Part shown: positions 1 to 33,913 of the stretch, one piece after another
How the letters are laid out: the number at the start of each line of letters is the position of its first letter
Numbering within the stretch: position 1 is the stretch's first letter
Program-made: the position numbers and the translations under genes
From: an uncultured Bacteroidia bacterium
Lineage (GTDB): Bacteria; Bacteroidota; Bacteroidia; Bacteroidales; ML635J-15
Length of the DNA stretch: 33,913 nucleotides
Direction: 5' to 3'
Assembly (NCBI GenBank): GCA_902762455.1
Contig: CACWOG010000010.1
Span: 1-33,913 of the forward strand
Notes under the pieces: model-generated
What the model was told of the DNA's origin: nothing
Database searches by the model: none
Seen by the model: only the letters and a program-made list of their open reading frames with translations

Positions 1-88
1 AAACTTATAAAACAAATATTCGCTATTATGAATGGCAACAAAATGTATGATGAAAATTTTTCAAAAAATATTTGGTAGTTAACACAGT

Positions 89-247
89 TCATTCCGTAAA
101 ACAGAACGAACAGCATAAGGAACGTTGCTTGTGAGTTCGTTTATGCGGAATCTCCTATAGAAGCGTTTTCAATTGGAGATTCCGCATAGTTGAACAATAT
201 TACGCTCCCCGTTCCGTATCGCGTTATTGTTCTAACTTGCGGAATGA
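89..247 (+). repeat. 160-bp dispersed repeat element, copy 1
   Basis: The element starts with TCATTCCG and ends with CGGAATGA, so its ends are inverted repeats. Inside are a second inverted pair (GCGGAATCTCC and GGAGATTCCGC near 145-184) and the words CCGTTCCGTATCG and TTGTTCTAACTTGC. A second full copy lies at 12828-12987 in the same orientation. It has no coding capacity, so it resembles a miniature non-autonomous element or a structured intergenic repeat. Confidence 0.75.
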
Positions 248-535
248 CAGTTCAGTAGCATACACTTTAGTCAACTTGTATATAGATTCCTTAAAAATTG
301 AGTTAACAGCAGATAATAGGTTGGTGATGTGAGGATATTGGGCATTGTATAAAAACATTGTTGCAAAAGGGTTTTTATTATCAAATAATTGTGAATAATG
401 TTTTGCTTTTAATGGTAGCAAAAACAAAAAACAACCTTATTTTTGTGGTACAAAACTTAGAAATGCAGTCGCGGTACGCCACGACTCAACAAGAAACATG
501 AAACATATAAACGACACCAAACTATAAAAAACAAT

Positions 536-555
536 CGACGCAAAGCATTGCGTCG
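536..555. repeat. REP-like palindrome A
   Basis: Perfect inverted repeat CGACGCAA / TTGCGTCG with a 4-base centre, followed by CTAC. It belongs to the family of intergenic palindromes found at 2689, 5372, 6025, 9941, 16622, 24768 and 28623. Confidence 0.7.
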
Positions 556-650
556 CTACGACATTAAACCATTAAACATTGAACTGTTAAACATTGAACA
601 TTAGAAACTTATAAACAGCGTAGCGAGAAACTTAGAAACAACTTAAACTT

Positions 651-1901
651 ATGAAGGTATATAAATTCGGCGGTGCATCGGTAAAAACACCACAGGCAAT
701 AGAGAATGTCTATAACATAATAAAGGACGAAAACGAACTGGTAATTGTAGTTTCGGCAATCGACAAGACAACCAACCATCTGGAACGCCTCGTCAACTAC
801 TATTTCAACGGTGACGAGCAGAAAAATGTCGAGTTCGAAAACATCAAGAAGTTTCATTACGATTACGCAGCCGAAGCCTTTGGCGGCAAGACCGAAACGG
901 TTTGCAAGAAGCTGAATTCGCTTTTCGAAGAAATTGCCGAACGCATCGACGGCATTCCCACCGACGACTACGACTTCGAGTACGACTCAATTGTTTCGTA
1001 CGGCGAATTGCTCAGCACTACCATTTTCTCGGAATACCTGCGCTACAGGGGAAAACAGAACAAATTCATCGACATACGCCGCTATATGGTCACCGACTCC
1101 AATTTCCGCGATGCGAAAATCGACTGGAAACTTTCGGAAAAGAAGGTGCGCAAGGCATTTTCGGATGCAAGCAACAATGTTTTTGTAACGCAAGGCTTCA
1201 TCGGTAGCGACATCAGCCATCACACCACCACGCTCGGACGCGAGGGTTCGGACTACTCGGCCTCGTCGATTGCACATATCATTGATGCCGAAAGCGTTAC
1301 AATCTGGAAGGATGTGCCAGGCATTATGAACGCCGACCCGGCTTGGTGCGACTTTGCCGAGAAGTTGGACGAAATCTCGTTCCACGAAGCCATCGAACTC
1401 GCATTCTACGGAGCCAAGGTCATCCACCCCAAGACCATCAAGCCTATCGAAAACAAGAACATTCCGCTGTATGTGCGCTCGTTCAAGGACCCGTCGGCAA
1501 AAGGAACTGTCATCCGCAAGCTGGACTACTACCTCGACCTCGTTCCTGTGTATATCCTCAAGCAGAATCAGGTGCTGATTTCGATTTCACCGAAGGACTT
1601 TTCGTTCATCGTGGAGGAAAACATGAGCAACATTTTCGGTCTGTTCGCCAAGTACAAGGTAAAGGTGAATGTAATGCAAAATTCTGCAATCGACTTCTCG
1701 GCTTCAATCGATGCCAACAACCGCAACTTCGATGCGCTTGTCGCCGATTTGCAGAAGGAATACTTTGTGAAATACAACGAGAACCTGCAGCTTATCACCA
1801 TCCGCTACTATACCGACGAAGCCATCAACCGAATGATTTCGGGACACAAGGTGTATATGACGCAGAAGAGCAGAAAGACGGCAAGGTTCGTGATAGAGTA
1901 G
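651..1901 (+). CDS. lysC: Aspartokinase (aspartate kinase), monofunctional
   Basis: This enzyme phosphorylates aspartate, the first step towards lysine, threonine, methionine and diaminopimelate. The protein has 416 residues. It opens with the nucleotide-binding motif KFGGASV (residues 5-11), and further on are the conserved GSDYSA and FYGAKVIHPKT stretches of the kinase domain. The last 120 residues fit the paired ACT regulatory domains of the family. No homoserine dehydrogenase domain is fused, so this is a single-function aspartokinase. The ATG at 651 puts KFGGAS at the usual place. The next pathway enzyme, asd, is also in this window but about 31 kb away. No promoter consensus is visible in the repeat-rich leader. 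Which of the several aspartokinase classes it belongs to cannot be told by eye. Confidence 0.93.
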   Translation: MKVYKFGGASVKTPQAIENVYNIIKDENELVIVVSAIDKTTNHLERLVNYYFNGDEQKNVEFENIKKFHYDYAAEAFGGKTETVCKKLNSLFEEIAERIDGIPTDDYDFEYDSIVSYGELLSTTIFSEYLRYRGKQNKFIDIRRYMVTDSNFRDAKIDWKLSEKKVRKAFSDASNNVFVTQGFIGSDISHHTTTLGREGSDYSASSIAHIIDAESVTIWKDVPGIMNADPAWCDFAEKLDEISFHEAIELAFYGAKVIHPKTIKPIENKNIPLYVRSFKDPSAKGTVIRKLDYYLDLVPVYILKQNQVLISISPKDFSFIVEENMSNIFGLFAKYKVKVNVMQNSAIDFSASIDANNRNFDALVADLQKEYFVKYNENLQLITIRYYTDEAINRMISGHKVYMTQKSRKTARFVIE

Positions 1902-1939
1902 GGTGCATTTATTTGCTTTTCCAGATTTGAAATTTTATG

Positions 1940-1947
1940 TATTTTTG
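1940..1947 (+). promoter_or_regulatory. -7 element upstream of clpP
   Basis: TATTTTTG matches the Bacteroidota TAnnTTTG -7 element and lies 19 bases before the clpP ATG, giving a very short leader. No well-spaced TTTG -33 box is seen. Confidence 0.6.
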
Positions 1948-1966
1948 TAGCCTAAAAAAATGACGC

Positions 1967-2647
1967 ATGAACTATAATAACGATTTTCGCAAGTACGCCG
2001 TAAAGCACAGAGGCGTAAACGGTCTAGTTTTCGACCAGTACACAAGCATTTACAACGGTTATATCAACCCTACCATCATTGAAGAGAGAACCCTTAACGT
2101 TGCGCAGATGGACGTTTTCTCACGACTGATGATGGACAGGATTATATTCCTTGGCACACCTATAAACGATGATGTAGCAAACATTATCCAGGCTCAGCTC
2201 CTTTTCCTCGAAAGCAGCGACCCGAACAAGGACATACAGATATATTTCAACTCGCCCGGCGGTTCTGTTTACGCAGGTCTTGGCATCTACGACACAATGC
2301 AGTACATACGTTCCGACGTGGCTACCATCTGCACGGGCATGGCCGCTTCGATGGCTGCAGTTCTGCTTTGCGCAGGCGCACACGGAAAGCGCTCGGCACT
2401 GAAGCATTCGCGCGTGATGATTCACCAGCCTATGGGTGGCGCCGAAGGTCAGGCTTCCGACATCGAAATCACCGCAAAGGAAATACTGAAGCTCCGCGAG
2501 GAACTTTACGAAATCATTGCCAACCACTCGCACCAGGACATCGAAAAGGTTCGCATCGACTCCGACCGCGACCACTGGATGATTGCCGAGGAAGCAAAGG
2601 AATACGGAATGATTGACGAAATTCTGTTTAGGGAGATTGAATACTAA
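1967..2647 (+). CDS. clpP: ATP-dependent Clp protease proteolytic subunit ClpP
   Basis: ClpP is the serine peptidase that forms the proteolytic chamber of the Clp machine. The protein has 226 residues. The nucleophile Ser128 sits in [10 protein letters not shown], the catalytic His153 in MIHQPMGG, and the acidic member is in the DSDRD stretch near 198-202. FNSPGGSV (94-101) lines the substrate groove. The N-terminus is about 30 residues longer than in E. coli ClpP, which is common in this phylum. A -7 promoter element lies just upstream. Its partner ATPase clpX follows 103 bases downstream, with a palindromic repeat in between. This gene order is typical of bacteria. Confidence 0.97.
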
Positions 2648-2688
2648 TACCAAATAATGTACAATTAACAATGAATAATTGATAATCT

Positions 2689-2716
2689 GTGGCGACGCGA
2701 CGCACCACGTCGCTAC
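2689..2716. repeat. REP-like palindrome B (clpP-clpX gap)
   Basis: 28-bp imperfect palindrome with arms GTGGCGACG and CGTCGCTAC. It is preceded by an AATGAATAATTGATAATC tract and followed by AT-rich TATCAAAT words. The same compound layout recurs at 5372, 9941 and 16622. Confidence 0.7.
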
Positions 2717-2750
2717 AAATTATCAAATCATCAAATTTTCGAATCATCTA

Positions 2751-3974
2751 ATGGACAAAAACGATAGGTGCTCGCTGTGTGGTCGTCCGCGCAAGGATGT
2801 TGGAATCCTGTTCCAGGGTGTAAACGGAAACATCTGCGACGACTGCATAAGACGAGGATACGAGATACTGAAGGAAGAAGAACAGTTCCACAAAAACGAC
2901 AAGCCTGCGAAAACGGCTATCAACCTGAAGAAGCCGAAGGAAATCAAGGCTTTCCTCGACGACTATGTAATCGGGCAGGACTATGCAAAGAAGGTGCTGT
3001 CGGTAGCCGTATATAACCACTACAAGCGCATCAGCCAGGAAAAGAACGATGTCGACATCGAAAAGTCGAACATAATAATGGTCGGAGAAACAGGCACAGG
3101 CAAGACATTGCTGGCCAAAACAATAGCCAAAATGCTCAATGTGCCGTTCGCAATAGTTGATGCAACCGTGCTTACCGAAGCCGGGTATGTCGGAGAAGAC
3201 ATCGAAAGTTTGCTCACCCGTCTGCTTCAGGCTGCCGACTACGATGTGGCATCGGCAGAACAGGGCATTGTCTTCATTGACGAAATCGACAAGATTGCCC
3301 GCAAAGGCGACAATCCGAGCATCACCCGCGACGTGTCGGGCGAAGGCGTGCAGCAGGGACTTCTCAAGTTGCTCGAAGGCTCGATAGTGAACGTTCCTCC
3401 GCAGGGCGGACGCAAGCACCCCGAGCAGAAGATGATTGCCGTGGATACCAAGAACATACTGTTTATCTGTGGCGGAGCATTCGAAGGTCTCGACAAGATT
3501 ATCGCACGACGCATGAATACTCAGGTAGTTGGTTACGGAACGCAGAAGAACATCGAGAAAATCGACAGCAAGAATATGTTGCAATACGTTATTCCCGAGG
3601 ACATCCGCAAGTTCGGGCTTATCCCCGAAATAGTAGGTCGTCTGCCAGTTCTTGCCTACCTAAATCCTCTCGACCGCGAAACCCTGAGGATGATTCTCAC
3701 CGAACCGAAGAACTCCATAGTAAACCAGTACATAAAGTTGTTCAAGATTGATGGAATCGACATCAAGTTCGAAGATGAGGCTTTGGATTATATAGTTGAC
3801 CAGGCAATTTCGTTCAAGCTGGGAGCAAGAGGTCTGCGTTCAATATGCGAATCAATAATGCTTGAGGCTATGTTTGAGATGCCTTCGGAAAAGAAAAAGT
3901 CGTTTGTCGTAACAAAGGAATATGCCGAAAGCAAAATCGACAAGACTGCGGCAATAAAATTCAGAAACGCATAG
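2751..3974 (+). CDS. clpX: ATP-dependent Clp protease ATP-binding subunit ClpX
   Basis: ClpX is the AAA+ unfoldase that feeds substrates to ClpP. Counting from the ATG at 2751 it has 407 residues. The N-terminal zinc-binding domain has the four cysteines at 7, 10, 29 and 32 (C-x2-C-x18-C-x2-C). Walker A is GETGTGKT (112-119) and Walker B is IVFIDE (173-178). The substrate-pore GYVGED stretch and a C-terminal small AAA domain are present. A longer reading frame opens at 2679, but it runs through the palindromic repeat and lacks homology, so the start before the zinc finger is preferred. The gene converges on der. A small AAACGC/GCGTTT hairpin covers the stop codon (3965-3979). Confidence 0.97.
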
Positions 3975-4023
3975 CGTTTGCAGCAGGAATATCTCCCCAC
4001 CACACACTTATTATAGCACTTTT

Positions 4024-5328
4024 CTACTTATCCCTGAATACCAGCACAATAGGCACACCCGTAAGATTGAAGTTCTCGCGAAGCTGGTTTTCCAGATAAC
4101 GCTTGTACGGCTCCTTGATGTATTGCGGCAGGTTTGCGAAGAAGGCAAACACTGGAGTAGGCGTTGGCAACTGGGTGACATACTTTATCTTGATGTACTT
4201 GCCCTTGGTTGATGGCGGCGGGAAATTCTCGATAGCTTCGAGCATAATCTCGTTGAGCTTGCCTGTCGGGATGCGCTGGATGCGGTTTTCGTAAACCTGC
4301 ATTGCTGTGCTTAGCACATCGCTGATGCGCTGCTTGGTGAGCGCCGAGATGAAAAGAATTGGAATATCGTTGAACGGAGCAATCCTTTCCTGAATGAACT
4401 CGCGGTATTCCTTGAGCGTGTTGCTGTCCTTTTCGATTAAATCCCACTTGTTTACAAGGATGACGATGCCCTTCTTGTTCTTGCGTATAAGGTTGAGTAT
4501 GTTCTGGTCCTGCGACTCCCAACCCTGCTCGGCATCAATCATAAGCAGGCAGACATCTGAATTTTCGATGGCTCGTATTGAGCGCATCACCGAGTAGAAT
4601 TCCAAATCTTCGGAAACCTTGCTCTTGCGGCGCACACCTGCCGTATCGACAAGCATAAAGTCGTAGCCGTACTTGTTGTAGCGCGTGTTTATGGAGTCGC
4701 GAGTTGTACCTGCGACATTGGTAACGATGTTTCGCTCCTCGCCTATGAGCACATTGGTTAGCGACGACTTGCCGACATTAGGTCGACCGACAATAGTTAT
4801 GCGCGGAAGGTCAAGTTCCTCGTCGTTTGGCTTGTCGGGCAAGGCCTTCACAACGGCATCAAGCAATTCGCCCGTGCCAGCACCTGTAATAGCCGAAATG
4901 CAATACAATTCGCCAAGTCCAAGGTTGTAGAACTCGTAGCTGTTGACAATCTTCTTGTTGGAATCAACCTTGTTGACCACAAGGAAAACAGGTTTCTTCG
5001 ACGAACGAAGAATGTCGGCAACCGCAACATCGAGGTCGGTGAGACCCATATCAACATCAACCATAAACATCACGGCATCAGCCTCCTCGATGGCAATCAG
5101 CACCTGCTTGGAGATTTCACGCTCGAACACATCGGTCGAATTTTCAACATATCCGCCAGTATCGACAACGGAGAATGTTTTTCCGTTCCAGAAGCAATGT
5201 CCGTAAAGGCGGTCGCGTGTTACACCGCTTTCGTCGTTCACTATCGCCTCGCGGCGTTCTATCAGTCTGTTGAAGAATGTCGATTTTCCAACATTCGGTC
5301 TTCCTACTATTGCTACAATGTTTCCCAT
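4024..5328 (-). CDS. der: Ribosome biogenesis GTPase Der (EngA)
   Basis: Der is an essential GTPase with two tandem G domains that acts in maturation of the 50S ribosomal subunit. The protein has 434 residues, the normal length. The first P-loop is GRPNVGKS (9-16), followed by DTGG and NKVD. The second P-loop is another GRPNVGKSS near residue 182, followed by DTAG and NKWD. The rest forms the C-terminal KH-like domain (GKLNEIML to the end). The gene converges with clpX, with 49 bases between the stops. Upstream on the same strand is a conserved hypothetical gene, separated by palindrome C. No TAnnTTTG promoter is visible directly before the start. Confidence 0.97.
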
Positions 5329-5371
5329 AAGTTGATTAAATTAACAATGGACAATTGATAATGGATAATCT

Positions 5372-5399
5372 GTGGTGACGCGGCGCGCCACGTCGCCAC
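5372..5399. repeat. REP-like palindrome C
   Basis: 28-bp palindrome with arms GTGGTGACG and CGTCGCCAC (one G-T pair) around a GC-rich centre. It lies between der and the next upstream gene and touches that gene's stop codon. The preceding tract, ACAATTGATAATGGATAATC, matches the flank of the other copies. Confidence 0.7.
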
Positions 5400-6004
5400 T
5401 ATCTGTTTTCCCATCCCATTCCAATTTCCCAATGTATTGAAATTTTTACTTCTACATTACAATTATTTAAATCATACCTGTCTATGATAAGGTCAATGGC
5501 TTCAGGATTTTCGTTTATCCAACTGCCGACCATTATATAGAATTTATCTTCATCGGGACTATAAAAGACACGACCTCGCGGTTTGTTCTTGTAGTCGCCG
5601 ATGTACGGACCTACACCGTTGAGCTTGTATTTTTGGTTACGGAATTCTCGTTTCCATACATCCTCGTGAAGCTCCTTGCAGGTAATCAGTCCTCCTCCAG
5701 CATTCGGCTTTGAATATGAATCCTTGTCAATTGCGATGACACCGAACAGACTTTTGTTGACTGGCGAATACCAGAAAATGCCGACCTTGGGATTGTTTTG
5801 TGTCTCAAGGTTCTGAGCCATTGTTTCCATTGTCCTTTCAGCAAGGTCGTCGTCGGCTTGCGAAATGGTTACTTCCGTAGATTTCTTGCCATATTCGGGC
5901 ACAGGTTCACTCACCACGGGTGCAACCTGCAGTTCTTCCAATGCCTTTTGAACCGCACGCTTTACTATTTCGTTTAATTGTTCGTCTGTTATGTTGTATG
6001 TCAT
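5399..6004 (-). CDS. Conserved-looking hypothetical protein
   Basis: I do not recognise this 201-residue protein, and no enzyme motif is evident. The first 60 residues are charged and likely flexible. From about residue 75 there is a compact region with segments such as VGIFWYSP, FGVIAID, GGLITCKELHEDVWKRE, GRVFYSPDEDKFYIMVGSWI and HWEIGMGWEN. The aromatic and glycine pattern looks like a real folded domain, and coding character is good throughout. The ATG at 6004 is preferred over an in-frame ATG 11 codons upstream, because the upstream stretch lies in palindrome H. A weak TATTTTAG resembles a -7 box just before the start. It could be co-transcribed with der downstream. Confidence 0.7.
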   Translation of the reverse strand: MTYNITDEQLNEIVKRAVQKALEELQVAPVVSEPVPEYGKKSTEVTISQADDDLAERTMETMAQNLETQNNPKVGIFWYSPVNKSLFGVIAIDKDSYSKPNAGGGLITCKELHEDVWKREFRNQKYKLNGVGPYIGDYKNKPRGRVFYSPDEDKFYIMVGSWINENPEAIDLIIDRYDLNNCNVEVKISIHWEIGMGWENR

Positions 6005-6024
6005 TGCTAAAATACAATATTTAA

Positions 6025-6044
6025 CATCGCAATGCATTGTGATG
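6025..6044. repeat. REP-like palindrome H
   Basis: 20-bp palindrome CATCGCAATG / CATTGTGATG with one G-T pair, followed by CTAC. It shares the CAATGCATTG core with the copies at 9941 and 16622 and sits in the gap between two minus-strand genes. Confidence 0.6.
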
Positions 6045-6887
6045 CTACAAATTTCCTATTAATTTCACTCCGTTTTCTCCAATTTCCACCATTCTCTTCC
6101 TATACAATCCGCCCAAGGCCTTCTTGAAATTCTTCTTCGAGATGCCGAAGGTCTTGTATATCAGTTGTGGACTGCTATTGTCGCAGATGTTCATCTCGCC
6201 CTTGTGCTTCTTGAGGTAGGCTACAATCTTGTCCTCGAAGTTGCCGATGTCCTCGTGGTCGTTGCGGAACATGCGGAGGTCGAGCTTGTTGTCGTCGCGG
6301 ACTTTCTTCACAATCACATCCACCTCATCGCCTGAATGCAGTTCCGAGAAAACCTCGTTTGCGTACAGGATTCCCAGATACTTGTTTTCGACTATCAAGT
6401 TGTAGCCCAAGCTTGTGCGGCGAGTCACCAGTGCGTGGACCTTCTGGTTTTCATCAACTTGCGGGCGCTGGCTCTCGTCGATGTACTTTTCGTACTTGGT
6501 GCTTGCAACGGCGCGGTTGGTGTCCTCGTCGAGATATACATACACGATGTAGTCCTCATCGACCTTCAAATCGACCTTCTGCTCCTTGAAGGGACAGAAT
6601 AGGTCCTTTTCGATTCCCCAGTCGAGAAACGAACCGTACTTGGTGTTGGCGACGCAGGTTAGGCTTCCGAACTCGCCTATTCCGACAAACGGACTACCCA
6701 TGCATCCGTGAATCTTGCCGTCGGGACCGTTGTACAGGAAAATGCTTTCGGTTTCGCCAATTTCGTATTTTTTCACGAGGTCGATGTTTTCAACTTCGAG
6801 GGTTCCGTGCTCGGCAGCGTCGAACAGCAGTTTTTCGCCTTCGAAGCCCACAACCTTCAACTCGTGTGATTTCCAGATTTCAAGCAT
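6045..6887 (-). CDS. cvfB: CvfB-type S1 RNA-binding protein
   Basis: The 280-residue protein matches the CvfB/YitL family: tandem S1-like RNA-binding domains followed by a C-terminal winged helix. Diagnostic is GSFLDWGIEKDLFCPFKEQ around residues 84-102, the family's signature S1 strand. A second S1-like segment (LGYNLIVENKYLGILYANEV) follows, and the last 60 residues look like the winged helix. Family members affect gene expression and virulence in staphylococci, but the target RNA is not known from the sequence. The start at 6887 is chosen because it follows a -7 element (6902-6909) and matches the family N-terminus. A longer frame to 6956 would run across the promoter. Confidence 0.85.
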   Translation of the reverse strand: MLEIWKSHELKVVGFEGEKLLFDAAEHGTLEVENIDLVKKYEIGETESIFLYNGPDGKIHGCMGSPFVGIGEFGSLTCVANTKYGSFLDWGIEKDLFCPFKEQKVDLKVDEDYIVYVYLDEDTNRAVASTKYEKYIDESQRPQVDENQKVHALVTRRTSLGYNLIVENKYLGILYANEVFSELHSGDEVDVIVKKVRDDNKLDLRMFRNDHEDIGNFEDKIVAYLKKHKGEMNICDNSSPQLIYKTFGISKKNFKKALGGLYRKRMVEIGENGVKLIGNL

Positions 6888-6901
6888 AATATAATTTTTT
6901 G

Positions 6902-6909
6902 CAAAAATA
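6902..6909 (-). promoter_or_regulatory. -7 element upstream of cvfB
   Basis: On the minus strand this reads TATTTTTG, 14 bases before the cvfB ATG at 6887. It supports the shorter start for that gene. Confidence 0.6.
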
Positions 6910-7182
6910 CACATTTTCTGGCACATACAGGCAACCGAATAAAACAACGGAATCATTTTGCACCGTCACCATTATGATTGTTGTAAATTTGTATTATCGC
7001 ATGAAAAAAGTCGGGCATGACAATGTGTTCGTGCAAAACGATATTCGTGTAATGCAGCGGCAATGTTGTCTGGGTTTGCAACCTTTAGCTCACTGCTATA
7101 TGGCAGTAAATCCGAAAGGACAAGTAATTTCCCATTATGTTTCTAATTCAAAGATTTGAACTGGTTTATAGGTTTGGATTTG

Positions 7183-7350
7183 CTAGCGCGAGCTAAAGGT
7201 TGTTTGATATTGTTTAAAAAGTTTACAATTCACCCAAAGCCACGTTTTTTTGCTGCGGTCGGAATGTATGGCGGCGGCAAACCAGGTGACCGTCCGTCCC
7301 TGCCGTTTCAGTTCCTGCCTTATCATATTTCCGATGTGAATTTCTTCCAT
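7183..7350 (-). pseudogene. Truncated helix-turn-helix regulator remnant
   Basis: From the ATG at 7350 the translation begins MEEIHIGNMIRQELKRQGRT and continues VTWFAAAIHSDRS. This strongly resembles the N-terminus of small HTH proteins common in Bacteroidota, which start with an IHIG..I...L..QGR.VTWFA pattern. After about 35 residues the similarity stops at an AAAAAAA run and the frame drifts into TWLWVNCKLF before ending. The recognition helix and the rest of the protein are missing, so this looks like a decayed gene. No function should be assigned. The frame is open upstream to 7410, but that part has no support. Confidence 0.5.
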
Positions 7351-7615
7351 AAAAAATGTCGCGAGCAAATTTTTATCTTCTTGGAAGGCCTGGAATACCT
7401 GAAAAATCAATAAAAAAACTCACGACATAAGTCGCGAGCGTTTTACTTCTATTGATTTTTCTTTTACAAAGTTTCCAGCTTTACCAAGAAAAATAGTCAG
7501 TTAAACGCTATCTTGCTGTATGTTAAATGTTATGTTCTTCTTCCTGTTTCGTAAAATTTTATGGTTAACGGGACAAAAGTAAGGAAAAATATAGAATGTA
7601 TGCTGGTGAGAGAAG

Positions 7616-7646
7616 AAAATTTATTTTAAATTATTCCGCTATAAGT
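7616..7646 (+). repeat. 31-bp direct repeat, left copy
   Basis: This segment, from AAAATTTATTTTAAATT to CCGCTATAAGT, is identical over 31 bases to 8767-8797. The two copies bracket the toxin-antitoxin pair and the composite repeat element. See the right copy and the findings. Confidence 0.85.
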
Positions 7647-7672
7647 GCAGGCTTCAAAATCCCGCACTTATA
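7640..7672 (-). terminator. Hairpin downstream of the toxin gene
   Basis: TATAAGTGC (7640-7648) pairs perfectly with GCACTTATA (7664-7672), a 9-bp stem with a 15-base loop. It lies 26 bases past the toxin stop on the minus strand. On that strand it is followed by an A/T-rich tract rather than a clean U run, so termination is plausible but not certain. Confidence 0.5.
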
Positions 7673-7697
7673 TTCGTATAGAATGCAGTTTTAATCA

Positions 7698-8015
7698 TTA
7701 TCTTTCCGAAAGGATTTTATTTATTGTCTTGTCATCCATCCGGTTGTTCCAAAGCAATACTATAATGATTTTCGTCCCCTTAATATAATAGAAAACCCTG
7801 ACATGTTTTGAGTGAAGTACACGCAAAATTTTGCCATTGTATTTATGTGTCGTTTCGGTAGTTCCTAATTCTGGAAAATCCAAAAGCAAATCAATTTGTG
7901 AAATAATATTGTCATATACTTGCAATGTAACATTCTGACCATGTATGTCAAGGACATATCCAATAATTGAAGCTAATTCGTTTTCAGCCTCTTTTAGCCA
8001 TTGAATCTCCCTCAT
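7698..8015 (-). CDS. RelE/ParE-family toxin
   Basis: The 105-residue protein has the compact layout of the RelE/ParE superfamily. An N-terminal helix pair comes first (IQWLKEAENELASIIGYVLD.., then a helix with DNIISQIDLLLDFPELG). The beta-sheet core follows: KILRVLHSKHVRVFYYIKG and KIIIVLLWNNRMD. The FPELG turn and the late VFYYI strand are typical. ParE members poison DNA gyrase and RelE members cut mRNA on the ribosome; which applies here cannot be read by eye, though the fold pattern is closer to ParE. Its start codon overlaps the antitoxin stop (ATGA), as in a type II operon. A hairpin follows the stop. Confidence 0.85.
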   Translation of the reverse strand: MREIQWLKEAENELASIIGYVLDIHGQNVTLQVYDNIISQIDLLLDFPELGTTETTHKYNGKILRVLHSKHVRVFYYIKGTKIIIVLLWNNRMDDKTINKILSER

Positions 8016-8269
8016 GCCATCATAGCTTTGATGCGAGCCTTAACTTCTTCGTGCGATACAAATTCGGCAGTGCCGTCAGCAATGCATTTCATTCGCTCGT
8101 TGAGAAGCTTTTCTACTTCTGCTTCGCTGTAGCAACATGGACTTGTAACTTGTTTTTTTTCGCTTTGTCCAACCAGTTCCATAGCAAAGCACTTCACTTT
8201 GCGCGTTAGTTCTTCAGGCGAAAAATGTCCATAATCAGGCAGGTTGATGTTTATAGAAACTCCATTCAT
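8012..8269 (-). CDS. Antitoxin partner of the RelE/ParE toxin
   Basis: This 85-residue protein precedes the toxin and overlaps it by four bases, the classic type II toxin-antitoxin order. I do not recognise a named DNA-binding fold at the N-terminus (MNGVSININLPDYGHFSPEE). The C-terminus (CIADGTAEFVSHEEVKARIKAM) has the amphipathic, acidic character of antitoxin tails that wrap the toxin; HEEV.AR is often seen there. A -7 promoter element lies at 8292-8299. The pair probably represses its own promoter, but no clear operator palindrome is visible. Confidence 0.75.
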   Translation of the reverse strand: MNGVSININLPDYGHFSPEELTRKVKCFAMELVGQSEKKQVTSPCCYSEAEVEKLLNERMKCIADGTAEFVSHEEVKARIKAMMA

Positions 8270-8291
8270 TACAATTTCAATTAATCATCTG

Positions 8292-8299
8292 CAAAAATA
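8292..8299 (-). promoter_or_regulatory. -7 element of the toxin-antitoxin operon
   Basis: On the minus strand this reads TATTTTTG, 22 bases before the antitoxin ATG. No TTTG -33 box with good spacing was found. Confidence 0.55.
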
Positions 8300-8339
8300 G
8301 TGATATTTTTTTGACATTGAAAATTGAAACAAAAAATAA

Positions 8340-8727
8340 AATGATTATCCGCAATTTTCACCAATGTGGAGATTGCTTCGCGAGGCTGCAAGCAGCGTTC
8401 CGCATAAGCGAACTCACAAGGCTCGTACCTGTGCCTGTTCGTTCTGCTTTACTCGCAAGTGGAGATTGCTTCGCGAGGCTGCAAGCAGCGTTCCGCATAA
8501 GCGAACTCACAAGGCTCGTACCTGTGCCTGTTCGTTCTGCTTTACTCGCAAGCTTCGTGAGCTAAAGGTTGTGGAATGACTCCTCACCGTCATTTCGGAA
8601 GTTATGATGAACCAGCGATACGGAAGGGGAGCTGTGTGAATCAAACTATCCGATACCTTTAGCTCGCGAAACAAAGTGAGCAATCTCCTTTGAAATCATT
8701 GTTTTGTGCTAATTGCGGATAATCATT
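8340..8727. mobile_element. Composite non-coding element with 17-bp terminal inverted repeats
   Basis: AATGATTATCCGCAATT at 8340-8356 and its exact complement at 8711-8727 bound a 388-bp non-coding segment. Inside are a perfect 93-bp tandem duplication (8366-8551) and a degenerate half of the 160-bp element (about 8590-8660). Both inner parts are recognisable fragments, in reverse orientation, of the element at 89-247. The open frames across the duplication exist only because 93 is a multiple of three. There is no transposase, so at most this is a miniature element. Confidence 0.6.
8366..8551 (+). repeat. Perfect 93-bp tandem duplication (two units)
   Basis: Units 8366-8458 and 8459-8551 are identical, running from GTGGAGATTGCTTCGCG to CTTTACTCGCAA. 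A long stretch (CCGCATAAGCGAACTCAC and TGTTCGTTCTG) matches the reverse complement of 101-147 in the element at 89-247. The absence of any difference between units implies a recent duplication. Confidence 0.9.
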
Positions 8728-8766
8728 AAAAATAATTTGCTTGTGCAAAGTTAAGGCAATGCTCTT

Positions 8767-8797
8767 AAAATTTATTTTAAATTATTCCGCTATAAGT
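8767..8797 (+). repeat. 31-bp direct repeat, right copy
   Basis: Identical to 7616-7646. It ends three bases before the pheS -7 element, so it is the upstream part of the pheS promoter. The left copy would then be the duplicate left at the far edge of the insertion. Confidence 0.85.
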
Positions 8798-8799
8798 TT

Positions 8800-8807
8800 T
8801 ATTTTTG
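8800..8807 (+). promoter_or_regulatory. -7 element upstream of pheS
   Basis: TATTTTTG lies 16 bases before the pheS ATG and directly after the right 31-bp repeat. No TTTG -33 box with good spacing was found. Confidence 0.6.
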
Positions 8808-8823
8808 CAAAAATTTTACATCG

Positions 8824-9843
8824 ATGTTAGACCGTATTAGAAAAATAAGCGAGGAGGTTGCAAATTTCGCACCCAAGGCAATTGAAGAAGTTGAAGATTT
8901 CAGAATTAAATACTTGTCGAAGAAGGGCTTGATACCTGCTTTGTTCGACGATTTCAGGAATGTTCCAGCCGAACAGAAAAAGGAAGTCGGCCAGCGCATA
9001 AACGAACTTAAGCAGACGGCTCTCGCCAAGTTGGAAGAACTGAAGGCTTCGTTGCAGGTAAGCAACGACGGCAAGGTGGAACTCGACCTCAGCCGTCCGG
9101 GCGACCCGCTGAACCTCGGCGCACGCCATCCGCTGTCAATCGTAAGAAACGAAATAGTGAACATTTTCACCAAAATCGGTTTCAGCGTAAACGAAAGCCA
9201 GGAAATCGAGGATGATGCACACTGCTTCGAGAAGATGAACTTCCCTCCCGACCATCCCGCCCGCGATATGCAGGACACTTTCTTCATCTCGTCGGATATG
9301 AATGTGTTGCTCCGCACCCACACCTCGTCGGGACAATCGCGCGAAATGGAAACAATGACTCCGCCAATCCGCAGCCTTTCACCGGGACGAGTTTTCCGCA
9401 ACGAGGCTATTTCGGCACGCGCTCACTGCCAGTTCCATCAGATTGAAGGTCTGTATGTTGACAAGAATGTCTCCTTCGCCGACCTCAAGCAGACGCTCGA
9501 CTACTTTGCAAAGGAATTCTTCGGCGAGAAGTCGCAGATTCGTATGCGTCCGTCGTATTTCCCGTTCACCGAGCCGTCGGCCGAAGTCGATGTAAGCTGT
9601 TCGCTTTGCGGAGGCAAGGGCTGCAATGTGTGCAAGGGTAGCGGCTGGCTCGAGATTCTCGGCTGCGGTATGGTTCACCCCAATGTCTTCAAGGCTGCCG
9701 GCATCGACCCGAAGGTTTATTCAGGCTTCGCATTCGGCATGGGCATCGAGCGTATCGCCATGTTGCGCTTCGGCGTCAAGGACTTAAGGCTGTTCTTCGA
9801 GAACGATATTAGGTTCTTGGAGCAGTTCGTAGCGGCGTACTAA
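8824..9843 (+). CDS. pheS: Phenylalanine--tRNA ligase alpha subunit
   Basis: PheS is the catalytic subunit of phenylalanyl-tRNA synthetase, which charges tRNA-Phe together with PheT. The 339-residue length is standard. The N-terminal coiled-coil tRNA-binding arm covers roughly residues 1-90. The class II core then starts with HPLSIVRNEIVNIF. Motif 2 is around GRVFRNEAISARAHCQFHQIEG, and motif 3 is GFAFGMGIERIAMLRFGV near the C-terminus. FPFTEPSAEVDVSC is the usual PheS active-site segment. It carries an extra CSLCGGKGCNVCKGSGW stretch with four cysteines, as many PheS proteins do. pheT is not adjacent. The promoter lies directly behind the 31-bp repeat. Confidence 0.97.
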   Translation: MLDRIRKISEEVANFAPKAIEEVEDFRIKYLSKKGLIPALFDDFRNVPAEQKKEVGQRINELKQTALAKLEELKASLQVSNDGKVELDLSRPGDPLNLGARHPLSIVRNEIVNIFTKIGFSVNESQEIEDDAHCFEKMNFPPDHPARDMQDTFFISSDMNVLLRTHTSSGQSREMETMTPPIRSLSPGRVFRNEAISARAHCQFHQIEGLYVDKNVSFADLKQTLDYFAKEFFGEKSQIRMRPSYFPFTEPSAEVDVSCSLCGGKGCNVCKGSGWLEILGCGMVHPNVFKAAGIDPKVYSGFAFGMGIERIAMLRFGVKDLRLFFENDIRFLEQFVAAY

Positions 9844-10046
9844 TGTTTAATTGGGCTAAAAGAAGAAAAGGCTAACAGGCTTGCAGGCAAACTTGTTTCT
9901 AGCTAACGGTAAGATGCAAAAAATGTATGAATGATAATCTGTAGCGGCGCAATGCATTGCGCCGCTACAAAATTGATATAAAATAATTTAAAACAATCAT
10001 AAACATAGAAACCAAGAAACGCCGAACGCATTAAAACTTAGAAACC
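9844..10046. other. Gap with palindrome D and GAAAC-word tract
   Basis: No gene is seen. The gap carries the perfect palindrome at 9941-9968. After it comes a short tract of AAACATAGAAACCAAGAAAC words, similar to the tract before the aspartokinase gene. Confidence 0.5.
9941..9968. repeat. REP-like palindrome D (perfect 28 bp)
   Basis: GTAGCGGCGCAATG is followed at once by its exact complement, a 28-bp perfect palindrome. This is the best-preserved member of the palindrome family and can serve as its type sequence. Confidence 0.8.
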
Positions 10047-10817
10047 ATGAAACCTTATCCCATTTTCATTCTCCACGGCCTCTTCGACTGCACCCTCTCC
10101 TGGAACCCCATCGCCGACCTGCTTTCGTCCTCCTTCTCCGTCCATCTCCTTCCACTCCGCAATCACCGTGATGCAAAGCACTGCCCGACGATGTCGTTCG
10201 ACGAAATGGCAGACGATGTAAAGGCATACGCAGACGAGCACAACATTGAGAAATTTATCTTTGTGGGACATTCCTTAGGAGGGAAAACCGCCATGCAGTT
10301 TGCACTGAAATATCCGCAGATGCTCGAAAAAGTGGTTGTCATCGATATTTCTCCATGCAGGATGAGTTCGCTTATAGAACACAACTCAATCATAACCAAC
10401 CTATTAAATCAGGTAATGGCGGTAAAAAACCTTCCGCTTACCGACTTTCATTCATTTGCCGAATTTGCCAACGGAATTTCCTCTTTCGACGACGATACCA
10501 AGCGCGCAATTATCGGAAACATAAGATACGACGGCAAGGCTTTTTCGTGGCAAATTGACATTGATGCCGTATTCAACAATTTCGACAAACTGACCGACGG
10601 TTTCGATGCGGATGATTTTATTGATAAAAAGATTGAAGTTCCAACCTTGTTTATCAGGGCGTTAGATTCAGAGTTTTTGCCTTCGTCCGACTACAAGACC
10701 ACAAAATACATATTTCCAAACAGTGAAATCGTTGAAATTCCTGATTGCACTCATAGGATACATTTCGAGAAGCCCAAATTGTTAGCCGACGAAATCTCAA
10801 AATATCTGCTTCGCTAA
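10047..10817 (+). CDS. Alpha/beta hydrolase (YbfF-like esterase)
   Basis: The 256-residue protein has the alpha/beta hydrolase layout. The oxyanion segment ILHGLFDCTLSW (8-19) follows the first strand. The nucleophile elbow is GHSLGG with Ser76. The catalytic His is probably in CTHRIHFEKP near the C-terminus. The early HGLFG-like motif and the order of segments are closest to the YbfF group of small acyl esterases. The substrate cannot be inferred. The gene stands alone between palindrome D and the speB promoter. Confidence 0.8.
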   Translation: MKPYPIFILHGLFDCTLSWNPIADLLSSSFSVHLLPLRNHRDAKHCPTMSFDEMADDVKAYADEHNIEKFIFVGHSLGGKTAMQFALKYPQMLEKVVVIDISPCRMSSLIEHNSIITNLLNQVMAVKNLPLTDFHSFAEFANGISSFDDDTKRAIIGNIRYDGKAFSWQIDIDAVFNNFDKLTDGFDADDFIDKKIEVPTLFIRALDSEFLPSSDYKTTKYIFPNSEIVEIPDCTHRIHFEKPKLLADEISKYLLR

Positions 10818-10847
10818 TTTTTTCTTCCACATTTCAATAATAAAGCA

Positions 10848-10855
10848 TACTTTTG
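10848..10855 (+). promoter_or_regulatory. -7 element upstream of speB
   Basis: TACTTTTG lies 21 bases before the preferred speB ATG at 10877. No clear -33 box is seen. Confidence 0.6.
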
Positions 10856-10876
10856 CGGAAATAATTGAAACTTACA

Positions 10877-11731
10877 ATGGACAGGACATACGCAGGAATT
10901 CCAGAAGAATACGCAGGCTACGAAAACGCCAAAGTAGTGGTGTTGCCAGTGCCTTACGACGAAACTTCAACATGGGTGAAAGGTGCTGACCAAGGTCCCG
11001 AAGCCTTCCTCGAAGCATCGGAAAACATGGAAATATACGACCTCGAATCGGATACCGAAGTCTATAAGCGCGGCGTGTGGCTCGACGACATCATGGACTG
11101 CGATAAAGACCCGGAAAAAATGGCAATGCAGGTGAAGGCAAAAGCCGACAAATTTTACGAGGACGGCAAGCTTTTCACAATGATCGGCGGCGAACATTCG
11201 GTGTCGATTGGCGCAATAATGTCAACTGTTGAGCATTTCGACAACCTGAGCGTGCTGCACCTTGACGCACATTCAGACCTTCGCAGCGAATACGAAGGCA
11301 CACCGTTCAGCCACGCCTGTGCAATGCACTGGGCATCGAAGCATACCAATTTGATTCAGGTTGGAATCCGCAGTATGGACATTTCGGAAAAGCAATACTC
11401 GAAGCGCGAAAATGTTTTCCGCGCCGAGGACATTGCCGAGCGTACCGACGACTGGCAGCAGGAAGTAATTGACAAACTTACCGACAATGTTTACCTCTCC
11501 ATCGACCTCGACTATTTCGACCCATCGGTACTGCCATCGACAGGTACACCCGAACCGGGCGGAATGACCTGGTACCCGACTCTCAAACTTCTCAAGAAAT
11601 TGGCAAAGCAGAAAAAAATAGTCGGTTTCGACATCGTTGAACTTGCCCCGAATCCAGCCGACAAGTCGTCGGATTTCCTTGCAGCAAAACTGTATTTCAA
11701 GATTTTAACTTACATATTTGAAGAACTTTAA
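10877..11731 (+). CDS. speB: Agmatinase (ureohydrolase family)
   Basis: Agmatinase hydrolyses agmatine to putrescine and urea. The 284-residue protein has all the dinuclear manganese ligands of the ureohydrolase family: GGEHS (His107), LDAHSD (residues 129-134) and SIDLDYFDPS (Asp210 and Asp212). The GTPEPGGMTW segment that follows is also typical. The ATG at 10877 is preferred to a TTG four codons upstream, which would add residues with no family support. The next gene, a deoxyhypusine-synthase-like protein, starts 13 bases after the stop, so the two are probably one operon in polyamine metabolism. Other ureohydrolases cannot be fully excluded by eye, but length and neighbour favour agmatinase. 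Confidence 0.92.
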   Translation: MDRTYAGIPEEYAGYENAKVVVLPVPYDETSTWVKGADQGPEAFLEASENMEIYDLESDTEVYKRGVWLDDIMDCDKDPEKMAMQVKAKADKFYEDGKLFTMIGGEHSVSIGAIMSTVEHFDNLSVLHLDAHSDLRSEYEGTPFSHACAMHWASKHTNLIQVGIRSMDISEKQYSKRENVFRAEDIAERTDDWQQEVIDKLTDNVYLSIDLDYFDPSVLPSTGTPEPGGMTWYPTLKLLKKLAKQKKIVGFDIVELAPNPADKSSDFLAAKLYFKILTYIFEEL

Positions 11732-11744
11732 AAACACAAAAGAA

Positions 11745-12725
11745 ATGGAAAAAGGACCTATTTCACAATTCATCACACACCACTACCGTCATTTCAACTC
11801 GGCAGTTATCGTTGACGCTGCAAAGGCATACGACGAACACATCAAGGCAGGCGGCAAAATGATGCTTGCAATGGCTGGCGCTATGAGTACCGCCGAAATC
11901 GGACTTTCGCTCGCCGAAATGATTCGTCAGGACAAGATTAGCATCGTATGCTGCTCGGCAAACAACCTCGAAGAGGACATCATGAACCTCGTGGCTCACA
12001 ACCACTACTACCGCGTTCCTAACTACCGCGACCTCACTCCGGAACAGGAACACGAACTTCTCAACAACCACTACAACCGTGTTACCGACACTTGCATCCC
12101 CGAAGAGGAAGCATTCCGTCGTCTCGAACACCACCTTGTAGATATTTGGAAGGACATGAAAGCTAAGGGCGAACGTCTTTTCGCATGGGAAGTTATCTAC
12201 AGACTTCTCCGCAGCGGCGTTCTCGAACAGTACTACGAAATTGACCCGAAGGACAGCTGGGTTCTCGCAGCTTGCGAAAAGAATATTCCTATCATCGTTC
12301 CGGCATGGGAAGACTGCACAACAGCAAACATCTACACCGCACACTGCATCCGTGGCGAATTCGACCCTTCAATCTCTATGATTAAGAACGGTATCGAAAC
12401 CATGATATTCCTCACCGAATGGTACAAGAAGAACAGCGGTGGCAAGGGCGTTGGCTTCTTCCAGATTGGTGGCGGTACAGCAGGCGATTTCCCGATTTGC
12501 GTAGTTCCTATGATGGAACAGGACCTCGAATGGCACGGCACTCCTTTGTGGGCATATTTCTGCCAGATTAGCGACTGTACAACATCATACGGTTCGTACT
12601 CGGGCGCAGTTCCGAACGAAAAGATTACCTGGGGCAAGCTCTCGAAAGACACTCCTCGTTTCATCATCGAATCGGATGCAACAATCGTAGCACCTCTGTT
12701 GTTCAGCTATGTTTTAGGTTGGTAA
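11745..12725 (+). CDS. Deoxyhypusine-synthase-like protein
   Basis: The 326-residue protein belongs to the deoxyhypusine synthase family, NAD-dependent enzymes that move the aminobutyl group of spermidine. Visible are the NAD-binding glycine motif GGGTAGDF (242-249) and the late ITWGKLS segment. Lys298 of ITWGKLS aligns with the catalytic lysine of the eukaryotic enzyme (SWGK). Bacteria lack eIF5A, so the substrate must differ. A homospermidine-type or other aminobutyl transfer to a diamine is a reasonable inference, supported by the agmatinase gene 13 bases upstream. The ATG at 11745 is chosen over a TTG at 11718 that lies inside speB. A strong terminator follows. Confidence 0.85.
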   Translation: MEKGPISQFITHHYRHFNSAVIVDAAKAYDEHIKAGGKMMLAMAGAMSTAEIGLSLAEMIRQDKISIVCCSANNLEEDIMNLVAHNHYYRVPNYRDLTPEQEHELLNNHYNRVTDTCIPEEEAFRRLEHHLVDIWKDMKAKGERLFAWEVIYRLLRSGVLEQYYEIDPKDSWVLAACEKNIPIIVPAWEDCTTANIYTAHCIRGEFDPSISMIKNGIETMIFLTEWYKKNSGGKGVGFFQIGGGTAGDFPICVVPMMEQDLEWHGTPLWAYFCQISDCTTSYGSYSGAVPNEKITWGKLSKDTPRFIIESDATIVAPLLFSYVLGW

Positions 12726-12748
12726 TTGTATCAATTAGTAAATATGCA

Positions 12749-12781
12749 GCGGAAATTCAGTCTTTGGATTTCCGCTTTTTT
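12749..12781 (+). terminator. Rho-independent terminator of the speB operon
   Basis: GCGGAAAT (12749-12756) pairs with ATTTCCGC (12768-12775), followed by six T residues. It lies 24 bases after the DHS-like stop. Confidence 0.85.
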
Positions 12782-13164
12782 ATAATAACATGTTTACACA
12801 TAATACTTTTTGTTTTAAGCCTCTTCGTCATTCCGTAAGACAAAGCGAACAGCAAAAGGAACGTTGCTTGTGAGCCTGTCTGTACGGAATCTCCTTTTGA
12901 AATCGTTTTTCTTGGGAGATTCCGCACAGTTGAACAATATTACACTCTCCGTTCCGTATCGTGTTATTGTTCTAACTTGCGGAATGACAAAAGCGTGGAA
13001 AATTTTAGTCAATATATAGTTTCGTTTTTTATATTGTAACAACCTGAAAACAAATTAATTATTAGTCAATTTTCATATTTTACACATTTTTGTAAAAAAA
13101 TACATGTTTTGGTGTAATAAAAAGGACAATTCCCTGTCTAATATGGAAGCAAAACGCAGAAATA
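12782..13164. other. Gap with repeat element copy 2
   Basis: Besides the repeat element (12828-12987) this gap is AT-rich and holds no gene. Just before the sigma-factor gene there is GGACAATTCCCTGTCTAAT. It could belong to a promoter read by that sigma factor, but I see no consensus I can name. Confidence 0.45.
12828..12987 (+). repeat. 160-bp dispersed repeat element, copy 2
   Basis: Starts TCATTCCG and ends CGGAATGA, with the same inner words and order as the copy at 89-247: GGAACGTTGCTTGTGAG, CGGAATCTCC, GGAGATTCCGCA, GTTGAACAATATTAC, TTGTTCTAACTTGC. The copies differ by scattered substitutions, several at paired positions within arms. Confidence 0.75.
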
Positions 13165-13650
13165 ATGGATAATAAAGAATCAAAATTTATCAATCTGGTG
13201 CGGGAACACAAGCGTACAATATACACGGTATGCTATCTCTTTACCAGTCAGAAGGAAGATGTCGAGGATCTTTTCCAGGAGATTCTGATACGAATCTGGA
13301 ACGGAATGGAAGGATTTGAAGAAAGAAGCAACATGAATACCTGGGTGTATAGGATAGCACTTAATACGGCACTGAACGAAAAAGCGCTAAAAGGCAGATG
13401 CCCCCAGACTCTACCGCTTACCATGGACATAAATCCTTACGACGAAGCAAACACTTCGGACGCTCGCTTTTCGGAACTTCACGAGCGTATCCTTCGCCTT
13501 GATATGGCCGACAGAGCATTGGTGATGTTGTGGCTCGAAGACTTGTCGTACGACGAAATTGCCAGCATAATTGGCATTTCGTCGCAGAATGTCGGTGTTC
13601 GCTTGGTTCGCATAAAGGAAAAACTTATAAAAATGGCTAATAATAAATAA
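13165..13650 (+). CDS. ECF-type RNA polymerase sigma factor
   Basis: The 161-residue protein has the two-domain layout of extracytoplasmic-function sigma factors. Region 2 spans roughly residues 10-75, with YLFTSQKEDVEDLFQEILIRIW and the NTWVYRIALNTALN segment. Region 4 spans about 105-158, with the helix-turn-helix LSYDEIASIIGISSQNVGVRLVRIKEKL. It recruits RNA polymerase core to its own promoter class, which is not known. The membrane gene that starts 7 bases after the stop is likely co-transcribed and may control it. No TAnnTTTG promoter is visible upstream, which fits a gene transcribed from an alternative or self-recognised promoter. Confidence 0.92.
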   Translation: MDNKESKFINLVREHKRTIYTVCYLFTSQKEDVEDLFQEILIRIWNGMEGFEERSNMNTWVYRIALNTALNEKALKGRCPQTLPLTMDINPYDEANTSDARFSELHERILRLDMADRALVMLWLEDLSYDEIASIIGISSQNVGVRLVRIKEKLIKMANNK

Positions 13651-13657
13651 TTGAGGT

Positions 13658-14608
13658 ATGGAAACAAAAAAAGAAAACTCGGGAGCAAAAAATCCATTGG
13701 AAGAAACCAAAATGCAATACGATAAAATGCAGGAAAAATTTTCGAAGCGCGACATTGTAAACAACAAGCCTTTTGAAGAGGAAATAGATAAACAAACCGC
13801 ACGTTTCAGACGGAAAAGGATTTTTATCGCAGCAAGTTACCTAATTGGAACTGTTATAAGCATATACGTATTACAATCTGCAATGCAGTTGTCGCCATGG
13901 ATAAGTGTCAGTCTTGCGCTGATATTGATAGCATCGTTGATCGTAGAACTTAATCTTTATGGCAACTTTATAAACAAAGTAAAGACAGACAACGACATAC
14001 TTACCTTTGCAAAGGAAACGAGGCGAATGCAGCGCAACTATATATTCTTCTATCTGGCGACATCCATTCTGCTTGTCCTCTGGGTAATCTTGCTTATTAT
14101 GAACATGGACTCTTATTTTGCAAATGAAGAATATTGCCGCAGCATAAAACAGCGTGCATTATTTATTGGTTTGCCTGTATTTCTACTGATTGTCGGGTAT
14201 ATCGTATATAAGATGCGTAATTTAAGCAAGACAAGCATGATAATCAATCAGATAGAAAAGCAACCGCTTATACTTAACCGCAAGGTTCTAGCATTTGGAA
14301 TAATAACACTTTGCATATACCTGATTGGGCTTATATTCAAGATATTCCATATTCCATTTGGCAGCCTGATTGTTATTGCTGGAACATTGATGTCGGTCGT
14401 TTTGGTAATTGTCATTGCGAGTATGCTTGCACATAATGGAACCCCAAAGATTCTTGCGGCATTGGGTGCCTTATTTGTAATATTTTTACTTCTAAGCATA
14501 CATTTTCTGATAAGCCACTGGCCATTCTCCGAGGTGCTTCTTGCCGTATCGGGAATATTGCTTGCAAGCGCTACTATAAGTTATTTCGTCAAGCGACGCA
14601 AAGCATAA
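13658..14608 (+). CDS. Eight-helix membrane protein, sigma-factor partner
   Basis: I do not recognise the family of this 316-residue protein. It has a charged N-terminal region of about 48 residues. This is followed by roughly eight hydrophobic segments, including RIFIAASYLIGTVISIYVL, VSLALILIASLIVEL, YIFFYLATSILLVLWVILLI, LAFGIITLCIYLIGLIF and VLLAVSGILLASATISYF. It ends in a basic KRRKA tail. The gene starts 7 bases after the sigma-factor gene and is followed by a terminator, so the two form an operon. Such placement suggests a membrane regulator of the sigma factor with a cytoplasmic N-terminal anti-sigma segment. That is inference; no zinc-finger anti-sigma motif or FecR domain is seen. 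Confidence 0.75.
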   Translation: METKKENSGAKNPLEETKMQYDKMQEKFSKRDIVNNKPFEEEIDKQTARFRRKRIFIAASYLIGTVISIYVLQSAMQLSPWISVSLALILIASLIVELNLYGNFINKVKTDNDILTFAKETRRMQRNYIFFYLATSILLVLWVILLIMNMDSYFANEEYCRSIKQRALFIGLPVFLLIVGYIVYKMRNLSKTSMIINQIEKQPLILNRKVLAFGIITLCIYLIGLIFKIFHIPFGSLIVIAGTLMSVVLVIVIASMLAHNGTPKILAALGALFVIFLLLSIHFLISHWPFSEVLLAVSGILLASATISYFVKRRKA

Positions 14609-14623
14609 CAGTAATATCAATAT

Positions 14624-14655
14624 AAAATGCCCATCGGTTGCGGTGGGCATTTTTT
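14624..14655 (+). terminator. Rho-independent terminator after the sigma-factor operon
   Basis: AAAATGCCCA (14624-14633) pairs with TGGGCATTTT (14644-14653), with a continuing T run. It lies 15 bases after the membrane-protein stop. Confidence 0.85.
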
Positions 14656-14685
14656 GTTTATGAGAATGGTACTGATGAAATAAAC

Positions 14686-14730
14686 TTATTTCAAATAGAA
14701 TTATTTCAAATAGAATTATTTCAAATAAAA
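14686..14730 (+). repeat. 15-bp tandem repeat, three units
   Basis: TTATTTCAAATAGAA occurs at 14686-14700 and 14701-14715, and as TTATTTCAAATAAAA at 14716-14730. Decayed TATTTCAAA and ATTTCAAATAAG units continue to about 14753. The array ends about 30 bases before the -7 element of the next gene. Confidence 0.8.
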
Positions 14731-14781
14731 CTATTTCAAAAATTTCAAATAAGCTTATTACAAGTGCTTAAAGATTTGAGA

Positions 14782-14789
14782 TAATTTTG
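14782..14789 (+). promoter_or_regulatory. -7 element upstream of the nucleoid-associated protein gene
   Basis: TAATTTTG matches TAnnTTTG and lies 31 bases before the ATG at 14821. Confidence 0.55.
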
Positions 14790-14820
14790 CTATCTTCACA
14801 ACCGAAAATAAAAAAACAAG

Positions 14821-15852
14821 ATGATAACCGAAAACACTAATATAGAAGCCTTTGCAATTCACATGGTGGGTAGCAAGGCCGAAGACGAGGGCTACAGCCT
14901 GTCGAAATCGGTGATGGAAGTTGATGACGAGATGAAGGAAATCCTGAGAGACTACTTCCTTTTGTCGTTCAAATCGGACGAATTGTACAATTTCTACCAC
15001 GACAGCGAACTATCTTACAACGAGGTTTGCGACTATGTAGCCAAGATTTTTGATGACAGTTCACAGCTTTTCGAGCAGTCGGTAAACCTTACCAAGCATC
15101 TGTACGAAAAAAGTTCGCATCCCAACATCAAGTCGGGCGAGTTCTATGTGGTGCTCTTCCGCGACTGCGAGGTCGATGGCGAGATTGTTGATGCCGTAGG
15201 TTTATTCAAGTCCGAAAACAAGGACACATTCCTCAAGGTCAAGCGCGACGGCGAAAACTTCTGCGTCGAGTGCGACCGTGGCATCAATCCGCGAAAGATG
15301 GACAAAGGCTGCATAGTGTTCAACCACGAGCGCGAAAACGGCTTTGTGGTCAAGGTCATCGACAATACCAACCGCACCGAGGCGCACTACTGGACCGACG
15401 ACTTTCTGCACATCAAACAGCGTCAGGACAAGTACTACAATACCCACAATGTGATGTCGATGTACAAGAACTTTGTCACCAAGGAAATGCCGCAGCAGTT
15501 TGAGATGTCGAAAGCCGACCAGGCCGACCTGCTCAACCGCTCGGTGAAGTTTTTCAAGGAAAACGAAAACTTCGAGATGCAGAACTTCGAGGATTCGGTA
15601 ATCCAGCAGCCCGAAGTCATCCAGCAGTTCCAAACTTTCAAGGATACTTTTTCGCGCGAAAACGACTTCGAGATTCCCGAAAGTTTCGACATTTCCGATT
15701 CGGCAGTGAAGAAGCAGAGCCGTGCCTTCAAGAGCGTCATCAAGCTGGACAAGAATTTCCACATTTATGTCCACGGCAACCGCAACCTCATTGAGCAGGG
15801 CGAGGACGAAAAGGGAAAGTTCTACAAGGTGTATTACAAGGAGGAGGAATAA
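14821..15852 (+). CDS. Nucleoid-associated protein (37-kDa NdpA/YejK family)
   Basis: The 343-residue protein resembles the 37-kDa nucleoid-associated protein family, whose members bind the bacterial chromosome. The length and acidic composition fit. Also consistent are an N-terminal region with LSKSVMEVDDEMKEILRDYFLLSFKS, a middle beta-rich half with FYVVLFRDCEVDGEIVDAVGLFKSENKDTFLKV, and a C-terminal helical part ending in a compact IKLDKNFHIYVHGN domain. There is no enzyme motif. It stands alone with its own promoter, and a 15-bp tandem repeat array lies upstream. Family assignment is good, but the role in this organism is not established. Confidence 0.8.
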   Translation: MITENTNIEAFAIHMVGSKAEDEGYSLSKSVMEVDDEMKEILRDYFLLSFKSDELYNFYHDSELSYNEVCDYVAKIFDDSSQLFEQSVNLTKHLYEKSSHPNIKSGEFYVVLFRDCEVDGEIVDAVGLFKSENKDTFLKVKRDGENFCVECDRGINPRKMDKGCIVFNHERENGFVVKVIDNTNRTEAHYWTDDFLHIKQRQDKYYNTHNVMSMYKNFVTKEMPQQFEMSKADQADLLNRSVKFFKENENFEMQNFEDSVIQQPEVIQQFQTFKDTFSRENDFEIPESFDISDSAVKKQSRAFKSVIKLDKNFHIYVHGNRNLIEQGEDEKGKFYKVYYKEEE

Positions 15853-15858
15853 TAAATG

Positions 15859-15935
15859 GTCATTTCGGAAGCCAGTCGTAGCACGCGATACGGAACGAGG
15901 AGCGTTGTGAAGACGGCTATCCGTAATCTACCAAT
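15859..15935 (-). repeat. Degenerate half copy of the 160-bp element
   Basis: On the plus strand this has TCATTTCGGAAG, then GCGATACGGAACGAGGAGCG and a CCGTAATCTACC end. Read in reverse complement, it matches the right half of the element at 89-247, including CGTTCCGTATCGC. The left half is missing. Confidence 0.55.
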
Positions 15936-15959
15936 TTCAGACAATGATAGTTTTTTTCA

Positions 15960-15967
15960 TAACTTTG
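15960..15967 (+). promoter_or_regulatory. -7 element upstream of the YigZ-family gene
   Basis: TAACTTTG lies 19 bases before the TTG start at 15987, supporting a start close to that point. Confidence 0.6.
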
Positions 15968-15986
15968 CACAAAATTCTTTTCAGTT

Positions 15987-16604
15987 TTGTCAGACATTAT
16001 CGACACATATAAGACCATAGTTTCCAACTCGGAAGGCTTTTATTCCGAGAAGGGTAGCAAGTTTATCTCGCTGGCGTTTCCGGTGCGCACCGAAGACGAG
16101 GTCAGGGAAAACCTGCAGGCTGTGAAGAAGAAGTACTACGATGCCCGACATCATGTGTATGCCTTTGTGCTTGGCGACTATAGCGATAACTACCGTTGCA
16201 GCGACGACGGCGAACCTTCCAATAGTTCGGGGATGCCTGTGCTGGGACAGTTGCGTTCGTTTGGGCTTACATATACGATGATTGTCGTTGTGCGCTATTT
16301 TGGCGGGACAAAACTTGGCATTCCGGGACTTATAAACGCATACCGTACAGCTGCCACCGATGCGCTAAACAATGCAACAATTGTTGAGGAAACGATTGAT
16401 GCATCGTATTCGTTGTCGTTCACTTACGACGAGGTTAATTTTGTGATGAAATGCCTCAAGGATTTCGATGCGAAGATTGTTGCACAATATTTTACTGAGG
16501 ATTGCCGTTTGGAATTCATGGTAAAACTGTCGATGGAAGCTCCGCTGGTGGAGGCACTGTCGAAGAATTACAAGGTTGGAATTAATAAAATGGACAATGA
16601 ATAA
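15987..16604 (+). CDS. YigZ/IMPACT-family protein
   Basis: The 205-residue protein is a member of the YigZ/IMPACT family, related to eukaryotic regulators of translation but without a settled bacterial function. The N-terminus (DTYKTIVSNSEGFYSEKGSKFISLAFPV) and the signature segment DARHHVYAFVLGDYSDNYRCSDDGEP are unmistakable. They are followed by GQLRSFGLTYTMIVVVRYFGGTKLG. The C-terminal 80 residues form the small second domain. The start is probably TTG: no in-frame ATG or GTG lies between the promoter and the conserved DTYKT segment. A palindrome copy separates it from the next gene. Confidence 0.92.
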   Translation: MSDIIDTYKTIVSNSEGFYSEKGSKFISLAFPVRTEDEVRENLQAVKKKYYDARHHVYAFVLGDYSDNYRCSDDGEPSNSSGMPVLGQLRSFGLTYTMIVVVRYFGGTKLGIPGLINAYRTAATDALNNATIVEETIDASYSLSFTYDEVNFVMKCLKDFDAKIVAQYFTEDCRLEFMVKLSMEAPLVEALSKNYKVGINKMDNE

Positions 16605-16621
16605 TTGACAATGGACAATTT

Positions 16622-16649
16622 GTAGCGGCGCAATGCATTGCGTCGCTAC
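16622..16649. repeat. REP-like palindrome E
   Basis: 28-bp palindrome GTAGCGGCGCAATG / CATTGCGTCGCTAC, one transition away from the perfect copy at 9941. It is preceded by an AATGAATAATTGACAATG tract and followed by ATTATCAAAT, as at 2689. Confidence 0.8.
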
Positions 16650-16676
16650 GGATTATCAAATAAAAACAAAAGGAAA

Positions 16677-17225
16677 ATGGGAAGAAAATTTTCACGGTTC
16701 TTTATTCGCGGGTGGAACGTGGTGGAAGCCCCCGAAATGACCAAAGCTTTGGTTATCATGGCTCCGCACACCAGCATGATTGACTTCATCCATGGAAAAC
16801 TATATTTTTCAAGCTGCGGCTACAAACCAAAGTTTCTGATGAAAGCCGAAATGTTCAAATGGCCGCTGTCACCAATCCTGCGTGCTCTCGGTGCCGTACC
16901 TATCGACCGTAGCAAGAAGGTAGGGCAGATCCGTCAGGTTGTTGAGGCATACGAGAAAAACGACAACTTTATTCTCGTAATGTGCCCCGAAGGAACTCGC
17001 AAGAAAGTGAAGAACTGGAAGCGTGGATTCATAAAGATGGCCAAGAACGCCAATGTGCCTGTGTATTGCGGATTTATCGACTACAAAACACATTCGATGG
17101 GCATTAAGTGCGAACTCGACATGTCGGGCGACGACAAGGAGATTATGAACCGAGCGAAAGCGGTTTATGCACAAATGGAAGGTCGTAACAAAGGTTGTTT
17201 TGATGCTACACCCGATGAAAATTAG
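16677..17225 (+). CDS. 1-acyl-glycerol-3-phosphate acyltransferase-like protein (PlsC superfamily)
   Basis: The 182-residue protein has the acyltransferase motifs of the PlsC/LPLAT superfamily. The catalytic HTSMID (HX4D, residues 31-36) comes first, then ALGAVPIDRS near 71-79 as the second block, and PEGTR (104-108) as the third. These enzymes transfer fatty acyl groups to a glycerol- or lipid-linked acceptor at the membrane. The short length suggests a minimal enzyme, and the acceptor is unknown. The ATG at 16677 is preferred over a TTG at 16638 that lies inside palindrome E. The stop overlaps the start of the following nitrilase-type gene by 11 bases, so the two are translationally coupled. 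Confidence 0.88.
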   Translation: MGRKFSRFFIRGWNVVEAPEMTKALVIMAPHTSMIDFIHGKLYFSSCGYKPKFLMKAEMFKWPLSPILRALGAVPIDRSKKVGQIRQVVEAYEKNDNFILVMCPEGTRKKVKNWKRGFIKMAKNANVPVYCGFIDYKTHSMGIKCELDMSGDDKEIMNRAKAVYAQMEGRNKGCFDATPDEN

Positions 17226-17976
17226 TCTGTTACAATTAGATACGCTCTGGAAGGACAAGTTAGCAAACCTTGAGACTATCGCTCACCGCATCGACGAGAA
17301 CCAAGGTTCCGACATCTATGTGCTTCCCGAAATGTTTGCCACCGGCTTCTGCAACGAGGTTGACGAACTTGGCGAAACCATTTACGGACAAATAGTTGAC
17401 GAAATGAAGTCGCTGGCTGCAAAGTACGATGCCGCCGTTTGCGGGTCGCTTATCCTGCACGATGGCGGAAAATATTATAACTCTTTCCTTTTCGTAAAAC
17501 CAAACGGTGAGATTTTGCGCTACGACAAACGGCACCTGTTCCGCTTTGGCGGCGAAGCCGATATGTTTTCGCAGGGAGAAAATCGCGTGATAGTCGAGTA
17601 CAAAGGATATAAGATTTTGCTTCAGGTGTGCTACGATTTGCGTTTCCCGGTGTGGAGCCGCAACCGCAACGACTACGATGTGATTTTCTATGTTGCAAAC
17701 TGGCCCGACAGCCGTCGCAAGGTTTTCGACACTTTGCTCAAGGCAAGGGCTATTGAGAATCAGTCGTATGTAATTGGCGTGAACCGCGTTGGCGATGATG
17801 GCAACGGCTTACACTACGATGGTGGAAGCTGCATAATCGACTTCAAGGGTGAATATGTGGGGCGCTGTCCCGACAACGAGGAGTTTGTCCTTACAGAAAA
17901 ACTTGATATTGAGGCTTTACGGCAGTTCCGTGAGAAGTTCCCTGCATGGAGCGATGCCGATGAGTTTTCTGTTTAG
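17215..17976 (+). CDS. Omega-amidase/nitrilase-family hydrolase
   Basis: The 253-residue protein has the nitrilase-superfamily triad: Glu39 in LPEMF, Lys105 in YDKRHLF and Cys139 in QVCYDLRFP. The order and spacing fit the YafV/Nit2 group, which hydrolyses alpha-ketoglutaramate and related omega-amides, acting as a metabolite repair enzyme after glutamine transamination. Substrate assignment is by family resemblance only. The ATG at 17215 gives the usual MKISLLQLD start and overlaps the upstream acyltransferase gene. The outer-membrane-like gene follows 10 bases after the stop. Confidence 0.9.
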   Translation: MKISLLQLDTLWKDKLANLETIAHRIDENQGSDIYVLPEMFATGFCNEVDELGETIYGQIVDEMKSLAAKYDAAVCGSLILHDGGKYYNSFLFVKPNGEILRYDKRHLFRFGGEADMFSQGENRVIVEYKGYKILLQVCYDLRFPVWSRNRNDYDVIFYVANWPDSRRKVFDTLLKARAIENQSYVIGVNRVGDDGNGLHYDGGSCIIDFKGEYVGRCPDNEEFVLTEKLDIEALRQFREKFPAWSDADEFSV

Positions 17977-17986
17977 AAGTAAAATT

Positions 17987-18586
17987 ATGAGGGACTTGTA
18001 TATGATTTTCAAAAAAATATTGCTCTCCTTTATAATAGTTATTACAGCTATTAATTTATATTCCCAGGAAGCAAAAAAATCAAGTTTTGGCATTCAATAC
18101 ACACTTTCCTACGATTTCTATGTATATAACAAAAATAGAAAACCGGATTACATTATTGATGTTTTGCATCATGCGCCTGCATTTTCTTATCGAATTAAAA
18201 ATCATAACTTATATATAGGTCCGTTGCTCTCTCACGTTTTTCAACCTAAGCCTATAGGAAGTGAAAAATATGATAATAAGGCTTTCGGCTTACATTTCGG
18301 TTACAGATATTATTCGAATGAACTTCTTCGCAACTTCAGAATCTTTGGGCAGTTCCATTTCTCAATCTTTTGGGTTGAATACCGTCATCATCAACTTGGA
18401 TTGCCAGGAGGTGTAACAGGAACCGAAATTAGGGTAAACAATACAGCATCATTCGGAGTTGATTACGAAGCAATTCCTAATTTGCATATATATGCAGGAA
18501 CTGGATTCGGGTCGTATGATGGCTTCTTTCTAATATTGGAAAGAGTCAATTTAAGCGAATACATTGGTGTCAAATATGAATTTTGA
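17987..18586 (+). CDS. Small secreted beta-barrel-like outer membrane protein
   Basis: No named family is recognised. The protein begins with a signal peptide (KKILLSFIIVITAINLYSQ) with a likely cut before EAKKS. The rest alternates short hydrophobic and aromatic strands: FGIQYTLSYDFYVY, NHNLYIGPLLSHVF, FGLHFGYRYYS, FRIFGQFHFSIFWVEY, LHIYAGTGFGSY and YIGVKYEF. The terminal phenylalanine and the strand pattern fit an outer membrane beta-barrel of about eight strands. The start could be 17987 or 18002. It follows the nitrilase gene by 10 bases. Composition is more AT-rich than its upstream neighbours. Confidence 0.7.
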   Translation: MRDLYMIFKKILLSFIIVITAINLYSQEAKKSSFGIQYTLSYDFYVYNKNRKPDYIIDVLHHAPAFSYRIKNHNLYIGPLLSHVFQPKPIGSEKYDNKAFGLHFGYRYYSNELLRNFRIFGQFHFSIFWVEYRHHQLGLPGGVTGTEIRVNNTASFGVDYEAIPNLHIYAGTGFGSYDGFFLILERVNLSEYIGVKYEF

Positions 18587-18647
18587 TATGTCTATTCCGA
18601 TTTTATTTCGCTGACCTTATAAAACTTGCTAGTCGGGAAATTTATAT

Positions 18648-18655
18648 TACTTTTG
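18648..18655 (+). promoter_or_regulatory. Promoter of the SHOCT gene
   Basis: TACTTTTG is preceded by TTG at 18626-18628 with a 19-base spacer, the standard Bacteroidota spacing. It lies 19 bases before the ATG at 18675. Confidence 0.7.
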
Positions 18656-18674
18656 CGCTCAAATTTTAAGAACT

Positions 18675-18914
18675 ATGGCACGAATAATATTTTTACTGGT
18701 AATATTTGCTCTTGTGGTTGTGATTGTCGTATATCTCGTAAAGGCAATTAAGATGAACAATCCCAAGGAAGAAAAGCAGACTCCGATACAAAAGACAAAG
18801 GAGCGTACAAACTATTCCGTAGCCGACGAACTCCTCAAGCTGCAGAACCTCAAGGAAGAAGGCATAATCACCGAGAAGGAATTCGAGGAGATGAAAAAGA
18901 AGTTGATGGAATAA
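18675..18914 (+). CDS. Membrane-anchored SHOCT-domain protein
   Basis: The 79-residue protein has one N-terminal membrane helix (IIFLLVIFALVVVIVVYLV). After a charged linker comes a C-terminal SHOCT motif (DELLKLQNLKEEGIITEKEF followed by EEMKKKL). SHOCT is a short oligomerisation or interaction motif found at the ends of many bacterial proteins and does not define a function. It has its own promoter. The threonine-aldolase-like gene starts 31 bases after the stop, so both may be on one transcript. Confidence 0.85.
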   Translation: MARIIFLLVIFALVVVIVVYLVKAIKMNNPKEEKQTPIQKTKERTNYSVADELLKLQNLKEEGIITEKEFEEMKKKLME

Positions 18915-18945
18915 AGTTCCCATATACAATCCCACTTTACATACT

Positions 18946-19971
18946 ATGATTTCGTTTGAGAGCGACTATATTGCTGGTGCGCACCCTAAAGTGCTTGAGC
19001 GACTGGCAGAAACCAATATGGAACTGCTAGCCGGATATGGCGAGGATAAGTATTGCCAAATGGCTGAAGAAAAAATCAAAAAGGCATGCAACCGCCCCGA
19101 TGCAAAAGTCCATTTCCTTGTCGGTGGCACACAGACTAATCAAGTTGTAATAAGCAGTATATTGGCAGACTTCGAGGGTGTTATCGCTGCCAAAAGCGGT
19201 CATATCAGCGTACACGAGGGCGGGGCAATAGAATTTACAGGGCACAAGGTTCTTGCACTCGAAGGTAACAACGGCAAACTGAATGCTTCCGACATTGACA
19301 ATTATATAACTACTTTCCACGCCGACGGCAACCACGAACACATGGTTTTTCCTGGAATGGTGTATATCTCCCACCCTACCGAATATGGCACACTATACAG
19401 CCAAAATGAGCTGACCGCAATATCAAACGTTTGCCGAAAGCATAACATTCCGCTATTTATGGATGGTGCAAGGCTCGGCTACGGACTGGCAAGCCGTCAA
19501 ACCGATGTAACTTTGCCCGACATTGCAAGTTTGTGTGACATATTCTATATAGGAGGTACAAAAGTCGGAGCTCTATGTGGCGAAGCTGTAGTTTTTACAC
19601 ACAACAACTCACCCAAGCACTTCATTACCAAGATGAAACAGCGCGGAGCATTGCTTGCCAAAGGTCGATTGCTCGGCATACAGTTCGATACACTTTTCAC
19701 CGACAAACTTTATATGGAAATAAGCCGACACGCAATCGAAATGGCAGAAAGACTAAAATCACTGCTGAAAGAAAAAGGCTACCGCTTTTACATAGAATCA
19801 CCTACTAACCAGCAGTTCATAATTCTTGAGAATGACCAGATGAGCAAACTTGCACAAAATGTATGCTTCAGTTTTTGGGAAAAATACAACGACACACATA
19901 CTATCGTCCGTTTCGCCACAAGCTGGTCAACGACCGAAGAAGACTTGAAAGAATTGGAAAAATGGCTGTAA
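18946..19971 (+). CDS. Low-specificity L-threonine aldolase-like PLP enzyme
   Basis: The 341-residue protein belongs to the beta-eliminating lyase group of fold-type I PLP enzymes. Asp173 in FMDGARLGYG pairs with the cofactor ring nitrogen. The Schiff-base lysine is Lys206 in IGGTKVGALCGEA. GGTQTNQVVI (60-69) is the phosphate-binding start, and HISVHEGGAIEFTGHKV is typical of threonine aldolases. The reaction would be cleavage of threonine or allo-threonine to glycine and acetaldehyde. The gene faces the ATP-grasp gene tail to tail with 36 bases between stops. Confidence 0.9.
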   Translation: MISFESDYIAGAHPKVLERLAETNMELLAGYGEDKYCQMAEEKIKKACNRPDAKVHFLVGGTQTNQVVISSILADFEGVIAAKSGHISVHEGGAIEFTGHKVLALEGNNGKLNASDIDNYITTFHADGNHEHMVFPGMVYISHPTEYGTLYSQNELTAISNVCRKHNIPLFMDGARLGYGLASRQTDVTLPDIASLCDIFYIGGTKVGALCGEAVVFTHNNSPKHFITKMKQRGALLAKGRLLGIQFDTLFTDKLYMEISRHAIEMAERLKSLLKEKGYRFYIESPTNQQFIILENDQMSKLAQNVCFSFWEKYNDTHTIVRFATSWSTTEEDLKELEKWL

Positions 19972-20007
19972 AAACAACCATTTTTCTCATTCATTATTTT
20001 CTACGTT

Positions 20008-21162
20008 TTAGCCTTTCATATAATCCATCATATCGAGGGTAAGGATCGTGTCTAGTTCTGCCTCGTGAGCTTTGTCGGTGCGCGTGAATGCAGTTGCGGC
20101 AACACCTACGCTTGCTTCCTTAACTTCGCGGATTTCAAGAACATCAAAGAATGAATCCTTGAATTTCTTGCTATCGAAAACAGAACCTTCTGAAGCCTTT
20201 GCAGGACGTTCCAAAACGAGGAAGCTGTAGGTGTCGTTTTCGCGACCTTTCCACATTTCCTCCTTACTGATGTGTATGTTTTCAAGATAAGCTACAACTG
20301 GGTGAATTCCAGTAATATGTGTCTGTAGTTCGTTGAGACAGAAACCTGCAAAGCGCAAAGGATTTATCTCAATAGGAATAGCCTTGTTACCATCGTAGCG
20401 AAACTCTATGTGCATCGGGAAATTGCGCAGATCTATAACCTTGTTGGTGTTGACAAGGAAATCGGTGAAAGTTTTTTCATACGCATCGTACAAAACTTTG
20501 CTTGAGCAATATAGGCGGTCGCTGGTGTCCGACTCCGATGCAAAGCGGTGATGGTAGATATTGAGTATAGCGGGAACGCCTTCGGCATCGAAATAGGCAT
20601 CTACTGCATATTCTTCACCATGGATGTATTCTTCTATGAGAAATTTGGCTGTGCCTACAACAAATTCAGGGAATTGTGCGCTCGACTTGGTAAAGTTCTT
20701 TTCAATGTCTGCAATCGCATTTTTCCATTCGGCATCGTTGTGGACAACATATACACCCACGCTTAGGAATCCGACCGATGGCTTAAGCACGAGCGGGAAT
20801 TTAAGACCTGTTGTGTCCATCTTCACAAGTTCCTTGACTTCAACTTCCTTGAAGAAGAAATCCGGGTACATATCGCTACAGATACGGCGGAAGGTTGCCT
20901 TGTTCTTAAGCAATTCTATCTTGTCGATAAGTTCTTTGTCCTTAAGGTGTTCCACTATCCAGCCAAGACCATTTTCTGACATTGAGTACAAGCGGTGGCG
21001 CTTATGATATTCGGCAACGAACTCGTCATCGTTGTAGAGGTTCAACTTGTAGCCACGGCTTGCAAGCAATTCCGACATGCTATTGCGAAGTACGGGCAAA
21101 TTATTCTTTATAGCTGTTTGTATCAGCGTTTCCGAAACGTATGGTTTTTCTAATATAAGCAT
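20008..21162 (-). CDS. Orphan ATP-grasp domain protein
   Basis: The 384-residue protein has an ATP-grasp fold. LKFPLVLKPSVGFLSVGVYVV supplies the nucleotide-binding lysine and a glycine-containing loop. FLIEEYIHGEEYAVDAYF is the adenine-contact region, and MHIEFRYDGNKAIPIEINPLRFAG carries the metal-binding Glu and Asn. These enzymes ligate a carboxylate to an amine or thiol using ATP; the substrates here are unknown. No peptide-maturase or purine-pathway neighbour gives a hint. The start at 21162 (MLILEKPYV) is supported by a -7 element 15 bases upstream. A longer frame to 21255 would cross that promoter. Confidence 0.85.
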   Translation of the reverse strand: MLILEKPYVSETLIQTAIKNNLPVLRNSMSELLASRGYKLNLYNDDEFVAEYHKRHRLYSMSENGLGWIVEHLKDKELIDKIELLKNKATFRRICSDMYPDFFFKEVEVKELVKMDTTGLKFPLVLKPSVGFLSVGVYVVHNDAEWKNAIADIEKNFTKSSAQFPEFVVGTAKFLIEEYIHGEEYAVDAYFDAEGVPAILNIYHHRFASESDTSDRLYCSSKVLYDAYEKTFTDFLVNTNKVIDLRNFPMHIEFRYDGNKAIPIEINPLRFAGFCLNELQTHITGIHPVVAYLENIHISKEEMWKGRENDTYSFLVLERPAKASEGSVFDSKKFKDSFFDVLEIREVKEASVGVAATAFTRTDKAHEAELDTILTLDMMDYMKG

Positions 21163-21177
21163 TTTTTGTTTTTTTTG

Positions 21178-21185
21178 CAAAGTTA
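21178..21185 (-). promoter_or_regulatory. -7 element upstream of the ATP-grasp gene
   Basis: On the minus strand this reads TAACTTTG, 15 bases before the ATG at 21162. Confidence 0.6.
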
Positions 21186-21304
21186 GCAATTTATAATTGC
21201 TTTGAAAGAAATAATTATTGCCAGATAAATTATGGATTATCAATATTTTATACACAAGTCATCAAAAAGAGTTTTCGTTGTAAGTTAGTAACACAATAAA
21301 GAAA

Positions 21305-21325
21305 GGTGCACCGTAATGGCACACC
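21305..21325 (-). terminator. Hairpin after the M16 peptidase gene
   Basis: On the minus strand GGTGTGCC pairs with GGTGCACC through two G-U pairs around a 5-base loop, then TTTCTTTATTG follows. It lies 29 bases past the M16 stop. Confidence 0.5.
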
Positions 21326-21354
21326 CTTCACAAAGCAATATGAAAAAGTCTTTT

Positions 21355-24156
21355 TTACTTCTCTGGAACAAGGCGAACCTTTACGTAGCTGTCGAACTTG
21401 AAGTACTTTTCGGCAGCCTTTGTCATCTGTGCCTTGTTGATGCCGTTTATGCGTGCATCTTCGCCATTTGCCTCTTCGGGAGTGATATCACCCTCTACAA
21501 GGTCAACGATAAGGTTTCTCCAGTATCTGTTTTCCTTGACTTCGGTTTCGTGTTCGCGTTTCTTCTTTTCGATAACCTTTGCAATTTCATCGTCGCTAAT
21601 GTCGCCCTTCTGGATTGATTTTATAACACCAAAAATCTTTTCCTTGAGTTCCGGTTCTCTTGCAGGGTCGCAGCTGTAGAAAATCTGAACAGCGTACCTT
21701 CCAGTCGGCTTGTTATTAGTAGCGGGATATGCACCTATAGAATATACACCGCTTTCCTTTTCGCGAATCTGTTCGAGGAGCTTGGTGGTGAGAATCTTGC
21801 AGATAGCATCGATTTCGGTGTTGTTCTGAGCATTGTATTCAAAGTCGCCGTGGAACATTATGATTTCTATACACTTGTCGTCCTTGCCTTTTCTAACATC
21901 CTTTTCGATTCCACCCTTTGGAGGACGGATTCCGAGGTCAACGAAAGTTTCTGTACGTTCAACCGTTTCGAGCGAACCCAAGTACTTTTCAATCATCGGT
22001 TTAGCCTTCTTTGCATCGATGTTGCCTACAAAGTAGAAAGTGAAGTTGCACGGGTCGTTGAAACGCTGTTTGTAGAACTTGCTCATATTCTTGAAGTTAA
22101 CTTCGTCGAGCATAGCTGGAGTCATAGGCTTGCGGTATTCGCTGTAGTTTGCCATAATCCATCTCATTGAGTCCTGCCATACGCTCTGCGGGTCGAGGCT
22201 TGCATTTTCGAGCATACCCTTCTGCTTTTCGACATACGACTTGAAAGCATCTTCGTTGAACTTAGGCTGTGTGAAATAAGCATTTACGAGTTCGAGCATT
22301 GTCTCAAATCCTTCAACGTCGCAACTGCCTGTGAATCCTTCTTCGGTTTCACCAATGTAAGGAGAAACGCGTGCATTCTTGCCCGAGAGGTATTTCTGGA
22401 GTTCGGTTGCATCATAGTTTCCAAGACCACTTTCGTCCATAACATCAGTTATGCACTGAACAGTGAGAGCGTCCTTTGCATTGTACTTCGAGTAACCGCC
22501 GTCACTCTTTGCTGTCATTGTGATTTCGTCGGCCTTGAAGTCGGTGTGCTTGATAACAACCTTAACACCATTGCTCAAAGTCCATGTTTCGTAACCAAAC
22601 TGCTTGTTTGCTGCCTTCTTTGAAACCTTTCCCTTTGCTCCGAGAGCATCGACGAGAGGCTTGTCGGCAACCTTGTCAACGTAAGGTTCGGTTCTGGTCT
22701 GGTTTGCATCCTCGAAAGCCTTTCTAATCTGAGCTTCGGTCGGAATCTTGAAACCGTCCTTTTCGGGAGCCGTAACGAATACCACGCAGTTGTCGTCGGT
22801 AATCATTGTTGATGCATAGTTGTTGACTTCTTCGAGAGTTATTTCGGGGATGTACTTGTTGTAAAGCTGGTGTTCGTATTCAGCGCTCATAAAAGCTGAG
22901 TGAGGTGGCATAAAGTTGGCCTTGTATTCGTTGATGAAGCTTTCCGACTTCTGCTTGTCGCGTTCGTTGTACTGCTTTTCAATCATCTTCAGGATGTCCT
23001 TCTTTGCGCGGTCGAGTTCGGTCTGTGTGAATCCGTGCTGAATCATTCTCTGGTTTTCGGTTGCAAGAACCTTTACTGCGTTTTCAATCTTGTCGTTCTG
23101 CAATACAGCAAGGTTCATAAATGCATCCTTTCCGCCCATAAATGGGGAATATGCGCCAAATGCCTGTACGAAAGGTGGATTTGGAGATAATGCTATTTCG
23201 GAGAAACGAGCCACAAGCATTTGCGACATAAGCGTTGAAACCATATCGCGACGAGCATCGGCTACAGTAACGGTCTTAGCCTGCGGGTGCTTGTAGAAAA
23301 CATAAACCATAGTTGCAGGGCATTCGGGGTCGCTCGAAAGCTTTACAACGGTTCCCTTTTGGTCGGGAATGATTTCGGTTGGACGTGGTTTTGGATTTTC
23401 CGGTTTTGGAATCTGCGAGAATTGCTTCTTTACGCGTGCTTCCATGTCGGCAGGGTCGAAGTCTCCAACAACGATGACAGCCATAAGGTCGGGACGATAC
23501 CAAGTCTTGTAGAAGTCCTTTATTACCTTCGGGTCGAAGTTGTCAACAACTTCCATAAGACCGATTGGCAGACGTTCTGCATACTTTGAACCATTGAAGA
23601 CAGCGGTAAGCATATCGTTTTGCATACGGGTCTGTGCGCCCTGGCTCAAACGCCATTCCTCGTGAATGACACCGCGTTCGTCGTTAATCATGTCGTCGTC
23701 CATCGTAAGTTCGTGAGCCCAGTCGTAGAGTACGAGCAAGCCCTTGTCGATGAACTCGCTGTTGTCGGTCGGAACCTTGATGCCATATACGGTTTCGTCA
23801 AACGAAGTGTAAGCATTAACCTCGCTACCGAACTGCATACCTATTGATTCCATATAGTTTACGAGTTCGTTCTTGTTGAAGTGTGTACTTCCGTTGAACG
23901 CCATGTGCTCGGTAAAGTGAGCCAGACCGCGCTGTTCCTCGGTTTCGAGAACCGAACCAGCATACACGGCAAGCGTGAGTTCTGCACGGTTTTCGGGAAT
24001 TGGGTTTTGTCTAATATAATAGGTAAGCCCGTTGTCGAGTTTGCCTACGATTACCTTAGGGTCGTTTGGCAACTTGTCGGAAAGTGCCATTCCCTGCGAA
24101 AATGCTGCTCCTATGCCTAACAACAGTGCGAACAGCAAAAGTGTGATTTTTTTCAT
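21355..24156 (-). CDS. M16 (pitrilysin/insulinase) family zinc peptidase, secreted
   Basis: The 933-residue protein contains two M16 modules. The N-terminal half has the inverted zinc motif HFTEH (His80, Glu83, His84) in GLAHFTEHMAFNGS. The third ligand is Glu160 in NDERGVIHEEW, 76 residues later as the family requires. The C-terminal half lacks the zinc motif and forms the closing half of the clamshell. A signal peptide (MKKITLLLFALLLGIGAAFS) sends it to the periplasm or envelope. M16 enzymes of this size cleave short unfolded peptides. A promoter with -7 TATTTTTG and a TTG box lies upstream. A long frame of shadow ORFs on the opposite strand is an artefact of codon use. Confidence 0.95.
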   Translation of the reverse strand: MKKITLLLFALLLGIGAAFSQGMALSDKLPNDPKVIVGKLDNGLTYYIRQNPIPENRAELTLAVYAGSVLETEEQRGLAHFTEHMAFNGSTHFNKNELVNYMESIGMQFGSEVNAYTSFDETVYGIKVPTDNSEFIDKGLLVLYDWAHELTMDDDMINDERGVIHEEWRLSQGAQTRMQNDMLTAVFNGSKYAERLPIGLMEVVDNFDPKVIKDFYKTWYRPDLMAVIVVGDFDPADMEARVKKQFSQIPKPENPKPRPTEIIPDQKGTVVKLSSDPECPATMVYVFYKHPQAKTVTVADARRDMVSTLMSQMLVARFSEIALSPNPPFVQAFGAYSPFMGGKDAFMNLAVLQNDKIENAVKVLATENQRMIQHGFTQTELDRAKKDILKMIEKQYNERDKQKSESFINEYKANFMPPHSAFMSAEYEHQLYNKYIPEITLEEVNNYASTMITDDNCVVFVTAPEKDGFKIPTEAQIRKAFEDANQTRTEPYVDKVADKPLVDALGAKGKVSKKAANKQFGYETWTLSNGVKVVIKHTDFKADEITMTAKSDGGYSKYNAKDALTVQCITDVMDESGLGNYDATELQKYLSGKNARVSPYIGETEEGFTGSCDVEGFETMLELVNAYFTQPKFNEDAFKSYVEKQKGMLENASLDPQSVWQDSMRWIMANYSEYRKPMTPAMLDEVNFKNMSKFYKQRFNDPCNFTFYFVGNIDAKKAKPMIEKYLGSLETVERTETFVDLGIRPPKGGIEKDVRKGKDDKCIEIIMFHGDFEYNAQNNTEIDAICKILTTKLLEQIREKESGVYSIGAYPATNNKPTGRYAVQIFYSCDPAREPELKEKIFGVIKSIQKGDISDDEIAKVIEKKKREHETEVKENRYWRNLIVDLVEGDITPEEANGEDARINGINKAQMTKAAEKYFKFDSYVKVRLVPEK

Positions 24157-24185
24157 CTGTATCTAATTTTTAAATTTTCTGGCAA

Positions 24186-24193
24186 CAAAAATA
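24186..24193 (-). promoter_or_regulatory. Promoter of the M16 peptidase gene
   Basis: On the minus strand this reads TATTTTTG, with TTG at 24212-24214 as a -33 box across an 18-base spacer. The -33 box lies within the last codons of the upstream lipoprotein gene. Confidence 0.65.
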
Positions 24194-24210
24194 GTTGATA
24201 ATATTTAATG

Positions 24211-24753
24211 TCAACGTGAAAGATTTCTTAAACTATCGGCGCTGACTAGCTGCACCTGCTCAATGACATTGCCTTTCTCGTATATTACTTTTAGTGCTTC
24301 GGTGCCGTCTTCGAGATAGAATGTCCAGATACCTTCGGCGGTGTCGTTGACATACTTCTTGGTATATTGCACCTGTCCGTTTACATAATACACGTTGTTT
24401 TCACCGTTGCGCAGTCCGTGCGAGTAGTCGCCGACGCTCCATATTTTTCCGCAGTCGTACCAAGCCTTCCAGCGACCGTCGCGAAGGTTGTTGCTGTCGA
24501 GCGGACCTTCCATGCAGATGCTACCGTTCTTGTAGTAGCGTTTTTCGTACTTAGGCATAGCGGTGTCGGCCTTGTCGTAGAACCTGATTCGGCGAGTTTC
24601 ACCACTGTCGAAAGTATCGGTTACGGAATATTCGTAAACTGTTGCAAGTGTGTCGGTTGCGAGCACTGCAGGAAGCGGTTTTTCTTCGTTTCCACTGCAT
24701 GACAATAGGACGTATGCAGTTGCGAATGAGAGAATGATAAGTAATTTATTCAT
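24211..24753 (-). CDS. Lipoprotein with MORN-type repeats
   Basis: The 180-residue protein starts with a lipoprotein signal peptide (MNKLLIILSFATAYVLLSC), whose lipobox ends in Cys19, so it is anchored in the membrane. From residue 70 it has repeated MORN_2-like units: YYKNGSICMEGPLD, GRWKAWYDCGKIWSVGDYSHG, NGENNVYYVNGQVQYTKKYV and GIWTFYLEDGTEALKVIYEKG. Such repeats are common in Bacteroidota surface lipoproteins of unknown role and in proteins wrongly labelled antitoxins. It sits between upp and the M16 gene on the same strand. Confidence 0.85.
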   Translation of the reverse strand: MNKLLIILSFATAYVLLSCSGNEEKPLPAVLATDTLATVYEYSVTDTFDSGETRRIRFYDKADTAMPKYEKRYYKNGSICMEGPLDSNNLRDGRWKAWYDCGKIWSVGDYSHGLRNGENNVYYVNGQVQYTKKYVNDTAEGIWTFYLEDGTEALKVIYEKGNVIEQVQLVSADSLRNLSR

Positions 24754-24767
24754 TTGTTATTTTGTTG

Positions 24768-24787
24768 AGACGCAAGATTTTGCGTCT
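24768..24787. repeat. REP-like palindrome F
   Basis: Perfect inverted repeat AGACGCAA / TTGCGTCT with a 4-base centre. It is followed by the AATTGTCAATTATCCATTG type of flank seen at the other copies. It lies between upp and the lipoprotein gene and could also act as a weak processing or termination hairpin. Confidence 0.65.
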
Positions 24788-24841
24788 TTACCTATTTTTA
24801 AAATTATTAATTGTCAATTATCCATTGTTAATTGTTCATTA

Positions 24842-25498
24842 CTATTCCGTTTTTTCTCCGAAAGCCAAGTCGCCAGCATCGCCAATTCCGGGGACGATGT
24901 ACGATTTCACGGTAAGTTCGTCATCTATGGCACCTGTCCATACCGTAACCATACTTTCGGGTAATACCTTTTCAATATATTCAAGTCCTTCGCGACTAGC
25001 AATCACTGCTGCCACATGTACATGCTTTGGCGTTCCGTATTCAAGCAATCCTTTGAATGCCAGTTCAATGCTACTGCCACTTGCAAGCATTGGGTCGCAA
25101 ATTATTACATTTCTGTCCTCAATGGATGGAGATGTGATGTAGTCGATTTTCACCTCGAACTTTCCGTTTTTCTTGTATTTGCGGTAACCGGCTATGAATG
25201 CGCTGTCGGCGTGGTCGAAGAAGTTGAGAAAACCCTTGTACATTGGTAGTCCTGCACGGAGAATTGTTGCCAATATGGGCTGTTCCTTTAGCGTAGGTAC
25301 TGTTGCAATTCCAAGAGGCGTGATAACATCCTCGTCGGCAAACGGAAGCCGTTTACTGATTTCGTATGCCATAACTTCGCCTATACGTGTGAGATTGTTG
25401 CGGAAACGCAACCTTTCCTGTTGAATTTGAACATCCCTTACTTCCGACAAAAACTGGTCGAGCAGACTGCCCTTGCCACCTAAATTGATAATCTTCAT
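24842..25498 (-). CDS. upp: Uracil phosphoribosyltransferase
   Basis: Upp salvages uracil by joining it to PRPP, giving UMP. The 218-residue protein has the PRPP-binding loop VIICDPMLASGSS and the C-terminal uracil-recognition segment PGIGDAGDLAFG typical of Upp. ILRAGLPMYKGF is the other conserved PRPP-side block. Length is in the usual range. The upstream gap of about 450 bases contains a candidate small RNA on the other strand. No TAnnTTTG box is seen directly before the start. Confidence 0.95.
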   Translation of the reverse strand: MKIINLGGKGSLLDQFLSEVRDVQIQQERLRFRNNLTRIGEVMAYEISKRLPFADEDVITPLGIATVPTLKEQPILATILRAGLPMYKGFLNFFDHADSAFIAGYRKYKKNGKFEVKIDYITSPSIEDRNVIICDPMLASGSSIELAFKGLLEYGTPKHVHVAAVIASREGLEYIEKVLPESMVTVWTGAIDDELTVKSYIVPGIGDAGDLAFGEKTE

Positions 25499-25715
25499 AA
25501 TTCTGTTTTAAGTTTTACAAATCGGTTGTAAAGATAAGCCTTTGATTTGTAATGGAGAAAAGAAATCTTGTTTTTTTGGTGTTGTTAAGTTTCAAAAGCT
25601 TGGACAACTTTTAATAATTCAAATCTTTAGATTGTCAAATATATAATTGTTTGCATTAAAAATCACAACAATCAACAGCTTTGTATAATAGTTATAAAAA
25701 AAACTCTTAGAAAAC

Positions 25716-25745
25716 TTGCAGAAATGTGTATAATTAATATCTTTG
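25716..25745 (+). promoter_or_regulatory. Consensus promoter of the candidate small RNA
   Basis: TTG at 25716-25718 and TATCTTTG at 25738-25745 are separated by 19 bases, the standard Bacteroidota -33/-7 arrangement. No open frame follows. Confidence 0.65.
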
Positions 25746-25751
25746 CAATCG

Positions 25752-25852
25752 CAATTAGATAAGCGAAACACTATCTAATCGCCTAAAATTGCCCTCATAT
25801 TATCAAACTTTATTTTAGCCTCCGTTAGAATCCCAAGCTTTCGGAGGTTTTT
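25752..25852 (+). ncRNA. Candidate small RNA of about 100 nt
   Basis: Transcription from the promoter at 25716-25745 should start near 25752. The predicted RNA begins with a hairpin, ATTAGATA pairing with TATCTAAT around an AGCGAAACAC-type loop (about 25754-25779). A single-stranded AU-rich middle follows. It ends in a terminator hairpin, CCTCCG (25819-25824) with CGGAGG (25842-25847), followed by six or more T residues. No ORF with a start codon fits. I recognise no known RNA family; 6S RNA would be longer. Start and end are estimates. Confidence 0.5.
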
Positions 25853-25867
25853 TGTCGTACTATAAAA

Positions 25868-25898
25868 AGGGTGGTATAAATGATATTTACACCACCCT
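25868..25898 (-). terminator. Terminator of the vWA/glycohydrolase operon
   Basis: AGGGTGGT (25868-25875) pairs with ACCACCCT (25891-25898), and TAAAT/ATTTA extends the stem. On the minus strand it is followed by TTTTTATAG. It lies 53 bases past the vWA stop. Confidence 0.8.
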
Positions 25899-25950
25899 AT
25901 TCATTATCTATCAATCGTTTATACTGATTCTGCATGTGAAAAGCATACTT

Positions 25951-27093
25951 TTACTCAATCCAGAAACTCTTAGGCAGATATACATTATCAAGTTTCTGCG
26001 CTTCCTTGAACAATAGAGCAATTTCTTCATCCATAAATCCTGCGATTCCACAGCCTATGCGCGTTACGAGAAACTTGGATTCGGGATGCTGTTTTGCAAA
26101 CTCGATGAACTTGTGTACATACTGCGCAATTTCTCTCAGACTGACATTTGTCGTCGGTATTGCAAAACTATGCCCTTGCAAACCAAAATTCTGACCATTG
26201 ACTGCTCCAAAATTCCTGACAGCAAACAGTGCTGCACCACCATTGTGATTTCCTGTAACATCGCTACCGAATACGAAAATTTCGTTGTCGGCAAGGCTCG
26301 TGATGCGGTCGGGTGTAATTCTTTTGCTATTAATCTCTGGACTTTCCCTTTGATAATAGTTGGAAGACATTTCCCTTACCACAGAATTAATTTCCGATTC
26401 CGATAAAGATTCACGCTGCGAATGGAAATTGTGCAGTCTGCTGAAAAAGTTCATCCTTGCCTTCCTCTCATAATTCCAACTGTCGGACATTCCCTGCGAA
26501 TCGTGTGAAAAGCGATGTACATTGTCGAACGACATCCGGCTTGCCACGGCTTCCACATCGTGGTCGGCACCCATATAGGCGAAAGTCCAGCCTTGCTCCT
26601 TGAGTTCGTCAACCATTTTCTTCACCTGCTGTCCGCTGTATTCCTTCGAAGCATTTTCAAGTCCGTCGGTAATGACGGTAACTATTGCCGTCGCATTTGG
26701 CACATTGGCAATGTCGCCACGCAACTTGCTGATAGAAATTCCCATCGCATCGTAAAGCGGTGTGCAACAGCAAGGACGATAATCGCGTGAGGTAAGTTGC
26801 TTGACCTCGGCAACTGGCACATTATCATACACGAGGCGTTTTTCGCAATCGCAGAAAACCATAAGCGATACAAAATGCTCCTGCGTTTCGGCATACTTTT
26901 CCTGTGCTGCACGGATTCCTCCTACTGTTTCATTGAACCCAGATATTGCCGCTTCAGCAATAGACGACATAGAACCGCTCTTGTCGAGGATTACGAGGTT
27001 GTAAATCTTGTCCTTAGAGGACTTTTCATTGTTTTCTCTTTTCATAGACTGGCTATTTTCGGCGCCGTCCTGATTTTTTCCAAAAATTTTCAT
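25951..27093 (-). CDS. von Willebrand A protein with shared C-terminal macro-like domain
   Basis: The 380-residue protein has two domains. Residues 30-220 are a vWA domain with a complete metal-ion site: DKSGS (37-41), Thr111 in CTPLYDA and Asp143 in ITDG. Such domains bind partner proteins through the metal. Residues 263-380 form a second domain (EIFVFGSDVTGNHNGGAA to VTRIGCGIAGF and LPKSF). It is about two thirds identical to the end of the adjacent glycohydrolase gene. I infer a Rossmann- or macro-like nucleotide-binding domain from its FGSN, GGAA..A..FGA and AIPT blocks; this is not proven. No signal peptide is seen, so it is cytoplasmic. The gene lies 59 bases behind the glycohydrolase gene and is probably in its operon. 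Confidence 0.85.
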   Translation of the reverse strand: MKIFGKNQDGAENSQSMKRENNEKSSKDKIYNLVILDKSGSMSSIAEAAISGFNETVGGIRAAQEKYAETQEHFVSLMVFCDCEKRLVYDNVPVAEVKQLTSRDYRPCCCTPLYDAMGISISKLRGDIANVPNATAIVTVITDGLENASKEYSGQQVKKMVDELKEQGWTFAYMGADHDVEAVASRMSFDNVHRFSHDSQGMSDSWNYERKARMNFFSRLHNFHSQRESLSESEINSVVREMSSNYYQRESPEINSKRITPDRITSLADNEIFVFGSDVTGNHNGGAALFAVRNFGAVNGQNFGLQGHSFAIPTTNVSLREIAQYVHKFIEFAKQHPESKFLVTRIGCGIAGFMDEEIALLFKEAQKLDNVYLPKSFWIE

Positions 27094-27152
27094 GATGTTT
27101 ATGGTTTAAAGATATTTGATGATTTGATGATTCTCAAAGTGGGGTTCTATTT

Positions 27153-28391
27153 TCAGAAACTCTTTGGCAGCCACACGTTTTCCAAATTGTGTGCCTCCAA
27201 GAACAGTGGTGCAATTTCCTCATCGGTGAAACCAGCGATTCCACAGCCTATGCGTGTTACGAGGAACTTGTATTCGGGATGTTGTTTTGCAAATTCGATG
27301 AACTCATCAACATACGGCTTTATGGTTTCCACTCCGCCCTGCATTGTAGGGATTGCGTAGCTTTGTCCCTGCAAGCCAACGCCTTGTCCCCATACTGCGC
27401 CGAACTTGTCCATAGCTATTCGCGCAGCCCCGCCCATGTGCATTCCAGCAAGGTTGCTTCCGAAGACAAAGATTTCGTTTTCGCCAAGCGAACGGATGAA
27501 ATCTGGAGCAATGCGTTTTTCCATCCTATTTACAATGTACTTAGGATAACCCACTCGGTCGTATAATTGCTCGAGTATTGCCATAAAGTCATCAGGGATA
27601 AGACTTAACATATGAAAAGCAATTTCTTTTGGAATGTCCTTATAATAAGCCTCGGCAATGCCTCCAGTAATGCAAGCGAGGGTGTCGCTGTCTCCGCCAA
27701 GTGACACTGCACGGCGAATTGCATCTTCGTAGCAATCAGAGTCAAGAAACGAAATTATTGCCTGTGGGACAGTTCCTTGACAACTAGATTCCCATTGGTA
27801 TATAGGATGCCAATATTCCCAAGTTTTATGAAGGTCATAACCATAAGTTTTTTCAATATAGTCGCGGATTTCGTCTTTACTTTTTCCGTTTCTTCCCATC
27901 CAAATAGCCGCAGCAGTCGCTTGTGCGCCCTTGATGCCTTCGGGATGGTTGTGGGTTATCTCGGCTGAAATTTTTGCAACTCTCTCGGTTTTTTCCAAGG
28001 TGTCGAACATCCATCCGACAGCACTCACGCGCATTGCCGAACCATTGCCCCACGAGTTGTACGGATGACGACCAGTATCTGATTTGTATGCTATTTCACC
28101 AAATTGCTCGTCATAGTCGTACAGTGATTGCGGATAAAATAGCCAGGAATGGAATCCTCCGCCATAACCTCCCATTGGGCAAGGATAGTTATTTGCTACC
28201 ATAACCATAATATCCTCTAATTTTTGGTGTGTATGTTCGTTGTCTTCAAGCAACCATTTTGCTACGGCAAATGTCATCACCGAGTCGTCGGTGTAGTTGC
28301 TCGACTTCGAAAAAAGCGGGAAATCCGTCCTTTTTGTGTTGTTAAATTCATATACCGAACCTACGGTATCTCCAATAATTGCTCCAATCAT
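27153..28391 (-). CDS. ADP-ribosylglycohydrolase with shared C-terminal macro-like domain
   Basis: The 412-residue protein starts with an ADP-ribosylglycohydrolase (ARH/DraG) domain, which removes ADP-ribose from proteins, nucleic acids or small molecules. The two acidic metal sites are present: TDDS (34-37) and GGDSDT (232-237). Also present are GNGSAMRVSAVGW and THNHPEGIKGAQATA. From residue 298 the protein carries a domain of about 115 residues (EIFVFGSNLAGMHMGGAA, GVGLQGQSYAIPT, VTRIGCGIAGF) that recurs in the neighbouring vWA protein. Fusion to a de-ADP-ribosylating enzyme supports an ADP-ribose-related role for that domain. No -7 box is visible in the word-rich leader. Confidence 0.9.
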   Translation of the reverse strand: MIGAIIGDTVGSVYEFNNTKRTDFPLFSKSSNYTDDSVMTFAVAKWLLEDNEHTHQKLEDIMVMVANNYPCPMGGYGGGFHSWLFYPQSLYDYDEQFGEIAYKSDTGRHPYNSWGNGSAMRVSAVGWMFDTLEKTERVAKISAEITHNHPEGIKGAQATAAAIWMGRNGKSKDEIRDYIEKTYGYDLHKTWEYWHPIYQWESSCQGTVPQAIISFLDSDCYEDAIRRAVSLGGDSDTLACITGGIAEAYYKDIPKEIAFHMLSLIPDDFMAILEQLYDRVGYPKYIVNRMEKRIAPDFIRSLGENEIFVFGSNLAGMHMGGAARIAMDKFGAVWGQGVGLQGQSYAIPTMQGGVETIKPYVDEFIEFAKQHPEYKFLVTRIGCGIAGFTDEEIAPLFLEAHNLENVWLPKSF

Positions 28392-28467
28392 ATTTAAAGT
28401 TTTAAAGTTTCACGTTAATAAGTAGTTTCTAAGTTTCTAATTGTTTCTAAGTTTTTATGGCTTCGCC

Positions 28468-28602
28468 GTTTAACTTCGTTGAGGGCTTCGCTGTTTCTGA
28501 GTTTCTCGCTTCGCTGTTTGAATGCCTTCGGCGTTTCTCGCTTCGCTGTTTATAAGTTTCTATGTTTCAATTGTTTAACTTCGTTGAGGGCTTCGCTGTT
28601 TC
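28468..28602 (+). repeat. 30-bp direct repeat within the word tract
   Basis: The block GTTTAACTTCGTTGAGGG followed by CTTCGCTGTTTC is identical at 28468-28497 and 28573-28602. GGCTTCGCCGTTT occurs at 28459-28471 and 28606-28618. Part of the tract (28533-28562) matches 597-645 in reverse complement. Confidence 0.8.
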
Positions 28603-28622
28603 AATGGCTTCGCCGTTTCTGA

Positions 28623-28638
28623 GACGCAATGAATTGCG
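28623..28638. repeat. REP-like palindrome G
   Basis: Short palindrome GACGCAAT / ATTGCGCC at the end of the word tract, a shortened member of the intergenic palindrome family. Confidence 0.5.
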
Positions 28639-28716
28639 CCTGTAATTATTTGTTTTTAAAATATTTAATAATCTCAATTTTTTTTATCGTTTTTCATTTT
28701 GGTTTATTTCTGGCAT

Positions 28717-29538
28717 CTAAAATTCAATCTTAAATATTCCTTTTTCTTTCATTTCATCATATTTTTCTCTGTTAAAGCGGAATTTTCGGTTTCTGCCTCT
28801 TGTTGCTGAATATTCCACTGCTGGCTCGTGCAAGGCATGTACGGTTTCAAAGTTACAACTATAGCCCGTCATCGGTTTTGTCTCGAACAGGCTGTCGAAA
28901 TCTTTTGTTGTCAGGCACTTGAACGCAGGCTTAGGCGCATCATCCTCCGGTTCTATCAGGTCGAGTATTCCGAGCTGCATCATCTTTTTCTCGAAGTTGC
29001 GGCGGTCGAACTTCACTTCAAGTATTGCCTCGTAGAGCCTTTGCAGGTCGGGCATCGAAAATTCCTCATCCATAAGTTCAAAGCCAATAGGCTCGAAATG
29101 AATCCTTTCCTTCAGCGTGCGCTGTGCAAGCCGCAGAATGTAGTCGTGGTCGAAGGCAAGACGGGGAATATCCTTTATTGGAAACCACTGCGCACATGCG
29201 GCATCGTCGCCACCTTTTACCTCGGCCTGTCTCACCAGAGCGAAGAAAGCTACTGTGACGACCCTTTCACGCGGGTCGCGGTTCACCTCGCTAAAAGTAT
29301 GGAACTGCTCTATCTTTGCAAGCTTAAGTCCTGTTTCCTCCTCGAGTTCACGCCTAGCGCATTGCTCAATTGTCTCGTCAATATTCATGAATCCACCCGG
29401 AAATGCCCAACAACCCTTGCACGGTTCGTTGCCTCTTTCTATAAGCAATATTTTCAAGTCCTTTCCGTCGAACCCGAAAACAACGCAGTCGGCGGTAAGC
29501 GCGGGATGCGGATATTTATATGTATAACCTTGCGACAT
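28717..29538 (-). CDS. Nudix/winged-helix transcriptional regulator (NrtR/AraR type)
   Basis: The 273-residue protein joins an N-terminal Nudix domain to a C-terminal winged helix, the layout of NrtR regulators of NAD metabolism and AraR regulators of arabinose use in Bacteroidota. The Nudix box is intact at 49-71 (G-x5-E-x7-REL-x-EE-x-GL), so it may bind or even hydrolyse ADP-ribose or a related nucleotide. The winged helix covers about 160-273, with LQRLYEAILEVKFDRRNFEK and KKMMQLGILDLIE, a strong family signature. The effector and target genes are not fixed by the sequence. Two matching inverted repeats flank its own promoter, suggesting autoregulation. The gene is divergent from a fatty acid transporter. 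Confidence 0.9.
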   Translation of the reverse strand: MSQGYTYKYPHPALTADCVVFGFDGKDLKILLIERGNEPCKGCWAFPGGFMNIDETIEQCARRELEEETGLKLAKIEQFHTFSEVNRDPRERVVTVAFFALVRQAEVKGGDDAACAQWFPIKDIPRLAFDHDYILRLAQRTLKERIHFEPIGFELMDEEFSMPDLQRLYEAILEVKFDRRNFEKKMMQLGILDLIEPEDDAPKPAFKCLTTKDFDSLFETKPMTGYSCNFETVHALHEPAVEYSATRGRNRKFRFNREKYDEMKEKGIFKIEF

Positions 29539-29541
29539 TTT

Positions 29542-29566
29542 TTTGTGTGTAATTTTTACGCAAAAA
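29542..29566. promoter_or_regulatory. Candidate operator 1 of the Nudix regulator
   Basis: Inverted repeat around GTAA-TTT-TTAC, extended outward with GTGTGTAA on the left and TTACGCAA on the right. It overlaps the -7 box of the regulator's own promoter. A bound protein here would block transcription. Confidence 0.6.
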
Positions 29567-29591
29567 TAGACCTTATTTTTGAACCTACAAA
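29561..29591 (-). promoter_or_regulatory. Promoter of the Nudix regulator gene
   Basis: On the minus strand TTTG (29588-29591) and TATTTTTG (29561-29568) are separated by 19 bases, a textbook Bacteroidota promoter. A second -7-like TATGTTTG lies at 29612-29619, overlapping operator 2, without a matching -33 box. Confidence 0.75.
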
Positions 29592-29594
29592 TAT

Positions 29595-29615
29595 TTTGCG
29601 TAATTTTTACACAAA
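29595..29615. promoter_or_regulatory. Candidate operator 2 of the Nudix regulator
   Basis: TTGCGTAA-TTT-TTACACAA, a 19-bp inverted repeat with one mismatch, extended by one more pair. Its core is the same as operator 1, and its centre is 51 bases away. It lies just upstream of the -33 box. Confidence 0.6.
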
Positions 29616-29722
29616 CATAATCTATTTATTGATAGATGATTAGCTTTACAAACATATAAATATTATGGGAATTTGCATTTGGACGGATGAAAAAAATGTC
29701 ATTTTTTATGGCAAAAACGAAA

Positions 29723-29764
29723 TTACTCAGTGCATTGAGTAAATTTACTCAGTGGACTGAGTAA
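29723..29764. promoter_or_regulatory. Pair of 20-bp inverted repeats at 22-bp pitch
   Basis: TTACTCAG-TGGA-CTGAGTAA at 29745-29764 is a perfect inverted repeat. TTACTCAG-TGCA-TTGAGTAA at 29723-29742 differs by one base in the arm. The 22-bp pitch places both sites on the same face of the helix, as expected for cooperative binding of a dimeric regulator. The regulator is unknown; the sequence differs from the Nudix operators. Confidence 0.65.
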
Positions 29765-29813
29765 AAACCCACAACACAAAACTATCTCTTTGAATATCAA
29801 TGATTATGTTATT

Positions 29814-29863
29814 AGCATAATGCTATAAGCATAATTTTAGCAGCATAATGTTGTCAGCATAAT
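29814..29863 (+). repeat. Four AGCATAAT iterons at 14-bp pitch
   Basis: AGCATAAT occurs at 29814, 29828, 29842 and 29856, exactly 14 bases apart, with variable 6-base spacers. A decayed fifth unit may sit at 29800. The array ends 55 bases upstream of the transporter -7 box. Confidence 0.75.
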
Positions 29864-29918
29864 AATGTCCGTACACAAAATATTGCTATGCATAAAAGCA
29901 AAGGAGAAAGAATTTCTT

Positions 29919-29926
29919 TACTTTTG
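29919..29926 (+). promoter_or_regulatory. -7 element upstream of the fatty acid transporter gene
   Basis: TACTTTTG lies 17 bases before the ATG at 29943 and supports that start. Confidence 0.6.
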
Positions 29927-29942
29927 TGCAAAATTTCAGAAT

Positions 29943-31295
29943 ATGTTTCAGAAAATAATAAATGCCTGTGTTAAGTTGGTGCAGAAACTTCTGCCAGAAC
30001 CTTTCATTTTTGCCGTAATACTCACCGTCGTAGCTTTCCTGATTGCAATGCCTGTCTGTCATCAGACACCGCTCGAGGTGGTCGAAAACTGGGGCAACGG
30101 CGTGTGGTCGCTGTTGGCGTTTGCAATGCAGATGGCTCTGGTGCTGGTGTGCGGCTCAACCTTGGCTTCGGCACCGCTCATCAAGCGTGGCATAAGCTGG
30201 CTGGCTTCGCTACCCAAGAAACCCGTTGGTGCAATTGCTCTTGTAACTGCTATTTCGTCGCTTGCATGTTGGCTCAACTGGGGCTTCGGACTTATCGTCG
30301 GCGTAATTTTTGCGAAGGAAATTGCCCGTAAATTGCCGGGGGTCGATTACCGCTTGCTCATTGCTTCGGCATATAGTGGATTTGTGGTTTGGCACGCTGG
30401 TCTGTCTGGCTCGATTCCGCTCACAATGGCTACCCCTGGTGCTGGCTTGAAGGAAGTAACACAAGGCGCACTTGAAAATCCAATTCCCATAACCGACACC
30501 GTGCTCAGTCCGTACAACATCGTGATTGTCGCGCTGATAATAGTCGCTCTTGTCGCGGTAAACTCGCTCATGCACCCCAAAGCCGACAAGGTCGTCGCAA
30601 TAAATCCCGACTTGCTTGCCGAGGATGTTCCCATCAAAGCCGAAAAAGCTAGCACCCCTGCCGAAAAAATGGAAAACAGTCGCATTCTAAGTCTGATAAT
30701 TGCAATTCTTGGCTTGACATACCTTATTATTAAATTGTTCTTCCGTGGCGGTTCGCTCGACCTCAATTCGGTGATAATGCTGTTCTTGTTCCTCGGCGTA
30801 ATCCTCCACAAGACACCGCTTGCATACGTACACGCGTTCACAAAGTCGGCGACTGGTGCGGCAGGCATTCTGCTTCAGTTCCCGTTCTATGCGGGAATTA
30901 TGGGAATAATCACTGGTGTGGGCGAATCGGGAATCTGCCTCGGTACAGTCATCAGCGATGCTTGCATATCGGTATCAACGCCAACAACTTATCCTTTGCT
31001 AACCTTCCTTTGTGCAGCCGTGCTAAATATGTTTGTGCCTTCGGGTGGCGGACACTGGGCAATCCAGGCACCGATTATGTTCACCGCAGGTGCAAATCTA
31101 GCCGTTGACCCAGGACTAACGGGCATGGCTATCTCGTGGGGCGATGCTTGGACCAACCTAATTCAGCCCTTCTGGGCAATTCCTGCACTTGCCATAGCAA
31201 AGCTCAACGCCAAGGATATTATGGGATTCTGTATCATCGACCTTGTGGTGACAGGAATCATCATCTGTGGCGGACTGCTCGTTTGGGCGTGGTGA
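29943..31295 (+). CDS. atoE: Short-chain fatty acid transporter (AtoE family)
   Basis: From the ATG at 29943 the protein has 450 residues and about a dozen membrane segments. The sequence order matches the AtoE family of short-chain fatty acid carriers: LLPEPFIFAVILTVVAFL near the start, LLAFAMQMALVLVCGSTLA, WLNWGFGLIVGVIFAKEIAR, AYSGFVVWHAGLSGSIPLTMATPG, and the late FVPSGGGHWAIQAPIM. The family moves small carboxylates across the inner membrane; direction and substrate here are not known. The first ATG at 29865 is rejected because the -7 box lies between the two. The crowded upstream gap suggests tight control. Confidence 0.9.
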   Translation: MFQKIINACVKLVQKLLPEPFIFAVILTVVAFLIAMPVCHQTPLEVVENWGNGVWSLLAFAMQMALVLVCGSTLASAPLIKRGISWLASLPKKPVGAIALVTAISSLACWLNWGFGLIVGVIFAKEIARKLPGVDYRLLIASAYSGFVVWHAGLSGSIPLTMATPGAGLKEVTQGALENPIPITDTVLSPYNIVIVALIIVALVAVNSLMHPKADKVVAINPDLLAEDVPIKAEKASTPAEKMENSRILSLIIAILGLTYLIIKLFFRGGSLDLNSVIMLFLFLGVILHKTPLAYVHAFTKSATGAAGILLQFPFYAGIMGIITGVGESGICLGTVISDACISVSTPTTYPLLTFLCAAVLNMFVPSGGGHWAIQAPIMFTAGANLAVDPGLTGMAISWGDAWTNLIQPFWAIPALAIAKLNAKDIMGFCIIDLVVTGIIICGGLLVWAW

Positions 31296-31375
31296 AATAG
31301 TGTGCAATCACTAAAAAATCCCCATTACTTTTGTTTACACAAAAGATTTATGATTTTCTACAGACAATCATTTAA

Positions 31376-32207
31376 TTATTTCCTCAACACCTTGAATTTC
31401 TCGGCACTGCTGCACAAATCTATATCTACGTATGTTTCAATGCCTTCCAACCTGCCATCCTCGCAGAACTGCCAGAAAACCCAGTCGGATGGTAACTTCT
31501 TGGGATTCTCCTTTTCGGAATAGTGCGCTATCCAGATGGGATATTTCTTGAAACGCTTGTCGTCGGTAATGACTTTTTCGTAAAAATTGCTGTAAGTGTA
31601 GATTATCGGCACAACACCATAATGCGCCTCCACAATCGAAAGCCAATTGAGCAGACCATTCTTCAAACTAGTGATACTCTGCACTTTGCTATATTTCTCG
31701 ATATCAAGAACAGTAAGAGCGGGATTGGCAATGGTCTCTCCGAATACGGCTCTTGTGTTATCCTGAAATGCTGCATTAAGCTCATCTTCCGAAGCATCGG
31801 GTGCTGTTCTCGTTGGGACGATAATAGTGGTATGCCCCACGCGGAACATTATATTTCTTCAGCTGTCGCCAGTTCTCAGAAAAATTTCTATCCTTGGTGT
31901 CGCTGCCAGCCGTAGCACGGACAAACGCAAAATCAATCTTGTTCTTGTCAACCAAGGTTTCCCAGTCAATATCACCCTGATATTCAGAAACATCAATTCC
32001 AAACAAACTGTACTGCGGATACATCTGTCGGTAAGTCTGCATAGGCACAACAGCACCCATTTCGGACTCCTCGCTACTACCGAAGAAACGCTTGTAGTAT
32101 TTCTGCAAGTAAGGGTACGAGAAATAACCTGCGACAAGCAATGCCACAGCAACCACGAAAACCGCAACGACTTTCCACCTCCTACCCTTCTTGTGCCTCG
32201 ATGCCAT
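31376..32207 (-). pseudogene. GH25 lysozyme-like gene broken by a one-base frameshift
   Basis: Two overlapping frames together encode one membrane-anchored GH25 muramidase. The first (from 32207) has a membrane helix (VVAVFVVAVALLVAGYF) and then FGIDVSEYQGDIDW and FAFVRATAG, reaching GAYHYYRPNENST. The second continues with DASEDELNAAFQDNTRAVFG, LTVLDIEKY, VVPIIYTYSNFYEKV and DWVFWQF. The catalytic acids in DVSEYQ and LDIEKY are intact. The frames join at a run of three C on the minus strand (31799-31801); removing one C restores N-S-T-D-A-S-E-D-E. It could be a sequencing error or a real pseudogene. It starts 4 bases after the asd stop, so the two share an operon. Confidence 0.85.
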
Positions 32208-32211
32208 CCGC

Positions 32212-33204
32212 CTACTTCGCGATGAATTTATCCTTTACATACTGAGCTATTTGCACTGCATTGGTAGCAGCACCCTTGCGCAAATTGTCGGCGACAACCC
32301 ACATATTTATTGCATTCTTGCACGAATAGTCGAGGCGGATACGACCTACGAAAGTCTCGTTCCTGTCCTTTGCATTTATAGCCATCGGGTAAAGGTTGCT
32401 CTTCGGGTCGTCCTGAACGACAAGTCCAGGAGCTGCCTTCAAGTCGGCCATTATCTTTTCCAAGTCGGGCTTTTGCTCGAACTCGACATTTACAGCCTCG
32501 CTATGTCCGCCGACTACAGGCACACGCACAACGGTAGAAGTCACAAGCAAATGCGGTAGTCCCAATATCTTACGGCTCTCGTTCACGAGTTTCATCTCTT
32601 CTTCGGTGTAGCCGTTTTCGAGGAATGCACCACCGTGAGGCAGGCAATTCAAGTCAATCTGATGCGGATAGGCAGGTTTTTCAACAGGTTTGCCTTCGCG
32701 TTCGCACATTAGCTGGTTTACGCCCTTGAAACCTGAACCGCTTACCGACTGGTAGGTTGAAATAACAAGGCGCTTCAGTCCGTACTTTTTCAGCGGAGCG
32801 AGCGCAACCATAAGCTGTATTGTACTGCAATTAGGATTAGCAATAATGTGGTCGTCGGCAGTAAGTTCCGAAATGTTTACCTCTGGGACAATGAGCTTCT
32901 TGTCGGGGTACATACGCCAAGCCGACGAATTATCGACCACATAAGTTCCAGTTTCGGCAAACTTTGGAGCCCACTCGAGCGAAACATCCTTGCCCGCCGA
33001 GAAAATTGCGAGGTCGGGACGCATTGCAACGGCATCCGAAAGTCCTACAACCTTGTATTCCTTGCCCTTGCAGGTTATTGTTCGACCAATGGAGCGTTCC
33101 GATGCTACAGGAACAAGTTCATCGAACTGAAAGTCGAGTTCTTCGAGAACCCTGAATATCTGTGTGCCGACCATTCCGGTGGCTCCTACTACTGCTAATC
33201 TCAT
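32212..33204 (-). CDS. asd: Aspartate-semialdehyde dehydrogenase
   Basis: Asd reduces aspartyl phosphate to aspartate semialdehyde, following aspartokinase on the path to lysine, threonine, methionine and cell-wall diaminopimelate. The 330-residue protein begins with the NADP-binding GATGMVG (7-13). The catalytic Cys126 is in NPNCST, and the substrate-binding part includes YQSVSGSGFKGV and the late GGHSEAVNVEF. Length is standard. The GH25 gene starts 4 bases downstream on the same strand. No TAnnTTTG box is visible in the 54-base gap to the next upstream gene. Confidence 0.96.
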   Translation of the reverse strand: MRLAVVGATGMVGTQIFRVLEELDFQFDELVPVASERSIGRTITCKGKEYKVVGLSDAVAMRPDLAIFSAGKDVSLEWAPKFAETGTYVVDNSSAWRMYPDKKLIVPEVNISELTADDHIIANPNCSTIQLMVALAPLKKYGLKRLVISTYQSVSGSGFKGVNQLMCEREGKPVEKPAYPHQIDLNCLPHGGAFLENGYTEEEMKLVNESRKILGLPHLLVTSTVVRVPVVGGHSEAVNVEFEQKPDLEKIMADLKAAPGLVVQDDPKSNLYPMAINAKDRNETFVGRIRLDYSCKNAINMWVVADNLRKGAATNAVQIAQYVKDKFIAK

Positions 33205-33258
33205 ATTTTTAAATCCGTTAAATTTAACATATACTTATTCAAGCCTATAAAAAGTGCC

Positions 33259-33913
33259 TTATAATTTTTCTTCCTCCGCCTCGTAACTCTCTATATTCCT
33301 ATCCTTTGACGAAAAATTTATTGCAAGTTTCACAATCCTTTTGCCCGAATCCAGATGAGCCTTGGCGTATTCGCGTTGCTCAATCTGTCTCATTCCAGCA
33401 TTGGATGACCTGTTGTACTTCAACTCGATGACATAGATTGTCTTTGGCATTTTCAGTACCAAATCTGCCTTGCCGAGTGCCGTTTCCTGATTGGCGGTAA
33501 TGTTTGCGCCAAAAGAAGCCAATGCTGTATAAAGAATTGAATGATAGTGCAATTCGTTAGCCTTCCCATTGTTCATCGAAAACGGGAATCCATAAAAGAA
33601 AACTTTCAGATGTTCAATGAACTTGTCCAGGTCATCATCCCTCGAGAAGTCAATGAACGCCTTTTTTAGAGGAATGTTCTCGTGTGTCTTGTAAGTATAT
33701 TTGTAGAGGACATTTGCCATTGATGACTTAACTTCTTCGTTAGGATAGCCTAAAATGTAGGTGTTGTAGTCCTTGTTGTAGTCCTTAATCGTCAGGTAAC
33801 CGGTCTGGAATAGGAACGGCACCAAATCAGTAACACTTTCGACCGGCTGGTTAAACCTGCTTGATTCGCACTCAACCGATTCGTAGTCGAACATTTCAAT
33901 GTCAAATTTGCGA
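33259..33913 (-). CDS. AAA-ATPase-like/PD-(D/E)XK nuclease family protein, 5' end outside the window
   Basis: The frame stays open to the window edge, so the N-terminus is missing. The visible C-terminal part contains VTDLVPFLFQTGYLTIKDYN, YILGYPNEEVKSSM and, near the end, a nuclease-like core: ITANQETALGKADLVLKM then IYVIELKYNR. The GKADLVL...VIELKYNRS pattern is the D...ExK active site of the PD-(D/E)XK fold. This matches the second half of a very common Bacteroidales family with an N-terminal AAA-ATPase-like domain and full length near 520 residues. Members are abundant and often multicopy; their role is not settled. Confidence 0.85.
   Translation of the reverse strand, partial: RKFDIEMFDYESVECESSRFNQPVESVTDLVPFLFQTGYLTIKDYNKDYNTYILGYPNEEVKSSMANVLYKYTYKTHENIPLKKAFIDFSRDDDLDKFIEHLKVFFYGFPFSMNNGKANELHYHSILYTALASFGANITANQETALGKADLVLKMPKTIYVIELKYNRSSNAGMRQIEQREYAKAHLDSGKRIVKLAINFSSKDRNIESYEAEEEKL

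Follow-up and report, generated by a model that had tools for sequence, protein, structure and literature searches.

Bacteroides species have no obvious homologue of Hfq or ProQ, and their AU-rich small RNAs (sRNAs) have been suggested to need extended seeds (PMC7366714). In B. thetaiotaomicron, the 145-nt sRNA GibS (BTnc035), transcribed from a non-canonical PM2-type promoter, carries its seed at the 5' end, where a highly conserved single-stranded stretch pairs across start codons without Hfq or ProQ (PMC7366714). MasB (BTnc201) of the same species, an intergenic and narrowly conserved RNA of ~100 nt that is known to be expressed, pairs with the mRNA of a TPR protein near the start of its coding sequence (PMC10994844). 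The multicopy FopS family (12-15 per genome), whose conserved single-stranded seed lies ahead of a terminator, has its binding sites around start codons and is itself bound by the RRM protein RbpB (PMC11697453).

The locus described here, between upp and a vWA-like gene in a window of 33,913 nt (the whole stretch of DNA that was analysed), holds a predicted small RNA of comparable design (Table 1). Like GibS, it is intergenic, intrinsically terminated and conserved within one genus, with a long AU-rich, single-stranded conserved stretch as its putative seed; it differs in placing a 5' stem-loop first and in having a canonical promoter (PMC7366714). With MasB it shares a length of ~100 nt, narrow conservation, an intergenic position and predicted pairing with a messenger close to where its coding sequence begins, though the candidate target is not a TPR protein mRNA and expression, known for MasB, is here predicted (PMC10994844). 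The order of conserved single-stranded stretch and terminator also recalls FopS (PMC11697453), but the RNA is single copy per genome and RRM_1 proteins were detected in none of the 13 carriers, two differences that exclude membership of that family. In design, its nearest counterparts are GibS and MasB. In the window, Rfam 15 gave no match at gathering thresholds and only chance-level ones at E up to 10, in agreement with the earlier remark that the RNA resembles no known family, and a literature search with the core and loop sequences returned no match. The RNA has its own promoter, an intrinsic terminator, no long ORF, no fixed downstream gene and a conserved unpaired region, of which 28 nt (TGCCCTCATATTATCAAACTTTATTTTA) are identical in 13/13 genomes, as is usual for trans-encoded intergenic sRNAs. 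What is well supported as a gene thus appears, from sequence comparison and from the published descriptions of GibS and MasB, to represent an uncatalogued small RNA family of a known regulator kind. Uncultured rumen Bacteroidales thereby gain a well-supported, uncatalogued predicted family in a phylum with few characterised sRNAs.

Table 1. Coordinates of the small RNA locus and of neighbouring features in the window
Feature	Position	Strand	Details
Bacteroidota-type promoter, TTG-N19-TATCTTTG	25716-25745	+	Direct reading; TTG 25716-25718, 19-nt spacer, TATCTTTG 25738-25745; kept in homologues
Predicted small RNA, about 104 nt	25750-25853	+	5' end inferred from promoter; 3' end is the T run
5' stem-loop	25751-25782	+	Arms 25751-25761 / 25772-25782
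AU-rich unpaired core AAAAUUGCCCUCAUAUUAUCAAACUUUAUUUUA, 33 nt	25785-25817	+	Invariant; proposed seed; unpaired in predicted folds
Nine-codon frame TTG...TAG (LPSYYQTLF)	25789-25818	+	Open in 13/13 genomes
Intrinsic terminator, apical loop AAUCCCAAG, six T	25818-25853	+	Stem GCCTCCG 25818-25824 / CGGAGGT 25842-25848; loop 25829-25837, same in 13/13 genomes; T run 25848-25853
Terminator of convergent vWA-like gene, distinct from small RNA	25868-25898	-	14-pair hairpin, then TTTTTATA
upp	24842-25498	-	Start codon at 25498; PF14681 match
vWA-like gene	25951-27093	-	
ADP-ribosylglycohydrolase gene	27153-28391	-	
NUDIX domain protein gene	28717-29538	-	Pfam

The original prediction had described a consensus promoter, about 100 bases without an ORF, an 8-bp 5' hairpin and a strong terminator with a T run, all antiparallel to both neighbours, and each part of this description stands. 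Both flanking genes lie on the minus strand, upp divergent from and the vWA-like gene convergent with the small RNA, and the plus strand holds no ORF of at least 50 aa within it. The arms of the 5' stem-loop pair at 10/11 positions, 8 of them contiguous, around a 10-nt loop; the core that follows is AU-rich and almost without G; and the terminator stem and T run were located directly (Table 1), the stem-loop scanner having missed this hairpin because its pattern takes loops of 3-8 only. Folding of 25747-25857 gave z = -3.0, with 1/200 shuffles as good. The vWA-like gene has a terminator of its own, 53 nt past its stop codon.

The promoter, read directly, recurs in 10/10 different homologues examined; nine have a spacer of 19 nt and the other one of 20 or 17 nt, and the spacer letters differ among homologues though the spacing is kept. 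An E. coli-type sigma-70 scan does not list it, which fits a promoter of this class. The window contains 4 exact matches to TTG-N19-TAnnTTTG against 0.66 expected, a number that 0/100 shuffles reach, and with four matches present a single one alone is modest evidence. The others lie at 8001-8030 (+), 18626-18655 (+) and 29561-29590 (-). AT-rich intergenic DNA does give such matches, and the locus could in principle be a chance promoter-like site ahead of a stray terminator, with no gene; this reading is barely credible given conservation and covariation over 13 genomes, which refute it unless all homologues are artefacts.

The strongest evidence for the small RNA gene is comparative and beyond the reach of single-sequence reading. 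Over the 70 nt spanning core, terminator and T run, 61/70 columns are invariant in 13 genomes. The upp genes of these genomes have just 2/74 fourfold-degenerate sites unchanged and differ pairwise by 0.52 on average at such sites, a contrast that indicates strong selection on the RNA. The 5' stem behaves differently from the core: its letters diverge in most lineages and its pairing is kept, with many double changes (CG/AT, AT/TA, CG/TA, GC/TA). As RNAalifold on a MAFFT alignment recovered the terminator only, the arms of this stem were aligned manually, with re-dealt 3' arms as the control. The covariation analysis of homologous gaps that the original prediction had called for found 84/99 cells paired over 9 distinct arm pairs, whereas 0/10,000 re-dealings reached 84 (mean 57, max 82), a control that is lenient with related sequences. 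Conservation of the hairpins, whose absence would have spoken against the original prediction, thus holds for both, the 5' stem covarying and the terminator being kept across 13 genomes. Taken together, the small RNA gene is well supported by sequence comparison, and its transcript is predicted.

The gene has a narrow distribution. A DNA search detected it in 13/26 genomes of the same GTDB genus (G000-G025), one copy each, and not in the 13 others; it was found in 0/5 genomes representing four further genera of the family, and among 393 sampled genomes of the order Bacteroidales no other genus was positive. An exact scan with the 28-nt centre over 84,980 species returned 12 contigs, all from uncultured Bacteroidales/Bacteroidia MAGs and named from water buffalo, yak or red deer, or with RUG (rumen) isolate names, and viral contigs gave no match to the core. 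A covariance model added no convincing further member: its weak matches elsewhere had E values of 0.03 to 1, the inspected ones proved to be coding sequence or the ends of unrelated genes, and searching with fragments gave no real homologue. In a upp protein tree a branch with 100/99 support separates the 13 carriers from the rest, which marks the small RNA as a core gene of one rumen Bacteroidales clade.

The surroundings of the gene change from genome to genome. The divergent neighbour is upp in 11/13 genomes, with its start codon ~250 nt away, and an ssb-like gene in two (G019 and G009), where upp lies ~5 to 7 kb off and the small RNA is equally conserved. On the other side are vWA-like, thioesterase-like, lpxD-like and other genes, mostly convergent; these neighbour names are our reading of the translations, with upp and some window genes checked in Pfam. 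In G019 (L004/L030) and G009 (L005/L032), a rearrangement swaps ssb for upp upstream of the small RNA, and similarity to the window restarts just before the -33 TTG, placing the breakpoint at the promoter edge. The divergence from upp in 11/13 genomes would suit an element acting in cis on upp from within its divergent promoter region; we regard this as highly improbable, since the copies in G019 and G009 are just as conserved beside ssb, ~5 kb or more from upp, and the stretch separating the RNA from upp does not share the conservation of the RNA.

The small RNA is not a leader, given that it is followed by different genes in different genomes and in two of them has another upstream neighbour. 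The nine-codon frame, the only conserved short frame within it, bears on the same question. It starts with TTG in 12 genomes and ATG in 1 and stops with TAG or TAA, so that its two variable positions keep both start and stop, as might be seen if the frame, ending at the terminator, controlled read-through into a downstream gene. Such an attenuator is very unlikely: the downstream genes differ among genomes and are mostly convergent, and in the four genomes with a co-oriented lpxD-like gene a promoter-like sequence (TAACTTTG) intervenes. Moreover, across 13 genomes no synonymous change occurs in the frame, over eight codons, though upp fourfold sites are near saturation, which argues that selection acts on the RNA and not on a peptide; the frame is probably incidental. 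The proposal of a free-standing, non-leader RNA is accordingly supported, as 13 homologues keep promoter, hairpin, core and terminator while the flanking genes change, and the small RNA is, as predicted from sequence, a self-contained transcription unit.

We consider it probable that this free-standing, terminated RNA belongs with GibS and MasB as an sRNA that acts in trans by base pairing, using the core as its seed; we infer that the gene is transcribed, that the core serves as seed, and which mRNA is targeted. The 5' stem-loop, variable in its letters and constant in its pairs, would cap and protect the 5' end, and the terminator hairpin would close the 3' end. Between the two hairpins the invariant AU-rich core would stay single-stranded and block translation of one or more mRNAs by pairing with their initiation regions.

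The best single lead to such a target is the mRNA of an acyltransferase (PF01553) with the N-terminus MFDDIRPY or MAESFDDMRPY, in which at least 20 bases around the start codon and directly beyond it show complementarity to the core. In G024, for which 2.67 of about 3.3 Mb (81%) were covered, this start region gives the best pairing among the -40..+25 windows of 1912 genes. A wobble-tolerant complement search (up to 2 mismatches, 26 genomes) found, besides the RNA gene, the acyltransferase site in six carriers and 0 non-carriers and no other site recurring in more than 2 genomes. A protein-level pattern raised this to 10 carriers (G000, G002, G007, G008, G009, G011, G019, G021, G023, G024) and again 0 non-carriers, with no match in three carriers (G010, G020, G022); six of the ten sites were first found through complementarity, and the lineages are not independent. 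The predicted duplexes range from -19.8 to -25.1 kcal/mol. On codon-preserving randomisation in 8 genomes, pairing was as strong in 0.25-7% of variants per genome, the complementarity being partly driven by the conserved FDD(I/M)RPY motif. The acyltransferase mRNA is a tentative candidate target, suggested by sequence but less likely than not to be the true one. A MarC-like candidate, another top match in G024, was dropped as its site is not conserved. Across the gene starts of G024 there was no overall excess of strong core pairing (84 at -14 kcal/mol or below against 94 +/- 21 for shuffled cores), so a broad regulon is not visible. With the seed defined to the base and a concrete candidate target, the idea is directly testable.

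The main rival to mRNA pairing is a real RNA whose core and AAUCCCAAG loop chiefly bind protein or form a ribonucleoprotein, for example one titrating an RNA-binding regulator. It holds this place because invariance covers the terminator loop too: the 61/70 constant columns go beyond the needs of a seed, and the lack of a pairing excess in G024 points the same way. The length of the invariant run, over 30 nt and so beyond that of most seeds, also counts against pairing. However, no repeated protein-binding motif was seen, the core is unstructured and AU-rich like known Bacteroides seeds, and RRM_1, the one known sRNA-binding class of Bacteroides, was detected in 0/13 carriers; we judge a protein-binding role unlikely. 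It is rather unlikely, too, that a ribonucleoprotein role, or several overlapping target contacts at once, has frozen the 33-nt core and the terminator loop of a regulatory RNA specific to this clade, where RRM sRNA-binding proteins are not detectable. Base pairing with mRNA remains our preferred reading, and the invariant terminator loop may be a second contact site.

RRM_1 (PF00076) was detected in none of the 13 carriers and in all 13 other genomes of the genus. The pattern reflects a single phylogenetic split, and 144/393 sampled Bacteroidales genomes (about 37%) also gave no match, so we do not count the coincidence as evidence of a functional link between presence of the sRNA and absence of RRM_1. 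A clade without detectable RRM_1 is nevertheless a place to study sRNA action lacking that known chaperone class.

Two further observations concern the genes beside the small RNA. The vWA-like protein and the adjoining ADP-ribosylglycohydrolase have a similar C-terminal domain (RITPDRITSLADNEIFVFGSD... and RIAPDFIRSLGENEIFVFGSN..., both ending near ...LPKSF), so that these tandem genes carry the same tail on two different N-terminal domains. Farther along the window, the NUDIX domain protein also has an NrtR-type winged-helix DNA-binding domain and is probably an NAD- or sugar-responsive regulator.
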